From positions 1-64,000 of the forward strand of contig CADDZJ010000002.1 in assembly GCA_902812415.1 (NCBI GenBank): 64,000 bases of DNA, read 5' to 3'. Positions 1-64,000 of the stretch are shown piece after piece; the first letter of the stretch is position 1; the number at the start of each line of letters is the position of its first letter. The notes under the pieces were generated by a model. It saw nothing but the letters and a program-made list of their open reading frames with translations. It did no database searches and had not been told where the DNA came from. Made by a program: the position numbers and the translations under genes. The DNA is from Acidobacteriota bacterium (GTDB lineage Bacteria > Acidobacteriota > Terriglobia > UBA7540).

Positions 1-232
1 CTTTACGAACAATTTCCAAGGCACAATGTATCTTAAAGATAATAAAAGGCTTATGAATTTAATTTGTTCGTTGCACACAATCCTACAGAAAAGAATGGAT
101 TTAGCTGAAAAATCGGGAAATTGTTCGTCATTTGTGAAGGATAATTGGACTACATTGAGCGGCTTAGAGCAGTGTAATGCACATCCGCGTTGGCTCGTGC
201 AACTGCTATCACGACAAGCCACTCCTGCGGCC

Positions 233-351
233 TGTCATTCTGAGGAGCCGAAGGCGGTCCTGAGTGAAACGAAGGAAGAATCTCCGCATTTTTCTTGATT
301 CTTTAAATGCAGGGATTCTTCCGCCTCGCTGCGCTCGGCGTCAGAATGACA
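233..351. repeat. Dispersed inverted-repeat element, copy 1
   Basis: The outer arms TGTCATTCTGA (233-243) and TCAGAATGACA (341-351) are perfect reverse complements. Inner arms GGAAGAATC (274-282) and GATTCTTCC (314-322) are also complementary. The left half contains AGGAGCCGAAGGCGGTCC, which recurs near 19260, and a related copy lies near 41.1 kb. It therefore belongs to an intergenic repeat family that can form a long hairpin. No coding capacity is seen. Confidence 0.75.
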
Positions 352-416
352 GCCGAAGGGCCACTCAGTCTGCTATGTCTTTTATGACACCCCGAAGGAG
401 GAAAAGCCGTTACTAT

Positions 417-468
417 CATTCCGCGAAAGCAGGGATCCCATAGTGGACCTCCGCCTTCGCGGAAGTGA
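417..468. repeat. Short inverted repeat (second family)
   Basis: The arms TCATTCCGCGAA (417-428) and TTCGCGGAAGTGA (456-468) are complementary apart from one inserted base. The element resembles the widespread intergenic hairpins of the TCATTCCGCGAA...GGGATCCC kind. It lies about 180 bases upstream of the PpiD-like gene and has no obvious regulatory role. Confidence 0.6.
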
Positions 469-651
469 CGGGGTCAGAATTTTCAGAGCGAATGACCAAT
501 GAGGACTGAGCGCTAGGATGAGAGGATCTGAGGCTTGGGCGAACTCGTTTCCTGGGAAAGGCAAGGGTGAAGCTGGAGGACAAGCTGGTTTGCCTCCTGC
601 CTCTCTTAGCCCTATAATTCAGAATAGGCGTTAAGCTCTGGCGGAGATTTT

Positions 652-2583
652 ATGTACCGATTATTTCGCGGTGGTAGCCGCAAAACCCTGATGAAGTATC
701 TGTTGATTTTTTTTCTGGGGATTGTGTCGATCGGCATGGTCCTGACGCTGGCGCCAATCCCCGGCGGCGATACCACTACTCAGGCCAATGTTTTAGCCTC
801 CCTCAACGGAAAAAATATCACCATTCAGGATATCCAGCGGGCTATCAACAATCAGTTGCGGACAGTGGGAAACGATCCCAAGACGATCAGCCGCCTTGCC
901 CAGTCGGCGCTCGATCAGATGATTCTGCAAGACGCGCTCATTACCCAGGCGCATAAGATGGGCCTGACTGTTTCGGATTCAGAACTGGTCGCCTCGCTGC
1001 GCCAGATTCCCTATCTTTACCAGAATGGCCAGTTCATCGGCATGGCGGAATACGAAAACCTGATCCAGCAGGAAACCGGCATGGCGGTGCCGCAATTTGA
1101 AGCTCAGATGCGCAACACCATTCTGATCCGCAAACTGCGCGAGACGGTGACCGACGATGTCCAAGTGACTCCCGAGGAGGTGCATGAGGCATACCTGCGC
1201 CGTAACGAAAAGGCCAAGATCAATTACGTCGTCTTTGAGCCGAATCAGTTTGTCAACGCCGTCAAAGTGACGCCACAAGCGCTTGAGACCTACTTTCTCC
1301 AGAATCGGCTGCGCTATAAGATGCCCGAGCAGCGCAAGGTGAAGTACGTCTTGATTCCGCCCGATAAGGTTCGCGCGCAAGTGAAGATCACCGACGCGGA
1401 CCTCGAACAGTACTACAACCAGCACCTCTCCGAATACCGGGTACCCGACCGCGTTAAAGTGGCGCACATCCTCTTCAAGACCACCGGCGAAACACCTCAG
1501 CAGGAAGCCCAGACGCGCGAGACCGCAGAGAAGGTTTTGAACCAGATCAAGGGCGGAGCCAATTTCGCAGACATGGCCAAGAAGTACTCCCAGGATACCG
1601 GCAGCGCGGCAAATGGCGGCGAGATTGGCTGGATTGAGCGAGGGCAAACCGTAAAAGCCTTTGAAGATGCCGCCTTTTCCATGAAGCCGGGCGAGATCAG
1701 CAACCTAATCAAAACGCCTTACGGATTTCACATCATTAAAGTTGAGGATCGCCAGGTCGCGCACCTCAAGTCGTTTGCCGAAGTCAAGGACTCCATCCAG
1801 CAGACTCTGGAAAAACAAGCTCTTGAGCAGGCCCAGCAGAACCTGGCCAATCAGATCGAGCAGGCCCTCAAAGATCATCCCGATCATTTTGACGCCATCG
1901 CTCAGCAGAATGGATTACAGACGGGGGAAACGCCCTTATTTGCCTATAATCAAGCGGTCCCCGATCTGGGCAATAATGAGAGCTTTGAAAATCTCGCATT
2001 CCAATTGCCTCTCGATGGCATCGGCGAGCCGATTACGGTTCCCAAGGGCGTTGCCATCATCCAGGTGACGCAAATCGTTCCCGAGCACCTTCCGAACCTG
2101 GATGAAGTAAAGCAGCGCGTGGAACAGGACTATCGTACGGATCAATCGAAGATTCTTGCGGCGGAAAAGGCTAGGCAGTTCGCGGCGCAAATTAAGAATG
2201 GCAACTTTTCCAAGATCGCGCAGGCTGATGGCTATAAGGTGAAACAGAGCCAGGAATTCACCGAACAGGATCAACTGCAGGATATGATTCCAGGCTCGGC
2301 GCTGGCCTCGGCTTTCACTCTCCAGCCCGGGCAAACCAGCGACCCGATCTCGGTAGGTTCAACCTATGTCGTTTTCCAGGTGGTCTCGCACACGCCCGCT
2401 ACGGAGTCCGATTTTGCTGCGCAGAAAGACAATCTTACGGACCAACTGCTCCAACAGAAGCGGGACCTGGCGTTTGAAATCTACCGCGACAATCTCAAGC
2501 AGGAATTGCTGCGATCCGGCAAGTTGAAGATTAACCAGACCGCTTTGAAGCAATTCCTTGCCGGCTACCAGGAAAACTCGTAG
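652..2583 (+). CDS. ppiD: PpiD/SurA-like peptidyl-prolyl cis-trans isomerase, membrane anchored
   Basis: A periplasmic foldase of 643 residues that should help outer-membrane and secreted proteins fold after Sec export. A single membrane segment (about residues 15-35) follows a short basic N-terminus, as in PpiD. A SurA-type N-domain covers roughly residues 45-190. A parvulin rotamase domain lies at about 268-364 and contains VAHILFK, NGGEIGWIERGQ and YGFHIIKV. A weaker parvulin-like stretch follows near residues 520-600. GGAG sits seven bases before the ATG. Length and domain order fit PpiD (about 620 residues). The candidate selenoprotein gene starts 16 bases after its stop. Confidence 0.9.
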   Translation: MYRLFRGGSRKTLMKYLLIFFLGIVSIGMVLTLAPIPGGDTTTQANVLASLNGKNITIQDIQRAINNQLRTVGNDPKTISRLAQSALDQMILQDALITQAHKMGLTVSDSELVASLRQIPYLYQNGQFIGMAEYENLIQQETGMAVPQFEAQMRNTILIRKLRETVTDDVQVTPEEVHEAYLRRNEKAKINYVVFEPNQFVNAVKVTPQALETYFLQNRLRYKMPEQRKVKYVLIPPDKVRAQVKITDADLEQYYNQHLSEYRVPDRVKVAHILFKTTGETPQQEAQTRETAEKVLNQIKGGANFADMAKKYSQDTGSAANGGEIGWIERGQTVKAFEDAAFSMKPGEISNLIKTPYGFHIIKVEDRQVAHLKSFAEVKDSIQQTLEKQALEQAQQNLANQIEQALKDHPDHFDAIAQQNGLQTGETPLFAYNQAVPDLGNNESFENLAFQLPLDGIGEPITVPKGVAIIQVTQIVPEHLPNLDEVKQRVEQDYRTDQSKILAAEKARQFAAQIKNGNFSKIAQADGYKVKQSQEFTEQDQLQDMIPGSALASAFTLQPGQTSDPISVGSTYVVFQVVSHTPATESDFAAQKDNLTDQLLQQKRDLAFEIYRDNLKQELLRSGKLKINQTALKQFLAGYQENS

Positions 2584-2599
2584 CTTTCCTATTCATCCG

Positions 2600-3124
2600 A
2601 TGCCTCGCTTATCCAAACTTTCGCCCGATGAGGTGGACGCCCGGTCACAGGAAGTCTTCAACCATTTCCTGAAGGAGCGCGGAAACATCCCGAATATGTT
2701 CCGCACGATGGCACACCGCCCGGAAATCATGAAAACCATGACGGATCATTTCCGCGCCGTCATGAACACGGGCACGGTCGAGAAAAAGCTCAAAGAAATG
2801 GTTGCGGTGCGTGTTTCCCACATCAATCACTGCGATTACTGACTCAATTCTCACACCGCCTTGGCAAGGCGGTTCGGAACTACAGAAGAGGAACTGGCAG
2901 CGCTGGAGCGAGGCGATCTGGCAACCTTCGCCCCGCGAGAGCGGAAAGCGTTGGAGTTTGCGGAGAAGTTGACGCGGGATTCAAACCGGGTCAGCGATGA
3001 TCTGTTCCGGGAACTTCGCTCTTTTTTTAACGAAGGGGAGATTATTGAAATCGCCGCCGTGGCCGGAATCTTCAACTATTTTAACCGCGTCAACAATGCG
3101 CTTCAGATGGAACCCACACGGTAA
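2600..3124 (+). CDS. Candidate selenoprotein: AhpD-like carboxymuconolactone decarboxylase-family protein (CxxU)
   Basis: Read through the TGA at 2840-2842, this gene gives one 174-residue protein of the AhpD/CMD peroxidase-related family. The first part ends VSHINHCDY and the same frame continues LNSHTALARRFG to a TAA at 3122. In AhpD the catalytic motif is CxxC followed by His four residues after the second Cys; here it reads C78-D-Y-U81 with His85. The UGA therefore sits exactly on the peroxidatic Cys position. The hairpin at 2855-2873 fits a bacterial SECIS element. Family role: thiol-dependent peroxide or hydroperoxide reduction in the cytoplasm. I chose ATG 2600, after the ppiD stop; an earlier start at 2558 would overlap ppiD by 26 bases. 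The alternative reading is a nonsense mutation, which the intact downstream 93 codons argue against. Confidence 0.8.
2840..2873 (+). promoter_or_regulatory. UGA codon plus candidate bacterial SECIS hairpin (CMD-family gene)
   Basis: The TGA at 2840-2842 is followed by a perfect 8-bp stem, ACCGCCTT (2855-2862) with AAGGCGGT (2866-2873), closing a GGC loop (2863-2865). Bacterial SECIS elements lie inside the coding region just after UGA, with the loop about 16-37 bases away and a G among the first two loop bases. Here the loop begins 20 bases after UGA and starts with GG. The structure is read directly; its function is inferred. Confidence 0.75.
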
Positions 3125-3231
3125 GGGCGACGGCCAGGCATCCCGATAACGTTTCCTGATTTTTGTGCAGCATGGCGGCGCCGCAGGAAAGCTTCTCTGA
3201 CACCTGTTCCCTCACACCTGACGCGTGTCTG

Positions 3232-5079
3232 TTACGATGCCGCCTGGAGCGCTTCCGCTTTTCGCCCGGCGACAGGCGGCGGGGTATAACCTTCCGGCAG
3301 GTCGCCATTATCGGCGCGCAAATATTGCCAGTAGTTCGGCCTGAGGCTGGCAATCAATTCCTTCCGACTCTTTGTCTTGAGGGGCTTGCCGATATAAATC
3401 TTTCCGAAGCGCGCGAGCAGTTCTTCAGGAACCACGCCAGAAAACATCCAGATCGGCCAGGTGAAGTTCGGACCGTTCGTGCGGCGCAATTTAAAAAGCC
3501 ACATGGCAATCGACCCGACACGCCACGCCGTCGGTCCCCACCAGCTATAGAGTCCGGGGCGAAGACTCAGCTTCCAGCACTTCAAAATCAATTGCCATTG
3601 CAGCGGCGTGAGCTTTTGCGTTTCCGCAACGCCCTTCTGCCGCTCCATGCGAGTATCATGCAGCGGGGTAAAGATGGAAGGCACCAGAAAGGCGAAAAGC
3701 CCGCGGCGTTCCATCTCATAGACCAGATCAAGCGTGGCTTTCACATCCTCATCGGTTTCCTCAGGGCTGCCCACAATGAGCGTCATGACGGGGAACCAGT
3801 TGTTTTCATTGGCGATCCGCAGACCTTCGAGCACAACGCTCGGCCAGTCTTCAATCGAAAACGGAATCGCTTTGCTGGGCATGATCTTTTTGGCGATACG
3901 CACCGAGCCGGTTTCGAGGCCAATCAGCGGCGCGAGAATCTTCTTCTGCGGATGCGTGCTCAGCCGGGGCAGGTGAATCGGGCTCTTGGGCAGCAGAAGT
4001 TCAGACAGCTTTCTGATCAGTTGCGGATCGACGACAAAAGGCGCCATGGTGCAATGGCTCAGCACGTGGCGCTCCACTCCGGGTGTATTCACAATTTCAG
4101 AATAAAGGTCCAGCAAAGCCTCGCGATTGGGAAAGAAAAATGGCGTCTCGGTGCGCACTTGCCCCCAGATAAACATATCTTCTGTGGCGAGCGAAATCTG
4201 GTGGTTTCCATCGCGCACGTTGGCGCGCACCGCCTTGAGTATGTTTTCCTTCGGCAGATCAATTTGGGGATTCAAGTCGGGCAGGCAGAACTGGCAGCGA
4301 CGGCCGCAACCCGTGGTCATTTCCACGACGCCGAACGTGGTGCGAGCGTCCGGAAAGAGGATCGCATCACGGCTTTTCGGATGCGCCGCATTCACTTCTT
4401 GCGGCAAATCTTCGCCGCGGATTGCTTTACGGAAAAGCTCCATCACCTCTTCGGACTCGCTGCGCCCCTCGACGACCGAATCGACGCCCAGCTCCTCAAA
4501 GCTGTTGGTTTGTGAAATCTGCCAGCCTCCCGAGCCGCCGACAATCACCTTGAAATTTGGGCGATAGGGACTGGCCTTGATTTTGGCAAAGAGAAGTTTC
4601 GCGTAATGCGAGTTGATGGGCTCACGGGAAGAACCAAAAATCGAAGCGTAAACCCCAGCCGCGAAAGTCACGCCCAGCGGATTATGAGTTGAAACGCCGA
4701 CCACTCGAGTGCGAGGTCCGATAAACTTATCGAGATCGTCCGGGTAGCAGGCAACGATCTCCTCGCGGGGAAATACTCTTTCAAGCGATCTTTGCACCAG
4801 TCGGGTCCCGGCCGGCATGTAACGCGCCGAGCCGTCGGGATTGTATTCCACGTTTCGCCAGTGCGGATATTTATTGTTTAGGACAAACTCCATCCAGGTC
4901 GGCATCGAAGCCAAGGCCATCTGAATAAAATAACCGGCGTGATCAATCGTCTCGGTCAGCGGCGCGGTGAGGACAATGAGCTTTCCACCGTCCTGGGGAG
5001 GCGTCAGTTCAGACGCCCATGCGCTCGGCTCCTTTGGCATTGGGCCTTGATTTTCATTGCGTTCAGTGGAACTCCGCAT
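3232..5079 (-). CDS. B12-binding domain radical SAM protein
   Basis: A radical SAM enzyme of about 615 residues with an N-terminal cobalamin-binding-like Rossmann region (roughly residues 80-230). The core begins at TTGCGRRCQFCLPD (near residue 255), where Cys-x3-Cys-x2-Cys binds the 4Fe-4S cluster. GLETGSVR and TLIVGSPEETDEDV follow, as in MiaB/BchE-like radical SAM proteins. The C-terminus carries family-specific hydrophobic stretches. The substrate cannot be told; relatives do methylations or rearrangements on lipids or tetrapyrroles. I prefer the ATG at 5079, which has GGAGG upstream, over an in-frame ATG at 5121. It converges on the CMD-family gene and has no operon partner. Confidence 0.85.
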   Translation of the reverse strand: MRSSTERNENQGPMPKEPSAWASELTPPQDGGKLIVLTAPLTETIDHAGYFIQMALASMPTWMEFVLNNKYPHWRNVEYNPDGSARYMPAGTRLVQRSLERVFPREEIVACYPDDLDKFIGPRTRVVGVSTHNPLGVTFAAGVYASIFGSSREPINSHYAKLLFAKIKASPYRPNFKVIVGGSGGWQISQTNSFEELGVDSVVEGRSESEEVMELFRKAIRGEDLPQEVNAAHPKSRDAILFPDARTTFGVVEMTTGCGRRCQFCLPDLNPQIDLPKENILKAVRANVRDGNHQISLATEDMFIWGQVRTETPFFFPNREALLDLYSEIVNTPGVERHVLSHCTMAPFVVDPQLIRKLSELLLPKSPIHLPRLSTHPQKKILAPLIGLETGSVRIAKKIMPSKAIPFSIEDWPSVVLEGLRIANENNWFPVMTLIVGSPEETDEDVKATLDLVYEMERRGLFAFLVPSIFTPLHDTRMERQKGVAETQKLTPLQWQLILKCWKLSLRPGLYSWWGPTAWRVGSIAMWLFKLRRTNGPNFTWPIWMFSGVVPEELLARFGKIYIGKPLKTKSRKELIASLRPNYWQYLRADNGDLPEGYTPPPVAGRKAEALQAAS

Positions 5080-5184
5080 GAGACAACGCCTCCACTTGAA
5101 GAGATCAGAGCCAACTCCCATGCCGAACCGACATTGAGGGAGCGCGCAGTTTACAGAAAGATCAGCCGCGATGGCTCATCGATG

Positions 5185-6480
5185 CTACAGAATTGATTCA
5201 TCCCAGTTCTCAAGCTTGGCCTTGATTCTGGACATGAATTGATCCGCTACGGCGCCATCCAGCACCCGATGATCGAACGAGAGCGTGAGATAAACCATCG
5301 TGCGGATGGCAATAGCATCGTTGCGCACAACAGGACGCTTTTCAATAGCTCCAACGCCGAGAATGGCAACCTGCGGCTGATGGATGATCGGCGTACCGAT
5401 CAGGCTGCCGAAAACTCCGTGATTGCTGATGGTAAATGTACCTTCCTGCACTTCCTCCACGTTCAGACGCTTGGCCCGCGCACGCCCGGCGAGATCGCGC
5501 ACCGCGCGCGCAATTCCCAGAAAACTCTTCTCATCCGCGCGCTTGATCACAGGAACAATCAGCCCGGTTTCAAGCGCCACCGCGATTCCCATGTTGATAT
5601 CGCGCTTGTAAACGATGTTGTCGCCGTCGAGCGACGCGTTCACCACGGGAAATTGCTTAAGCGCGTCCACTGCGGCCCGCACGAAGAAGGGAGTATAGGT
5701 CAATTTCAGGCCATTTCGGCGCTCAAAATCTTCGCCATGACGCGACATCAGCTCGGCAACCCGCGTCATTTCCACCTCAAACACGGTGGCTACATGCGGA
5801 GAAGTGCGCTTGCTCATCACCATGCGCTCGGCGATCTGCCGTCGCATGAGCGTCAGGGGTACAGTCTGAGTAGGGCCGCTCCATGTCATCCTGGAAGGAA
5901 CAGCCGGCGAAGGCGCGATAGACGGCGCTGCTGGAGTGGGAGCAGGCTCGGTAATCGCAGCAGGGGGCTTGCCCTTCTCTTTTTGCGCCGCGAGATATGC
6001 CAGCACATCCTTCTTGCTGATACGCCCGCCAAGCCCCGTACCATGAATCTGTGTAAGGTCAAGCTGATGCTCACGAGCCATCCGGCGCACCACGGGCGAG
6101 GATCGAACCTCTCGCGTTGCCCCACTTGGCGGCGCAGCAGCCGATGCGCTTTCTGTTTCGGGTTTGATCAATGACTCAGAAAACGTTGTCTCATCTGGGG
6201 CAGGCTCTTTTACGGAAACCGACTTCGCAGAATCCATGGCTCCTTCGCCATCAATTTCGGCAACGACCGTATTTACCTCAACGGTTTCGTTTTCCTTGAC
6301 CAGAATCCTGGTGAGAATTCCGGCAGCCGGCGAGGGAATCTCAGCATCCACCTTATCCGTGGAAATCTCGAAGAGCGGCTCATCCCGCTCCACGCGATCG
6401 CCCACCTTCTTTATCCATCGCGTGATCGTCCCCTCGGCAACGCTTTCCCCCATCTGAGGCATGATGACGTTCACGGGCAT
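5185..6480 (-). CDS. 2-oxo acid dehydrogenase E2 (dihydrolipoyl acyltransferase)
   Basis: The E2 core of a pyruvate or branched-chain 2-oxo acid dehydrogenase complex, 431 residues, transferring the acyl group from lipoate to CoA. One lipoyl domain covers residues 1-77, with the lipoylated Lys43 in EISTDKVDAEIP. An Ala/Pro-rich linker follows, then a peripheral subunit-binding domain at about 127-165 (VRRMAREHQLDL...GRISKKDVLAYL). The catalytic domain is about 200-431 and has the active-site motif SFDHRVLDG near residue 401. GAGG lies eight bases before the ATG. E1 beta and E1 alpha genes lie just upstream on the same strand. No E3 gene is in the window. Acyl specificity is not decided from sequence. 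Confidence 0.93.
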   Translation of the reverse strand: MPVNVIMPQMGESVAEGTITRWIKKVGDRVERDEPLFEISTDKVDAEIPSPAAGILTRILVKENETVEVNTVVAEIDGEGAMDSAKSVSVKEPAPDETTFSESLIKPETESASAAAPPSGATREVRSSPVVRRMAREHQLDLTQIHGTGLGGRISKKDVLAYLAAQKEKGKPPAAITEPAPTPAAPSIAPSPAVPSRMTWSGPTQTVPLTLMRRQIAERMVMSKRTSPHVATVFEVEMTRVAELMSRHGEDFERRNGLKLTYTPFFVRAAVDALKQFPVVNASLDGDNIVYKRDINMGIAVALETGLIVPVIKRADEKSFLGIARAVRDLAGRARAKRLNVEEVQEGTFTISNHGVFGSLIGTPIIHQPQVAILGVGAIEKRPVVRNDAIAIRTMVYLTLSFDHRVLDGAVADQFMSRIKAKLENWDESIL

Positions 6481-6613
6481 AAGGACAACCTCAACAAAAC
6501 TTCGGGGTGGTTAAGAACAATTGACTCCTTGGCCCCCTTGTCAACCGTTACAGAGAACGCGGAGCAGCTGCCGCGTGGATTTTGATGGCCGAAAACCAAT
6601 GAGCCAATTGACC

Positions 6614-7588
6614 TCAATAGGCTGCGAGCTTCCTGGCCGCAGCCATCAGTTTCTGCGCATTGGGCAAAAAGTATTCCTCGAGCGGCGGCGCAAAAGGCAC
6701 GGGAGTATCCGGCGCTGTCACGCGAATGATCGGACCATCCAGATCGTCAAAGGCGCGCTCGCCAATCAAGGCCGCCAACTCTCCCGCCATGCCGCCCGTC
6801 CGCGTATCCTCATGCAGCAGAATCACTTTACCGCACTTTCGGACGCTTGCAAGCACCGCTGCCTCATCGTAGGGCAGTAAAGACCGCAGGTCAACAACCT
6901 CGAGCGACACGCCCTCCTTTTCCAACTCGGCGGCGGCTTCGAGGGCCGTCCACACCATGGCGCCGTAAGTGATCACAGCGATATCGGCACCTTCTCGCCG
7001 AACCGCTGCCCGGCCCAACGGCACCAGGTAGTCTTCATCCGGAACCTCATCTTTAATCCGGCGGTAAAGGAACTTGTGTTCGTAAAAAATCACCGGGTTT
7101 TCGTCGCGGATGGAAGCTTTGATGAGACCCTTCGCGTCGTAGGCTGTGGAAGGAATCACCACTTTCAGGCCGGGTGTATGAACAAACCACATCTCATTCG
7201 ACTGCGAATGATAAGGCCCTCCGTGGACACCCGCGCCGGAAGGGCCTCGAATCACCATAGGCACCTTCGCGCCCCAGCGATAGTGAATCTTTGCCGCCAT
7301 GTTCACAATCTGGTCGAAGCCGCAGGCGATGAAATCCATGAACTGCATTTCGACCACGGGCCGCATGCCCATCAAAGCCGCCCCGGTAGCCGCCCCCACA
7401 ATGGCAGACTCGGAAATAGGGGTATCAATCACACGGTCTCGACCGAACCTTTCCAGCATTCCATCTGTAACCTTGAAAGCGCCTCCGTATTCGGCGACAT
7501 CTTCTCCGATGACAAACACAGAAGGATCTCGTTCCATCTCCTCCCAAATTCCCTGGCGAATCGCCTCAACATAAGTCAAAACGGGCAT
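6614..7588 (-). CDS. 2-oxo acid dehydrogenase E1 component, beta subunit
   Basis: Pairs with the E1 alpha subunit encoded upstream to decarboxylate a 2-oxo acid with thiamine diphosphate. It has the transketolase pyrimidine-binding half, with VIGEDVAEYGGAFKVTDGM near the start and DTPISESAIVGAATGAALMG, then the transketolase C-terminal half, with VVDLRSLLPYD and HEDTRTGG. I chose the start MPVLTYVEA at 7588 because that is where family similarity begins; an in-frame ATG at 7636 would add 16 unconserved residues. It sits between E1 alpha and E2 on the same strand and is most likely co-transcribed with both. Length (about 324 residues) is usual for the family. Confidence 0.93.
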   Translation of the reverse strand: MPVLTYVEAIRQGIWEEMERDPSVFVIGEDVAEYGGAFKVTDGMLERFGRDRVIDTPISESAIVGAATGAALMGMRPVVEMQFMDFIACGFDQIVNMAAKIHYRWGAKVPMVIRGPSGAGVHGGPYHSQSNEMWFVHTPGLKVVIPSTAYDAKGLIKASIRDENPVIFYEHKFLYRRIKDEVPDEDYLVPLGRAAVRREGADIAVITYGAMVWTALEAAAELEKEGVSLEVVDLRSLLPYDEAAVLASVRKCGKVILLHEDTRTGGMAGELAALIGERAFDDLDGPIIRVTAPDTPVPFAPPLEEYFLPNAQKLMAAARKLAAY

Positions 7589-7661
7589 TGACAGTCTCTT
7601 GGTTTGACGACCGATAGCCGTGATGCTTGGATGCACTCAATCGGAAAATCACGCCTGGGGG

Positions 7662-8693
7662 TCAGCTTTCCTTCCCGGGCCGCTCCCACCAACAATCCGG
7701 GCCACAATAGACCCCTTCCAAAGCCTCGGGCCCTTTCGGAAACGGCGAAGCCTCCGCAAAAGCAACGGCTTCATCCACTTCTTTTTTGATCGTCTCATCC
7801 AACTCCCGGATGTCTTTACGACTTATGATTTGCCGCGCAAGCAGATACTTTTCAAGCCGCAATATGGGATCTCTTGCTTCCCACCGTTTTATGAGCTTTT
7901 CAGGGACGTATTCCGCTGCATCGTGAGCGGAATGCCCCGTCATGCGAAAGGTCTTGCACTCAATAAAGCTTGGCCCGTCACCCTTCCTTGAACGGGCGAT
8001 AGCCTTTGCCACGGTCTGATAAACAGCCAGAACATCGTTGCCATCCACTTTGACCCCCGGCATGCCATAGGCCGCTCCCCGCACCGCCAAGTCTTCAATA
8101 GCATATTGCTTTTCCGTGCTCGTGGAATAGGCATATGCATTGTTATTACAGATGAAAATGACCGCCAACTTCATCACCGCCGCCAGATTCATCGCCTCGT
8201 GCACATCCCCCCGGCTGCTCGTGCCTTCGCCGAAATGCACCAGCGCAACATTCTTTTTCTTTTGCTGTTTCATGGCGAGGGCGACGCCGCACGCCACAGG
8301 GCAGGTATCGCCCAGGGGAGAAATAATCGGAATAAGACCGCGCTCGAGATTCCCAATATGCAAGGTATTTTCGCGGCCGCGCGTAGGGCCATTGGCGCGC
8401 GCCATCCAGTTGCAAAAGATATCCTTCAAAGGGATGCCGCGAATCAGGAACGAAGAAAAATCTCGATGACTGGGCAAGACGACATCGCCCTCACTCAGCT
8501 GAATCGCCGAGCCTACGCCGATCGCTTCCTGCCCGCGCCCCACATAAACGCCTCCGACAATTTTCCCCTGCCGATACAGCGCCTTTTCAATGCGGAATTC
8601 AGATTCGCGGGTGAGCTTCAAATAATAAAGCATGCGCCGAAGCGTCGTGACATCAGGAGCATGCGATTTATGTCTTGAAGTCGTTTTTCCCAC
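7662..8693 (-). CDS. 2-oxo acid dehydrogenase E1 component, alpha subunit
   Basis: The thiamine-diphosphate-binding E1 alpha subunit (343 residues). The cofactor motif appears as GEGTSSRGDVHEAMN...CNNNAYA, with Glu for the usual Asp in GDG. The conserved YVGRGQEAIGVG and SHRDFSSFLIRG segments lie in the N-terminal half. The phosphorylation-loop-like stretch TFRMTGHSAHD is present. It heads the E1 alpha-E1 beta-E2 gene order that is standard for branched-chain and Gram-positive-type pyruvate dehydrogenase complexes. This differs from the single-chain AceE of proteobacteria. About 140 bases separate it from lipB, on the same strand and upstream. Confidence 0.92.
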   Translation of the reverse strand: MGKTTSRHKSHAPDVTTLRRMLYYLKLTRESEFRIEKALYRQGKIVGGVYVGRGQEAIGVGSAIQLSEGDVVLPSHRDFSSFLIRGIPLKDIFCNWMARANGPTRGRENTLHIGNLERGLIPIISPLGDTCPVACGVALAMKQQKKKNVALVHFGEGTSSRGDVHEAMNLAAVMKLAVIFICNNNAYAYSTSTEKQYAIEDLAVRGAAYGMPGVKVDGNDVLAVYQTVAKAIARSRKGDGPSFIECKTFRMTGHSAHDAAEYVPEKLIKRWEARDPILRLEKYLLARQIISRKDIRELDETIKKEVDEAVAFAEASPFPKGPEALEGVYCGPDCWWERPGKES

Positions 8694-8833
8694 GGTAGAT
8701 CGGCGACCTGTTAAGCATCGGAGCGTCTGGCGTCAAAGGCCGCCATCCAGCACGAGGATTGGCGGCCCCTCGGCGATATCCCATGGCAAGGGCAGTGAGA
8801 TTACCTGCCGCGGCCCAAAGCGCAAAAGGCCGC

Positions 8834-9541
8834 TTACAAATCAACCTCTTCAGAGCTTATCGCCCGCTCATCGTGCGCCGGCACAGGAGCGCTCCCCATT
8901 CGCATCTCCATTCCAAAGACTTCTCCGAATCGCTCCGTAACCCGATCGATCACTTCCTCCATCCCGATGGATCTGCCCAAGAGTTTCTTTAATGAGGTCA
9001 CACCCTTTTCGCGAAGACCGCATGGGATGATCCACTCAAAGTAACGCAAATCCGTATTCACATTGAAAGCGAAGCCGTGCGAAGTGATCCAGCGCGTGAT
9101 GTGCACGCCCAGAGCCAGAATCTTTTCATCTCCCACCCACACGCCCGTAAGCCCGGCGATGCGAGCCGCCTGAACGCCGAAATCCCCTGTGACGCGGATG
9201 AAAACCTCTTCCAGCGAACGCATATACCAGGCGACATCGCGCCGGTGCTGGGTGAGATCAAAAATCGGATAACCCACCAACTGACCGGGCCCGTGATACG
9301 TGATGTCGCCGCCGCGGTCGGTTTCAATGACCTGGGCCTCAATTTTTCGCAGAAATTCCGGCGTGACCAACAGGTTTTCGCGGCGCGCATTGCGACCCAG
9401 CGTATAGACATGGGGATGTTCCAGCAACAGAAGCGTGTCTGATGTCGCATGAGCTTTGCGCTGCGCAACAAGGCGCTTCTGGAGCTCAAGACCCTCCGCG
9501 TAATCGACGAGTCCCAGCCGCTCAACCTGGCAGATGATCAC
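8834..9541 (-). CDS. lipB: Octanoyltransferase LipB
   Basis: Transfers octanoate from acyl carrier protein to lipoyl domains, the first step of lipoate attachment to enzymes such as the E2 encoded next to it. Family motifs are LLLEHPHVYTLGRNA, RGGDITYHGPGQLVGYPI, and FAFNVNTDLRYFEWIIPCG with the catalytic Cys. VTSLKKLLG supplies the conserved Lys region. At 235 residues it is of usual length. No lipA is seen in the window. Its position directly upstream of the E1/E2 genes on the same strand suggests that modification and target enzyme are made together. Confidence 0.94.
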   Translation of the reverse strand: MIICQVERLGLVDYAEGLELQKRLVAQRKAHATSDTLLLLEHPHVYTLGRNARRENLLVTPEFLRKIEAQVIETDRGGDITYHGPGQLVGYPIFDLTQHRRDVAWYMRSLEEVFIRVTGDFGVQAARIAGLTGVWVGDEKILALGVHITRWITSHGFAFNVNTDLRYFEWIIPCGLREKGVTSLKKLLGRSIGMEEVIDRVTERFGEVFGMEMRMGSAPVPAHDERAISSEEVDL

Positions 9542-9612
9542 GAGCTTCTTGGCGCCAGCGAGGAATTTCTACTCCAAAATACTGGGCGCCGCCTCCGAAC
9601 TCGGAAAATCCC

Positions 9613-11100
9613 TTATTTAAGACTGTCCAGATAGGCAATCAGCGCCTTCATATCCTCATCGGAAAAAGGAAAAGCAGGCATGCCCCCTGCCTTCATCCTG
9701 GCATTCGGATGACGGATGAGGTCAGCAAGCTTATCGGGCGGAAGCTTTTGCCCGACCCCTATCAATTTGATGGCCATCGCCGTGCCTACACCGCCTGCCC
9801 CATGACACGCCACGCACCCATTCGATTCAAAAATCTGTTTTCCTTTGGCAATAAGCGGATTCTCAGAGCCCGAAGCTGCGGCGGCCGCAGCGCTCGCCGA
9901 GCCAGCCGCCATTTCGGGCTGAAAGGGCTGGCGCATGAATTCCTTTTCTGCCTCTTCCTGGCGAGCCAGTTGGGCGGCAACGCTTGGATCAGCATGGTCC
10001 ACGTGATAGCTGACAATGCCCAGCGCGATCAGAGCGAGAAGAACCACCGAATAGATTCCCACCGCAATCGGCCGCTTCCCCGGGCGCCTTTCGGGTCGTC
10101 GGTCGTAAAAAGGCAGCCCGACCAGGAGCACGGTGAGAATGCCCGGCACAACCAGAATGCCAATCACGGCCAGCGGCCCCTCCCAATACTTAAGCCACTG
10201 AAAGATGGGACGGTAATACCATTCTGGCCGCGGAATGAACTGCGTATCCGCGGGATTGGCTTTGGGACCTAAAGCTTTCGGCACAAAATGCGCCAACAAA
10301 GCCAAAATCACGATAAGCAGCAAAGCAAAGGCTGAATCCATCAAGAGTTGCTTGGGATAGAACCTCTCGGTTTTGGCCTTCAGAGCGACTGGATCAGCGC
10401 TGGGAGGACCTGCCGGACCTGAGCGGCGGAACAGAAAAAGGTGAGCCCCAACGAAAATCAACAAGGCAGCGGGAAGCAAGAAGACGTGCGCCACAAAAAA
10501 CCGCGAAATGGTCAGCGTTCCCATTCCCGCGCCGCCGCGCAGCACTAACTTAAGCCACTGGCCAACGACGGGAACCTCGCTGATGACGTTCGTGCCCACC
10601 GCCGTAGCGAAGTAGGATCGCTCATCCCAGGGCAGCAGATAACCGGTGAAGGCCATCCCCAACACGAGAGCGAAGAGAATGCAACCTGCAACCCAGAGAA
10701 GCTCTCGCTTCCCCTTGTAGGCGCCGAACAGGAACGTTTGCGTCATGTGAACTACCAGCAGGATCACCATGATGCTTGCGCCGTAGGAGTGCACGCTGCG
10801 CAGGAAGGCGCCGTCCGAAACGACTTTTATGATATAGGCGATCGTGGTATGAGCGTGGTCGGCGGAAGGAACGTAGTACATTGCCAGAAAAATGCCGGTC
10901 ACAACCTGAGAAAGCAAAATGAAGAGCAGACCTGAACCAAAAACATACGACCACCGCGCGCCTCCCGGGATGCGTTCATCCAGGAATTCGTGCATCATCT
11001 CTTTCCAGCCGGTGCGTTCATCCAACCAGTTGGAAACACCCTGTGGCTCTTTGCTTTGAATGTCCATAGGAGGCTTTGCCGTAACCGGAGAATCTGACAT
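9613..11100 (-). CDS. Cytochrome b of a bc-type complex fused to a C-terminal cytochrome c domain
   Basis: A membrane quinol-oxidising cytochrome b with an extra heme c domain, about 495 residues. The N-terminal cytochrome b part has the heme-ligand histidine pairs in HSYGASIMVILLVVH and HVFLLPAALLIFVGAH and the quinol-site motif PEWY (in RPEWYYRPIFQ). A Glu/Ala-rich linker after about residue 390 leads to a monoheme cytochrome c with CVACHG and distal Met candidates in MPAFPFSDEDM. The fused heme could replace cytochrome c1 as electron exit. I chose the ATG at 11100, which has GAGAGTG upstream; the longer frame starts with TTG at 11115. The Rieske gene lies 74 bases upstream on the same strand. 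Confidence 0.9.
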   Translation of the reverse strand: MSDSPVTAKPPMDIQSKEPQGVSNWLDERTGWKEMMHEFLDERIPGGARWSYVFGSGLLFILLSQVVTGIFLAMYYVPSADHAHTTIAYIIKVVSDGAFLRSVHSYGASIMVILLVVHMTQTFLFGAYKGKRELLWVAGCILFALVLGMAFTGYLLPWDERSYFATAVGTNVISEVPVVGQWLKLVLRGGAGMGTLTISRFFVAHVFLLPAALLIFVGAHLFLFRRSGPAGPPSADPVALKAKTERFYPKQLLMDSAFALLLIVILALLAHFVPKALGPKANPADTQFIPRPEWYYRPIFQWLKYWEGPLAVIGILVVPGILTVLLVGLPFYDRRPERRPGKRPIAVGIYSVVLLALIALGIVSYHVDHADPSVAAQLARQEEAEKEFMRQPFQPEMAAGSASAAAAAASGSENPLIAKGKQIFESNGCVACHGAGGVGTAMAIKLIGVGQKLPPDKLADLIRHPNARMKAGGMPAFPFSDEDMKALIAYLDSLK

Positions 11101-11173
11101 AGAAAACACTCTCAATCGACATCACCTGCACTTCAGATTGTTCACCAGGGGCGCGGTTGTCGATTACAAAATA

Positions 11174-11839
11174 TTATCCAATGACTTCTTTGTTCGGAAC
11201 GAGATTACGGAAATATTCGTATCGCACCATCAAGCGGCCGTTTTGAATATCCACCGGCAGAGTATCCATCCCGCGCGGCGGAGGTCCGGAGAGATACTTT
11301 CCGTCTGGCGCGAACGTCCCGCCGTGACAGGGGCATTTGAATTTATTGAGTGACGAGTCCCAGGCTACTTCGCAGCCTAGGTGCGGACAAACAGCGGTGA
11401 GCACCCGCAGCTTTCCGTTGGGACCTTTCGTTACGTAGACCACTTTTTCCGAAATCGTCTGCCGCCATCCGTCAACATCCTGAATCTGGATCACGCGCCG
11501 CTCGGGCGTTGACAAGGAAGCGTATTGATTCGCATCACCGAGGTCTGACCATCCTGCCCTGCCGGATTTGGCAAAAAGCGGGTAAAGCGCCATGCGAACC
11601 AGCGGGATGCACAGTAAAACTCCGACAACGGCTCCTACAATACCCAGGAGCCAGCCCACGAACCGGCGCCGCGCTCGCTCTTCAGGCGACAACGACTCCT
11701 CGGATACTAATGGCTGCGGGATTGTCGGCTGATTGTCCTGGTTTTCCACTTTTTGTCTATACCTCTTCGCAACAAGCTTACGGCCCAAACTGTTTACCAC
11801 ATAGTCTACGGCACTCCGCCATCTTATATGGCGCTCCAC
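11174..11839 (-). CDS. Rieske 2Fe-2S protein of a bc-type complex
   Basis: Delivers electrons from quinol to the cytochrome c part of the neighbouring complex. The cluster motifs are CPHLGCEV and CPCHGGTF, each giving one Cys and one His ligand plus the disulfide cysteines. A single membrane anchor is at about residues 60-85 (VGWLLGIVGAVVGVLLCIPL). The Rieske domain ends with SGPPPRGMDTLPV. The frame opens at 11839, but the first 30 residues look unconserved and an internal GTG (VENQDNQ) is an equally likely start. With the cytochrome b gene it forms a two-gene bc operon. Confidence 0.92.
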   Translation of the reverse strand: MERHIRWRSAVDYVVNSLGRKLVAKRYRQKVENQDNQPTIPQPLVSEESLSPEERARRRFVGWLLGIVGAVVGVLLCIPLVRMALYPLFAKSGRAGWSDLGDANQYASLSTPERRVIQIQDVDGWRQTISEKVVYVTKGPNGKLRVLTAVCPHLGCEVAWDSSLNKFKCPCHGGTFAPDGKYLSGPPPRGMDTLPVDIQNGRLMVRYEYFRNLVPNKEVIG

Positions 11840-12075
11840 GGATGCGCAAAACTAGCATTGTATCTTGTTTTCTCAAAAACAAAGGTAGTCAGCGAAACAT
11901 ATGGGACTTCACAGACCCACACAAGGCTTCTGTGCGCAGTCGCTCGCTTCCCACGCCCCTACCTATAGTCTGTTTGAAACAAGAACGCTCTCCAACGCAT
12001 CTGAAATATAATAGTGCTGAATCTATGCGTTGAAGTTGTTCGTGGAAGCCTACAAATTCAAAGCGAGGAAAGATC

Positions 12076-12753
12076 ATGTCTTTGCTGAGGGAAATCGACT
12101 TGGCCGAAATCCGCGAAAGGTTGCGGGAAATGGCAAACCCGGTGAAATTAGTCCATTTCACGCAGGAACTCAACTTGGAATACGGCCGCGAAGCTCGCAT
12201 GTTGCTCGAAGAACTCTCCGGAACCTCTGACAAGCTGTCACTCGAAGTCCATAATTTTCTGCTTGAGAAGGAGAAGGTTGCCGAATATGACATCGACAAG
12301 GTTCCGGCCACTATTATTCGCAACGGCAAAGACTACGGCGTTCGATTCTACGGATTGCCCGCAGGGTATGAATTCTCCACCCTGCTCGACGCTATTCTCC
12401 ACATCTCAAAAAATGATTCCGGACTGAAGCCCGAAACGAAGGAAAAACTTACCCGCATCAACCAGCCGCTTCACCTGGAAGTATTTGTAACGCCGACTTG
12501 ACCCCACTGCCCCCAGGCCGTGCGTCTGGCTCACTCTTTCGCAATCGAGAATGATTGGATTAAAGCGGATTGTATCGAAGCCACCGAGTTCCCTGACGCT
12601 GTTGCGCAACATCGAGTTTACGCGGTCCCAAAAACCGTTATTAATGGAAGTTCTTACATCGAAGGGGCTCTCCCGGAAGAATTCTTTCTCGATGGCATTC
12701 TCAAGGAGTTAGGCGTCGATCCTGAAAAAGATGCACAGGACTCACCTGCATAA
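12076..12753 (+). CDS. Candidate selenoprotein: protein disulfide oxidoreductase-like double thioredoxin-fold protein (UxxC)
   Basis: Read through the TGA at 12499-12501, the frame gives one 225-residue protein, the length of archaeal/bacterial PDO proteins with two thioredoxin folds. The C-terminal fold reads VFVTPT-U142-P-H-C145-PQAV, where PDOs have VFVTPTCPYCPxAV. UGA therefore replaces the nucleophilic first Cys. The cis-proline loop AVPKTVIN and the fold's last helix follow. The N-terminal fold keeps FTQELNLEYGREARMLLEEL, but its CxxC is lost (Leu and Gly at the Cys positions). Redox activity would rest only on the U-x-x-C site. A TATAAT box lies at 12007-12012. The 84 codons after UGA are open and conserved in type, which argues against random nonsense. 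Confidence 0.82.
12499..12529 (+). promoter_or_regulatory. UGA codon plus candidate bacterial SECIS hairpin (PDO-like gene)
   Basis: After the TGA at 12499-12501, CCAGGC (12513-12518) pairs with GTCTGG (12524-12529), six pairs with one G-U, around the loop CGTGC (12519-12523). The loop begins 17 bases after the UGA and has G as its second base. Both features are within the usual bacterial SECIS limits. The stem is weaker than that of the CMD-family gene, so this call leans on the protein motif. Confidence 0.6.
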
Positions 12754-12862
12754 CCTGTCATCACCTTTTAAGCGTACACTGGGAGCTAACGAAGGTCCCC
12801 CCAAGCTTCGGTTCTCTCAGAGCGCTTGCGCCGCAAGAATCTTCTCAAAGCACCTCTTCGCC

Positions 12863-13378
12863 TCAATACCGCAAGACCGTGTGGATGTCATACTGCGCGA
12901 GCTTCTCTCTCCCCTTCAGGAATTCCAATTCAATCAGGAATCCCAACCCCGCCACGCGCGCGTTGACTTGTTCCACAAGCCTTGCGACGGCGGACGCAGT
13001 TCCTCCCGTGGCAAGCAAATCGTCGATGATTAAGACGCTGTGCCCTTCCCCAATAGCATCCCGATGCATTTCAAGCGAATCTGTGCCGTACTCCAAATGG
13101 TAGCTGGCCCGCGCAACCTCCGCCGGAAGCTTTTTGGGCTTGCGAACCGGCACGAAACCCGCATTGAGCCGATAAGCCACCATCGGAGCAAAAATAAATC
13201 CACGCGCTTCAATCCCTATCACCCGATCAATCTTCCGACCCACGTAGTGGTTTGCAAGCGCATCGACAGCGCGATGGAGCCCGACGGGATCCTTCAGCAA
13301 AGTCGTAATATCATAAAAAAGAATTCCGGGCTTCGGGAAATCCGGCACTTCACGAATCAGACGCTTGAGGTCCTCCAC
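12863..13378 (-). CDS. apt: Adenine phosphoribosyltransferase
   Basis: Salvages adenine to AMP using PRPP in the cytoplasm. The protein has 171 residues, the normal length. The start [21 protein letters not shown] is typical of Apt. The PRPP-binding loop is [16 protein letters not shown], and [15 protein letters not shown] is also diagnostic. It converges on the PDO-like gene, with about 110 bases between their stops. acyP lies upstream on the same strand, about 70 bases away. Confidence 0.96.
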
Positions 13379-13449
13379 AATTCCTCCACGAATCGAATGT
13401 TGAATAACAGCCTGTAACCTAACACCTGAAAAAAGGCGCTCGGAGAAAA

Positions 13450-13725
13450 TCAGGTCTCAATGACAAAGCGGTTATAGTCACGGTCAATCGGCAGCTCGGT
13501 CTCTTCGACGCGGGTGACATAGGCGCCCCGCGGGCCTTCCTTCAGTCGTCGTTTGAACTCCGCGAGAGCGCCTTCACTTCCGATGGCGTAAGCTTCCACA
13601 TCTCCATCGGGCAGGTTTTTTACGTACCCGCGAATGGCCAGACGGCTTGCCTCCCGCTCGGCAAAGAAACGGTATCCCACCCCCTGCACCCTCCCTGAAA
13701 TGAGGTATCTTTTGGCGATCACCAT
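13450..13725 (-). CDS. acyP: Acylphosphatase
   Basis: A small cytoplasmic enzyme (91 residues) that hydrolyses acyl phosphates. The phosphate-binding loop [11 protein letters not shown] contains the catalytic Arg. [17 protein letters not shown] carries the second catalytic residue, Asn, of the usual GWVRNxxDG motif. It ends about 70 bases before apt on the same strand. A long inverted repeat separates it from plsC upstream. Confidence 0.95.
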
Positions 13726-13761
13726 GCTGTATCTATTCTGACGCTGCCTGCTTATTGAGAA

Positions 13762-13868
13762 TTACAAATTATAGTGACAACCAAAACTGTAGCGGCGCTA
13801 TCCCCAGCGCCGAAAAGCACCGGTGAGGACACCGGCGCTACAGAAAACGGTGTCACTATAATTTGTAA
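13762..13868. repeat. 107-bp inverted-repeat element between plsC and acyP
   Basis: Perfect 18-bp outer arms, TTACAAATTATAGTGACA at 13762-13779 and its reverse complement at 13851-13868. Nested inside are CTGTAGCG (13787-13794) and CGCTACAG (13836-13843), plus GC-rich GGCGCT/CAGCGCC blocks. The right arm contains the plsC stop codon. The core GTAGCGGCG(C/G)... recurs near 21060 and 44990. It could act as a hairpin in plsC mRNA or be a MITE-like insertion. Confidence 0.8.
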
Positions 13869-14617
13869 ACCTCGGTAGAACCGACTCTTGGTGACGCGAC
13901 AGCCTCCAGCGACCTCTCCTCGGAGGCAAGCCCGGAGAGAATAGCTGCCCGAACCCGATCCTGAATCGACTCCAAATCCTCCATATTACAGCCATGGGTT
14001 TCAACAATGTCGTGAAACATAACACGAACAACTCCAGGACGAATCACCGGCTGTCCCTTGGGCATGATCTTTCGGCTGCCTGAAATCGAGATGGGGACTA
14101 TCGGCGCCCCCGCTTTGAGCGCCATGATGAAGACGCCTTTCTTGAAAGGCAGGAGCCGGCCATCCACACTCCGCGTGCCTTCGGGAAAAGCCAGAAATGA
14201 ATGCCCCGCCATGAGAAATCGAGTTGCTTGTTCCAAGGCCTGGATGGCTCCCCCACGATTTTTACGATCAATCGGGATAAAGCCCCGCAAGCGCATGGCG
14301 CGCCCCAGAACCGGCACACGGAAAAATTCCCTCTTAACTAAAATCAAGACCGGCGGCAGTAAGCTCACAATCGCGGGCGGATCACAATTGCTCTGATGAT
14401 TGGCCATGTAAACCGCGGCGCGTTCTTGAGGAATTTTTTCCGGCCCGCGCACCTCCAGCCGCACACCGGCCAGTCGGAGAGTCAACTTTGCCCCCAGGAC
14501 TCCCACCCGGTAAATGGGATCCGTATTTCCAGTCAGGATCGTGTAAAGCAGATAGGGCGCACCGACCACCAGAACATAGGCCAAGGCGAGCGAGATCACG
14601 AAGAGCGAGCGGATCAT
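13856..14617 (-). CDS. plsC: 1-acyl-sn-glycerol-3-phosphate acyltransferase (PlsC family)
   Basis: Makes phosphatidic acid from lysophosphatidic acid at the inner membrane; 253 residues. It has an N-terminal hydrophobic segment (about residues 5-30), the catalytic HX4D box in NHQSNCDPP, IDRKNRGGAI, and the substrate box FPEGTRSVDG. Its ATG overlaps the stop of the M61 peptidase gene by four bases, implying translational coupling. Its own stop codon lies inside the inverted-repeat element at 13851-13868, so its last residues may have been changed by that element. Confidence 0.93.
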   Translation of the reverse strand: MIRSLFVISLALAYVLVVGAPYLLYTILTGNTDPIYRVGVLGAKLTLRLAGVRLEVRGPEKIPQERAAVYMANHQSNCDPPAIVSLLPPVLILVKREFFRVPVLGRAMRLRGFIPIDRKNRGGAIQALEQATRFLMAGHSFLAFPEGTRSVDGRLLPFKKGVFIMALKAGAPIVPISISGSRKIMPKGQPVIRPGVVRVMFHDIVETHGCNMEDLESIQDRVRAAILSGLASEERSLEAVASPRVGSTEVYKL

Positions 14618-16446
14618 TGAATTTCAGGGCCTGACAAGCCTGAAGTTTTCCCCTCAAGCCAGCCGGTTCGGATAGCAAGCTGTTGAGGCGACGGACTCGA
14701 AACCTCCTCCACGCGATATTGCGTCTCCTGCCGTTTGCCGAGATTGAATCGAATTGTCACTAAACGCGGGCCGCGCCGCACCTGCACGCTCACTTTCTCA
14801 CCTGGCTTCACGCCGAGAATGTCCTGCGGCAATGCGTAAATCACCTGGCCGTTAATTTTCATCAGTACGTCGCCGTTCTCAAGGCCCGCGTGTGCCGCGT
14901 TGCTTTTAGGATCGACTGCGGCAACCTGAATCAATCCCTCAAAGTTGCGGGCCGCCTGAAATCCCCAATCGGGCTCCGGGGAAGCCTCAGTCACCAGCCT
15001 CAGCCCGGCATAGGTCAGGTACTTGTCGTAATCCAGTTCTGCGGTTCCAGTTACATCCTGCTTAAAAAAATTATGCACCCACGAAGCTGGCGGGGCCAGG
15101 GAAGCGATAAGGCGTTCCAGATCCTTGTCTGTAAAATAATGATGCTGCCTGGCAAAGTGCTGATTCAAAAGCCGCATCAGGTCGTCCAGGCTGTGACGAT
15201 TTTCACTGAAGTGGCGAATGCCCAGGTCAAGAAGATAACCCAAAAGCTCGCCTTTATTGTAGTAAGAAATGCTGCGCTCGGGACGGCCGTAATCCGGGTA
15301 TTTTTCAAGCCATGCATCCATTCCCGCCGACTCCACGCTCTGAAAATGCCGGGCGGGCCGCCTCTGAAGCTCGTGAATTTCCTGCGCCAGGCGCTCGTAA
15401 AACTCCTGCCGGTCCATTAACCCGGCGCGAAGAAGCGTGAGCCTTGCATAAGTACTGGTGACGCCCTCGGAAAACCACAAGTCCCGCGTGTCATTGCCGT
15501 GAATATAGTCGATGGGTTCGAGTCCTTGCGGGCGAATTCGTTTTACGTTCCACAAGTGAAAGAACTCATGCGCGATAGTCGATTCCAGTCCATCCCAGTT
15601 ATCCTGAAGCTGAGCGGCTGGAAAACTGATCGCCGTTCCATTGCGATGCTCCATCCCTCCTCCGCCGTCGGTTTCAGGGAAATGAAAAATGAACGTGTAG
15701 CGGGAAAAAGGAACGTCGTGCATCAAGGCGGTTTCAGCAGCGGTGATCTTTGCAATCGAATTCAAGAGACGCGCAGACGAATAATCCGCTGGGTTTCCCC
15801 TCACGACTACGCGATAAGCAGCCTTGCCTTGCGAAAAGGAATAACTCTGGAATTCTCCCGCCTCAACCGGACTATCCACCAGCGCATCATAGCCGGGCGC
15901 GACGTATTCTCCGCTGCCAGAATCTTCCGGCATCAGCGTAACCAGCTTCCACGAAGGCGGCAGAATGAACCGCACTCGCGCAGGTTCATTGCGGCGGTCC
16001 GGAATATAAAAGAGGACTTCGGCCAGGTTCAGGAAAGCATGATCAGGGATCAATTCGCTGGAAAAAACTCCGGGCTCATCAGCATAGACCTGATAGCGAA
16101 CGACAAGCGGGGAGCAGGCGCGTTCACTTGACCACGTGTTTCGGTCCTCGGGAATCAGTGCAGCGGGCTGGCCGCCGCATTGAGCCTGGAGATTTTGAAC
16201 GTGCCGCACGAAATCGCGGATCTGATAAAGAGCATTCCACGCCGGAAATTGAATTTCTGTATGAGGGTGAGCTTCGGGAACGGTCAGCGTTACACCCACC
16301 AGATGGGAATCCGGAGGACTGAGGTCTACCACATAAGTGATCGATGGCGCCGCTGGGCCAGCCGTCGCTGCGAGAAAAATGCACGCGACCGCGGAGAACA
16401 GGCGGACCGAGCGCCGGCCCAGCGCGTTTTTCATCAAAGCTGCCAT
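14614..16446 (-). CDS. M61-family metallopeptidase with C-terminal PDZ domain, secreted
   Basis: A glycyl-aminopeptidase-like (M61) zinc protease of about 610 residues. A signal peptide (LFSAVACIFLAATAGPAAP) follows the chosen start MAALMKNAL. An N-terminal beta domain leads to the zinc site TIAHEFFHLWNVKRIRP, where HEFFH supplies two zinc ligands. ENGDVLMKINGQVI marks a C-terminal PDZ domain. The frame is open to 16620, but that start would overlap the divergent PHP gene and precede the signal peptide; 16446 leaves about 110 bases for divergent promoters. plsC overlaps its stop by four bases. Confidence 0.88.
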   Translation of the reverse strand: MAALMKNALGRRSVRLFSAVACIFLAATAGPAAPSITYVVDLSPPDSHLVGVTLTVPEAHPHTEIQFPAWNALYQIRDFVRHVQNLQAQCGGQPAALIPEDRNTWSSERACSPLVVRYQVYADEPGVFSSELIPDHAFLNLAEVLFYIPDRRNEPARVRFILPPSWKLVTLMPEDSGSGEYVAPGYDALVDSPVEAGEFQSYSFSQGKAAYRVVVRGNPADYSSARLLNSIAKITAAETALMHDVPFSRYTFIFHFPETDGGGGMEHRNGTAISFPAAQLQDNWDGLESTIAHEFFHLWNVKRIRPQGLEPIDYIHGNDTRDLWFSEGVTSTYARLTLLRAGLMDRQEFYERLAQEIHELQRRPARHFQSVESAGMDAWLEKYPDYGRPERSISYYNKGELLGYLLDLGIRHFSENRHSLDDLMRLLNQHFARQHHYFTDKDLERLIASLAPPASWVHNFFKQDVTGTAELDYDKYLTYAGLRLVTEASPEPDWGFQAARNFEGLIQVAAVDPKSNAAHAGLENGDVLMKINGQVIYALPQDILGVKPGEKVSVQVRRGPRLVTIRFNLGKRQETQYRVEEVSSPSPQQLAIRTGWLEGKTSGLSGPEIQ

Positions 16447-16554
16447 TCTAAGAACCGCTTCTCGACCGTCGTGCGTCGCGCACCCTGGAAATTCCAACTC
16501 CGGCTTGCCCCGCGTTGCGCAAAGTGCGTAATATAACATGAGAGGAAGATCGAG

Positions 16555-17493
16555 ATGGCAGCTAAACTCTTTAAGGCGGATCTTCATTGTCACAGCCGAT
16601 TTTCCGGTCAGGTGAAGCATCTGCGCTTCCTAAGAGCCCGCGATTGCTACTCGAAACCCATCGACGTCTATCGCCGCGCCAAAGAGCGGGGTATGGACCT
16701 GGTGACTATCACCGATCATGATTCCATCGACGGTTGCCTCGAACTTTTGAACCAATTCGGCGACATGCCAGACTTCATAATGGGCGAGGAAGTCACCGCC
16801 CGCCTGCCCAACTTTCATCACGAAATTCACATCGGCGTGTATGGCCACAACGAAGCCCAGCACCGCGAAATCCAGAAGCTGCGCGGCAACGCCGAAGAAC
16901 TGGTGGCCTATCTTCGTCAGAACAACCTGCTTTACGTGCTCAATCACTTTTTCCACGATTTCTGGAATGCGGCGCGCGTGCGGGAGTTTATCGAACGCAT
17001 GTCGGAGCTGTTTAACATCTTTGAAGCGCGCAACGGCACGCTTCAACGCGAGCACAATGCATTGATTGTGGCCTTAATCGAGTGGTTTCGCAGCATCGGA
17101 CGGCAGGTGAGCATGGTGGCCGGAAGCGACTCTCACACTCTGCGCCGGATTGGTCGCAGCTACACAGCCAGCCCCGCCCGCAACCGTGAGGAATTCATCG
17201 CCGATATTCGCGTCGGTCGAAGCCAGGCCTTTGGGCCGCATTCCAATCATTTGTCGCTTGCCGCGGACATTTACGGGGTGGTGCTGCGTTACTATCCGAC
17301 CGTGCTCTCGGTCCGCAATGGCGAATTCTCGCCGTCCTCTCGCGTGCAGAAGTTTTTCCTGAGCATCGCTGCTGCGCCGTTCCTCTTCACGCCCTATGTC
17401 GCCGCCGTCCGGCACATGCGCACCGAGCGCGAAAGGATCAAAAAGTTTTCCAGTTTGATTTTCGGACAACAACCCGCGCTCGCATCTTTCTGA
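16555..17493 (+). CDS. PHP-domain metal-dependent phosphoesterase
   Basis: A 312-residue PHP-fold protein that binds metal ions through the classic motifs KADLHCHSRFSG (residues 7-18) and TDHDSIDG. NHFFHDFWN and MVAGSDSHTLRR give later His/Asp ligands. Relatives hydrolyse phosphodiesters or phosphomonoesters (histidinol-phosphate or nucleotide type); the substrate cannot be told. The C-terminal 60 residues contain a hydrophobic stretch (FFLSIAAAPFLFTPYVAAV). It is divergent from the M61 gene. GAGGAAGATCGAG precedes the ATG. Confidence 0.85.
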   Translation: MAAKLFKADLHCHSRFSGQVKHLRFLRARDCYSKPIDVYRRAKERGMDLVTITDHDSIDGCLELLNQFGDMPDFIMGEEVTARLPNFHHEIHIGVYGHNEAQHREIQKLRGNAEELVAYLRQNNLLYVLNHFFHDFWNAARVREFIERMSELFNIFEARNGTLQREHNALIVALIEWFRSIGRQVSMVAGSDSHTLRRIGRSYTASPARNREEFIADIRVGRSQAFGPHSNHLSLAADIYGVVLRYYPTVLSVRNGEFSPSSRVQKFFLSIAAAPFLFTPYVAAVRHMRTERERIKKFSSLIFGQQPALASF

Positions 17494-17514
17494 GCAGGCG
17501 CAAGGCTGCACGGA

Positions 17515-18867
17515 TCACAACCCCTCCCTGAACCTCGAGCGATAAACGAACCACCCGCCGACGATCGTCAGCAGACCAAGAAGCGCCTCTTTGGGGCGTA
17601 AAGCGGTCGTATAGACCAGCATCCAGACGCTTGCCGCGATAAACAAACCGGCGGCTCCCGGCACCCACCTGCCGGCCACCCGGAGACGCTTCCAACCCGG
17701 GCGACCTCGCACCCGAAAGAGACCTGCGGCAGCCAGTGCGGCGAAAAGAATCAAGGCAAAGCCGATGTAATAAATCAGGCTCTCGAAACTTCCGGTCAGC
17801 AACATCGCAATCGAAGCTATTGTTTGCCAGATGATGGCATTCGCAGGGGTCTTCCAAACCGGATGCAGACGCGCGGCATGGGTGAAAAACAATTTGTCCT
17901 GAGCCATCGCATAGTAAACACGCGGGCCTACCAGCGCCATCGCGCTGACACAGGAAACCAGGGCCAGAGCCATCATGCCGCTGAACACCGCGCCGCCCGC
18001 TCTTCCGAACAACGATTCAGCCGCAATCGAACCCACCTCGACCCGCCCCTCCAATGGATCCGGCGGAACGGCCATCATAAACACCGCATTGAGAGTCAGA
18101 TAAAAAACAGCGACAATCACCGTTCCCGTCACGAGCGAAACAGGCAGCGCGCGCTCGACATTTTTCATCTCCTCGGCAACGTAAGCGGCAGCGTTCCATC
18201 CCGAATAGGAAAACATGACAAACACCAGCGAGATGGCGAACTCCGCCGCGAGTCCGTGCGCCGAACTTCCAAAGACCGACTTTTGCAAATTTGAACCCTG
18301 CAGCTTGCCGGAGATAAATGCAAAGGTGAGGAACGCCAGAAGGACGACCAGCTTCATGCCTGTCAGGGCGTTTTGAAGATCAGCCGCGCTTCGCACGCTC
18401 AGGATATTGATGCCTCCGATCAGCGCAATCAGAAGAATTGCGATGCCTTCACCCGGGCCGAAATGCAGCCATGCCAGCCGAACTTGAGCGTGGCCAGGGG
18501 GCGGCGCTGGAGAGAAATAGCTCAGATAACTGGCAAAGGCCAGGGCTGTCGCAGCAATCGGAGCCGAAAAGCCCGCGAAAAATGATATCCAGCCGCTCAG
18601 AAATCCCCAGGCTCCTCCCCAGGCTTCGCGCAGGTAGGCGTATTCTGCGCCTGAGCGAGGAAAATTGATGCCCAGTTCAGCGTAAGTGAGACACCCTGCT
18701 ACCGCGACCACGGCTCCCGCCGCCCAGACGCTCATCACCCACCAGGGCCGGCCCAGGTTTGCAATCAGGAACCCGGTGGTCGTGAAGATTCCTGTCCCGA
18801 TCATGTTAGAGATGACTAGCGCAGTTGAGTGGGTAAGGGTGAGCTCACGACGCAGAGAGGAGTTCAT
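17515..18867 (-). CDS. APC-family amino acid permease
   Basis: An inner-membrane amino-acid/proton symporter or exchanger of 450 residues with about 12 membrane segments. The first helix has the family signature SNMIGTGIFTTTGF, where the unwound GTG(I)F loop binds substrate. FPRSGAEYAYLREAWGG and FSYSGWNAAAYVAEEM are typical of the LAT/AdiC-like branch. The substrate is not decided. It converges on the PHP gene with a gap of about 20 bases. A second APC permease in the window (45440-46792) is only distantly similar. Confidence 0.92.
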   Translation of the reverse strand: MNSSLRRELTLTHSTALVISNMIGTGIFTTTGFLIANLGRPWWVMSVWAAGAVVAVAGCLTYAELGINFPRSGAEYAYLREAWGGAWGFLSGWISFFAGFSAPIAATALAFASYLSYFSPAPPPGHAQVRLAWLHFGPGEGIAILLIALIGGINILSVRSAADLQNALTGMKLVVLLAFLTFAFISGKLQGSNLQKSVFGSSAHGLAAEFAISLVFVMFSYSGWNAAAYVAEEMKNVERALPVSLVTGTVIVAVFYLTLNAVFMMAVPPDPLEGRVEVGSIAAESLFGRAGGAVFSGMMALALVSCVSAMALVGPRVYYAMAQDKLFFTHAARLHPVWKTPANAIIWQTIASIAMLLTGSFESLIYYIGFALILFAALAAAGLFRVRGRPGWKRLRVAGRWVPGAAGLFIAASVWMLVYTTALRPKEALLGLLTIVGGWFVYRSRFREGL

Positions 18868-18976
18868 AGACCATCAGACGCGAGCCTCGGAACGCGCTTC
18901 AGCGAGCTTCCGGGAATTCTTTACTCTTCTCGCTGCATGAATTCTTGCGCCCCCACGGAGCGGGAAGCTTTGGAGA

Positions 18977-19063
18977 TCAGGTAAATCGAGAAATTCCTGG
19001 GATTCGCGGGAGGACCAAAAAATAGACGACCAGGAAAAGGCCTAAAATCAGCAAATCTACCAT
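18977..19063 (-). CDS. Possible 28-residue hydrophobic peptide, leaderless
   Basis: An ATG frame of 28 codons encodes MVDLLILGLFLVVYFLVLP followed by a short basic tail, so one membrane helix. A TATAAT hexamer lies six bases before the ATG, so a transcript might start close to or at the start codon. No Shine-Dalgarno sequence is seen. I recognise no family. It may be chance, since hydrophobic frames this short are common. Confidence 0.25.
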   Translation of the reverse strand: MVDLLILGLFLVVYFLVLPRIPGISRFT

Positions 19064-19249
19064 GAATGTATTATACGCTATGGCGCGCGCAACACACCAT
19101 TCTCAGCCGCCATGCGCCAGACCATCAACAACACGGCACTTCCAGCGACTTGCACAAATTCTTCTTGCGTGGGCGCGGGCCTCCCGCCCGTGCCCACGAC
19201 CGAGACGACCGTGCCACAATGGGTTGCTGCCGCGCGAAAAACTCGCCAA

Positions 19250-19336
19250 ACCGTCATCTCGAGGAGCCGAAGGCGGTCCCACTCGCTGCGCTCAGGGCAG
19301 GCTCTGAGTGAAACGAAGGAAGGATCATTCTGTTGA
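19250..19336. repeat. Dispersed repeat, partial copy 2
   Basis: Shares GAGGAGCCGAAGGCGGTCC and TGAGTGAAACGAAGGAAG with the element at 233-351, but carries an insertion (ACTCGCTGCGCTCAGG) between the two blocks and lacks the second arm. It lies in the gap between an APC permease gene and the UxaA-type gene. Confidence 0.65.
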
Positions 19337-19453
19337 GCAAATCCCACAAATACCGGGATGTCTCGCTCCGCTCAGCACGGCAGTCCCCGGCTTTTTCCGG
19401 AATCCATCGGACGATTAGGAACCGAGCTTTCACAACATCGACGCGTTGAGATG

Positions 19454-21028
19454 TTAGAGCGCCGGCCACAGCGATTCCCAGATTTTGAATTCCGTGTGAT
19501 AGCCAGCCTCTTCAGCCCGCGTTAGCTTCCTCCCCGACGCGACATCCAATGTATCCTGAAATATCCTTCGACCCACTTCTTCTGTCGTCGCCTCCCGGTC
19601 AAGGATGGTTCCCGCATTGATATCGATATCGCCATTCACACGGGCAAGTGGCGTATTGGACCCAATCTTCAACACCGGACCGAGCGCGCAACCGATGCCG
19701 GTTCCGCGTCCGGTGGTGAAAAGGGCCACTTGAGCGCCGCTCAGGAAGAGAGCCGGAGTGGAAATCTGATCATAGCCGGGAGTATAGAGCACGTAGAGTC
19801 CCTTACGGTCTCCCAGCCACTCTCCGTATTCCACCAGGTCTTCGACAATCGACGTTCCCCCTTTCGCCTTGACGCCCGATGACTTGAGATAGATATTGTA
19901 AAGCCCGCCTTTCTTGTTCCCCGGCGAGGGATTATCGCGGAAGTCGCCGAAATCATCGCCGAAAGACTTCACGTAATGCTCATAACGCTTCAGAGCATTC
20001 ATCAGCTTGCGCCCCACCTCGCGCGTGCGCGCGCGACGCGCAAGGTCCACCATGGCCGCGCCCTGAAGCTCAGGAATTTCGGGAAGGAAGACTGCGGCTC
20101 CAGCCTTTACGAACATGTCGGCGGCAACCCCCACCGCCGGGTTCGCGGTCACGCCAGACCAGCGATCCGATCCGCCGCACTTGGTGCCCACAATCAACCT
20201 GGAAATCGGCGCCGGCTCACGCCGGAATTGATTGGCGTAATGGAGTTGCTTTTCCACCAACTCCAGCCCGCGCTCCACCGTCTTGCGGCTGCCGCCTGAA
20301 TTCTGAATGACCAGATTGATGACGCGTTGATTATAATTCGGCACGGACTCCTGAAACACCGGCGCCGAGCATTCCACGCACGTCTTGCCGCAACCTAGAT
20401 CAATATAAATCGCAGCTCCCAAGTTCGGGTGGCGCAAAGTATTGGCAAGCAGTTGGTTCAGCAAGTCAACCGCCTTGCCATCCGGCATGCCGCAGCCGGA
20501 TTCCTGCGAGATGGGCACAACGCCATCAACATTTGGAAATTTTTCGCGCGAATAGATTTCCCTCATGGCGCGCGAAGCGATGGCGTGCGCCTCAGTGGAA
20601 GAGCACATGCCAGAAGTCACGATTCCCACGTAATTGCGCGCGCCTACCGAGCCATCCGGTCGGTGATACCCCTCAAAAGTCAGGCTGGCGAGCGTGGGAT
20701 CCTGCGGCGTGGGCTGCGGGTTGTCCCGATAGTGGGCCCTCAGTTTCGGCAGTCGATCTTCCAGATTATCCTCACTGATCGGATCGCCCGGTTCAACATC
20801 TTTTGAAGCAAGCCCGATGGGATCGCCCAACGTAACGTAGATTCCGCCCTTGGCAATTTTTTGAATGGCGAAGCTTTGACCTCGCATGACCCGCCCGGTC
20901 AGAATGATGAGTTCGCCGCGATAGCGAAGCGGCGTTTCCTTTTCCAGATAATCGACCGTCGCTACCGCGACGTTGTCCTTTTCAGGGCGAATCACAATCG
21001 CAACATCTTCCAAATTTCTGGGTTCCAT
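19454..21028 (-). CDS. UxaA-family sugar-acid dehydratase (altronate/galactarate type)
   Basis: A 524-residue lyase with an N-terminal SAF-like domain (residues 1-90) and the large UxaA/GarD domain. Altronate and galactarate dehydratases of this family remove water from sugar acids with iron or manganese. Visible family signatures are GYHRPDGSVGARNYVGIV, SQESGCGMPDGKAVDLL, GTKCGGSDRWSGVTANPAVG, and FTTGRGTGIGCALGPVLKIGSNT. I chose the ATG at 21028, which has AAGGTG upstream; the frame is open to 21088. Which sugar acid it uses is not clear, but the neighbours suggest hexuronate or deoxysugar catabolism. Confidence 0.88.
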   Translation of the reverse strand: MEPRNLEDVAIVIRPEKDNVAVATVDYLEKETPLRYRGELIILTGRVMRGQSFAIQKIAKGGIYVTLGDPIGLASKDVEPGDPISEDNLEDRLPKLRAHYRDNPQPTPQDPTLASLTFEGYHRPDGSVGARNYVGIVTSGMCSSTEAHAIASRAMREIYSREKFPNVDGVVPISQESGCGMPDGKAVDLLNQLLANTLRHPNLGAAIYIDLGCGKTCVECSAPVFQESVPNYNQRVINLVIQNSGGSRKTVERGLELVEKQLHYANQFRREPAPISRLIVGTKCGGSDRWSGVTANPAVGVAADMFVKAGAAVFLPEIPELQGAAMVDLARRARTREVGRKLMNALKRYEHYVKSFGDDFGDFRDNPSPGNKKGGLYNIYLKSSGVKAKGGTSIVEDLVEYGEWLGDRKGLYVLYTPGYDQISTPALFLSGAQVALFTTGRGTGIGCALGPVLKIGSNTPLARVNGDIDINAGTILDREATTEEVGRRIFQDTLDVASGRKLTRAEEAGYHTEFKIWESLWPAL

Positions 21029-21404
21029 AATCACCTTTCTCATATGCTGACGAAGACTTTGTAGCGGCGGCTTTATGCTGCCATTCATGCGTTATCAACG
21101 CAAGACCTATGGCGCGATCTAAAAAAACCGCCACATCCCTCATGCAGGTTTTCCGCCTTTTGGCAAATGGGTTGGCTCATTACACATCAAGATTCCGAAC
21201 CCAAAAGCATGAGCCATAATGTCCGTATCTATTGTATGACGCGAATTCCCCAATAACGCAATCGGGGCTCGTCTATTTGCTGCTGAAGGTAATTCAAGGC
21301 CGTGTGTCATTCATCGCTGGCTTCGCACTCGGCTTGCCCTTGCTCGTGGAAACATGATAGATTGCGTGTTTTCTTTGCAGAATGCCATCTCGGAGATCAA
21401 CTTC

Positions 21405-22391
21405 ATGGATCCTCTTGAAATTGCCACGATTGGAAAGACCGGACTTCAGGTTACGCGCCTCGGGATGGGATCTGCGCCCCTGGGCGGCCTCTTTCAGGAC
21501 GTTGCCGAGGAGCAGGCGCTGGCTGCGGTAAAACGCGCGCTGGCTCTCGGCATCAACTTCTTTGACACCGCTCCGCTTTACGGCCACGGCAAAAGCGAAA
21601 CCTACCTTGGCAAGGCTCTGGCAAGCGTTCCGCGCTCTTCTTATGTTCTGGCCACCAAAGTGGGACGCTTATTGGTTCCGACAGATCCGAACCAGCTTGA
21701 GAAGCGCGAATTTGATAATCCTTTCCCATTCAAGCCGGTCTTCGATTTCAGCTACGATGCCGTGATGCGCTCTTTGGAGGAGAGCCTGAAGCGTCTGGAC
21801 CTGGATCACGTGGACATCCTGCACATTCATGATCCGGATGACCATTATGAGCAGGCCATCAAGGGCGCATATCCGGCCCTGGCCAAACTCCGCAGCGATG
21901 GCGTGATTCGCGCGGTCGGGGCTGGAATGAACCAGGCTGAAATGCTCGCGCGTTTTGCGCGCGAAGGGGATTTTGATTGCTTCCTCCTGGCCGGGCGTTA
22001 CACGCTCATCGATCATACTGGCCTGAAGGAATTGCTCCCTTTGTGCGTGGAGAAAGACATCAGCATCATTATTGGAGGCCCCTATAACAGCGGCGTTCTC
22101 GCCACTGGCGCCCGGCCGGGCGCCAAATTCAATTACGATAATGCTCCCGAAGAGGTGCTCCAAAAAGTCCGTAGAGTTGAGGAAGTCTGCGCCCGGCACC
22201 ATGTGCCGATGAAGGCTGCTGCGCTGCAATTCCCTCTGGCCCACCCCGCTGTGGCTTCGATCATCCCGGGTGGACGCTCGGTTGAAGAAATAGAGGAAAA
22301 CTTCCGGCTGGTCAGCCATCCCATTCCGAAGGATTTCTGGAATGACCTTCGCAAAGCCGGAATCATCCCTGATGAGGCCCCCACACCCTGA
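21405..22391 (+). CDS. Aldo/keto reductase (D-threo-aldose/L-fucose dehydrogenase type)
   Basis: An NAD(P)-dependent oxidoreductase of the AKR superfamily, 328 residues. It begins IATIGKTGLQVTRLGMGSAPLGG, as in D-threo-aldose 1-dehydrogenase and pyridoxal 4-dehydrogenase. Catalytic residues lie in FFDTAPLYGHGKSE (Asp, Tyr), ATKVGR (Lys) and ILHIHDPDD (His). The C-terminal NAD(P) loop is SIIPGGRSVEEIEEN. The ATG at 21405 fits where similarity begins; the frame is open to 21354. It stands next to a UxaA-type dehydratase and a RhaT-like transporter, which fits L-fucose or related sugar oxidation. Confidence 0.9.
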   Translation: MDPLEIATIGKTGLQVTRLGMGSAPLGGLFQDVAEEQALAAVKRALALGINFFDTAPLYGHGKSETYLGKALASVPRSSYVLATKVGRLLVPTDPNQLEKREFDNPFPFKPVFDFSYDAVMRSLEESLKRLDLDHVDILHIHDPDDHYEQAIKGAYPALAKLRSDGVIRAVGAGMNQAEMLARFAREGDFDCFLLAGRYTLIDHTGLKELLPLCVEKDISIIIGGPYNSGVLATGARPGAKFNYDNAPEEVLQKVRRVEEVCARHHVPMKAAALQFPLAHPAVASIIPGGRSVEEIEENFRLVSHPIPKDFWNDLRKAGIIPDEAPTP

Positions 22392-22450
22392 GCGCTCTCC
22401 AGCGAGGGGCTTGGGGGCGTTCTGTGTCTCGACGTGTTCGCCGCAGGGCG

Positions 22451-23467
22451 TTACATCCTGTTCGCCACTCCCGAAACGCCGGAAGCAATCACGAGAACGA
22501 TCAAGCCCACCAGCATGTACCACTTGGCCTGTGAACTCGATCCCTTCCACTCGCCTGTTACAAAGCCCCAGATGCCGGAAAAGATAATCATGGTGGCCAT
22601 GAAGATGGGCCAGCCTACCACGGTTCCGATTTCTCCCATCAGGCCGGCGCCGCGTCCGTAGAAAACAACCCCGCCGTACCAGAGAAACGCCATCCCCAAG
22701 CCAATTAGAAATACACGACCGGACTTCGGCATGGCGAAGTTCTTCCATGTCCGGTTGCGGCTCAGCAAAAAGAGGGTATAAATGGCATTCGCAATGAAGC
22801 CGCCCACCAACGCCACCATCCAGACAAAGTACTGCGCCCCTCCCGCCTCAGCCCCGGCCAGGAGCGCTGTCTGCGTGATAGGTTTGCTGAAACTGAAGGC
22901 CAGATTCAGCATGCAGGAGAAAATGCCGCTGAAGATGCAGATGAGCAGGCCGACGGTAAAGCTTCCTTTCTGGCCCGCCTCGTTCTGCGCGGCTTTGGAA
23001 GCGTCACGCTTCTTTCCCGCGATCCCCACCAGAGTCACCCCGACCAGCAGGATGATGACCGAGAGGATCACCATTAAACCTTTGGGCTGAAACACCAGTT
23101 CCGGCGTTCCGACAACCAAAGGGATGAGCGAGCCGAGCGCCGCCGTGATTCCAATCAGCACCGCAACGCCCATGGCCAGCCCCATGCGATCGACGCCCAG
23201 CCCGGAAAGCACAGAGCCAATTCCCCACCCGGCCCCATAAAGAAACACCAGTTCCAGGTTCTTGCCCGGAGCCGCGCCGAGGGTCTGCATCAGATGCGGC
23301 ACCGTAATCGCGGCCAGAACGATCGGCATGATCAGCAGGGAAAACAGGGCATAAATCAACCAGATGTTCTCCCATTTCCATGGCTCCGTCCGTTTGAGGC
23401 CCAGAAAATAAGTGCCCTGCATGAACCCACCGATAACAATTAAGAAAAATCCCAGCGATTCGTTCAT
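22451..23467 (-). CDS. RhaT-like sugar/proton symporter (DMT superfamily)
   Basis: An inner-membrane transporter of 338 residues with about ten hydrophobic segments. The start ESLGFFLIVIGGFMQGTYFL and the following KRTEPWKWENIWLIYALFSL match L-rhamnose/proton symporters. GWGIGSVLSGLGVDRMGLAMG and FSGIFSCMLNLAFSFSKPI are further family blocks. The sugar may be rhamnose, fucose or another deoxysugar. It ends head-on with the aldo/keto reductase gene. The zinc dehydrogenase gene lies upstream on the same strand, about 90 bases away. Confidence 0.87.
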   Translation of the reverse strand: MNESLGFFLIVIGGFMQGTYFLGLKRTEPWKWENIWLIYALFSLLIMPIVLAAITVPHLMQTLGAAPGKNLELVFLYGAGWGIGSVLSGLGVDRMGLAMGVAVLIGITAALGSLIPLVVGTPELVFQPKGLMVILSVIILLVGVTLVGIAGKKRDASKAAQNEAGQKGSFTVGLLICIFSGIFSCMLNLAFSFSKPITQTALLAGAEAGGAQYFVWMVALVGGFIANAIYTLFLLSRNRTWKNFAMPKSGRVFLIGLGMAFLWYGGVVFYGRGAGLMGEIGTVVGWPIFMATMIIFSGIWGFVTGEWKGSSSQAKWYMLVGLIVLVIASGVSGVANRM

Positions 23468-23554
23468 GGTTCAGGCCCTCTCCTTGTGGAACTCGCGTGA
23501 TCGACGCAGTTTTTGATGTGCGCGCTACCGCGCGGCCAGTTGGGGCTCGTCGCG

Positions 23555-24688
23555 CTACATTCGCAACAGCCCTTTAATATAGTCCTCGCGTTGAAAATCC
23601 TGCTCAAAGGCGCGGTGAATCTCTTCGAGCGCAGAGTAGCGATGCGTCACAAACGGCAGCGCCCGGATCTTGCCCGAGGCCATCAGATCACGGGCGAGGC
23701 GATAGGTCGAGGGTCTGCCGTCAGCATCAAATCCCCCGGAAGCGCCCACCGCGGCTACGAGAGTTGGCTCGAGAAACAGCACCGTGCAGAGAAGGCCGAT
23801 GTCTCGCCCCTTGTGTCCGTGCCCATAGAGCAGGATCGTCCCCTGTTTTCGAAGCAAAGCCGGAATCTGCTCGAAAATCACCGGATTGCCGCAGGATTCG
23901 ATCAGATAATGGATACGCTCGCCGGAAGTCAACTCCTGAACGGCTTCCACAAGATTCTGCCGCGCGACGTTGATAGGCGTTCCGCCAAACTGTCGCGCCA
24001 ATTCCAGATTTCTTTCGCGAAGATCGCTGACCAGGATCAGCCCTTCAAACTGCTTGATGTTGCGCAGATATTGCAGGAAGAGCAACCCGGCGGGCCCCGC
24101 CCCGCAGATCAGGATATTGCGGATTCGCTCCCCCCCGTTCAGAGTGTAACGCCCCGGCGAGCGCTCAGCGCGGTCGCTCGAATGGAGCACGCAGCCCAGC
24201 GGCTCAATCAGCGCTCCCAATTCCGCAGAAACCCCTGCCGGCAGCTTGAGGCAGTTTAGAGCCGGAATGGCAATATATTCCGCAAGCGCGCCAGGCAAGC
24301 CCGTGATCCCATGCTCACCATAGAACTGGCACTGATGCGAATCTCCGGAAGCGCAATAGGGACAAAGCGGATAACGGCCCTGGCTGTAACAGTTTCGTCC
24401 CTGATCGCATACAACCCAATCGCCCGGCTTCAAGTCTTTCACCGCCCGGCCCACCTCTGCGATTTCGCCGCAGAATTCATGACCCAGTATCTGGGGCTGA
24501 ACCGTGAGCGGAATGGGCTGCCCCTTCGAATCCAGATTGTAATTTCCCTGGCCGCGAAACAGGTGCAGATCAGTTCCGCAAACGCCCACAGCCCGTACCT
24601 TGACGATCACTTCATGGGGCGAGACCGTGGGATCCGGCGTCTGACGCACCACAATCTTCTCAACGTCTTCAAGAACCGCAGCTTTCAT
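23555..24688 (-). CDS. Zinc-dependent alcohol/polyol dehydrogenase (MDR family)
   Basis: A 377-residue medium-chain dehydrogenase. The catalytic zinc site lies in VCGTDLHLFRG (Cys) and GHEFCGEIAEVG (His-Glu). The structural zinc region is CPYCASGDSHQC. The nucleotide-binding Rossmann motif is ICGAGPAGLLFLQYL. It likely oxidises a sugar, polyol or sugar acid with NAD(P). It sits upstream of the RhaT-like gene on the same strand and downstream of the epimerase gene, and so belongs to the sugar-utilisation group. Confidence 0.88.
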   Translation of the reverse strand: MKAAVLEDVEKIVVRQTPDPTVSPHEVIVKVRAVGVCGTDLHLFRGQGNYNLDSKGQPIPLTVQPQILGHEFCGEIAEVGRAVKDLKPGDWVVCDQGRNCYSQGRYPLCPYCASGDSHQCQFYGEHGITGLPGALAEYIAIPALNCLKLPAGVSAELGALIEPLGCVLHSSDRAERSPGRYTLNGGERIRNILICGAGPAGLLFLQYLRNIKQFEGLILVSDLRERNLELARQFGGTPINVARQNLVEAVQELTSGERIHYLIESCGNPVIFEQIPALLRKQGTILLYGHGHKGRDIGLLCTVLFLEPTLVAAVGASGGFDADGRPSTYRLARDLMASGKIRALPFVTHRYSALEEIHRAFEQDFQREDYIKGLLRM

Positions 24689-24847
24689 CAGGAATCCTTA
24701 TGTGAACTGCCAACATGATAGCAGAGGAACTCCATGGGTAGGCTTCATTCCTCTGCTCCAAACAGATGGAGTCGAGTCAAACCTGCGCCTGTCGTTTTAT
24801 CTCTGCCGCTTTCTGTCTTCCGCCTTCTGCTTTCCGTTTTCTGTATC

Positions 24848-25897
24848 CTACTCCTCTAAATCCGAGGTATCCAGCCGCCCTTCTCGGTTCAGCTTTTCAA
24901 AAATGCCGATTGTTTCCCGAATTCCCTCCTCCAGCGAAGTCCTCGGCACTTCGCCGAGATCGCGCACCAACGCACTATCGTCCAAATCGGCGGCAATCGG
25001 AAGCTGCTTTCCTTCCACGCGGATCAGCTTTCGCGCCCCCGGTGCGACCTTTTCCAAAGTGTCGATGAACTCCTCCATCTGGATCACGGAGCCGCGAAGC
25101 GAATAGACACGAGCCCCCGGCAGGTCCGCTTCGGCGCACTTCAGAAAGATGCGCGCTGTATCGTCGACGTACTGCATATCAAATCCACCGGTGAACCGAA
25201 TGGTATAGGGCCGGCGCATAACAATAGACTTTATGGCTTTGGTCGGGGCGGAAGTTAATCCCTGATCGCGGCCTACGCCGTAGACAGCCCATGGCCGGAG
25301 ACCGATGCTTGAAATACTCTCGGTTGCAAAATAGACGCGTGCATTGCCCTCGTTACATTGCTTGAAAACTCCATAATGCGTGCCCGGATGCAAAACGGCA
25401 TCTTCGGCCACAGTCACTCCACCGTAAAATTCTTCTGGCCCAAACACCGCTGCGGAACTGGCATAGACGATGCGCCTTACGAGGTCCCGATGGCGCCGCG
25501 CCACTTCAAAAACGTTCAACGTGCCAAGCACATTCACCTGAGCGCCCAGCACTGGATTTGCAGCGCAGGCAGGAACCTGAAGCGCCGCCAGGTGGATGAT
25601 ATGTGTGATGCCATGTTCCACCACCGCGCGTTCCAGGCTCTCGGTCTGCGTCACATCCCCCTGGATGAAGCCTGCCGCGCGGAGACGCTCGTCGGGGAGG
25701 AGCGCCTCAAGCCGGTGGGCTTTGGGATCGGTATCAAAAATCCACGGCTGATCCCCCCGTTCGACAAGATTTTTCACAATCCAGGCGCCAATGCACCCTT
25801 TAGCACCTGTTATCAGGAAGCGTGAATTCCTATTTCCGCCCCGCCGGGCTGTTTCTCCATCAACTCTTTTATTTTCCATGCGACGCATTATAAGCAT
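24848..25897 (-). CDS. NAD-dependent epimerase/dehydratase (extended SDR)
   Basis: A 349-residue extended short-chain dehydrogenase. The NAD-binding motif is ITGAKGCIGAWIVKNL (about residues 29-44). YGVFKQCNEGNARVY holds the catalytic Tyr-x3-Lys. Relatives act on nucleotide sugars or on sugar acids (uronate dehydrogenase-like). It is likely the first gene of the epimerase-dehydrogenase-RhaT set on this strand. Several closely spaced ATGs (25897, 25888, 25879) make the start uncertain; a TATAAT lies across the first of them, favouring 25879. Confidence 0.85.
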   Translation of the reverse strand: MLIMRRMENKRVDGETARRGGNRNSRFLITGAKGCIGAWIVKNLVERGDQPWIFDTDPKAHRLEALLPDERLRAAGFIQGDVTQTESLERAVVEHGITHIIHLAALQVPACAANPVLGAQVNVLGTLNVFEVARRHRDLVRRIVYASSAAVFGPEEFYGGVTVAEDAVLHPGTHYGVFKQCNEGNARVYFATESISSIGLRPWAVYGVGRDQGLTSAPTKAIKSIVMRRPYTIRFTGGFDMQYVDDTARIFLKCAEADLPGARVYSLRGSVIQMEEFIDTLEKVAPGARKLIRVEGKQLPIAADLDDSALVRDLGEVPRTSLEEGIRETIGIFEKLNREGRLDTSDLEE

Positions 25898-26255
25898 CCG
25901 AGGGTGAATCTCAAAGTAAATTTCAAAGCATATCGTATGATTTTAGAATAAGAAACCGATGCGATTGGTCTTCTTAACTTCTCGCTCAGATGCCCTCTAA
26001 ATCTCGTCCACCGGTCAGAGTATTTTCTTGCTGAATTGCGCGCATGACGAAAGATTATTCATTCCAGCAGACGAAATACTTAACCATTTTTATTGACGCG
26101 CGCGATACGGATGTGCTATAAATAGAAATTCAACAAACAATTTCTCTAAAATCTCTCCTAAATGTTATCCTGACTCTTTCAGATATGAATTACCCCCCAA
26201 TTTACTGCGTCTCGCCGCAGTTGCGGAGGCGAAGCGCAACCGGAGGCTAGTTTCT
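25898..26255. other. Intergenic region upstream of hppA
   Basis: AT-rich stretch between divergent genes. It carries a strong sigma70-like promoter for the pyrophosphatase gene (26093-26122) and a leader of about 125 bases. I see no small gene or further structure. Confidence 0.5.
26093..26122 (+). promoter_or_regulatory. Predicted sigma70-type promoter of hppA
   Basis: TTGACG (26093-26098) and TATAAA (26117-26122) each match five of six consensus bases with an 18-base spacer. The hppA start codon lies about 130 bases downstream, with no other gene between. Confidence 0.6.
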
Positions 26256-28928
26256 ATGGACCTGCATGCCCTTGCACTCATCACGGGCATTGTCATTCCG
26301 ACGCTCGTTATTGCGTTCGTGCTTGCCCGTTACGTGTTGCTCCAGGATACCCACGCCACAGCAAGGCGGGCGGCCTTGAGCAACTTCAAAGCCTGCGCAG
26401 CAGCGTTTTTTTACCCCATACACCGCTGCCTGGCAGGCGCCTGGGCTGAACGCGTTCAAATCGCCAGAAAGCTCGCTGGCAGCATGGCGTTGCTCCTGCT
26501 CGGAGCAGCCGTTGCCGCTGCCCATCCTGCGGAGCAGGTTGCCGGCGAAGCCAATCTGCAACTTCCTGATTTCACCAAAGTCCAGTTTCTGGGCTTCGAT
26601 GGCCACAGGCTGCTGATGTTCGGCATTCTGTTTTGCATCTTCGGACTTATCTTCGGCCTGGTCATTTACAGCCGCCTCAAGGGCTTGCCTGTTCACCAGT
26701 CAATGAAGGAAATGTCCCAGTTAATCTGGGAGACATGTAAGACTTATCTCGTCACCCAAGGCAAGTTTTTGTTCCTGCTTTGGATATTTATTGCGGTGAT
26801 TATCCTCGTGTATTTCGGCGTGCTTCTGAACTTCGAGGCCGTCCGAGTCGGCATTATTCTGGCCTTCAGCGTCTTTGGAATCTGTGGAAGTTACGGCGTC
26901 GCCTGGTTCGGCATTCGCGTCAACACCTTCGCCAATTCGCGCACCGCCTTCGCCAGCCTTCGCGGAAAGCCCTTCCCGGTTTATGAGATTCCTCTTAAAG
27001 CGGGCATGAGCATCGGCATGATGCTGATCAGCGTTGAGCTTCTGATGATGCTGATCATCCTGCTCTTTATCCCGGGGTCCTATGCCGGGCCGTGCTTTAT
27101 TGGCTTTGCTATTGGCGAATCGCTGGGCGCGGCGGCGCTCCGCATCGCCGGCGGCATCTTCACCAAAATCGCCGATATCGGCGCCGACCTGATGAAGATC
27201 GTCTTCAAGATCAAGGAAGATGATGCGCGCAACCCGGGCGTGATTGCGGACTGCACCGGAGACAACGCCGGCGATTCCGTGGGGCCAAGCGCCGACGGCT
27301 TTGAGACCTACGGCGTGACGGGCGTGGCGCTGATTGCCTTCATTTTGCTGGGCGTCCGAAATCCCGTGGTACAAGTGCAACTGCTGGTTTGGATTTTCGT
27401 CATCCGCGTCGCCATGCTGGTGGCGGCTGCCGGAGCTTACTATGTCAACGGCGCACTGGCCAGGGCCAAGTATGCGAACGCCAGTCATATGAATTTTGAA
27501 GCCCCGCTAACTTCCCTGGTCTGGATCACTTCGTTTGCCTCGATTGGCCTCACTTACCTGATCTCCTGGATTACAGTTCCGAACCTTGGCGGCGACCCAA
27601 CACTGTGGTGGAAGCTCTCTACCATCGTTTCCTGCGGAACGCTCGCCGGCGCGATTATTCCAGAACTGGTGAAGGTATTCACCTCCACCGAGTCGCGCCA
27701 CACGAAAGAAGTGGTGGTTTCAGCGAGGCAGGGCGGTGCGTCCCTGGATATCCTCTCCGGCTTTGTAGCAGGCAACTACTCCGCCTATTACCTCGGGCTG
27801 GTGATGGTGCTGCTGATGGCCATTGGCTCCTGGATGAGCATCAAGGGTCTGGAAAATATCATGCTGGCGGCGCCGGTATTTGCCTTCGGCCTGGTGGCCT
27901 TCGGTTTTCTGGGCATGGGGCCGGTGACGATTGCGGTAGACTCCTACGGCCCGGTCACCGACAATGCCCAATCGATTTATGAGCTTTCTTTGATCGAGCA
28001 TGTTCCCGGCGTGAGGCAGGAAGTGAAGCGGGATTACAACGTGGACGTCGATTTCGAGCGCGCCAAGGAAATGCTCGAAGCCAACGACGGCGCGGGAAAT
28101 ACCTTCAAGGCTACGGCCAAGCCGGTGCTGATTGGCACGGCGGTGGTGGGAGCCACGACGATGATCTTTTCCATCATCATGGCGCTTACCTACGGCTTGA
28201 CGGCGAATGTGGACAAACTCTCCCTTCTGCACGCGCCCTTTGTGCTGGGCCTGATCACCGGCGGCGCCATCATTTACTGGTTCACCGGCGCTTCCACACA
28301 GGCGGTCACTACCGGCGCATATCGGGCGGTGGAGTTTATCAAAGCCAACATCAAGCTGGAAGGAGTCGAGAAAGCGTCGGTCAGCGACAGCAAAAAGGTG
28401 GTCCAGATCTGCACTCAATACGCGCAGCGAGGCATGCTGAACATCTTCATTGCGGTGTTCTTCGTCACACTGGCCTTCGCGTTCGTCGAGCCTTTCTTCT
28501 TTATCGGCTACCTTATTTCGATAGCCACCTTCGGCCTCTATCAAGCCATCTTTATGGCAAACGCTGGCGGAGCCTGGGATAACGCCAAGAAGATTGTCGA
28601 GGTGGAGTTGAAACAGAAAGGCACCGAGCTTCATGATGCTACGGTAGTGGGCGATACGGTAGGCGATCCGTTTAAGGATACCTCTTCCGTGGCGCTGAAT
28701 CCCATCATCAAGTTCACCACGCTCTTCGGATTGCTGGCAGTGGAACTGGCCGTGAGGCTCACGGCCACCACGGGCGGTGCGCTGACGCATATTCTGGCCG
28801 CCGTATTCTTCGCTGCGTCGTTCTACTTCGTGTATCAGTCGTTCTATGGCATGCGGATTCGCGCCACAGCGCCCGCAGATGCTCCGGCCCCGACCACGGC
28901 GGATAAAACTTTTGTAGACGTCCAGTAA
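26256..28928 (+). CDS. hppA: Membrane-bound proton-translocating pyrophosphatase
   Basis: Couples hydrolysis of pyrophosphate to ion pumping across the inner membrane. It has 890 residues and about 16-17 hydrophobic segments, longer than the usual 660-800. The pyrophosphate site is in DDARNPGVIADCTGDNAGDS followed by VGPSADGFETYG, the variant known from Bacteroidetes/Chlorobi-like enzymes. GNTFKATAKP has Lys at the position where K+-dependent enzymes have Ala, which suggests K+ independence. Whether H+ or Na+ is moved cannot be settled. The N-terminal 110 residues hold an extra hydrophobic segment with VAAAHPAEQ. A complementary GGGG/CCCC hairpin follows the stop. Confidence 0.93.
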   Translation: MDLHALALITGIVIPTLVIAFVLARYVLLQDTHATARRAALSNFKACAAAFFYPIHRCLAGAWAERVQIARKLAGSMALLLLGAAVAAAHPAEQVAGEANLQLPDFTKVQFLGFDGHRLLMFGILFCIFGLIFGLVIYSRLKGLPVHQSMKEMSQLIWETCKTYLVTQGKFLFLLWIFIAVIILVYFGVLLNFEAVRVGIILAFSVFGICGSYGVAWFGIRVNTFANSRTAFASLRGKPFPVYEIPLKAGMSIGMMLISVELLMMLIILLFIPGSYAGPCFIGFAIGESLGAAALRIAGGIFTKIADIGADLMKIVFKIKEDDARNPGVIADCTGDNAGDSVGPSADGFETYGVTGVALIAFILLGVRNPVVQVQLLVWIFVIRVAMLVAAAGAYYVNGALARAKYANASHMNFEAPLTSLVWITSFASIGLTYLISWITVPNLGGDPTLWWKLSTIVSCGTLAGAIIPELVKVFTSTESRHTKEVVVSARQGGASLDILSGFVAGNYSAYYLGLVMVLLMAIGSWMSIKGLENIMLAAPVFAFGLVAFGFLGMGPVTIAVDSYGPVTDNAQSIYELSLIEHVPGVRQEVKRDYNVDVDFERAKEMLEANDGAGNTFKATAKPVLIGTAVVGATTMIFSIIMALTYGLTANVDKLSLLHAPFVLGLITGGAIIYWFTGASTQAVTTGAYRAVEFIKANIKLEGVEKASVSDSKKVVQICTQYAQRGMLNIFIAVFFVTLAFAFVEPFFFIGYLISIATFGLYQAIFMANAGGAWDNAKKIVEVELKQKGTELHDATVVGDTVGDPFKDTSSVALNPIIKFTTLFGLLAVELAVRLTATTGGALTHILAAVFFAASFYFVYQSFYGMRIRATAPADAPAPTTADKTFVDVQ

Positions 28929-29159
28929 ACCGGGGGGGTACACGTGGCCTATAGGGTTGCGTGTGCGCCCCATTTGTCATGCCGGTTTCGTTGAGCTTTT
29001 TCCATGTTCTCTATATTCTGTGTCTCCCTTTAGCACTAACCCCCAAATTCTTCTCGCGCCTCCGAGGTTTTCCCTCAGAAGTCGAATTTTTAGTAACCCG
29101 TTAACGCGCCAGATAGGCTAGAATTCCCAACTTCGGAATTACAGGAAGGGAGGAATTCG

Positions 29160-31691
29160 ATGTCTTACGGGTTGCCGACCTCTACCCTCAAAGGCCCATC
29201 TTCAGTATGGCTGTTCGCATTCGCGCTCACCCTCGCCGCGCCCATCCTGGCGCAGCAATCTCTGGCAATTCATAACGACCATTTAACCGTTGCCGTCCGG
29301 CCGAAAGATGGCTCCTATGAAATCTCAACGCCAGCCATTCACGGCCCGGTGCTGATTTCGCGCGTGGCGGCGGAAGTCAATCACCGCTGGATCCGCTCAA
29401 CGGATTATCCACGACATCGGGCGAAACAGGGAATCTCTCATGATTTGCTCGGCGCGGGCCATACTCTCGAAATCACTTTCAGCGGCCTTCCGAACGCACC
29501 TGATCTGGTTTGCCTGCTCACACTCTATGACCAGCAATCCTACGGCTCGGCCCAGGTCACCATACAGAACACGACGCGGCGAGCCGTGACCGTTCAGGCT
29601 ATTCGAGTGGTCGATGCCCAGGGCGAACCGCTCATCAATCTGGGCGCCCCGGAAGAAGCCGACCGCATCATGGCCGAGAGCTACAGCGAGGATCCCTCCA
29701 TTCATATCGGGAATCTCAGCCAGGCCCCGCACGGAGTCTATTTCGGGGTGCGCGATGACCTGATTTACAACCTGCAAAGCAAGCAGGCTCTTCTCTTGGC
29801 GGCGCTCACCTCCGACCGCTTCCTAACCATCTCCCACCTGCGGGTGACGCAACCGGCGTCTTCAAGCGCCGCGCGGATTGACTCTTTCACGATGGATTCC
29901 ACCGGAACGACCGAGGCCGTCCTGATGCGCGACCCGATCGCTCCGGAACAAAGGGTAATGCTCAGCCTGCCCGTAGCCCCGCGCAGCGGCGTTCTCTCAT
30001 CCGAGCTTGTGCTTTTTGACGCAGGCTCACGCTACTTCAGCATGCTCGAACGTTACGGCGCCGCGGTGCGCCGCCTGCATCATGCGCGAGTTTCGAGCAA
30101 AGCTCCCATGGGCTGGTGGAGCTGGACGGCTTTTTACGGCGGCATTGATGCAGGCGATACCCTCACGAACGCCCAATGGCTGGCGGCGCATCTTGAATCA
30201 CAAGGCTACAACTTCTTTCATATCGATGAGGGTTATCAATACGCGCGCGGCGAATATGCCACAGCCAACGCCACGCAATTCCCGAACGGCATGGCCAGCG
30301 TCGGTCATGCCATCTGTCACCTGGGTCTGAACTTTGGCATCTGGACTGCGCCCTTTGAAGTTTCAGCCCGAGCGTGGGTCTACGAGCGCCACCAAGACTG
30401 GCTGGTGCATGACGCGCGCGGGAAGCCCATCATGATCGGTTACGTCCACAACCACAGCGATCCTCTTTACGTACTCGATGCCACGAATCCCGAGGCGCAG
30501 GACTATCTCACCCGGACCTATCGCACGCTCACCCGCGAATGGGGCGTGCAATATATCAAGCTGGATTTCATGGATTCGTCCGCCATTGAGGGCTTCTATC
30601 ACCGCCCTCACACCACGGCGCTCGAAGCGCAGCGAATTGGCTTGCAGGTAATTCGCCAGGCGGTTGGCGACGATGTGCTGCTCGATAAAGACGGCAGTCC
30701 GATGTTAAACCCCGTCGGCCTGGTAGATGAAGGGCGCATCTCCGTTGATACCGGGCATTCTTTTGAGGCTTCGAAAGAAGCTGCGACCAACATTGCCGCG
30801 CGATTCTATATGAACCGGCGATTTTACATCAGCGATCCCGACGCCTTTTCGGTTTCCACGCAAGTCATTCCGCAGCAGCATTGGCATCAATCGCCAAAAC
30901 CTCTCACGCTGAACGAAGCTGAGGTTCAGATTGTGCTGGCGGCAATTGCGGGAGGTATGTATGAAATTGGCGACGATCTGCCGACCTTAGGTTCCGACCC
31001 TGAACGTCTGGCCCTGGCGGAAAATCAGGAACTCATTACCGTGAACCGCCTCAGTCGCGCCGCCTTGCCCCTGGACCTGATGACTTTTCAGCCGGAAGAC
31101 GAGCAGCCCAGTATTTTTTATCTGGAAGAAGACCGGCGGCAGAGGATGCTTGCGGTCTTTAACTGGACGGATCAGCCGCGCTCACATTCCTTCAGTTTTT
31201 CTGACCTCTACCTTCCCGCCGGCCACACTTTCCAGGCGTTTGATGTGCTGAATCATGACTCGCCAATTGCTTTCCAAAACGGAATGTTGCAGCTTCAGAA
31301 TCAGCCGCGGCATTCCGTGCGGCTCATCAAACTTGTGGACCAGTCGATGCCGGCGATGATGCCTGCGGTGACCGCCGACGTCCCTACGTCAGCGCAGGCT
31401 GGTCAGCCGGTCACGTTCTTCGCGAGCGCCGTCGGGAGCCTCGTGCCGGCCCTCTCCTATCACTGGGATTTTGGCGATGGGACAGCGGCGGATGGCGCCC
31501 GCGCGGCTCACACCTACACCCGGGCGGCGAATTACACCGTACAACTTTCTGTGCCGGGAATCGACGGACTTACAGCCCGCCAGAGCTTCTCAATCGCGGT
31601 GACCGGCTATCCGGGTTCTGCCTTCGATCTGGAGCACAACCGGCGATATACGGAGAGCGGAAAGCAGAAGGTGGAAGGCAGTAAGCAGTAG
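29160..31691 (+). CDS. Secreted alpha-galactosidase-like glycosidase (GH36/GH27 clan) with PKD domain
   Basis: An 843-residue exported enzyme. The signal peptide ends near ALTLAAPILAQQ. A beta domain (residues 35-300) precedes a TIM barrel with MGWWSWTAFYGGIDAGD and the nucleophile region YIKLDFMDSS (Asp near 469). VDEGRISVDTGHSF near residue 522-535 holds the likely acid/base. A C-terminal PKD domain (about 740-815) has YHWDFGDGTAADGARAAHTY and may help polysaccharide binding. It likely releases terminal alpha-galactose, but other alpha-glycans are possible. GGGAGG precedes the ATG. The last 13 residues read into a purine-rich repeat and look secondary. Confidence 0.83.
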   Translation: MSYGLPTSTLKGPSSVWLFAFALTLAAPILAQQSLAIHNDHLTVAVRPKDGSYEISTPAIHGPVLISRVAAEVNHRWIRSTDYPRHRAKQGISHDLLGAGHTLEITFSGLPNAPDLVCLLTLYDQQSYGSAQVTIQNTTRRAVTVQAIRVVDAQGEPLINLGAPEEADRIMAESYSEDPSIHIGNLSQAPHGVYFGVRDDLIYNLQSKQALLLAALTSDRFLTISHLRVTQPASSSAARIDSFTMDSTGTTEAVLMRDPIAPEQRVMLSLPVAPRSGVLSSELVLFDAGSRYFSMLERYGAAVRRLHHARVSSKAPMGWWSWTAFYGGIDAGDTLTNAQWLAAHLESQGYNFFHIDEGYQYARGEYATANATQFPNGMASVGHAICHLGLNFGIWTAPFEVSARAWVYERHQDWLVHDARGKPIMIGYVHNHSDPLYVLDATNPEAQDYLTRTYRTLTREWGVQYIKLDFMDSSAIEGFYHRPHTTALEAQRIGLQVIRQAVGDDVLLDKDGSPMLNPVGLVDEGRISVDTGHSFEASKEAATNIAARFYMNRRFYISDPDAFSVSTQVIPQQHWHQSPKPLTLNEAEVQIVLAAIAGGMYEIGDDLPTLGSDPERLALAENQELITVNRLSRAALPLDLMTFQPEDEQPSIFYLEEDRRQRMLAVFNWTDQPRSHSFSFSDLYLPAGHTFQAFDVLNHDSPIAFQNGMLQLQNQPRHSVRLIKLVDQSMPAMMPAVTADVPTSAQAGQPVTFFASAVGSLVPALSYHWDFGDGTAADGARAAHTYTRAANYTVQLSVPGIDGLTARQSFSIAVTGYPGSAFDLEHNRRYTESGKQKVEGSKQ

Positions 31692-31714
31692 GCGGAAGGC
31701 TGAAGGCAGGGATA
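31655..31714. repeat. Purine-rich low-complexity repeat
   Basis: Runs of GGAAAGCAGAAGG / GGAAGGCAG / GGCGGAAGG units. The reverse complement of the same kind of text (CTTCCGCCTTCTGCTTTCCG) is at about 24800-24845, downstream of the epimerase gene. The repeat overlaps the 3' end of the glycosidase gene. Confidence 0.6.
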
Positions 31715-32331
31715 AGGGGTGGATGGCTGGTCGGTGTTGCGGTTTTGTTCTTTCACCATAGCGAATCGTGTCATCTTACGAGACCAGGAAGAATGAAAGA
31801 GGGAATTTGGGGAGTCTACGGCGCAGGGCGGTATCGATGCAGCCAAGGCTAAATTTCAAATTCCAGATTCCAGACAATAACCCTCAATCAAACAAGGGGC
31901 TGCAGGTCGCATGACGAAAAATCCTGACATCATGAGGAGAATTTCATGACCGTTAGGACATAAGAGGTACAGAGATCTTTTCTCAGTACTCTCGGCGTCC
32001 TCTGTGGTTAGTCCTTTTCTGTCTTACCCATGTAGAGGCGTTGCCCGCCGCACTATCTATCCATCAGTGGGGCGTGTTCGGTAAGTACGGAAGCGATAAA
32101 AATGCTCGCAGAATGAACTTTTTACTCATAGGAACTGTCCGAAACCTCAAAATTTCGGGCAAATGAGTCTTGATGTAAGTTGGCAATATACTTGCAGTTA
32201 GTGAGGATGCGGCGAGTTTTCTCGCTCCTGTTTTGCTGGCCGCGACGAAAAGTCCAGATTTTGTCAGGGGCAGGATTCTCTCATAGGCTTCGAGAACGTT
32301 ATAATAAGTAAGTCAGATAAGGGGGATTCTA
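31692..32331. other. Intergenic region, mostly without features
   Basis: About 640 bases with no gene that I can support. The stretch near 31960-32015 reads like a common dispersed intergenic repeat (AGAGAT...GTCCTCTGTGGTTAG). A TATAAT hexamer at 32300-32305 is a likely -10 box for the small membrane-protein gene that follows. Confidence 0.5.
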
Positions 32332-32508
32332 ATGATGATGCGTTGGGTCTTTGCTTTTGTATTGTTCGGCTTGATGTTTGCCTTGGCTTGCGGACTCCAG
32401 ACTCTGAATCTGGTATCCGCCGAGGTTGAACAAATTGCATTTTTGCTGGTTCCGGTTGTTTTCATGATCGCTTCGGTTGTGGGTCTCGGGCTTCGCAGGC
32501 AAGTGTGA
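32332..32508 (+). CDS. Small hypothetical membrane protein, 58 residues
   Basis: Begins MMMRWVFAFVLFGLMFALA and has two hydrophobic segments (about residues 5-22 and 34-52) joined by a short acidic loop, ending in a basic tail. AAGGGGG lies seven bases before the ATG, a TATAAT box about 27 bases before it, and a factor-independent terminator at 32600-32632 after it. Together these make a complete one-gene unit. I recognise no family and assign no function. Confidence 0.6.
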   Translation: MMMRWVFAFVLFGLMFALACGLQTLNLVSAEVEQIAFLLVPVVFMIASVVGLGLRRQV

Positions 32509-32599
32509 CCCAATAACTCCTTTTAAATCAACTTCTGAGTGATCGATTTAAACAGACGCGGGATGTCCCCGTTCGTGTTCCTTCCTCATTGTTTACGTC

Positions 32600-32632
32600 G
32601 CCAGTAGCGTTCGATGCTGGCTTTTTCTTCTT
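32600..32632 (+). terminator. Rho-independent terminator
   Basis: GCCAGTA (32600-32606) pairs with TGCTGGC (32615-32621), a seven-pair stem with one G-U, followed at once by TTTTTCTTCTT. It follows the 58-residue membrane-protein gene and precedes the ABC exporter gene by about 25 bases, so that gene probably starts its own transcript close by or is read at low level. Confidence 0.65.
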
Positions 32633-32654
32633 CCAATTGATCTAATGTAATGAC

Positions 32655-34490
32655 ATGACCGAGAAGGCCCAGCCGATGAAACCGCATGGCCTCGCGGCGT
32701 GGAACGAGCGTCTGCGGGCGCTCAAGAACATTCCGCCATTGCTGCATATGGTCTGGGAAGCCGGCCCTTCAGTCGTCTTCTGGGGCGCTGCCGCGCGCAT
32801 TGCCTCCGGTATTATCCCTGTCGCCTCGCTCGATGTCATGCGCGTCATTATCGATGACATTGAAAACCTGCTGAACCGTAAGCAAGCGCTCCCGCATACA
32901 TTCTGGTGGCTTGTCGTTCTGGCGTTTGCCTTGGCCGCCATCGGGACGTTATTCAGCCGTGTCATCGACTACTCGAACACCGTATTGGCCGACCGCTACA
33001 TGCGCTACATCAGCGTCCGGGTGATGGAGCATGCCTCGCAGTTGGACCTGGCGCTTTATGAAGATCCTGAGTTTTACGATAAGCTCGAGCGGGCTCGCGT
33101 TCAGGCCACCGACCGGCTCGCCACCATTCAGATGATGGGCCAGCTCCTGGAGCAATTCATCACCACGGTCACTCTCGCCGGCAGTATTCTGTTTTATTCT
33201 CCGTGGCTTCTTCTCATCCTCATCGTCTGCGTGATTCCTGCGCTGCTGGGCGAAAGCCATTACGCGTTTCTGAACTATTCGCTCAATTTCCGCCAGGCCA
33301 CGACTCGCCGTCAGCTTGATTATCTGCGTTTGCTCGGGGCAAGCAAAGAAAGCGCCAAGGAGCTGAAGCTGTTTGGGCTGGGAGGCTTCCTTTCGGCGCA
33401 GTACAAGAAACTTTCGGATGAACTCCACGCGCAAAACGTCAGCCTCGCCCGGCGCAAACTGCTGGCGACCTCCTTCCTGACGCTGCTGGGCACCGCGGGT
33501 TATTACGCAACTTATGCGATTGTGATCTATCGCACGATTCTTGGCCAGTACAGCATCGGCACGCTCACCTTTCTGGCAGGAGCGATTGCCGGGGCCAGCA
33601 CCAACATCCAGACTCTTTTCAACACCTTTTCCGGGATTGCGGATCAGGCTCTGTTCCTGAACGATCTGCTCGAATTTTTCAAAGTCCAGCCTCGGGTGCA
33701 GTCGCGGCCCGACGCTCTTCCGGCGCCACGTCCTATCCGCCAGGGGTTTGAATTCCGAAATGTCTCGTTCGCTTACCCCGGCACCTCAAGACTGGTTTTG
33801 GAAGACCTCAACTTTCGTCTGGAACGCGGCGAGCGCATCGCGTTGATCGGGGAAAATGGCCAGGGGAAAACCACCATCGTGAAGCTGATCACCCGCCTTT
33901 ATGATCCGACGGATGGCCAAATCCTGCTCGATGGCATTGACCTGCGGGAATATGATCTGGAGGACCTCTCCCGCGAAATCGGAGTCATCTTCCAGGACTT
34001 TATGCGTTATGAGATGACGGCCTCCGAAAACATCGGCGTCGGCAGAATCGAAGAGCGGGACGACCTGTTGAAAATTGCTGAAGCGGCGCGCAAAAGCGGC
34101 GCGCATCAGTTGATCCAGGAACTTCCGGACGGTTATCGACAAATGCTGGGACGCCGGTTTGAAGGGGGGGTGGATCTTTCCGGGGGTCAATGGCAGAAGA
34201 TTGCCCTGGCGCGAGCTTACCTGCGCGATGCCCAGGTGCTGATCCTGGATGAGCCGACAGCCTCCCTGGACGCGCGCGCTGAACACGATGTTTTTGAACG
34301 CTTTGCGGAACTCACCCGCGGCAAAATGGCGCTGCTAATCTCCCATCGCTTCTCCACTGTGCGAATGGCGGATCGGATTCTTGTCCTCGAAAACGGCAAG
34401 ATCATCGAGGAAGGAAGCCATCATGAACTGATGTTGCTCGGCGGCCGCTATTCTCAAATGTTTGAGCTTCAGGCTTCAAGTTACCGGTAA
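32655..34490 (+). CDS. ABC exporter, fused permease and ATPase
   Basis: A 611-residue half-transporter that should work as a dimer in the inner membrane. The N-terminal membrane domain (about residues 25-340) has five to six helices. The ATPase domain (about 370-605) has Walker A GENGQGKTT near 397, the signature LSGGQWQKIALARA near 506, Walker B VLILDEPTASLD near 527 and the switch His in ISHRFSTVRMADR. The substrate (lipid, peptide or drug) cannot be told. It appears to be a lone gene; the GT84 gene starts about 360 bases later. Confidence 0.9.
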   Translation: MTEKAQPMKPHGLAAWNERLRALKNIPPLLHMVWEAGPSVVFWGAAARIASGIIPVASLDVMRVIIDDIENLLNRKQALPHTFWWLVVLAFALAAIGTLFSRVIDYSNTVLADRYMRYISVRVMEHASQLDLALYEDPEFYDKLERARVQATDRLATIQMMGQLLEQFITTVTLAGSILFYSPWLLLILIVCVIPALLGESHYAFLNYSLNFRQATTRRQLDYLRLLGASKESAKELKLFGLGGFLSAQYKKLSDELHAQNVSLARRKLLATSFLTLLGTAGYYATYAIVIYRTILGQYSIGTLTFLAGAIAGASTNIQTLFNTFSGIADQALFLNDLLEFFKVQPRVQSRPDALPAPRPIRQGFEFRNVSFAYPGTSRLVLEDLNFRLERGERIALIGENGQGKTTIVKLITRLYDPTDGQILLDGIDLREYDLEDLSREIGVIFQDFMRYEMTASENIGVGRIEERDDLLKIAEAARKSGAHQLIQELPDGYRQMLGRRFEGGVDLSGGQWQKIALARAYLRDAQVLILDEPTASLDARAEHDVFERFAELTRGKMALLISHRFSTVRMADRILVLENGKIIEEGSHHELMLLGGRYSQMFELQASSYR

Positions 34491-34854
34491 TCGCTCAAGA
34501 ATCGGTATAATAGTTACGGATAATGGGAAACGGACACACGATCCGCCTCCATCAATCAAATGCTGCGTGGAACGGGGGGGCGCGCGCGAACCGGTCTTCC
34601 GTTTATCAACCGGTTCGACGCTCCTTATCCTGTCTCAGGGTAGGCTCCGAGAGCCGCCCGGGTAGTTCTGCGCATTCTTTCATCGCTTCGTTGCGAACAC
34701 GGGACTGGTGATCATGTCAAATCGTCCCTGCATTCCTCAAGCAGGCCCTTTGCAACCTGCTGAACGCCAGCCGTTGATGCCTGCTGCCTGGGCAGACATG
34801 AGTTCTGATTCGGGCGCCGATTCTTTCTCATGAAGGCTCCGAAGAGTAATCTGA
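34491..34854. other. Intergenic region without clear features
   Basis: About 360 bases between the ABC exporter and the GT84 gene. A TATAAT hexamer lies at 34506-34511, but no convincing -35 partner or gene is seen. Several GC-rich inverted words (GAACCGG...CCGGTTC at about 34590-34617) could form a hairpin. Confidence 0.4.
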
Positions 34855-37800
34855 ATGAATCATTCCGATGAAGTCATCTACGGACGAATTTCTTCAGCGT
34901 CCGCTCCGCTTGAGAGTGCGCTGGCTGTATCCGCGCGTGAGAATCCGGAAACCAGGGAATCCTCTTCCCGCGCTGCGGATGCCTCCTCTCTTCGCCTTGA
35001 AGCCTTGCGCGAAGTCGCTCGCTGGAAAACCGCTCCGCCTGAAAGCGATGGCGTCCGGCCGCTTCTTCAGGCCTGGAAGCGGGCGTTCCGTTCCATCCGA
35101 AAGGCGGAAAAATGGGCTTACCGCCTCACCTTAAAAGGCAGCCCCATTCCCCCTGAAATTCGTCCCATCACCGACAATTTCCGAAAAATACGGGCGGCGA
35201 TGCGGGGAAGCCGAGAGGCGCTGAAGGGCGAAGCGCTGCGCAGGTTGCCCATGGTCCAGATTGAATCCAGGATCATGCTGCGAGCCTACGCCGCGGTTCA
35301 ATCTTTTCTCCAAACCACGCAATTTACCTTTCAGGAACACGACCTTGCAGCCTATCTCAACGCCGGGCAGGAGCAACAGTCGCTGGATATCAACGAAATC
35401 TGGTTGATGAAACCTCTCCTCCAACTGGTCTTCCTCGAAAAGATTGGCGCCGCGGCTGAAAGTTTGCGCCGCGAACTGGACGAGAGGACGAAGGCTGGCT
35501 CGCTTCATTTACGCTCTGAGGAAGGAAACCGCGATGTCCTCTCCGATCTGATCCTGAGTCTTCAAATCATCGACCACCTCGACTGGAACGCCTTTTTTGA
35601 AGGGGTGAGCCATGCGGAAAAAATCTTGCGAGAAGACCCCGCCGGCGTTTACCCGCGCATGGAACCCGAAAGTCGTGATCTTTACAGGCAGGTGATTGTC
35701 AAACTGGCAGCCCACTCCCCAAAGGGTGAGCTTGAGATTGCCGGCGCCGCGATAAACCTTGCGCGCGAGGCGCGGACGATGCCTGACGAAGATATTCGTT
35801 TGTCTGAACGAAAGAAACATGTAGGTTACTACCTGGTGGACGAAGGCAAGGAACAACTGGAAAAGGATGTCTCCTATCGCCCGCCCTTTCACAAGCGAAT
35901 TGAGAGAACCATTCTTCATTGGCCTGACATTTTTTATATCGTCGGCATCGAAGTGATCACGGTGGGGCTGATCACATTTCTACTGAGCGGGCTTCACCCC
36001 GTCCTGCCGATTTTTGGCGCGATTGCTCTGCTGTTGCTTCCGGCCACGGAATCCGCTGTCCGCATCATGAATCAACTGGTCAGTTTTTTGATTGACCCGC
36101 GACGGCTGCCGAAACTGGACTTTTCCGAAGGCATCCCTGCGGAATGCGCCACCCTGGTGGTAGTTCCGACTTTGCTGATTTCAGCAAAACAGGTGCGTGA
36201 AACTGCGGAGGAGCTTGAAGTTCGCTACCTTGCGAACGCCGATCCTAACCTGCATTTCGCCCTTTTGACGGATTCTCCGGATTCAACACAGCCTTTTGAC
36301 GAAAAAGACGAACTGGTCAAGCTGTGCTCGAAGCTGATTGAGAGACTGAACCAGAAATACGCCCAACAGGGCCGAGGTTCTTTCTTTCTTTTTCATCGGC
36401 ACCGCGTTTATAACCCCGTGGAAGGCACCTGGATGGGATGGGAACGGAAACGCGGCAAGCTGCTTGATCTGAATAATCTGCTTCGGCACAATTTCGACAG
36501 TTTTCCGGTAAAGATCGGCAACCTGGCTATCCTGCCCGAAATCCGCTACGTCATCACCCTGGATTCGGATACGCAACTGCCCCGGGATGTGGCGCACAAG
36601 CTGGTCGGAACCCTGGCTCATCCGCTCAATCGCGCGGTGATTGACCCGCATACAAACACCGTCGTAAAGGGATACGGAATCCTTCAGCCTCGCGTCGGGA
36701 TCAGCGTCCATTCCGTCGCCCGATCGAGGCTTGCCAGCATTTACTCCGGCCAGACCGGATTCGATCTTTACACGCGCGCGATCTCCGACGTTTATCAGGA
36801 CCTTTTTGGCGAGGGAAGCTTCACGGGTAAAGGCATTTACGAAGTGGATGTCTACCAGCGCGTTCTCGGAGAGCGATTCCCGTGCAACGCCCTGTTGAGT
36901 CACGATCTGATCGAGGGATCGTATGTGCGAACCGGCCTGGTTTCTGACATTGAAGTGATTGACGATTACCCCTCGCACTTCAGCGCTTATAGCCGGCGCA
37001 AACACCGGTGGGTGCGGGGCGACTGGCAAATCCTCCGCTGGCTTCTCAGCCGCGTCCCGGATTACTACGGCAATCTGGTCTCCAATCCGCTCTCGTTCAT
37101 CTCACGATGGAAAATTCTGGATAACCTCCGCCGCAGCTTGATTGAGGCTGCCACTCTGGCGCTTCTGATCGCGGGCTGGTTTTTCCTGCCCGGAGGAGCG
37201 CTCTACTGGACTGTGGCCACCCTCATTCTGCTGCTGGCGCCTTCCTATTTGCAGCTCGTGCTTTCCATGATCGCTGCTGGAAGCGCCGAAAACTGGAAGG
37301 GGGCCTTGCAGGAAGCGGCGAGAGGCTTCATGACCGAACAGGTCAATGTCTTCTTTACGCTGGTCTTCCTGTTTCATCAGGCGCTGGTCACGCTGGATGC
37401 CATTGTCCGAACCCTTATCCGTCTGGGGCTGACGCACAGGCGGCTCCTTGAATGGGAAACGGCCGCACAGGCTGAGTTGCGCAGCAAAAAACGAACTCCT
37501 GTAGAAGTCAGCCTGGATTTGACGCTATGGCTTTCCATCGCCTTGGGAGTGGCCATTGCCCTTACGCGACCTCACGCCCTGCCAGTGGCATTGCCGTTTT
37601 TGTTCGCGTGGGCATGCTCCAAGCTGATTTGCCGATGGCTGGACCTGCCGCTGCCTCCTGCTCGCAGCCAACTCTCTCCAGGCGATGAACTGCTTCTTCG
37701 TAACTCCGCTTTGAGGATCTGGCGATTCTTCCGCGAGTGGAGCCAGGATGCCACTCACTGGTTGATCCCCGATAACGTGCAGGAAAGTCCGCAGTTGGCG

Positions 37801-39615
37801 GCTCATATCATCTCTCCCACCAACCTGGGCCTGCTGCTGAACGCCCGGCTTGCCGCCTACGATATGGGATACCTGGCGGCGCCGGAATTCGCCCGGGAAA
37901 CAGAACGGAGCCTGGATGCCGCGCGCCGTCTGCCGCGATACAAAGGACACTTCCTGAACTGGAACAGCATCGAGAAGCTCGATGCGATTGAACCGCTCTT
38001 CGTTTCCACGGTGGATAGCGGCAATCTGGCAGCCTGTCTGTGGACTCTTAAGCAAGGCTGCCTTGAGATGATCTGGAAGCCCTTATTTTCCAAAGCGCTC
38101 TGGCACGGACTGCGCGACCATCTCAATCTGCTGACGGAACTGATTGAGCGCCCTCCGGGCCCCAAACGCGTAAGAGCGTCTTTGAAATCTGCCGGGGCTG
38201 TTCTGAAGGAACTGGCCCGAAGTTTTGACAGCCTGGGAGAAAACTCTTTGGCCTGGATTTCATTCCTTCCGGAAGCAGAGCGGAAGATTGAGCAGTTTGA
38301 GGAAAAATTAGAGCAGGCAGAGAACAGTCCAAATAAAATCGAAGCTCAATGGTGGGTCAACGAATTCCGAACCCGGCTGCAGAGTGCGAGACAATTGGCT
38401 GCCAACTTCGCACCCTGGACACTTCCCGAATATCAACCCCTGGTGCAAAACCTGAGCCTGGGCGTCGGCGTGAGTCCGGATCACGTCATCCTTCAATCGC
38501 TCCCACAAGCGCTCGCCGAAATGAGAAACCAGGTGCAAAAGCTGGTTGAGAATTGCAGCGCCAGCGCGTTTACCAGCGATTCTGACGTGGCAACCGGCAT
38601 TCTCATCGAGACGCCCCGCAGCGCGCGCTCCCAACGCGGGGAACCTTCCACTCTTTCAACCGCGCGGCCCTTTGATGAACTTCTTCAAGCTTCAATCCGC
38701 CATGCTGAGACCTTGACTCAATCGCTGCGACGGCTGGCGGAGGTTGCAGAGACCCTGGTCGCTGAAACGGATTTCGGCTTCCTCTACAACCCCACGCGAA
38801 AGCTTCTCTCCATCGGATATAACGTGGCCACCCACCATTTGGAGACGGCTTGCTATGACCTGCTCGCCTCCGAGGCCCGCACCGCAACTTTCATCGCCGT
38901 CGCGAAGGGAGACATTCGGCAACAAAGCTGGTTCCGCCTGGGCCGAGGTCATACCATCTATTACGGCGAGCGGGTTTTGCTCTCCTGGTCGGGAACCTTG
39001 TTTGAATACCTGATGCCGGCTCTCTGGATAAAGTCCTATCCTGACACAATCCTTGGACAAAGCCAGCAGGCAGCGGTGCGCTGTCATCAGAAATTTGGCC
39101 GACGAAAGCACAGGCCCTGGGGAGTTTCAGAGGCAGGCTACAGCCGCAGAGACGCAGCCGGCCGGTATCAGTACCAGGCTTTTGGCATTCCCGGCCTGGC
39201 TTATAACCCGGATACGGAATCGAGCATTGTGGCGCCTTATGCGACGTTTCTCGCTTTGGAAGCTGACCCAGCAAGCGCCGTGCAGAATCTCCATCGCATG
39301 AAGCGGATGGGTTGGGTGGGAACTTATGGCTTTTACGAATCCGCCGACTTCAAGCCCCGCCGCGGCACGCGACCTTTTCGGTACGAGTTAGTGCGGTCGT
39401 GGATGGCTCACCATCAAGGGATGAGTCTGCTCGCTGTGTGCAACTTGCTGAATGAGGCTTCCATTCAGAAACGTTTTCACGCCGAGCCCCGCATCCAGGC
39501 TACGGAATTGATTCTTCACGAGCGAGTTCCTGCTACCGTTCCCGTGGTTGCTACCGAAAACCCCGGGATCGAGAAAATTACCCCTGAACCCGAGGGCATC
39601 CCTGCCCCGGCATAG
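34855..39615 (+). CDS. NdvB-like GT84/glycoamylase protein lacking the C-terminal phosphorylase
   Basis: A 1586-residue membrane protein related to cyclic beta-1,2-glucan synthase. Residues 1-350 are the N-terminal helical part. Hydrophobic segments follow near 360-400 and 765-830. The family-84 glucosyltransferase core (about 430-740) has TLDSDTQLPRD near 568 and RRKHRWVRGDWQIL near 712. A glycoamylase-like domain (about 1345-1550) has GYSRRDAAGRYQYQAFGIPG and YELVRSWMAHHQGMSLLAV. Full NdvB proteins have about 2800 residues and end in a GH94 phosphorylase that sets ring size. Here the chain stops cleanly after the glycoamylase domain, and no GH94 coding sequence follows. The product may therefore be a linear or differently sized glucan, or the gene may be a decayed remnant. 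Confidence 0.85.
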   Translation: MNHSDEVIYGRISSASAPLESALAVSARENPETRESSSRAADASSLRLEALREVARWKTAPPESDGVRPLLQAWKRAFRSIRKAEKWAYRLTLKGSPIPPEIRPITDNFRKIRAAMRGSREALKGEALRRLPMVQIESRIMLRAYAAVQSFLQTTQFTFQEHDLAAYLNAGQEQQSLDINEIWLMKPLLQLVFLEKIGAAAESLRRELDERTKAGSLHLRSEEGNRDVLSDLILSLQIIDHLDWNAFFEGVSHAEKILREDPAGVYPRMEPESRDLYRQVIVKLAAHSPKGELEIAGAAINLAREARTMPDEDIRLSERKKHVGYYLVDEGKEQLEKDVSYRPPFHKRIERTILHWPDIFYIVGIEVITVGLITFLLSGLHPVLPIFGAIALLLLPATESAVRIMNQLVSFLIDPRRLPKLDFSEGIPAECATLVVVPTLLISAKQVRETAEELEVRYLANADPNLHFALLTDSPDSTQPFDEKDELVKLCSKLIERLNQKYAQQGRGSFFLFHRHRVYNPVEGTWMGWERKRGKLLDLNNLLRHNFDSFPVKIGNLAILPEIRYVITLDSDTQLPRDVAHKLVGTLAHPLNRAVIDPHTNTVVKGYGILQPRVGISVHSVARSRLASIYSGQTGFDLYTRAISDVYQDLFGEGSFTGKGIYEVDVYQRVLGERFPCNALLSHDLIEGSYVRTGLVSDIEVIDDYPSHFSAYSRRKHRWVRGDWQILRWLLSRVPDYYGNLVSNPLSFISRWKILDNLRRSLIEAATLALLIAGWFFLPGGALYWTVATLILLLAPSYLQLVLSMIAAGSAENWKGALQEAARGFMTEQVNVFFTLVFLFHQALVTLDAIVRTLIRLGLTHRRLLEWETAAQAELRSKKRTPVEVSLDLTLWLSIALGVAIALTRPHALPVALPFLFAWACSKLICRWLDLPLPPARSQLSPGDELLLRNSALRIWRFFREWSQDATHWLIPDNVQESPQLAAHIISPTNLGLLLNARLAAYDMGYLAAPEFARETERSLDAARRLPRYKGHFLNWNSIEKLDAIEPLFVSTVDSGNLAACLWTLKQGCLEMIWKPLFSKALWHGLRDHLNLLTELIERPPGPKRVRASLKSAGAVLKELARSFDSLGENSLAWISFLPEAERKIEQFEEKLEQAENSPNKIEAQWWVNEFRTRLQSARQLAANFAPWTLPEYQPLVQNLSLGVGVSPDHVILQSLPQALAEMRNQVQKLVENCSASAFTSDSDVATGILIETPRSARSQRGEPSTLSTARPFDELLQASIRHAETLTQSLRRLAEVAETLVAETDFGFLYNPTRKLLSIGYNVATHHLETACYDLLASEARTATFIAVAKGDIRQQSWFRLGRGHTIYYGERVLLSWSGTLFEYLMPALWIKSYPDTILGQSQQAAVRCHQKFGRRKHRPWGVSEAGYSRRDAAGRYQYQAFGIPGLAYNPDTESSIVAPYATFLALEADPASAVQNLHRMKRMGWVGTYGFYESADFKPRRGTRPFRYELVRSWMAHHQGMSLLAVCNLLNEASIQKRFHAEPRIQATELILHERVPATVPVVATENPGIEKITPEPEGIPAPA

Positions 39616-40037
39616 CCTGAAAGCCTTTCGCCACGCTTCGTTTTCGTCACCGCATTCACCTTTACAACCACATAAAACCAGCAAATCGATGCACGCCCGC
39701 AACCGCAATCTTTAGCTATCTATTTTAAAACCAAGGACTTATATTACTGATGAGAGCGCAGGAAAAAACTGTCTCATTTGTCTCATTCGTCTCCATCGTC
39801 TCAGCAGTCGCTGCTATCCTCTTTCTTATGAACGAGCACATTGGAGATGCCCAGAATCGATTGGCAGTCATTTCCCCGGAACATCCTGAGGGCCACCCGG
39901 CGGCTCACTCTTTTCGGTCAGTAGCCCACACAGACAGATCTTTTGAATGGCGAAGAAGCCAGGCATGCGCTGCCAGCGAGCCCGCTATGGTGATTGCAAC
40001 ACAAATCCCTAAAAGCCCTCGAGATGGATATTCGACG
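39616..40037. other. Intergenic region
   Basis: About 420 bases with no supported gene. It contains the near-repeat CTCATTTGTCTCATTCGTCTC at 39774-39794, similar to common intergenic low-complexity text. An open frame from 39750 joins the next small gene in frame, but its first 96 codons cover this repeat text and look non-coding. Confidence 0.4.
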
Positions 40038-40259
40038 ATGTCTAGGAAAAAGAAGGAAAAAATGGAGATGCCGGTCTGCGCGCGGGTTTCGGCCTCCAAA
40101 TTTCACACGCTCGAAATCTGGTGTGATAACAGCTTCCGCAAACGTTCTGAAGTGGTGGGAATTGTTCTCGAACGCGTGCTGGAGATTCTTGAACAGCAAG
40201 CTTCAGTCCGACAGCCGGTAGAAGAGTTTGTGCGTCGATTGCGAATCGACCCGTCGTAA
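40038..40259 (+). CDS. Small ribbon-helix-helix-like protein
   Basis: A 73-residue basic protein starting MSRKKKEKMEMPVCARV. It has the shape of a ribbon-helix-helix DNA-binding domain: a strand (PVCARVSASKFHTLEIW), then a helix-turn-helix pair around SFRKRSEVVGIVLERVLEIL. It may be a regulator or an antitoxin, though no toxin gene is adjacent. The frame is open to 39750, but only the part from 40038 looks like protein. A 9-bp tandem repeat starts 26 bases after its stop and could be its binding array (inference only). Confidence 0.45.
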   Translation: MSRKKKEKMEMPVCARVSASKFHTLEIWCDNSFRKRSEVVGIVLERVLEILEQQASVRQPVEEFVRRLRIDPS

Positions 40260-40284
40260 AAAATTTTTCAGCGTCACGGTATGG

Positions 40285-40347
40285 TACGTATTAGACGTAT
40301 CGAACGTATAAATTGTATGTGACGTAACTAATGTATAAATCGTATGA
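40285..40347. repeat. Seven tandem 9-bp imperfect repeats (ACGTAT core)
   Basis: Seven head-to-tail 9-mers begin at 40285, 40294, 40303, 40312, 40321, 40330 and 40339. ACGTA sits at the same register in units 1, 2, 3 and 5; the others read TTGTA, ATGTA and TCGTA. The array is far more AT-rich than its surroundings and leads into ATATATAATATATA (about 40363-40376). It lies between the small RHH-like gene and the structured leader of a membrane-protein gene. Confidence 0.7.
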
Positions 40348-40394
40348 AATAATGTATACTAAATATATAATATATACTATCGAGTTAACACAAG

Positions 40395-40540
40395 GCTCTG
40401 CTACTCTCTCCCTGACCCCAATAATCTTGGGTCGGAGGGGAGTTGAGCGCACATGTGGCCTCGGCCGCCGATACCTGCGCCTCCACGTCGATAAGGAGAC
40501 CGACAGGACACCGGGAGCCTTCGTGGAAGGAGGTTCCCGG
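40395..40540 (+). promoter_or_regulatory. Structured 5' leader with a hairpin over the ribosome-binding site
   Basis: Several stems can form in order. CCCT/GACCC pairs with GGGTC/AGGG (about 40408-40439). GTGGC pairs with GCCGC around CTCG (about 40455-40470). GTCG pairs with CGAC (about 40487-40504). CCGGGA (40511-40516) and CCTTC (40518-40522) pair with GAAGG (40526-40530) and TCCCGG (40535-40540). The last hairpin includes part of the GGAGG ribosome-binding site and the first base of the GTG start. It may be a cis-regulatory RNA; I cannot match it to a named class. Confidence 0.45.
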
Positions 40541-41085
40541 TGAACAAAATTCTTGGTTTCTGGATCGCTTCATCCATCATCTTATTCCTTCTCTCGCTCG
40601 TCTATTTCCAGCATCAACTCCATCGTAAAAACGCCCTATTCGCCTGGTGGCTCTGCCTCGGAGTCTCGATGCAAATCATCTCTGCCTATGGATTGGCGCT
40701 TGGCTATCCGCGGTGGATGTATCGCCTGTGGACTCTGGCGGATGGGGTAAGCTATGGGCTGGCGATTGCCGTGCTCGTGGTCGCCTTCGCGCGCCGCTCC
40801 TGCCCTGTGAATCAAACATTGCTCTACGGATTGGGCGCTATGGTCGCTTTCAATCTGTTCGTCCGATTCGCGGGCGAACACCTGAGTGAACGCTTGCAAA
40901 GCTGGCTGGTCAACATTGCCTTTTTTGGACCTGCCATCTTCCTGCTGATCGTCTTTTCCAGCATCCGGATGGACCGTTTACCGCTCAACATCCCATCGGA
41001 GCGCCCGCACAATACTGTCACAACTCCCTGCGCTAATCCGGTAAGTTTGAGGCAACCCCTGCAAGTTGCTGAAAAACGATTCTGA
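40540..41085 (+). CDS. Hypothetical integral membrane protein
   Basis: A 181-residue protein with four to five hydrophobic segments (about residues 5-24, 34-54, 66-84, 92-110 and 122-142). The N-terminus NKILGFWIASSIILFLLSL is probably the first helix, and the tail is polar. The start is GTG with GGAGG seven bases upstream, both partly inside the hairpin at 40511-40540. I recognise no family, although the layout resembles small multi-helix sensor modules found in Acidobacteria. Expression may depend on opening of the leader hairpin. Confidence 0.6.
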   Translation: MNKILGFWIASSIILFLLSLVYFQHQLHRKNALFAWWLCLGVSMQIISAYGLALGYPRWMYRLWTLADGVSYGLAIAVLVVAFARRSCPVNQTLLYGLGAMVAFNLFVRFAGEHLSERLQSWLVNIAFFGPAIFLLIVFSSIRMDRLPLNIPSERPHNTVTTPCANPVSLRQPLQVAEKRF

Positions 41086-41092
41086 ATGGTCT

Positions 41093-41200
41093 CATTCCGA
41101 CCCAGAGCGAAGCGATGGGGAGGAATGACGCCACGGAAATAAAGAACCTGCGGGATTCCTCGTTGCCTTTGGCTCCTCGGAATGACAGGCTGCGGGAGCT
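41093..41200. repeat. Dispersed inverted-repeat element, copy 3
   Basis: CTCATTCCGACCCAGAGCGA on the left and TCGGAATGACAG on the right, with AGGAATGAC and GGGATTCCTC inside. It is the same type of text as the element at 233-351 (TCATTC...GAATGACA ends, GGCTCCTC block). It lies between the membrane-protein gene and the aldose epimerase-like gene. Confidence 0.6.
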
Positions 41201-41355
41201 TTTCAGCAACATTCCGACGCACAAAAACGAATCCATCGCCAGCCCATCATTGAGCTTGTCACCGAAGAGTCTTTTCGATTATCGTATCGCCTTGCGAACT
41301 TCACAGCATTAAAGCATCCTGATTTTTAATAAAGCAGTCCGCCGAGGCCAAATCC

Positions 41356-42444
41356 ATGGAAGCCTACCAACATCACCATCACCACCGCAATTACGGTTGT
41401 CGCCTGAACGAAATCACGTTGAAGGGTTATCGCGCTCTAATGCTTGAAAGCGAAAAGCTCCGGGTCACCATTCTGGTGGACAAAGGCACCGACATCTACG
41501 AATTTCTCTACAAACCCAAGGACGTGGACTTCCTCTGGCGGTCGTACACCGGCCTGCGTTCCATGGAAAATTATCAGCCGATGATCGCTCCCGCCGACGG
41601 CATGTTCGGTGACTTCTATGAAGGGGGTTGGCAGGAACTCTTCCCCTGGGGAGGCCACTCTTCTGTTTATCGAGGCGTAAACACGGGCCTGCACGGAGAA
41701 GTAGCTTTGACGCCCTGGGACTATCGGGTGGAGCTTGATACTCCCGAAGAAATTCGGGTCGCCTGCTCAATCCGCACGCGACGCGCGCCGTTCCTGGTTG
41801 AGAAAAGCTACACGCTTTACCGGCACAAGCCGGCGCTCCACATTCGGGAGAGCGTCAGGAACGAAAGCGGCACGGACATTCAGGTGATTTGGGGTCATCA
41901 TCCAGCCTTCGGCTGGCCCTTTCTCGATAGCACTTGCGTGCTGGAGCTTCCACCCTGCCGCGTCCAGACCGGCGATTATCTCGATTCCACGAGCCGCCTC
42001 GAACAGAGCCAGGAAGCCGCCTGGCCCAAAGTGAAGCTTCGCGCGGGAGGCGAGGTCGATATCTCACGGATTGCCGCACCCACCGCGCAGTCCCACGATC
42101 TGGCCTTTCTGCACGGATTTCAGGAGGGATGGTATTCCATCCGGAGTCAGTCGAAAGGGCTTGGGTTTGGCTTATCCTGGGACGCTAGCGTATTTCCCTG
42201 GCTGTGGTTCTGGCAACTCTATCGCGGCTGCCCGGATTATCCCTTCTGGGGCTCAGAATACGTCGTGGCCATTGAGCCTGTCACTTCCCGAGCTTTAAGC
42301 TTTTCGGATGCTATCCAGAATGGGACCATCCGGACCATCAAAGCAGGTGAGACGCTCCACAACGAACTGTGGGCATGGGCCTTTGAAGGCTATGCCCCTG
42401 TCAGGCGAGTCTCCTCCAACGGTGTGGAATTGCAGCACCGCTAA
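41356..42444 (+). CDS. Aldose 1-epimerase-like protein (galactose mutarotase fold)
   Basis: A 362-residue protein of the mutarotase-like beta-sandwich superfamily. The catalytic-His region is VIWGHHPAFGWPF (near 178) and the catalytic-Glu region is YVVAIEPVTS (near 304). GMFGDFYEGGWQELFPWGG is a further conserved block. It probably interconverts sugar anomers or binds a sugar. The natural His cluster near the N-terminus (HQHHHHH...) is unusual but is encoded by mixed CAC/CAT codons. The methyltransferase gene follows after 14 bases, so the two probably form an operon. Confidence 0.82.
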   Translation: MEAYQHHHHHRNYGCRLNEITLKGYRALMLESEKLRVTILVDKGTDIYEFLYKPKDVDFLWRSYTGLRSMENYQPMIAPADGMFGDFYEGGWQELFPWGGHSSVYRGVNTGLHGEVALTPWDYRVELDTPEEIRVACSIRTRRAPFLVEKSYTLYRHKPALHIRESVRNESGTDIQVIWGHHPAFGWPFLDSTCVLELPPCRVQTGDYLDSTSRLEQSQEAAWPKVKLRAGGEVDISRIAAPTAQSHDLAFLHGFQEGWYSIRSQSKGLGFGLSWDASVFPWLWFWQLYRGCPDYPFWGSEYVVAIEPVTSRALSFSDAIQNGTIRTIKAGETLHNELWAWAFEGYAPVRRVSSNGVELQHR

Positions 42445-42458
42445 AGCAAGGATTTCCC

Positions 42459-43244
42459 ATGCCCAGGCACAAAATCGTCGTTCAGCGGCAATTCACTCGC
42501 ACGGTTGACGCCTTCTCCAGGACCGCGGTGCGCGATACGCCGGAGATTGCGGCGGAAAGGGTCGCCTTTGCCAGGCCGCAGCCGGATGATCTTGTCCTCG
42601 ATGTGGGCTGCGGGCCGGGCGTTTTCGTTCTCGCCGTTGCCCCTCACGTCCGTTACGCGCGCGCAATTGACTTGACGCAAGCGATGCTCGCCCGCGCCCG
42701 TGAACTCCAGCAGGAACGGCAAATCACCAACGCCTGTTTCGTTCAGGGTGAAGCCGAACGGCTTCCTTATCCGGACAGCGCTTTTGACCTGGTCTCAAGT
42801 CATTTCGCCTTTCACCACCTGCTGAAGCCCGAGACAGTTCTTCGAGAGATGCTCCGCGTCACGAAGCCTGAGGGCCGCCTGATGGTGGTCGATACGCTGG
42901 GGCCGGAAAGCGATGAAAAATGGGAATTACACAATCAGATTGAGAATCTGCGCGATCCGTCGCACGTCGCTTCGCTTCGGCTCACCACGTTCCTGAACTT
43001 CTTTGACAATCTGGAGCTTGAGATCATTCGCCAGACGCAGAAGCGCCGCCAGCGCTCCTTTAATCAATGGATGCGGCGAGCGGGTCTGGAATCCCCGGCA
43101 GCGCGCTATTTCGAGATCCGCCGGCTAATTGAAGAAGCCATCCCCGGCGACAAGGCCAGTTTCGGAGCCCAGCGCCAGGGTGATGATCTCATCCTCACTC
43201 ATATCGAAGGCATGTTTCTGCTGCGCCGCAAATCATCCGAATAA
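42459..43244 (+). CDS. Class I SAM-dependent methyltransferase
   Basis: A 261-residue enzyme with the SAM-binding motif VLDVGCGPGVFVLAVAPH (about residues 46-63), an acidic residue at the end of strand 2 (RAIDLTQAML), and FDLVSSHFAFHHL as motif II. It resembles UbiE/COQ5-like and other small-molecule methyltransferases; the substrate is unknown. AAGGA precedes the ATG by seven bases. It is likely co-expressed with the epimerase-like gene 14 bases upstream. Confidence 0.87.
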   Translation: MPRHKIVVQRQFTRTVDAFSRTAVRDTPEIAAERVAFARPQPDDLVLDVGCGPGVFVLAVAPHVRYARAIDLTQAMLARARELQQERQITNACFVQGEAERLPYPDSAFDLVSSHFAFHHLLKPETVLREMLRVTKPEGRLMVVDTLGPESDEKWELHNQIENLRDPSHVASLRLTTFLNFFDNLELEIIRQTQKRRQRSFNQWMRRAGLESPAARYFEIRRLIEEAIPGDKASFGAQRQGDDLILTHIEGMFLLRRKSSE

Positions 43245-43435
43245 CCCGCCGCAATAGAATCGGGTGGGCGGCAATGTCATCAAGCATAATTCAAGCTGTG
43301 GGATGTCGCCCGCACCGCACATCTTGAATCTGCAATTTAAAATTTGCTTGGGTTATAGCCCAACTGCGCTGCGCATTATCAAAACCTGCGCACAGAGCGC
43401 ATAATCCCACGCGCGCCTCCCCGCGGCGAGATGGA

Positions 43436-43918
43436 CTACTCCCTCGGGGCAGCCAAAGCTGCTATCAGCCCAGGCACGTCAGTTGGCTTTTTCGCCAGCG
43501 CGTAACGCCACGTGCCGTAACTTCCATCCGCATTCACCGCAGCCACCCAACGCTCCGCGGCGGCGCGCTTCCTTTCTTCAAGCGGATCGAAGCCTTTTGT
43601 TTCCAGGATCAGGTGAGTAGGCGGGCTGGTTCTCCGCCGCACAATGAAATCGGGCATGTAATCGTGCATCTGCCCGTTATGAAGGTAAGGAATCGCGAAG
43701 GCCAGGCCGGCATTTTTCACAAATGCATCAACGGCGGGGTGCGTGTCGATGAAGTATGCGGCTGATTATTCCCGCCCTTTCTGGTCACGGGGAGGGAAGA
43801 CAACCGGGGGGCGCCGGCCTTCCCGCTGCTCCGGCTGCTCGCCTTCTTGGATGTACCAGTAGCGGTTGGGTTTCTCGAAAGGCAAGTTCAGGACCGGCTC
43901 GGATACTTCGTAGCTCAT
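43436..43918 (-). pseudogene. Internally deleted type III restriction endonuclease (res) remnant
   Basis: The first 50 codons (MSYEVSEPVLNLPFEKPNRY and on) match the N-terminus of Res subunits. They end at a TAA (43766-43768). The same frame then continues with AAYFIDTHPAVDAFVKNAGL, the extreme C-terminus of Res, including HNGQMHDYMPDFIVRR and LILETKGFD. The roughly 800-900 residues between, with all helicase motifs and the nuclease core, are missing. The two ends are thus joined by one large deletion. It lies six bases downstream of the four-helix-bundle gene in the relic operon. Confidence 0.75.
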
Positions 43919-43924
43919 CGGTTC

Positions 43925-44473
43925 TTATCGAATTCTGGATCTTGAATTGTGGATTCCAGCGGATTCTGAATTTCGGATTCCGGGTCGGGGCCCGAGAACT
44001 GGCGTCTGCGAATTTTTTCCAATTCTCTCAAGAATTCCTCGCGCTCGCGCGCACGCAGACTGCGCCGGCGCGTCTTCCTGATTGACATAACGTTGTCCTT
44101 TCAGTTCTGAATCCTTGAGCGATCGAATCCACGCTCCAAGCTGCCTGGAAACGCTCTCCGTAGCCGCCTTAAGATTCCGGATTTTGGATTCCAGATTCCG
44201 GAAGGGCTCCATGCCTTCCAGAAGAAAAAGCATAAAGAGAACCTCGCCGGCGGAGCCGCGCGCAATATAGAGAAAGGTCAGCAACTCCTGGTTGGTGCCT
44301 CTTTCAAACCCTTCGGCGATGTTATTCGATACCGATACGGCCGCCCGCTCAATCTGATCCCGCAGGCTGTGGCGGCCCCTGAAAGCCTCGTTCCCGGTGA
44401 GACCATAAACCCGGCGTCCAAGGTCGATTGCCGCGCGCCACACCGGAAGCTCATCAAATCGCTGATATCGCAT
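43925..44473 (-). CDS. Four-helix-bundle (S23/IVS-type) protein
   Basis: A 182-residue protein. Residues 1-125 are a typical four-helix-bundle protein of the 23S-intervening-sequence type: RFDELPVWRAAIDLGRRVY, LRDQIERAAVSVSNNIAEGF, ERGTNQELLTFLYIARGSAGE. The function of the family is unknown. Here the gene sits between mod and res remnants of a type III restriction system, a placement seen for this family elsewhere. The C-terminal 60 residues are of low complexity and are encoded by the ATTCCGGATTC-type repeats at 43930-43990, so the original stop was probably earlier. Confidence 0.75.
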   Translation of the reverse strand: MRYQRFDELPVWRAAIDLGRRVYGLTGNEAFRGRHSLRDQIERAAVSVSNNIAEGFERGTNQELLTFLYIARGSAGEVLFMLFLLEGMEPFRNLESKIRNLKAATESVSRQLGAWIRSLKDSELKGQRYVNQEDAPAQSACARARGILERIGKNSQTPVLGPRPGIRNSESAGIHNSRSRIR

Positions 44474-44540
44474 TCTTGGCCCGCAATTTCGGAATCCGGG
44501 GCACTGAATTCGGAATCCGAAATACTCAATCCGGGATCAA
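43930..44540. repeat. Scattered ATTCNGAATTC/GGATTCC-type repeats
   Basis: Near-palindromic words such as GGATTCCAGCGGATTCTGAA (43950-43969), ATTCCGGATTTTGGATTCC and GGAATCCGGGGCACTGAATT occur at 43930-43990, 44172-44203 and 44488-44535. Another copy is at 45290-45305. They invade the 3' end and the flanks of the four-helix-bundle gene. Confidence 0.55.
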
Positions 44541-45118
44541 GGGAGCTCCTCCACCGCCATCAACTCGTTGTATACGTCGTAGAACATACTAATGATCTTC
44601 TGCGTCAACTCCCGATGCTTGAACTTCCTATTCTCTCTGCGTTCATCCGGGTCGATCTGCGGCTAAAGCTTCTCTACCACCATCAACTCAGTGCCTCGGT
44701 CGTCGATCACCTTGACGCCGATCTGCCGGTGTTCGCCAGCCTCAAACGGCGCGCTCTTTGTGCCGGCCAGATGATCCCAGACGCTCTCTTCGTACTCACC
44801 CTTCAGCGCCTTCTTTAGGTTGTCCCACGCGCTGGTGCGCGGGAAGAAAGCTTGCGAGACATGGAAACAGAGGCCGTTGTAATCGGTGTCCAGGAACCAG
44901 GCCGGAACGTCGTCGCCTCTGGTATGGTGCGTTTCCATCGTGATGGGATCAAACACATCGAGGCCGAGCAATTGCACTTGGTAACGGGTTGTAGCGGCGG
45001 TGTCCACACCGCCGTCCGCCCTTGAGGAGACGAGTGCTACAGCATCCTCCAGCTCTATGGGCATCGGAATCGTCCCTTCCACACACAAGGACCCTGTTAC
45101 GCGCGTGATCGGACCAGT
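44537..45118 (-). pseudogene. C-terminal remnant of a type III modification methyltransferase (mod)
   Basis: An in-frame fragment starts just after a TAG (45119-45121). GPITRVTGSLCVEGTIPMPIE resembles the text before the C-terminal domain of type III Mod proteins. FLDTDYNGLCFHVSQAFFP and VKVIDDRGTELMVVEKL follow. A TAG at 44663-44665 interrupts it, and the same frame then runs on through ERRENRKFKHRELTQKI to a TGA at 44537. The catalytic methylase domain with its DPPY-type motif is absent. It precedes the four-helix-bundle gene and the res remnant on the same strand. Confidence 0.6.
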
Positions 45119-45122
45119 CTAG

Positions 45123-45439
45123 AATGGTTGATTAAATCATAACCGCTCGGAAAGTTCCAGATGCGCTGCAAGGCGGCTGTTATTGATGGCAGACGTAAGA
45201 TGAAAGATTCAAAGCTGAGCCTTTGTGACAGCAGAAAAGCTCAGAAGCTGCTCGTCGAAGCGCTCATCCTTCATGCTTTTTCTCCTGAATCCGGAATTCT
45301 GAATCAGCCATCAAGAGTCCGTATCAGAAGGCTGGAAGACGCGCTGTGGCGCGATATGCCGCACTCCTGAGCAATTGAAAAATAAGGAATGGCGCCGAGG
45401 ACACTGCCGCGACAAGGGCAAGTTTCCGTGCAGATCCAA
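45123..45439. other. Intergenic region without clear features
   Basis: About 315 bases between the mod remnant and the permease stop. It holds one GAATCCGGAATTCTGAATC copy of the 44-kb repeat type. A GTAGCGGCGG...CACCGCCG hairpin word lies just beyond it at 44990-45020, inside the mod remnant. No gene is seen. Confidence 0.4.
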
Positions 45440-46792
45440 TCAAACCGTCTTGAACGGCCACTCGCCGCGTTTGCGGGCGCGAACGAGATACGCGGCAGTT
45501 CCCACCGCCAGCACCGCAACCGCAAACATCAGCGAACGCCTTGCCGCCGTAGCCAGCACGTAGAGCCAGCCTAAGAGTGAAATGATCCCGGGAATGGGAT
45601 AAAGCCACATGCGGAACGGCCTTTCCATTTTTGGCGCGCGAACGCGCAGGATGAAAAACCCGATCGTCTGCGGCAGGTACTGGATCAGCACGCGCACGGC
45701 GATGAGGCTGCCGATCACCTCGCTCAGGTTACCGAGGCTGAACAGGGAGGCGATCACTCCCAGGGTGATGAGCGAGACGTAGGGGAAGCCGCCTTTGGAA
45801 TGAAGCCTGGAGAAGACGCGGAAGAAATTGCCGTCCTCCGCCGCCGCATAGGGGATGCGGGAATAGCCGAGCAGCAGCGAGAAGACTGATGAGAAGGCGA
45901 TCCACAGCAGCAACACCGTCATCAGCTTTCCTGCCGTCGCGCCTTCGAGCAGCTCGATATAGGCTGAAGCGACAAACTTGCTCGCCAGGAGTTTCGGCCA
46001 GGGAATCACGCTGATGAAGGAAATGGTCATCAGCACGTAGAGGGCGCCCACGATCAGAATGGAGCCCATGATGGCGCGGGGAATAACATGGCCCGGATCG
46101 CGAATCTCTTCCGCCAGATAAGCGACGTTGTAATAGCCGAAATAGTCGTAAAGCGCATACAAGGTGGCGTGGCCCAGGCCGGCGAAGAAAATCCAGTTCA
46201 TTCTGAAAGCGTGAGGAGAAAAAGCGGTAAGACGCGCCGCGCTGAAATGCGGGACGCCCGCCAGAATGATCCAGAGGCAGCCGCCCAGAACGCCCGCCGC
46301 CAGCACCACAGAAATGCCGCCAATCACGCCCACGCGGCGGGAAAGAATCGCCACCAGGAACAGCGGAAAAAGCGCGGCCACCAGGCGAACTTCCCCGGTT
46401 GAAAGCCCCGGCGCGAGATAACGCAGATAGTCCGCAAATCCAATGCTGCCGCTCGCTACGGAGAGAGGAGCGGAAAAGATGATCTGCCAGACCATCAGGA
46501 AGGAAAGCCAGCGCCCGGCGCTTCGAGGTCCGTAAGCCTCGCGCAGGTAATTGTAACTGCCGCCGGCTTTGGGCAACGCCGCGCCAAGCTCCGCCCAAAC
46601 CAGGCCGTCGCAGAAAGCCAGCAGCGCGCCGACTAGCCACCCGAGCATCGCCTGCGGCCCGCCCATCGTCGCAAGGAAGAGCGGAATGGTAATATAAGGC
46701 CCAATCCCCACCATGTCGGTGATGGCCAGGGACGTGGCCTGGATCAGCCCCAGCTCCCGACGCAGCCTGGGATGGGTTACGCTTTGCGCCAA
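45440..46792 (-). CDS. APC-family amino acid permease (second)
   Basis: A 450-residue inner-membrane transporter with about 12 helices. Its first helix reads TDMVGIGPYITIPLFLATMGG, a GIGPY variant of the usual G-S/T-G substrate loop, so its substrate range probably differs from the permease at 17515-18867. PKAGGSYNYLREAYGPRSAG and YFGYYNVAYLAEEIRDPGH are family blocks. It appears to be a single-gene unit. Confidence 0.9.
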   Translation of the reverse strand: MAQSVTHPRLRRELGLIQATSLAITDMVGIGPYITIPLFLATMGGPQAMLGWLVGALLAFCDGLVWAELGAALPKAGGSYNYLREAYGPRSAGRWLSFLMVWQIIFSAPLSVASGSIGFADYLRYLAPGLSTGEVRLVAALFPLFLVAILSRRVGVIGGISVVLAAGVLGGCLWIILAGVPHFSAARLTAFSPHAFRMNWIFFAGLGHATLYALYDYFGYYNVAYLAEEIRDPGHVIPRAIMGSILIVGALYVLMTISFISVIPWPKLLASKFVASAYIELLEGATAGKLMTVLLLWIAFSSVFSLLLGYSRIPYAAAEDGNFFRVFSRLHSKGGFPYVSLITLGVIASLFSLGNLSEVIGSLIAVRVLIQYLPQTIGFFILRVRAPKMERPFRMWLYPIPGIISLLGWLYVLATAARRSLMFAVAVLAVGTAAYLVRARKRGEWPFKTV

Positions 46793-47635
46793 AATCGCCT
46801 CGTTGTCTGTTAATTCACAATTCCGCCTCGAAAATTCACTTCCCGAATCAGGAAAAGAATTACGAAGGCAATTTCATGTTTTGCGATGTCGCCAAACGAC
46901 AAGCGTTCAACAAGCCGACCGCAGCCTTAAAAGGTTATCACGATTGACTGAAATGCACGGACGATTGCGCGCTCTTGCGTTTGTTTCCCCATGCCTGACA
47001 GGACTGGCTGCAAGAGTTCTTCAGCAAATCGTTAAGGAATGGCCAACGGAAGTCTCAAAATAACAAGGTTCAGGAACGCTTTGCAGTCAGCCTGCCAGCT
47101 TTGAAAAAAATCGAAGACGGGCAAATGTTTGTCCTGCATTTTCAAGAGGCTAACCTGCGCATAATCCCGCTTTTCTGAACATTTTGCATCCCACGCAGCG
47201 TTGAGGAATCCATCCCGCGCTTTTTAGCTCCTTGATAGTTTTGAGCGCCTGACGCTGCCCTCCCAGCGGCATATGCCAATACCACGTCGGTTGGTGAATT
47301 TAAAATCGAGACGGCACAAAAAATTCCTAAAAAAACTTGACAGCGCACCCGCAGTCATGATATGTGTTCTGACAACTTATAGGAACATAGTCCGCATTAC
47401 GGAATATGATTTGAACCTTGGGAGTCTGGACACAGAATAAAACCGATGGCCGATGAAGTCAGGGGAACAAGCGTTGAGGCAATTCTTGATCCCGGAAGCG
47501 CCTGTCTAATTTGTGACAGCGAATTGCCGATTTCGCACATAAGATATGATTTATCTATGATTTAACGCTCTATGTTCCGGGCTTCGTTCATCGAGGCCAA
47601 AGGGGATGAAATTCAAACGGGAGGAGAATAAAGGT
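46793..47635. other. Long intergenic region upstream of the TonB receptor
   Basis: About 840 bases. No convincing protein is seen; a 68-codon frame at 47142-47348 on the minus strand has an alanine-rich stretch but no recognisable family. A promoter-like pair lies at 47337-47365. Long upstream regions of this kind are usual before Oar-type receptor genes. Confidence 0.45.
47337..47365 (+). promoter_or_regulatory. Possible sigma70-type promoter
   Basis: A perfect TTGACA (47337-47342) is followed after 17 bases by ATATGT (47360-47365), only a moderate -10 match. It would give a leader of about 260 bases for the TonB receptor gene. Confidence 0.35.
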
Positions 47636-50600
47636 ATGTCACAACTCAAGCATCTGCTTTTGGCGCTGATAGGGTTGTTGCTGCTCGCGGGTTCCGCGTG
47701 GGCGCAAGTCAGTCGCGGAACGATCACCGGAACCGTGACCGACCCGAGCGGAGCCGTAGTTCCCGGTGTGGCGATCACGGTCAGGAACACGGCAACTGGC
47801 GTCACGAATAACGTAACCAGCAACTCGAGTGGCAACTATACGGTCCCGCTCCTGCCTGCGGGCACCTATAGCGTGACGGCGGAAAAGACGGGCTTCAGGA
47901 CGTACGTCCATTCGAATGTTATCGTTCCGGTGGGTGAGACGGTGCGCGTGGATGTCGCCATGACCCTTGGCGCAACGACTCAAACTGTTCAAGTGACGGC
48001 CGCTCCCCTGCTTAAGCGCGACTCCTCTGACCTCGGAACGACGATCACGAGTCGGGAGGTCGAAGAACTGCCGTTAACCAGCTTTGGCGATCAACGGACT
48101 CCCGCCACTTTCATGCAACTGGTACCCGGCGTGACAGGGCGCGGGCCTTCGAACAACAACTTTGCCGGGATGTCGCGCACGATGAGCACCAGCGTTAGTG
48201 GCAGCGCGGTGAGCAGCACAACGCTAATGCTCGACGGCGCAGACATTCCCACCAGTAATGAGTTTGAGGGTGACTTGCGCGCTCTCCAGATTCCTCCCGA
48301 CGCCATCCAGGAGTTCAAACTTGAGGCCATCATGGCTCCGGCAGAATACGGAAGGACGGGCGGCGGAACGGCCAGCTTTGTCGTGAAGTCAGGAACCAAC
48401 CAGATTCACGGCACAGCCTTCGAGTTCCTCCGCAACGATGCCTTGAATGCGCGGAATTTCTTTCAGCCCGATGTGACTCCTTATAAGCAGAACGAGTTTG
48501 GCGCCACCGCCGGCGGGCCGATCAAAAAAGATAAGGCCTTCATCTTTGGCTGGTATGACGGCTTTCGGTTGTCTGAAGGGGTATCGACCGGGCTGGCTAC
48601 TGTGCCCACAGAGGCCATGAAACAGGGCGACTTCACGGATTTTGGCACGACGAACTCTGCGGGACAGTTTGTACAGACTCCTCTTTACGATCCCACCACG
48701 CATACCACCTGCGGCCCGGCGATTTGCAATAACATTGTGAATCCCAATGCGTTTGACCCGGTGTCCAAGAAGATTCTTCCATTATTTCCGTCACCGACCA
48801 ATACAAGCCCATTCGCGGTGGTCAATAACTACACTGCTTCGGTGGTCAATCCAGAACAGATCAACCAGTGGGGTCTCAAAGGGGACTATATCATCGACGA
48901 GAAGAATCGGCTCAGCGTATTGTACGACTACGGAAACAACACGACCCCCAATAATCCGCTTATCCCTGTCCCCCTCGGAGGAGGCGGCCAGCCCAGTTAC
49001 AACAAGACGCGGAATGCCCGCATTAACTACAACCTGATTCTCAGGCCGAATTTAGTCAACCAAGCCACGCTGGCGTATAACTTCTGGGGAAGTGGTCTTA
49101 ATGCTGTCAGCAGCTATGGCGGGCGATCGGATTGGGTAAGCTACCTTGGACTGAAGGGATTTTCCCCAAACGTCGGCTCCGAATTTCTCAAATCGTGATC
49201 AACGGCCTGTCTTACAACGGCGGCGGCGGGCTTCAGCTTGATAACTCGCACTATACGGAGGTCGATGACAGCCTGACGTGGACCAAAGGGAAGCACACGG
49301 CTAAGTTCGGCTTTGAATACATGAAGGGCGCCAGCAATGACGACAGTTCAGGGCGCAGCGCCGGATTTTTCTCTTTCATGCCGCAGGAGACGGCTCAACC
49401 CGGCAATTCATCCACCGGCATCGCCTTTGCGAGCTTCCTGCTGGGGCGGGTTGATGATGTCCAGGCTTACCACTTCAACGTACCCAGCTATGCGCGGGAT
49501 TCTTACTGGGCAGCGTTCGCCCAGGACGATTACAAGCTGACCAAAAAGCTCACGCTGAACCTGGGTGTCCGCTGGGATTTGTTTACCCCGGACGTTCATA
49601 AGTACAACCAAAAGTCCTGGGTCAGCCCCACGCTGGCTAACCCGGGCGCGGTCGCCGGCAGCGAGGAATTGCTCGGAGCGCTACAGGTCGCCACGCCGTC
49701 AAATCCCTCCGGCCTCAATACGTATTACAAGGATTTCAGCCCGCGCATTGGACTCGCTTATGCGCTGAACGATAAGACCGTAATCCGGATGGGTTACGGA
49801 ATCTTCTATGCTCAAGGTAATGCCAATCGCCTGGACCGTGGCGCATTTGTTCAGGGATACAACGGAACGGTGGAGAAAACTTCTCCCGACAACGGCTTGA
49901 CGCCTGCCTTTGTCTGGGGAACTGACACCATGCCCGGCTTTACGCCTACCCTTAGTCCCACCGCTTTTCTGGGCGGGGGCACTCCCTTTCACTCCGCGGG
50001 CACGCTGATTGAACTTGACCCCACGGATGGGCTCTCACCCTACATGCAGAACTACACGTTCAATGTCGAGCGCGAGTTGCCCAGCCAGATGGTGCTGAGC
50101 GTGGCCTATGTCGGAAACAAAGGCACGCACCTGGCGAGCCGTCTGATGCCGTGGGATAAGATGCCGCCGCAATACCTGTCGCTGGGCAACATCAACGTGG
50201 ATGTCAATGGGACAGCAACGCCAGCGCTCTTTGCGCCTATTGGCAATGCTGCGGTGCAAGCGCTGCCGGTGGTGCAGGCGATGCCTGTTGATCCCACGAC
50301 GGGGGATCACTCCCCCTTTACGGGTTTCGAGTCGCTCTATGGCGCGAGCGGCACGCTCGGCCAGTCGCTGCGCACCATGCCGCAATATGCAGGATGGCAT
50401 CGCTATTACGAAGGGCTGGGTGTGTCGGATTATAACGCGTTGCAGGTCAAGCTGGATAAACGCTTTTCAAACGGCCTAACCCTGCTCGTCTCTTACGCCT
50501 GGTCGAAAACGTTGACCGATTCGGGATCGATGTTTTCCACATTTTCTTCAGAATTTGGCACCACGACGCCCTGGAATCGGAAGGCGCAAAAGGCCGTTTC

Positions 50601-51198
50601 CTTCGAGGATATTCCCCAGAACGTGGCGATTGCTTATGTGTACGACCTGCCGGTTGGGAAAGGGAGAAAATTCCTGAACTGCGGCGGAGTGGTTAACCAG
50701 GTTCTCGGCGGCTGGTCCATCTCGGGCATTCACCGTTACGAGACAGGCTTGCCGATGAACATCGAAGTTCCGGGCCACACGGCGGGCTTGGAAGACCAGG
50801 GCTGGGGATCGCCCAATCAGGTGCTGGGAGTTCCCATGGCATCAGCGGCGTACCGCTCAGGCCATTTCGATCCTGCGGTCGATTCCATGCTGAACCCTGC
50901 CGCCTTTTCGATGCCATGCGAGTTCTGCTTCGGAACGCTGACGCCGACCGAGGGGGTGGTGAGAACTCCCGGCTATTTGAATGAAGAGTTCTCCCTGATG
51001 AAGCAATGGCAGTTCAATGAGCGAATGAGTCTGAAATTCCGCGCCGACTTCTACAATGCTTTTAACCGCGTGGTCTTTGGCGACAACAATGGCGCCTACG
51101 CCGCCGAACCGACTTTTGGGCAGCCTGGCTTTGGTATGCTTGGCGCCCAGACAAATCAACCGCGAACCATCCAGTTCGGCTTGAGACTGAACTGGTGA
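47636..51198 (+). pseudogene. Oar-like TonB-dependent receptor, broken by one frameshift
   Basis: An outer-membrane receptor of about 1187 residues if repaired. The signal peptide is LLLALIGLLLLAGSAWAQ. A carboxypeptidase-regulatory-like domain (about 25-105) starts with GTITGTVTDPSGAVVPGVAI. A plug domain follows (about 115-235). The barrel ends in FNAFNRVVFGD...IQFGLRLNW with the terminal aromatic residue. The first frame stops at 49196-49198; the next frame picks up at about 49185 with QIVINGLSYNGGGG. One extra T in AATTTCTC (about 49188) would restore it. It may be a real mutation or a base error in the assembly. Start ATG 47636 has GGAGGAG upstream; the frame is open to 47606. Confidence 0.85.
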
Positions 51199-51222
51199 CC
51201 GCGCCCCCAGCCGAAGAGTGAT

Positions 51223-51285
51223 AAGATGTTCCGATAGCGGGTTAGCTGAAGGCTTATTCGCCAAAGCTCCCGCTATCGGCATCTT
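51223..51285 (+). terminator. Long hairpin after the TonB receptor gene
   Basis: AAGATGTTCCGATAGCGGG (51223-51241) pairs with CCCGCTATCGGCATCTT (51269-51285), and AGCT/GGC inside pair with GCC/AGCT. This gives a nearly continuous stem of over 20 pairs. There is no T-run after it, so it is more likely an RNA-stabilising or processing hairpin, or a two-way terminator. Confidence 0.45.
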
Positions 51286-51402
51286 AACAACGACACCGCC
51301 ATTTTTATGCAATCAAATCACTCGGAAAAGCTGGGCGATATCAGGCCACGATTTGGAAACATCAAAGCGCCCGAAGCGGATTGTTGTCGAGATACGGTAA
51401 GG

Positions 51403-52590
51403 ATGCGCGCGCGATTCCTCTTACTCACCTTCTTTATCCTGTGCCTATTGCCCCTATTTTCGGCAGCTCAATCGAATCGCGAGGCCGAAGCCGAGAAAGA
51501 TGTTCAGGCCGCCAAGCAAGCGCAGGCACAGGGCGATTATGCGCGCGCGGCGGCCGGCTATGAAGCGGCTCTGAGGCTGATGCCCGGGATTCCAGAGCTT
51601 TATAGCGATCTAGGTCTCGCCTATTACTACCAAAAGAAGTACGAAAAAGCGATTGAGGTTTTTCAGCAAGCCCTCAGACGGAAGCCTGACTTGCTGGGGC
51701 CTAACCTTTTTCTGGGCATGGCCTATGTCCGCACCGGTCAATTCAAAGAATCCATCGCACCCCTCCGAAAAGCGATTTCATTGAACCCCAAGCTGCAGGA
51801 AGCCTACATCAATTTGAGCGGCAGCTATCACGAGCTCGGCAAGGACGAAGAGGCGCTCGAAGTTCTGCAACGAGCGCAGAAGGCATTCCCCAACGACGCT
51901 GAGGTACTGTACAGTTTGGGGACGCTTTACTACCAACTGATGTTTAAAACCTATGGCGAGATGGCGCGGGTGGCTCCAAATTCCTACCGGTACGATCAGG
52001 TGATGGGAAAGTCCTTTGAAGAGCGCGAGGAGTATCCTGCGGCCGTCTATGAGTACCAGGAGGCGATCAAAAAGAATCCGTCGGCGCCGGGCTTGCATTA
52101 CGCCCTGGGCAACGTTTACTGGCTCACTGCGCAACTCGCCAAGGCGAAACAGCAGTTTGAGGCGGAACTTGAAATATCCCCTGAAGATTACATGGCGACC
52201 TGGAAGCTGGGGAATATTTACCTGCAGGAGCGGCAGTTTGATAAGGCTCTGCCCTATTTGCAGAAGGCGATTCAGGAAAAACCAGACCTTGCCCAGGTCT
52301 ACCAAGACCTGGGCAAATTGTATATGGAAACTAACCACCCACAGCGCGCCTTGTTCTATCTGAAAAAGGTCGTTGCAATGGCTCCCGACGAACCAGACCC
52401 TCGTTACCTGCTCGCCATGCTCTATCGACGGATGGGGAATACGGCGGAGGCGCAGACCGAGATGGGTATGTTCGAGAAACTGACAAAGGCTGCGAATGAG
52501 CGTCGCAGGCCCCCGGCTGGGCTGCTACGGGCGGCCTCCGGCAATCAAACCGAAGCATCGCACCCGGCAGAAGCGCCCGTTACCCATTAA
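51403..52590 (+). CDS. Secreted TPR-repeat protein, paralogue 1
   Basis: Starts MRARFLLLTFFILCLLPLFSAAQ, a signal peptide, then about 370 residues of tetratricopeptide repeats, for example PELYSDLGLAYYYQKKYEKA and APGLHYALGNVYWLTAQLAK. It is probably a periplasmic scaffold for protein-protein contacts. I placed the start at 51403, where the signal peptide begins; the frame is open to 51307. A close paralogue lies 180 bases downstream. Their position after an Oar-type receptor suggests a role in the same outer-membrane system (inference). Confidence 0.82.
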   Translation: MRARFLLLTFFILCLLPLFSAAQSNREAEAEKDVQAAKQAQAQGDYARAAAGYEAALRLMPGIPELYSDLGLAYYYQKKYEKAIEVFQQALRRKPDLLGPNLFLGMAYVRTGQFKESIAPLRKAISLNPKLQEAYINLSGSYHELGKDEEALEVLQRAQKAFPNDAEVLYSLGTLYYQLMFKTYGEMARVAPNSYRYDQVMGKSFEEREEYPAAVYEYQEAIKKNPSAPGLHYALGNVYWLTAQLAKAKQQFEAELEISPEDYMATWKLGNIYLQERQFDKALPYLQKAIQEKPDLAQVYQDLGKLYMETNHPQRALFYLKKVVAMAPDEPDPRYLLAMLYRRMGNTAEAQTEMGMFEKLTKAANERRRPPAGLLRAASGNQTEASHPAEAPVTH

Positions 52591-52674
52591 CCTTAATGCG
52601 GTTCGCCCAGTCATGTATCACTAACATTTCTGGACAATGTGGTCACGGCCAAGATGGCCATGCCACAACCGTGG

Positions 52675-52693
52675 CACGGGCGTCCCGCCCGTG
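52675..52693. repeat. Short GC-rich palindrome
   Basis: CACGGGCGTCCCGCCCGTG folds on itself almost perfectly. It resembles the hairpin at 19169-19197 and lies between the two TPR paralogues. Confidence 0.5.
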
Positions 52694-52768
52694 GGTTAAG
52701 GTATTGATGTAACATACGACTGGCTTATTGGGCAGTTCCGTCGCAGTCGATAGCTCAAGATTGAATTT

Positions 52769-54028
52769 ATGTATCGTCAGGTCGGCGCAACCTCATTCTT
52801 ATCCCTCAGAACCGTAAAACTCTTTGGGTTGACTTCCCTTCTTCTCTGCTTCCTGCCTTTGGCCTCTGTGGCGCAATCAAATCGCGACCGCCAGGTGGAG
52901 CAACACTTTCTGGCCGCCAAAGAAGCGGCGAAGGCAGGCAACTACGAGCGGGCGGCGGACGAATATCAAGCCGCTCTCAAGCTGGCTCCCACAGTTCCTG
53001 AGCTTTATAACGACCTAGGACTGGTCTATTACTTGAGCGGAAAAAATACGCAGGCTATTAACGCCTTTGAACAAGCGGTCAAGCTGAAGCCCGATCTCCT
53101 GGGCGCTAACCTTTTCCTCGGGATGGCTTATCTTCGCACCAATCAGTATGAAAAGTCGCTTGCGCCTTTGAGAAAAGCCATTTCCCTGGACCCGAAGATG
53201 CGCCAGGCCTATCTCAATCTCAGTGTAAGTTACAGCGAGTTAGGAAAGTACGAGGATGCACTCCGGGTGTTGCAGCAGGCGGCCAAGCTCTTTCCCAATG
53301 ATGTTGAAGTGCTTTACAGCCTGGGAAAACTTTATACCAGGCTGATGACCGACACATTCAAGAAAATGGCCCTCGTTAGCCCGGATTCTTATCGTTATCA
53401 CCAGCTTCTGGGTGAGTCCTATGAAGTTCGAAACGAAATGCCGGCGGCCAGTGCGGAGTACAAGAAAGCTCTTGAAAGAAATCCGAATGCGCCGGTTCTG
53501 CACTATTCTTTGGGCAATGCTTTCTGGAAAGAGGGACAATTCGCTGAGGCGGAAGCAGAATTCAAAAAAGAGCTGCAAGTCTCGCCCGAAAATGATCTGG
53601 CGACCTGGAAATTGGGGAATATCTACCTCGATCAAAGACAGTACGCCAAAGCGCTGGTCTTTTTACAGGAAGCCGTTCAGCAAAAGCCTGATCTCGCTCA
53701 AGCCTACCGGGACCTCGGCAGGGTATACATGCAAACCAATGACTACCCACGCGCTGTTCTCTATTTGAAAAAGGTTATTCAACTTTCTCCCGATGAGCCA
53801 TCTGCTCACTACCTTCTGGCTCAGACCTATCGGAAGCTCGGAAAGAATGAGGAAGTAAAGACGGAAATGGAATTATTTGCCAAGCTGAAGAAGGCTCAGA
53901 ATGAACGCGCCATGCCTCCCGACATCACCGGACTGGAGTCGAACGACGAATTGAAAGGGTCGCTTCCAGAGAACCTTCCCGCCACCGGAAACGGGAGCGT
54001 TTCCCCGCGCCCGTCACCTGCGAACTGA
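52769..54028 (+). CDS. Secreted TPR-repeat protein, paralogue 2
   Basis: A 419-residue protein parallel in every segment to the gene at 51403-52590: signal peptide FGLTSLLLCFLPLASVAQ, then QSNRDRQVEQHFLAAKEAAK and PELYNDLGLVYYLSGKNTQA. The shared frame LFLGMAY(V/L)RT and RKAISL(N/D)PK shows that they arose by tandem duplication. The C-terminal ends differ. The start at 52769 leaves a short N-terminal region before the hydrophobic core; the next in-frame choices are not clearly better. Confidence 0.82.
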   Translation: MYRQVGATSFLSLRTVKLFGLTSLLLCFLPLASVAQSNRDRQVEQHFLAAKEAAKAGNYERAADEYQAALKLAPTVPELYNDLGLVYYLSGKNTQAINAFEQAVKLKPDLLGANLFLGMAYLRTNQYEKSLAPLRKAISLDPKMRQAYLNLSVSYSELGKYEDALRVLQQAAKLFPNDVEVLYSLGKLYTRLMTDTFKKMALVSPDSYRYHQLLGESYEVRNEMPAASAEYKKALERNPNAPVLHYSLGNAFWKEGQFAEAEAEFKKELQVSPENDLATWKLGNIYLDQRQYAKALVFLQEAVQQKPDLAQAYRDLGRVYMQTNDYPRAVLYLKKVIQLSPDEPSAHYLLAQTYRKLGKNEEVKTEMELFAKLKKAQNERAMPPDITGLESNDELKGSLPENLPATGNGSVSPRPSPAN

Positions 54029-54201
54029 CCCCGAGCGCTATATTCCGAATGGCGGATATACATCCAAAACTTGTTGACAATCACAGATTCCGGATTATAA
54101 TCGCAGTTCAAAGCGAGTAAGGCCGAGGGGGAGAAGCGCCATAAGGTTCAAGACCGCCAAACTGCGCGCTCTGGCTCCTGCCTTTATCATCAGGACGCCC
54201 A

Positions 54202-56386
54202 ATGAATCGTCGAACTTTCAATACGCTTGTAAGCTGCGGAGCCATGAGCATGTGGCTCCCGGCGCAACCCGGGACGGGCGCGGCAGAGGACAAGCCCGTT
54301 GCTGCGGAAAGCCGTCCCTTGAAGTGGCCTGCTGACGCCCGCCGCCGGTTACTGGTGGATACTCACGTGCCCGACTGGGACCCGCAGTTGCTGGCCCGCT
54401 TTAACGCCGCCGATTACGTGGCAACCATCGATGCATCGGGGTTTCAATGCGTCATGCAATATGCGAAATCGCACGTTGGACTGTGCCTGTGGCAGAGCAA
54501 GGTCGGCCCGGTGCACGCCAACATGAAGGGACGCGATTACTTCGGGGAAGTGATGACGGAATGCCAGCGCCGCAAGCTGCGTACTGTCGCTTACTACAGC
54601 CTGATTTACGATATCTGGGCTTTCGATCACCACCCGGATTGGCGGATATTGCCAGAGGATGGAACCCAACAGTTTTTTGAAAGGCGTCCGGGCGTGGTTT
54701 GTCCCAACTCCCCTTATCGTGAGCAGGCGCTAGCTGAGTTGCGGGAGTTAACTGGAAACTACGAGTTTGACGGAATCTTTCTGGATTATGACGTTCTGGC
54801 AACAACCCTGTTATTGCGCTCATTGTTCAGAGCGATTCCGCAGCGAGCGCCATGCAGAAATACCTCATATCGCAAACTGGGATGACCCAACGTGGAGGGC
54901 ATTTCAAAAAGCTCGGCAGAAGTGGATTCTTGAGTTTGCCATGCTGGTCACAAAGACGATCAAGGCGGCGCGCCCTGTCACGGTCTATCACCAGTATTCG
55001 ACAATTTTTTCGGACTGGAGACTGGGCATCCCTCTTGAGTTGCGCGATGCCTGCGATTATGTGGGAGGGGACTTCTACGGAGGACCCACGCAGTACTCTC
55101 TGGTGTGCAAGGCTTATTACGGATTGACTCGCATGCGGCCCTTCGAGTTCATGACTTCCCGCACCACCGATCTGAGCGATTTTGAAACGACAAAGCCATT
55201 CGATGAGCTGTTGATTTCCTCCTATGTCGCTACTCTCCATTCAGCAGCCTATCTCCTGATCGACTCGATCACACCAGACGGCACGCTGAAGCCCGCAGTC
55301 TACGACTTCATGGGAAAGGTGAATGCCAGGCAGTCGCCTTATGAACCTTTTCTGGGCGGGGATTTATTGGCGGACGTCGCCGTCTATTTCGACCGGGAGT
55401 CGGTCTATGACCCGGAACAAAATGGGTTTCGTGTTTCGGAGATCAAGAATATCCAGCCTCCGCACAGGGTTGCGCTCATCGGCGCGGCCCGGATCCTGAG
55501 GGAAGCTCATATCCCCTACGGCGTCATCACCAACGCTAATCTCGATCAGTTAAGCAGGTTTCGCGCCGTCGTGGTTCCAAACGTTCTCGAGATGACCGAG
55601 GAGCAAGCCGCGCGGTTCCGGAAGTTTGTGCAAAACGGAGGCGTGTTGTACGTCTCCGGGCCGAGTTCGCTCGATCGCTTTAATCCCACAGGACCCCGAT
55701 TCCTTTTGGAAGATGTTTTGGGTCTCCGGTACAAAGGAACTTTGGGATCAACATGGACTTACTTTTCTGCACAAGATGACGAACTCCAGAAGGCGATCTG
55801 GCCCCAGGATGCCTTAAGCTTCCCGGGGCGGATGATCGCGGCTGAGGCGCTTCCGGGGGCGCAAGTGCTGGCGACCGTTACGCTACCCTTCGTGGACCCC
55901 ATGGCGGGCAACTGCTTCAACGTCCGCTTTGCTCAGATATGGAACAATCCTCCTGCGTTCACACCGGGTACAGCGCCTGGCATCGTCATTCGACCTTTCG
56001 GAAAGGGAAAGGTCATCTGGCTGGCCGCTCCGCTCGAGTCCGGCGAATCGGAGGTGAACGCCAGGGTGGTTTCATCGCTTTTGCGACGCGCGCTGCCGGG
56101 ACCTTATCATTTTGAAGTCGAAACACACTCGTCAGTCGAAATGACGCTTTTCCATCAGGCGGAGCAAAAACGGCTGCTGGCCAGCCTTTTGAATATGGAT
56201 TGGCAGCTTGCGCGGTTGAAGCTTAACGCGACCGTGCGCGTTCAAGTGCCTCGGGGCCGGCGGCCGTCCGCGGTGAGAAGCCTTCCTGACCGCAAGACTA
56301 TCCCTTTCAGGATGGCTGGACCGTACCTTGAGTTCAAGGTGGCGCCGTTTGAAACCTTGAGCATGGCGCTGGTGGAATATGAATGA
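54202..56386 (+). pseudogene. Tat-exported GHL6-like glycosidase with beta-galactosidase trimerisation domain, frameshifted
   Basis: About 727 residues if repaired. A twin-Arg start (MNRRTFNTLVSCG) and a barrel of the hypothetical glycosyl hydrolase 6 type (WQSKVGPVHANMKGRDYFGE, RRKLRTVAYYSLIYD) are followed by a beta-galactosidase trimerisation-like domain (about residues 370-580). The first frame ends at 54885. The second is open from 54767 and gives MTFWQQPCYCAHCSERFR. Removing one T at 54786/54787 restores the family text FDGIFLDMTFWQQPCYCAHC. So a single-base insertion, either real or an assembly error, breaks the gene. The substrate is not known. Confidence 0.78.
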
Positions 56387-56396
56387 GACTCCGATT

Positions 56397-57983
56397 ATGA
56401 ACCGTTTCTTTCTGCGCCTCTGGCTTTTTCTCATTGTTTTGCTGACGGCCTGGAGCGCCTATGCCGGCGATTGGCCAACGTTTGCACACGATCCCCAGCG
56501 AACCGGCTGGGCGTTTGACGAAGACACGATTTCTCCGTCAAACGCTGGCACATTAGAGTTGAAATGGAAGGCCCACGTCAAAAACGTGCCGAAGGCGCTC
56601 AGCGATTTGACAGCTCCAGTGGTCGCTTCTCGCGTGACCACGCCAAGCGGCGTCAAAACGGTGGTTTATGTGGGAGGAAGTTCGAATCACCTCTTTGCCA
56701 TCGACGCGGCGACTGGAAAACCCATCTGGAGCCGCGAATTCGAGACCTACTCAAAACCCACCAATCCGGATTTCTGGCTTTGCCCGCAAGGGATCAACGC
56801 CACGCCGGTGATTGATGAATCGACCGGGACCATCTACGAGATCGCGATGGACGGAAAGCTGTTCGGATTGGACCTGGGAACGGGCGCGATCAAATTCGGG
56901 CCTATACAATTTGTGCCTCCTTTTTCCAAAAACTGGAGCTTGAATCTGGCAGGAGGCGAAGTCTACACGTCCATCTCGCAGGGCTGTGGAGGCGCTCAAT
57001 CCGGAATTTATGCCATGGACATCCGCAACCCGCTGCACCCCGTCATTCGCGACCTCCTGGTGACCAAGCAGGGTGGAGGAATCTGGGGGCGGGGCGGCCC
57101 CACAATCGGCCTTGATCATCGCGTTTTTACGGCCAACGGCGACGGGCCGTTCGATCCCATCCGCGGGGACTTTGCGAGCAGTGTGGTGGCAGCCACCTTG
57201 GGCGGCTTGAATCTGGTGGATTATTTTACCCCGAACAACTATGCCTACCTGACGCAATACGATCTGGATTTCGGCTCAGGCAGCCCTGTCTGGTTTGCCT
57301 ATAAGAACTACAACCTGATTTGCGTGGGCGGCAAAGAAGGCGTTCTTTACATGCTGGACGCGGATTCGCTGGGCGGCAAGGATCATCACACCCCCCTCTA
57401 TGCGACGCCGCTGCTCGGCAACGACGCCGTTACGTTTGAAGGCCAGGGCATTTGGGGAGCGCCCTCGATGTGGAAAGATCTGCCTCGGGACGAAACGTGG
57501 ATCTACGTTCCGGTGTTGGGGCCGGTCTCGAAAAAGGCGCCTCAATTTCCAATTACGAATGGCGATCATCCGCACGGCTGCATTATGGCTTTCAAGGTCG
57601 TGGCGAACTCAGCCTCCGGCGCGCCCACTCTGCAACCTGCATGGATATCCGGAGACTTTAACCTACCCGAGCCTGTGGTAATAGCCAACGGCGTCGTCTT
57701 TGCGCTTTCAACCGGCGAGAATCCAAACCAGGTCACCGGGGAGAGCGGCACGGTCATTCATCCGGGATACACCCTGCTGACCAACACGCAAAGAGAGCAA
57801 AACACCGCCCATGCGATTCTTTACGCATTAGACGCCCGCACGGGAAAACAGCTTTACAGCAGCGACAGCGCCATCACCGGTTGGACGCATTTCAGCGGAC
57901 TGGCTGTGGCGAACGGGCGCGTTTACGCTGTGGATCATGATTCGAACGTCTACTGTTTCGGACTAAAAGATGAGAAGCCGTGA
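56397..57983 (+). CDS. Secreted PQQ-type beta-propeller protein
   Basis: A 528-residue exported protein. A signal peptide (LFLIVLLTAWSAYAG) is followed by repeated propeller blades, such as HLFAIDAATGKPIWSREF, FGLDLGTGAIKF and ILYALDARTGKQLYSSD. The fold is that of PQQ-dependent alcohol dehydrogenases. I cannot see the vicinal Cys pair or the full PQQ-ligand set, so cofactor binding is open. It starts 10 bases after the GHL6-like gene and is probably in the same operon. Confidence 0.8.
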   Translation: MNRFFLRLWLFLIVLLTAWSAYAGDWPTFAHDPQRTGWAFDEDTISPSNAGTLELKWKAHVKNVPKALSDLTAPVVASRVTTPSGVKTVVYVGGSSNHLFAIDAATGKPIWSREFETYSKPTNPDFWLCPQGINATPVIDESTGTIYEIAMDGKLFGLDLGTGAIKFGPIQFVPPFSKNWSLNLAGGEVYTSISQGCGGAQSGIYAMDIRNPLHPVIRDLLVTKQGGGIWGRGGPTIGLDHRVFTANGDGPFDPIRGDFASSVVAATLGGLNLVDYFTPNNYAYLTQYDLDFGSGSPVWFAYKNYNLICVGGKEGVLYMLDADSLGGKDHHTPLYATPLLGNDAVTFEGQGIWGAPSMWKDLPRDETWIYVPVLGPVSKKAPQFPITNGDHPHGCIMAFKVVANSASGAPTLQPAWISGDFNLPEPVVIANGVVFALSTGENPNQVTGESGTVIHPGYTLLTNTQREQNTAHAILYALDARTGKQLYSSDSAITGWTHFSGLAVANGRVYAVDHDSNVYCFGLKDEKP

Positions 57984-58096
57984 TGCACATAGGGATTGCC
58001 GGGCGACAACTTTGCTGTTTCGTTTTAAGTCGCGCGATCCGCGCAGATTGCTGAAAAATTCTGCCAGCCCGTTATTCCGAGGAATCGAAAAAACCA

Positions 58097-58166
58097 GTGA
58101 CGAGTGATGAGTGGTCAGCAAAAAATCAGCCCGAGGCTCTGATTGCTTTTGCTCGTCACTCGTCAC
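58097..58166. repeat. Inverted repeat between the PQQ-type and enolase-superfamily genes
   Basis: GTGACGAGTGA (58097-58107) and TCACTCGTCAC (58156-58166) are perfect arms, with partly complementary CAGC/GCTG words next to them. This is common intergenic hairpin text in such genomes. It may weaken transcription into the next gene. Confidence 0.55.
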
Positions 58167-58222
58167 CTTTCACTGATCACTGCTGTTGAGGTTCTACGCG
58201 GAGTCTACTCCGAGTCGAAATC

Positions 58223-59500
58223 GTGATGCCCCATATTCCCCGGCGAAGCTTTCTTAAATCAGTGGCGACAGCGATTCCTGTCTCAGCAACTTCCCAGGCC
58301 CATCAGACGCTGGCGGCTCCAGTCCGCAAAAAGGTGAAGATTACCGGCCTGAAAGCAATGGTCGTCCGCGGGGGACCGGATTGGAACATGGTGAAGGTTG
58401 AAACCGATAGCGGCCTGGCCGGTATTGGCGAAGCTTACTGGGGGCGCGGCGTTAAGGACGTCATCCTGGGTTATCTTCGTGACATCATCATCGGCCAGGA
58501 CCCGCTCGATATCGAACCTTTGTACACGAAGATGCTCCGCTATACAGGCGGCGCCGGAGCCCAGGCGGGCGTAACCGTCAGCGCCATCAGCGGCGTGGAG
58601 ATCGCATTATGGGACCTTGCGGGCAAAATTCTGGGCGCGCCCGTCTGCAAGCTTCTTGGCGGGCAATACCGCGACGGCGTGCGGGCCTATTGGACGCGCA
58701 GTCCGGATAATATCCTCGATCCGGCTTCCTGCCGGCGTTTTGCCGAGGAATTAAAAGGCCACCCCTACGGTATTGCGGCGATTAAGGTCGATGCTGACCG
58801 GATTCCTCGCCTGGCCGATCCCCAATTCCGCGAGCCAGGCCATGACGCCTTCGGCCGCAACCTGACGCGGCAGGATCTGAGTCGAATTGCCGCGGGCTTC
58901 TCGAACGTGCGCGAGGCGGTGGGAGAAAACATCGACATCGCGGTTCACTGCCATTGGGAGTATGACTGGATTGACGCCCTGGAGTTGGCGCGCGCGGTGG
59001 CCCCGATCCGGCCCATGTGGCTGGAAGATCCAATGCCGCCCGGCTACAGTAATTCCTGGGTCAAGCTGACCTCAGCGTCGCCCGCTCCCATCCTGACCGG
59101 CGAGAATCTTTACCGATGTGAGGGATTCGAGCCTTTCATTCTCAATCAGGCTTGTCATCTGATCCAAATCGACATTCCCAAGGCCGGCGGGTTGCTGGAG
59201 TCGAAGAAAATCGCTAACTTGGCTGCGCTTTTTTACCTGCCGGTGTGTGCGCACAATCCTGCCAGCCCATTCGGAACAGTTGCATCGGCCCATTGTGCGG
59301 CTTCGATTGCAGACTTCCGCGCTCACGAATTCTCTCCCGGGAAGTTGCCAACCGAAGCCTGGGAACAGTATGTGATCTACGATGGGCCCGTGATCCAGGA
59401 TGGGAAAATCAGGATTCTCGACAAGCCTGGGTTTGGCATCGAGTTGAATGAAGACCATGTGCGCGCACACCTCGCACCGGGTGAGGAGTGGTGGGACTGA
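58223..59500 (+). CDS. Tat-exported mandelate racemase/muconate lactonising-family enzyme (sugar-acid dehydratase type)
   Basis: A 425-residue enolase-superfamily enzyme with a Tat signal (PRRSFLKSVATAIPVSAT). The barrel has AIKVDADR with catalytic Lys188; MWLEDPMPPG (Glu near 266) and LTGENLY (Glu near 294) for Mg2+; and VCAHNPASPFG with the His of the D-galactonate-dehydratase type. It probably dehydrates an aldonate such as galactonate. An exported enzyme of this class is unusual. The next gene overlaps its end by 13 bases, so translation is likely coupled. Confidence 0.87.
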   Translation: MMPHIPRRSFLKSVATAIPVSATSQAHQTLAAPVRKKVKITGLKAMVVRGGPDWNMVKVETDSGLAGIGEAYWGRGVKDVILGYLRDIIIGQDPLDIEPLYTKMLRYTGGAGAQAGVTVSAISGVEIALWDLAGKILGAPVCKLLGGQYRDGVRAYWTRSPDNILDPASCRRFAEELKGHPYGIAAIKVDADRIPRLADPQFREPGHDAFGRNLTRQDLSRIAAGFSNVREAVGENIDIAVHCHWEYDWIDALELARAVAPIRPMWLEDPMPPGYSNSWVKLTSASPAPILTGENLYRCEGFEPFILNQACHLIQIDIPKAGGLLESKKIANLAALFYLPVCAHNPASPFGTVASAHCAASIADFRAHEFSPGKLPTEAWEQYVIYDGPVIQDGKIRILDKPGFGIELNEDHVRAHLAPGEEWWD

Positions 59501-61302
59501 AACCGTTACTTTATTGGGGCTTATTCGCTCTGTCTCTCGCCACATCCACGCGGTCATTTGCGACGCAACCTGCAACCGTTCCTAATGGCAAGGCAATTTT
59601 CAATCGCTCGTGCGCCGTGTGTCATCGTCCGGAGAGTGGAACTCGCGCTCCCCTGCCCACTGTTCTGCACGAGATGACCCAGGAGGCTATCCTCCGGACG
59701 CTTGAAACCGGCGCGATGCGAGCCCAAGGGGCAATGCTGACTCCGGTTGAACGCGAGGCTGTGGCCCGGTATCTTGGGAAGCCAAACGCTGCGCCGCCCA
59801 AGGCAGGAAACAATCCGTGTGTTCCTCGAACACCCTGGAACGAGAAGGAAAGCACGTGGAACGGCTGGAGTTCGTCTTCTGACAACAGTCGGTTTCAACC
59901 GACCGTTGCCGCGGGACTCAGCCACCTGAAAGTATCGCGGCTCAGGCTTAAATGGGCCTTTGGGTTTCCCAATGATTCCGCCATTAACTCGCAACCCACT
60001 GTCTTTGCCGGCCATCTCTTTGTAGGAAGCGAGGACGGGGCCGTCTATTCGTTGAGCGCGCCGAGAGGATGCACCGATTGGACCTTCAAAGCCCTGGCAA
60101 CCGTCAGGACAGCGCCGGTGGTTGACCCCGTCGCGCGGCTGGTTTTCTTTGGGGACGTTAACGGCAACGTGTATGCGGTCCAGGCGGAAACCGGCCAACT
60201 GATCTGGCGGAGGCGCGCCGATCCGCATCCAGCAGCAAAAATCACGGGCGCTCCGATTCTCATCGCCGACCGCCTCTATGTTCCAGTATCCTCCAGTGAA
60301 GAGGGCTGGGCGGACAATCCGCGCTATCCTTGCTGCACGTTCCGCGGAGGCGTCACCGCTTTCGAGGCGCGAACCGGAAGAGCGCTTTGGGAGACTCACA
60401 CGATTCCCGAAGCTCCACATCGAACGGGAGTGAACCGAGCGGGGGTTCCAACGTGGGGGCCTTCGGGCGGCGCCGTGTGGTCTCCGCCCACGGTGGATTT
60501 GAAACGTCACGCCATCTATGTGGGCACGGGTAATTCCTATTCTGGACCTCCAAGCCCTTACACGGATGCCGTCGTGGCCTTTGATATGCGAACTGGCAGG
60601 ATGCTATGGTCGCAGCAACTCATTGGCGGCGATCTGTGGAATGGAGGGTGCGTCGTAAAAGAGACAGCTAACTGCCCGCCGGACTCGGGGCCTGACTATG
60701 ACTTTGGCTCACCGCCCATTCTGCGTTCACTGGGCAATGGACGACGCCTGCTGGTCATCGGTCAGAAGTCTGGCGTTATCCACGCGCTTGATCCGGACCG
60801 CCAGGGCAAAATCGTCTGGCGAGTGCGCATTGGGCGCGGCGGGCCGTTTGGCGGAATCGAATGGGGAGGCGGCGCCGACCAGACTCTCGCCTATTTTCCC
60901 TTGTCCGACTGGCAGCCATCAAAATCCGACGAAGGCGGAGGGCTGTTTGCGCTTCGCATCGCAACCGGCGACAAAGTGTGGTACGCGCCGCCTCCGAAAC
61001 CCGCGTGCGTGAAACTTCCCGGATGCAACCCCGCGCTGATTGCGCCGGTCACCGTCATTCCAGGCGTCGTCTTTTCAGGATCTCAGGATGGGCATCTTCG
61101 CGCTTATGACGCGCGGAACGGCCGTCTTCTTTGGGATTTCGACACCCTGCGGCGCTTCGAGACGGTCAATGCCATCGCGGCGCGCGGAGGATCCTTCATG
61201 TCCATCGCGCCCATCGTAGCCAATGGGATGCTCTTCGTTGAGCCGGGATATGGAATGATTAGGGGCACCGTCTTGCTGGCGTTCTCGGTTGATGGAAAAT
61301 GA
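59488..61302 (+). CDS. PQQ-type beta-propeller dehydrogenase with N-terminal cytochrome c
   Basis: A 604-residue exported protein. A hydrophobic signal (LLYWGLFALSLATST) precedes a monoheme cytochrome c with CAVCHRPESG (Cys42, Cys45, His46). A propeller follows with blades such as VYSLSAPRGC, VYAVQAETGQLIWRRRAD and LRAYDARNGRLLWDFDT. It resembles PQQ-dependent polyvinyl-alcohol dehydrogenases, where the heme accepts electrons from PQQ. The start is GTG at 59488 inside the end of the previous gene. With the PQQ-type protein at 56397 and the enolase-superfamily enzyme it may form a periplasmic sugar-oxidation route (inference). Confidence 0.83.
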   Translation: MVGLKPLLYWGLFALSLATSTRSFATQPATVPNGKAIFNRSCAVCHRPESGTRAPLPTVLHEMTQEAILRTLETGAMRAQGAMLTPVEREAVARYLGKPNAAPPKAGNNPCVPRTPWNEKESTWNGWSSSSDNSRFQPTVAAGLSHLKVSRLRLKWAFGFPNDSAINSQPTVFAGHLFVGSEDGAVYSLSAPRGCTDWTFKALATVRTAPVVDPVARLVFFGDVNGNVYAVQAETGQLIWRRRADPHPAAKITGAPILIADRLYVPVSSSEEGWADNPRYPCCTFRGGVTAFEARTGRALWETHTIPEAPHRTGVNRAGVPTWGPSGGAVWSPPTVDLKRHAIYVGTGNSYSGPPSPYTDAVVAFDMRTGRMLWSQQLIGGDLWNGGCVVKETANCPPDSGPDYDFGSPPILRSLGNGRRLLVIGQKSGVIHALDPDRQGKIVWRVRIGRGGPFGGIEWGGGADQTLAYFPLSDWQPSKSDEGGGLFALRIATGDKVWYAPPPKPACVKLPGCNPALIAPVTVIPGVVFSGSQDGHLRAYDARNGRLLWDFDTLRRFETVNAIAARGGSFMSIAPIVANGMLFVEPGYGMIRGTVLLAFSVDGK

Positions 61303-61345
61303 AAGTGCAATCATGTAATCAGGCGGTCTCGATAAAGGCAACTTC

Positions 61346-62842
61346 ATGGCGCGCGCGATGATTCATGGCAAATCCGACGCTTCATCGGCATACGCAAGAT
61401 GGCTGGTCGGGCTATTGATTGCGGTCATCGTGGGGCTCGAAACGGGTCTGCCCGCCAATCGAGAACCCGATAAGATCCGCAATCCGCTCAGTCCCGGTTT
61501 TCATGCTTCAGAAATCCTCAAGTTTGAGAAGTTTCTCACCTCAGCCAAACCGTCAGAAGACGCTTACCATCCCTTTGTCAGAATCGCTTTTGGCAACGCC
61601 TCCGGGGAAGCGCTCGCATTTGAAGAAAATCAGGCTTTCATCTATTTACTGGGAGTTCTTCCATCAACCCGAGGCGATCAGAATTCTTCAGCGTCTCGCC
61701 GCACTCCGACATTTTTCCGTCGATTGGTCTTCCTGAAGCCTTCTATCCTGGTCATTGACGACAAGGTTTTCAACTCCGACTCGCAAGCTCCGGTCGAATG
61801 GCGTCTCTACGCTTCAAAAATATCCGCGATCACGGACCACAAAATCCGCGTTTTTGAGAGGGATGGAGAGCTTTCCTGCAGGACGCTGTTTCCGCAGAAT
61901 GCGAGTTACAGGCTCAGACGAGAGTCTCAGGGTCAAACAGGGTCGAAGCGCTGCCTTCTGGAAACAATATTGCCGGGCCGATCTTCACAATTCCGATTTT
62001 TACATGTGTTGAGCAAAGCTGAAGACAGCCCTGGAACTTCCCGAGTACAATCCGAGTTGATCACAGATGAGAGTCCGTGGAGATTGACGATCTCAACGAC
62101 ACGCCGAGTTTTCCGCCTCAATCTACCCCGCCCGAGCGACAGCGCAGGCGACATCACGATCTCCACCGTGGACGGGGCGACCGTGCTCAAAGAACGACCC
62201 TTACCAGCAGGCATTCTGCCGCATGGGCCGGACGGCATGCGACTGCTGGAAAAATGGGATGACGCATATCGCGGCAGCACCCCTCCATCGTGGGATATCG
62301 GGCGGCCTGCTCATGAGCTTCAAAGGGCGGTGAATAAGGGATTGATTCGACCGTGCCGCCTTGTGGATCTATGTTGTGGTTCCGGGACGGATGCAGTATT
62401 TCTCGCCCGCCACGGATTTCACGTCACAGGAATTGATATTGCCCCAACGGCGTTGAGCCTGGCCCAGCAGAAAGCCCGGGAGGCAGGTGTCTCAGTCCAA
62501 TGGCTTCTCGCGGATATCCTGGCGCTTCCCAAATTAAAACCATTTGACGTCATTTACGATCGGGGTTGCTATCACGTGGTGCGGGATCAGGGCCTTGCCG
62601 CCTATCTCGAGACGGTTCGCCGCCTTTCCCATCCAGGCACGCAACTTCTTCTCTTAGCCGCCAGGCAGGACGAACTGACCCGCGATAGTGATCCCGCCGG
62701 CGTTACCGAAGAAGAAATTCGTTATGACTTTCTCTCCCGGTTTGACCTTGAATGGCTCCGACCGATCAGACTTGAAAGCAACCAACCGGGCGCCGGCCCT
62801 CCGGGGTGGTCGGTCCTCATGCGGAGGAAAGACAAGCCTTGA
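61346..62842 (+). CDS. Fusion: heparinase II/III C-domain-like region plus SAM methyltransferase
   Basis: A 498-residue protein. After a membrane segment (about residues 18-37), residues 70-290 resemble the C-terminal beta-sandwich of heparinase II/III-like lyases (RRLVFLKPSILVIDDKV, EWRLYASKI, CRTLFPQNA). Residues 300-495 are a class I methyltransferase of the thiopurine-methyltransferase kind, with VDLCCGSGTDAVFLARHG near 339 and KWDDAYRGSTPPSWDIG before it. The lyase's catalytic helical domain is missing. The domains would sit on opposite sides of a membrane if the segment is real, so this may be a chance fusion of two broken genes. The start ATG lies 43 bases after the previous stop. Confidence 0.65.
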   Translation: MARAMIHGKSDASSAYARWLVGLLIAVIVGLETGLPANREPDKIRNPLSPGFHASEILKFEKFLTSAKPSEDAYHPFVRIAFGNASGEALAFEENQAFIYLLGVLPSTRGDQNSSASRRTPTFFRRLVFLKPSILVIDDKVFNSDSQAPVEWRLYASKISAITDHKIRVFERDGELSCRTLFPQNASYRLRRESQGQTGSKRCLLETILPGRSSQFRFLHVLSKAEDSPGTSRVQSELITDESPWRLTISTTRRVFRLNLPRPSDSAGDITISTVDGATVLKERPLPAGILPHGPDGMRLLEKWDDAYRGSTPPSWDIGRPAHELQRAVNKGLIRPCRLVDLCCGSGTDAVFLARHGFHVTGIDIAPTALSLAQQKAREAGVSVQWLLADILALPKLKPFDVIYDRGCYHVVRDQGLAAYLETVRRLSHPGTQLLLLAARQDELTRDSDPAGVTEEEIRYDFLSRFDLEWLRPIRLESNQPGAGPPGWSVLMRRKDKP

Positions 62843-63329
62843 ATTCAGGCCGGAATGACGTCGGCTGAAATAAAGCTGGCTGCGTAAAGGCGCTTGAAAA
62901 TCGCGACGACAACAAATGGCCGCCTCCGGAGGCTGTGATTGAATATCAAGGACTCAATTTTATCGTTTAAAAAAATTCATTTCGACATTGATTTACACCT
63001 TGACTTCTGAGAAACTTTTAGTTATAGGCAAAGTATAGTTTGGTGATTGGAAGTGCTTTTTATTAATAAAACTCGTGATTTATCCTCAGGATGACCTCGT
63101 GGATGCAGGGACTAACAGCCGAGGGAAGGCAGTCCCCGGCTTGTCGGAAACACCCTCTTCCAGCTCAGGGGGCGCTTGGAGAGGGAAGCGCCAGGATGAA
63201 ATCAGACTCAGCCAGGCCGGTAGCCGCCTGTTGATCGAAAGAGGAAATCGCAACGCGGTGATTCTTGCGCGGTTCACCATGATTTAGACATTACGGCAAC
63301 CCCAGAATGCGCTGAAAGAGAGGCTCAGG
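62843..63329. other. Intergenic region
   Basis: About 490 bases, AT-rich in the middle. It carries a promoter-like pair at 63000-63028. A 70-codon frame at 63075-63287 has no recognisable family. GAATGCGCTGA just before the DUF1501 start may be the last trace of a decayed upstream gene. Confidence 0.4.
63000..63028 (+). promoter_or_regulatory. Predicted sigma70-type promoter
   Basis: TTGACT (63000-63005) and TATAGG (63023-63028) with a 17-base spacer, in an AT-rich stretch. The next supported gene is the DUF1501 gene, 300 bases downstream. Confidence 0.4.
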
Positions 63330-64000
63330 ATGTTCAGACTCGATGCGGATAAGAGAGTACATTTCTGCGACGGAGTCACGCGGCGTGATTTTCTCCATGC
63401 CGGCGCGCTCGGCATGCTCGGTCTCACCTTGCCGCAGTTCATGGGCCTGAAGGCGCTGGGCGCCGTCAATCCTAAAAAGGACATCAACTGCATCCAGTTG
63501 ATGCTGGTTGGCGGCCCCAGCCAGTTAGACACCTGGGACCCGAAGCCGGATGCTCCCGCCTCCATTCGCGGACCTTACAAGCCTATCCGCACCAACGTCA
63601 CAGGAATTCAGATCTCCGAGATTTTTCCGCGCATGGCGAAGCACGCCGATAAATATGCTCTGATTCGCTCCGTCTATCATACTGCAGCCGCCGTTCATGA
63701 TACCGGATGCCAGATGATGCAGACAGGGCGCCTTTTCCGCGGCGGGCTTGAATCGCCCAACTATGGGAGCGTGCTAAATAAGGAAAAAGGCCCGAAGGGC
63801 GCCATCCCTGCCAACGTTCTTCTGCCCTACCCCATCGGCCAGCTTGGCGGAAACTTGCCTCACGGCGATACCGCGGGATTCCTGGGTAAAAAATATGATC
63901 CGTTCGTCCTGAACGCTGACCCTGCTGATCCTCACTTCCACGTTCCTGACATGCTGCCTCCAGACTACATTGCAGCTTTGCGCGTAGACCGGCGACGCGA
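63330..64000 (+). CDS. DUF1501 (sulfatase-like) Tat-exported protein, 3' end outside window
   Basis: The first 223 residues of a DUF1501 protein, cut by the window end. The Tat motif TRRDFLHAG and a hydrophobic stretch (GALGMLGLTLP) are followed by INCIQLMLVGGPSQLDTWDP and ALIRSVYHTAAAVHDTG, both typical of the family. These proteins have an alkaline-phosphatase/sulfatase-like fold and usually pair with a DUF1800 or DUF1549/1553 gene; none is seen upstream here. Full members have about 430-480 residues. The function is unknown. AGGCTCAGG precedes the ATG. Confidence 0.88.
   Translation, partial: MFRLDADKRVHFCDGVTRRDFLHAGALGMLGLTLPQFMGLKALGAVNPKKDINCIQLMLVGGPSQLDTWDPKPDAPASIRGPYKPIRTNVTGIQISEIFPRMAKHADKYALIRSVYHTAAAVHDTGCQMMQTGRLFRGGLESPNYGSVLNKEKGPKGAIPANVLLPYPIGQLGGNLPHGDTAGFLGKKYDPFVLNADPADPHFHVPDMLPPDYIAALRVDRRR

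Follow-up and report, generated by a model that had tools for sequence, protein, structure and literature searches.

The locus considered here raises two questions: whether an in-frame UGA within a gene for a protein disulfide oxidoreductase (PDO) is read as selenocysteine (Sec) or as a stop, and how a type of enzyme with two redox sites came to retain only one of them. The gene lies in a 64,000-nucleotide stretch of DNA from an Acidobacteriota bacterium (hereafter the window), and its features are collected in Table 1. The explanation reached, a Sec-decoded, single-site PDO with a presumed carrier role, is as a whole very probably correct, and within it the insertion of Sec and the single-site anatomy, as deduced from sequence, are well supported and highly probable.

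Table 1. Features of the PDO gene (positions in the window)
Feature	Position	Strand	Basis
PDO gene, 225 aa, selenocysteine-containing	12076..12753	+	Read-through translation, TIGR02187, phmmer, AlphaFold2
Shine-Dalgarno-like AGGA	12066..12069	+	6 nt 5' of the ATG; sequence, by eye
Former N-terminal active site LEYG, residues 34-37, replacing CxxC	12175..12186	+	Alignment to CQYC of 1A8L
Ex-active-site loop HFTQELNLEYGRE, residues 27-39	12154..12192	+	Unusually conserved (alignment A1)
UGA codon 142, predicted selenocysteine	12499..12501	+	Sec/Cys pairs in homologues; Sec machinery in genome
C-terminal active site UPHC (UxxC)	12499..12510	+	Alignment A1; on CPYC of 1A8L
SECIS hairpin CCAGGC-CGTGC-GTCTGG, 17 nt	12513..12529	+	6 bp, 5-nt loop CGUGC, 11 nt after the UGA
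Pro185, presumed cis-Pro, C-terminal thioredoxin fold (AVPK)	12628..12630	+	Invariant in A1

The gene and its product

A first-pass annotation of the sequence had carried the frame past the UGA and through AVPKTVIN to a protein of 225 residues, and each element of this is seen in the sequence: the open reading frame begins with an ATG, includes TGA in the context TPT-UGA-PHCPQAV, goes on to AVPKTVIN and residue 225, and ends with a TAA. The read-through product scores 256.4 bits over its whole length against TIGR02187 (PDO_seleno_TRX), for which the curated cut-off is 185, and phmmer matches it to the Pyrococcus enzymes 1A8L and 1J08 at E values of about 1e-50, the P. furiosus PDO (1A8L) being aligned with it end to end (E 2.6e-50). 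In this alignment U142 falls on the first cysteine of CPYC, and LEYG (residues 34-37) on CQYC, which bears out the earlier observation that leucine and glycine stand in for the N-terminal CxxC. Structure prediction, proposed in the same annotation as a check, gave an AlphaFold2 model with two thioredoxin folds (pLDDT 90.4) and the overall fold of a PDO, with Foldseek TM-scores of 0.89-0.91 to 1J08/1A8L (about 0.9 to 1A8L). The protein has the two fused folds and the length of about 225 residues that are typical of PDOs, as well as a C-terminal redox site (U142-P-H-C145); the N-terminal CxxC of the classical two-site enzymes is absent, and LEYG is found instead. The cis geometry of Pro185 is our assumption from what is generally known of thioredoxin folds.

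A layout of two folds with one C-terminal redox pair is shared with the N-terminal domain of AhpF, and the gene might accordingly encode a detached copy of that domain and not a PDO. The predicted structure resembles AhpF N-terminal domains with TM-scores of 0.80-0.84, and the name given to the family in 2006 also refers to AhpF. Such an origin is nevertheless highly improbable, as the TIGR02187 score is above its cut-off whereas the AhpF model yields 91.7 bits against a cut-off of 502.9, the protein is a free-standing one of 225 residues and not a fused flavoprotein domain, and PDO structures match it better in both sequence and fold. Furthermore, its nearest neighbours in the tree retain both CxxC motifs, which argues that the single-site layout of the PDO arose separately from that of AhpF.

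Conservation of the UGA codon

Orthologues were found in 30 of 39 genomes of the same family (28 full-length and 2 fragments). Codon 142 is TGA in 25 of the full-length orthologues and Cys in the other three (G001, G007 and G030); both fragments have TGA too, and a further TGA form in a genome (G161) of the same order but a different family brings the total across genus, family and order to 26 full-length and 2 partial sequences. Conservation of TGA at a single codon, with Cys at that codon in three relatives, argues against both a base error and a true stop, and an in-frame TGA that pairs with Cys in homologues and recurs in at least two sequences is what characterises a selenoprotein gene. 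Rates of substitution at the three codon positions are 0.21/0.16/0.55 after the UGA and 0.23/0.14/0.57 before it.

Were the UGA a true stop, the product would be a single-fold protein of 141 residues followed by a decaying frame. UGA is indeed an ordinary stop elsewhere, closing 14 of the 29 long open reading frames in the window, a count that also speaks against a genome-wide reassignment of the codon. Termination at codon 142 is nonetheless scarcely credible, given that codons downstream of the UGA evolve like those upstream, that the whole C-terminal fold is aligned in all relatives, that sister species have Cys at this place, and that the downstream part contains the sole remaining redox site. 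Elsewhere in the window, further frames that continue past a TGA and carry redox-like motifs were examined by eye and set aside as shadow frames or products of chance.

Sec machinery and other predicted selenoproteins of the genome

The genome encodes a tRNA-Sec with anticodon TCA (72.6 bits) together with SelA (586 bits), SelB (372 bits) and SelD (377 bits), the complete set by which a selenoprotein-producing bacterium is recognised. Furthermore, in a phylum-wide sample, SelB was present in all 30 genomes with the TGA form of the PDO versus 15 of the 42 that have a Cys PDO (Fisher p 2e-9). The gene for SelD (C37:3685-4617; L246) has an in-frame TGA of its own (AAGUAAKL), so that SelD is itself a predicted selenoprotein.

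At least three peroxiredoxin genes of the genome have TGA at the catalytic position, in the motifs TPGUT, TSGUT and TGGUT. The latter two genes are arranged in tandem (C11:195-1164; L256 and L257) and the first lies at C30:36700-37086 (L255), while a fourth match to the AhpC/TSA family, at C16:23875-24087, contains one TGA. The peroxiredoxin TGAs suggest an organism rich in selenoproteins.

A hairpin downstream of the UGA

The six-pair hairpin that had been reported 11 bases past the UGA was found again at 12513-12529. The apical loop, whose second base is G, begins 17 nt after the UGA, and G within a small apical loop is a known feature of bacterial SECIS elements (PMC1088965); a SECIS-like hairpin of this kind right after the UGA is a further mark of a selenoprotein gene. 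In the same geometry, a stem of at least five pairs is present in 62 of 65 Sec homologues versus 39 of 98 Cys homologues, and 86% of cells are paired in the Sec genes of the clade, compared with 49% in all Cys homologues. A hairpin score that takes the better of two registers splits Sec from Cys homologues (p 2e-11), and synonymous shuffling reveals a modest difference in folding energy (mean z -0.66 for Sec versus -0.20 for Cys homologues, p 0.001) that is not seen in a control region, but these tests treat kin sequences as independent, so that the p-values overstate the evidence. For the gene of the window alone, synonymous shuffling gave no signal (z 0.2), and an Rfam search at relaxed threshold returned no match in 12400-12650.

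Covariance in the hairpin, which the first-pass annotation had put forward as a check, was found in part: compensatory pair changes occur in two other Sec clades, and no two-sided compensatory change was seen within the window's own clade, because the amino acids underlying the hairpin barely vary there. The three Cys replacements provide, on a small scale, a natural gradation of SECIS loss, the hairpin being intact in L041 (G030), weakened in L024 (G007) and gone in L042 (G001).

Read-through of the UGA by a near-cognate tRNA would place Trp, Cys or Gly at residue 142. Such events are possible in bacteria at a low rate, and nothing specific points to one here; the complete Sec machinery, the strict co-occurrence of the TGA form with SelB, the enrichment of the SECIS-like hairpin in the TGA form, and the pairing of the codon only with Cys in homologues leave this reading with very little probability. 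The Sec insertion first proposed from the bare sequence is instead supported by the Sec/Cys pairs at residue 142 that an alignment of Acidobacteriota relatives brought out, by the machinery and by the hairpin, and the objections anticipated at that time have lapsed: the homologues continue beyond this codon, its conservation excludes a base error, and the genome carries the Sec machinery. That a soil Acidobacteriota bacterium decodes the in-frame UGA of a two-domain PDO as Sec is, from these comparisons, strongly supported.

Loss of the N-terminal redox site

Classified by the state of the C-terminal and N-terminal sites, respectively, 163 homologues comprise 91 with Cys/CxxC, 27 with Sec/CxxC, 38 with Sec and a lost N-terminal site, and 7 with Cys and a lost N-terminal site; among all of them, the only redox-motif position at which Sec is found is the first one of the C-terminal site. 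The tree requires a minimum of 13 changes between Sec and Cys, and the N-terminal CxxC must have been lost at least 6 times. Because the nearest outgroups of the window's clade (G273, G276, G547, G342 and G425) combine Sec with an intact N-terminal CxxC, the likely order of events is that Sec was gained first and the N-terminal pair lost later, with several branches in this part of the tree having low support. The single redox site and its derivation from a two-site PDO, both claimed in the first-pass annotation, are supported, LEYG lying on CQYC and the outgroups keeping CxxC.

The N-terminal site was also lost in f36 (GSESG) and in f51 and f97 (DPES), which are mostly Sec forms, and in three Cys lineages. 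Cys-only PDOs that lie outside the Sec clades and lack the N-terminal CxxC are L163 (G305), L132 (G534) and the second copy of L235. In raw counts the association is strong, the N-terminal site being lost in 38 of 65 Sec versus 7 of 98 Cys homologues, but a dependence of loss on Sec was not significant in tests that take kinship into account (independent pairs; Pagel-type likelihood, p 0.32 for the loss rate and 0.72 for the full model), and Sec as the cause of N-terminal loss was dropped. In two genomes the single-site form is accompanied by another, more distantly related Sec-PDO that has kept its N-terminal CxxC (G021:C68, L077; G034:C135, L078), an arrangement consistent with a division of labour between the two copies.

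All 28 rows of the family in alignment A1 share the N-terminal pattern N-[LV]-x-[YF]-G, and within the clade the loop at residues 27-39 ranks 6th in conservation among 199 windows of 13 residues. Such high conservation of an ex-active-site loop fits a retained structural or docking role better than it fits decay, and from the alignment the loop looks to have been repurposed.

Proposed mechanism and partners

In the course of events suggested by the tree, an ancestral PDO with CxxC at both sites would have acquired Sec at the C-terminal site and then lost the N-terminal pair, and a few relatives would later have gone back to Cys without regaining that pair. In the present protein, SelB and tRNA-Sec would decode UGA 142 as directed by the hairpin 12-28 nt downstream, and U142-P-H-C145 is the sole redox site, with Leu34 and Gly37 in place of the N-terminal cysteines. 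By analogy with the chemistry of PDOs and AhpF, an NADPH-dependent thioredoxin reductase, for which the genome has one strong match at C1:135876-136775, would reduce the selenenylsulfide between U142 and C145, and the resulting selenolate would reduce protein disulfides or the oxidised active sites of peroxiredoxins, while the N-terminal fold would be a conserved half with a structural or docking function, like the N-terminal domain of AhpF. In Saccharolobus solfataricus, a relay of this kind leads from NTR via PDO to peroxiredoxin (PMC7278568), and in AhpF the same task falls to the N-terminal domain, in which two fused thioredoxin folds have a single Cys pair (PMC12288474).

No operon with a reductase or a peroxiredoxin was found, the conserved neighbours of the gene being convergent with it on the opposite strand. 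By eye, these neighbours are adenine phosphoribosyltransferase-like (12863-13378, minus strand) and acylphosphatase-like (13450-13725, minus strand), and both are kept in nearly all relatives, a case of synteny without an operon. With the PDO gene standing alone beside convergent genes, its partners are proposed from co-occurrence in the genome only, and a role as carrier from thioredoxin reductase to peroxiredoxins can be put forward tentatively, with somewhat less than an even chance of being right. The more specific proposal of a one-site selenium carrier with a docking N-terminal fold, passing electrons from thioredoxin reductase to the Sec peroxiredoxins in a selenium-to-selenium relay, is speculative and would at present have to be called rather unlikely.

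The N-terminal half might alternatively be degenerate, and the selenoprotein a general substitute for thioredoxin or Grx with no dedicated partner, a serious possibility although somewhat short of an even one. Replacements that vary by lineage (LEYG, GSESG and DPES), the lack of a statistical tie between loss and Sec, and the missing operon partner are all in line with degeneration, which is harder to reconcile with an ex-active-site loop that is among the most conserved stretches in the clade.

Comparison with known systems

The first-pass annotation had supposed a Sec-containing PDO to be undescribed, which is wrong at the family level. In its available text, the 2006 survey of bacterial selenoproteomes lists two such sequences as 'Homolog of AhpF, amino-terminal domain' (PMC1794560), two reviews record TIGR02187 with UxxC in the parts available (PMC9312934, PMC13188914), four Sec-PDO sequences appear in the accessible account of the Borrarchaeales (PMC11227280), and NCBIfam's own name for TIGR02187 is PDO_seleno_TRX. 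The Sec-PDOs of Carboxydothermus, Symbiobacterium and Borrarchaeales belong to the same HMM family and share the UxxC motif class; the clade of the window, set against these by their descriptions only, has lost the N-terminal CxxC. The available text of the Sec-PDO literature yielded no mention of Sec together with a lost N-terminal CxxC, and to that extent the single-site Sec-PDO appears to be an undescribed variant. A single contig scan gave no Sec form outside Acidobacteriota among the best 80 of 310 matches. Within this phylum Sec-PDOs are common, whereas the 2006 survey, in its available text, had them in only two genomes.

The phylum offers a natural series with known positions in the tree, from two-site Cys through two-site Sec and one-site Sec enzymes to one-site Cys revertants, which allows one to ask what an enzyme gains from selenocysteine; a direct assay could show whether a second dithiol site becomes dispensable once Sec is present.

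The PDOs of P. furiosus (1A8L), P. horikoshii (1J08), A. aeolicus (2YWM/2AYT) and A. pernix (2HLS) have the same length, folds and C-terminal site as the window protein, with which the Pyrococcus enzymes share 43-44% identity in structural alignment; compared with these archaeal and bacterial PDOs, the window protein has Sec for the first C-terminal Cys and LEYG for the N-terminal CxxC. Sec-containing thioredoxins and glutaredoxins (UxxC) are small single-fold proteins that share its thiol-disulfide chemistry, whereas the window protein has two fused folds. Like the window protein, the N-terminal domain of AhpF (1ZYN, 1HYU, 4O5Q) has a single redox pair in its two thioredoxin folds, and its role as an electron carrier is likely similar. 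Enterobacterial AhpF is a much weaker match in sequence (E 1e-12 to 1e-14) and, unlike it, the window protein is free-standing, has Sec in the redox pair and arrived at this layout independently. If the relay proposed above is true, the single-site layout of the AhpF N-terminal domain would have been reached a second time, by way of selenium.
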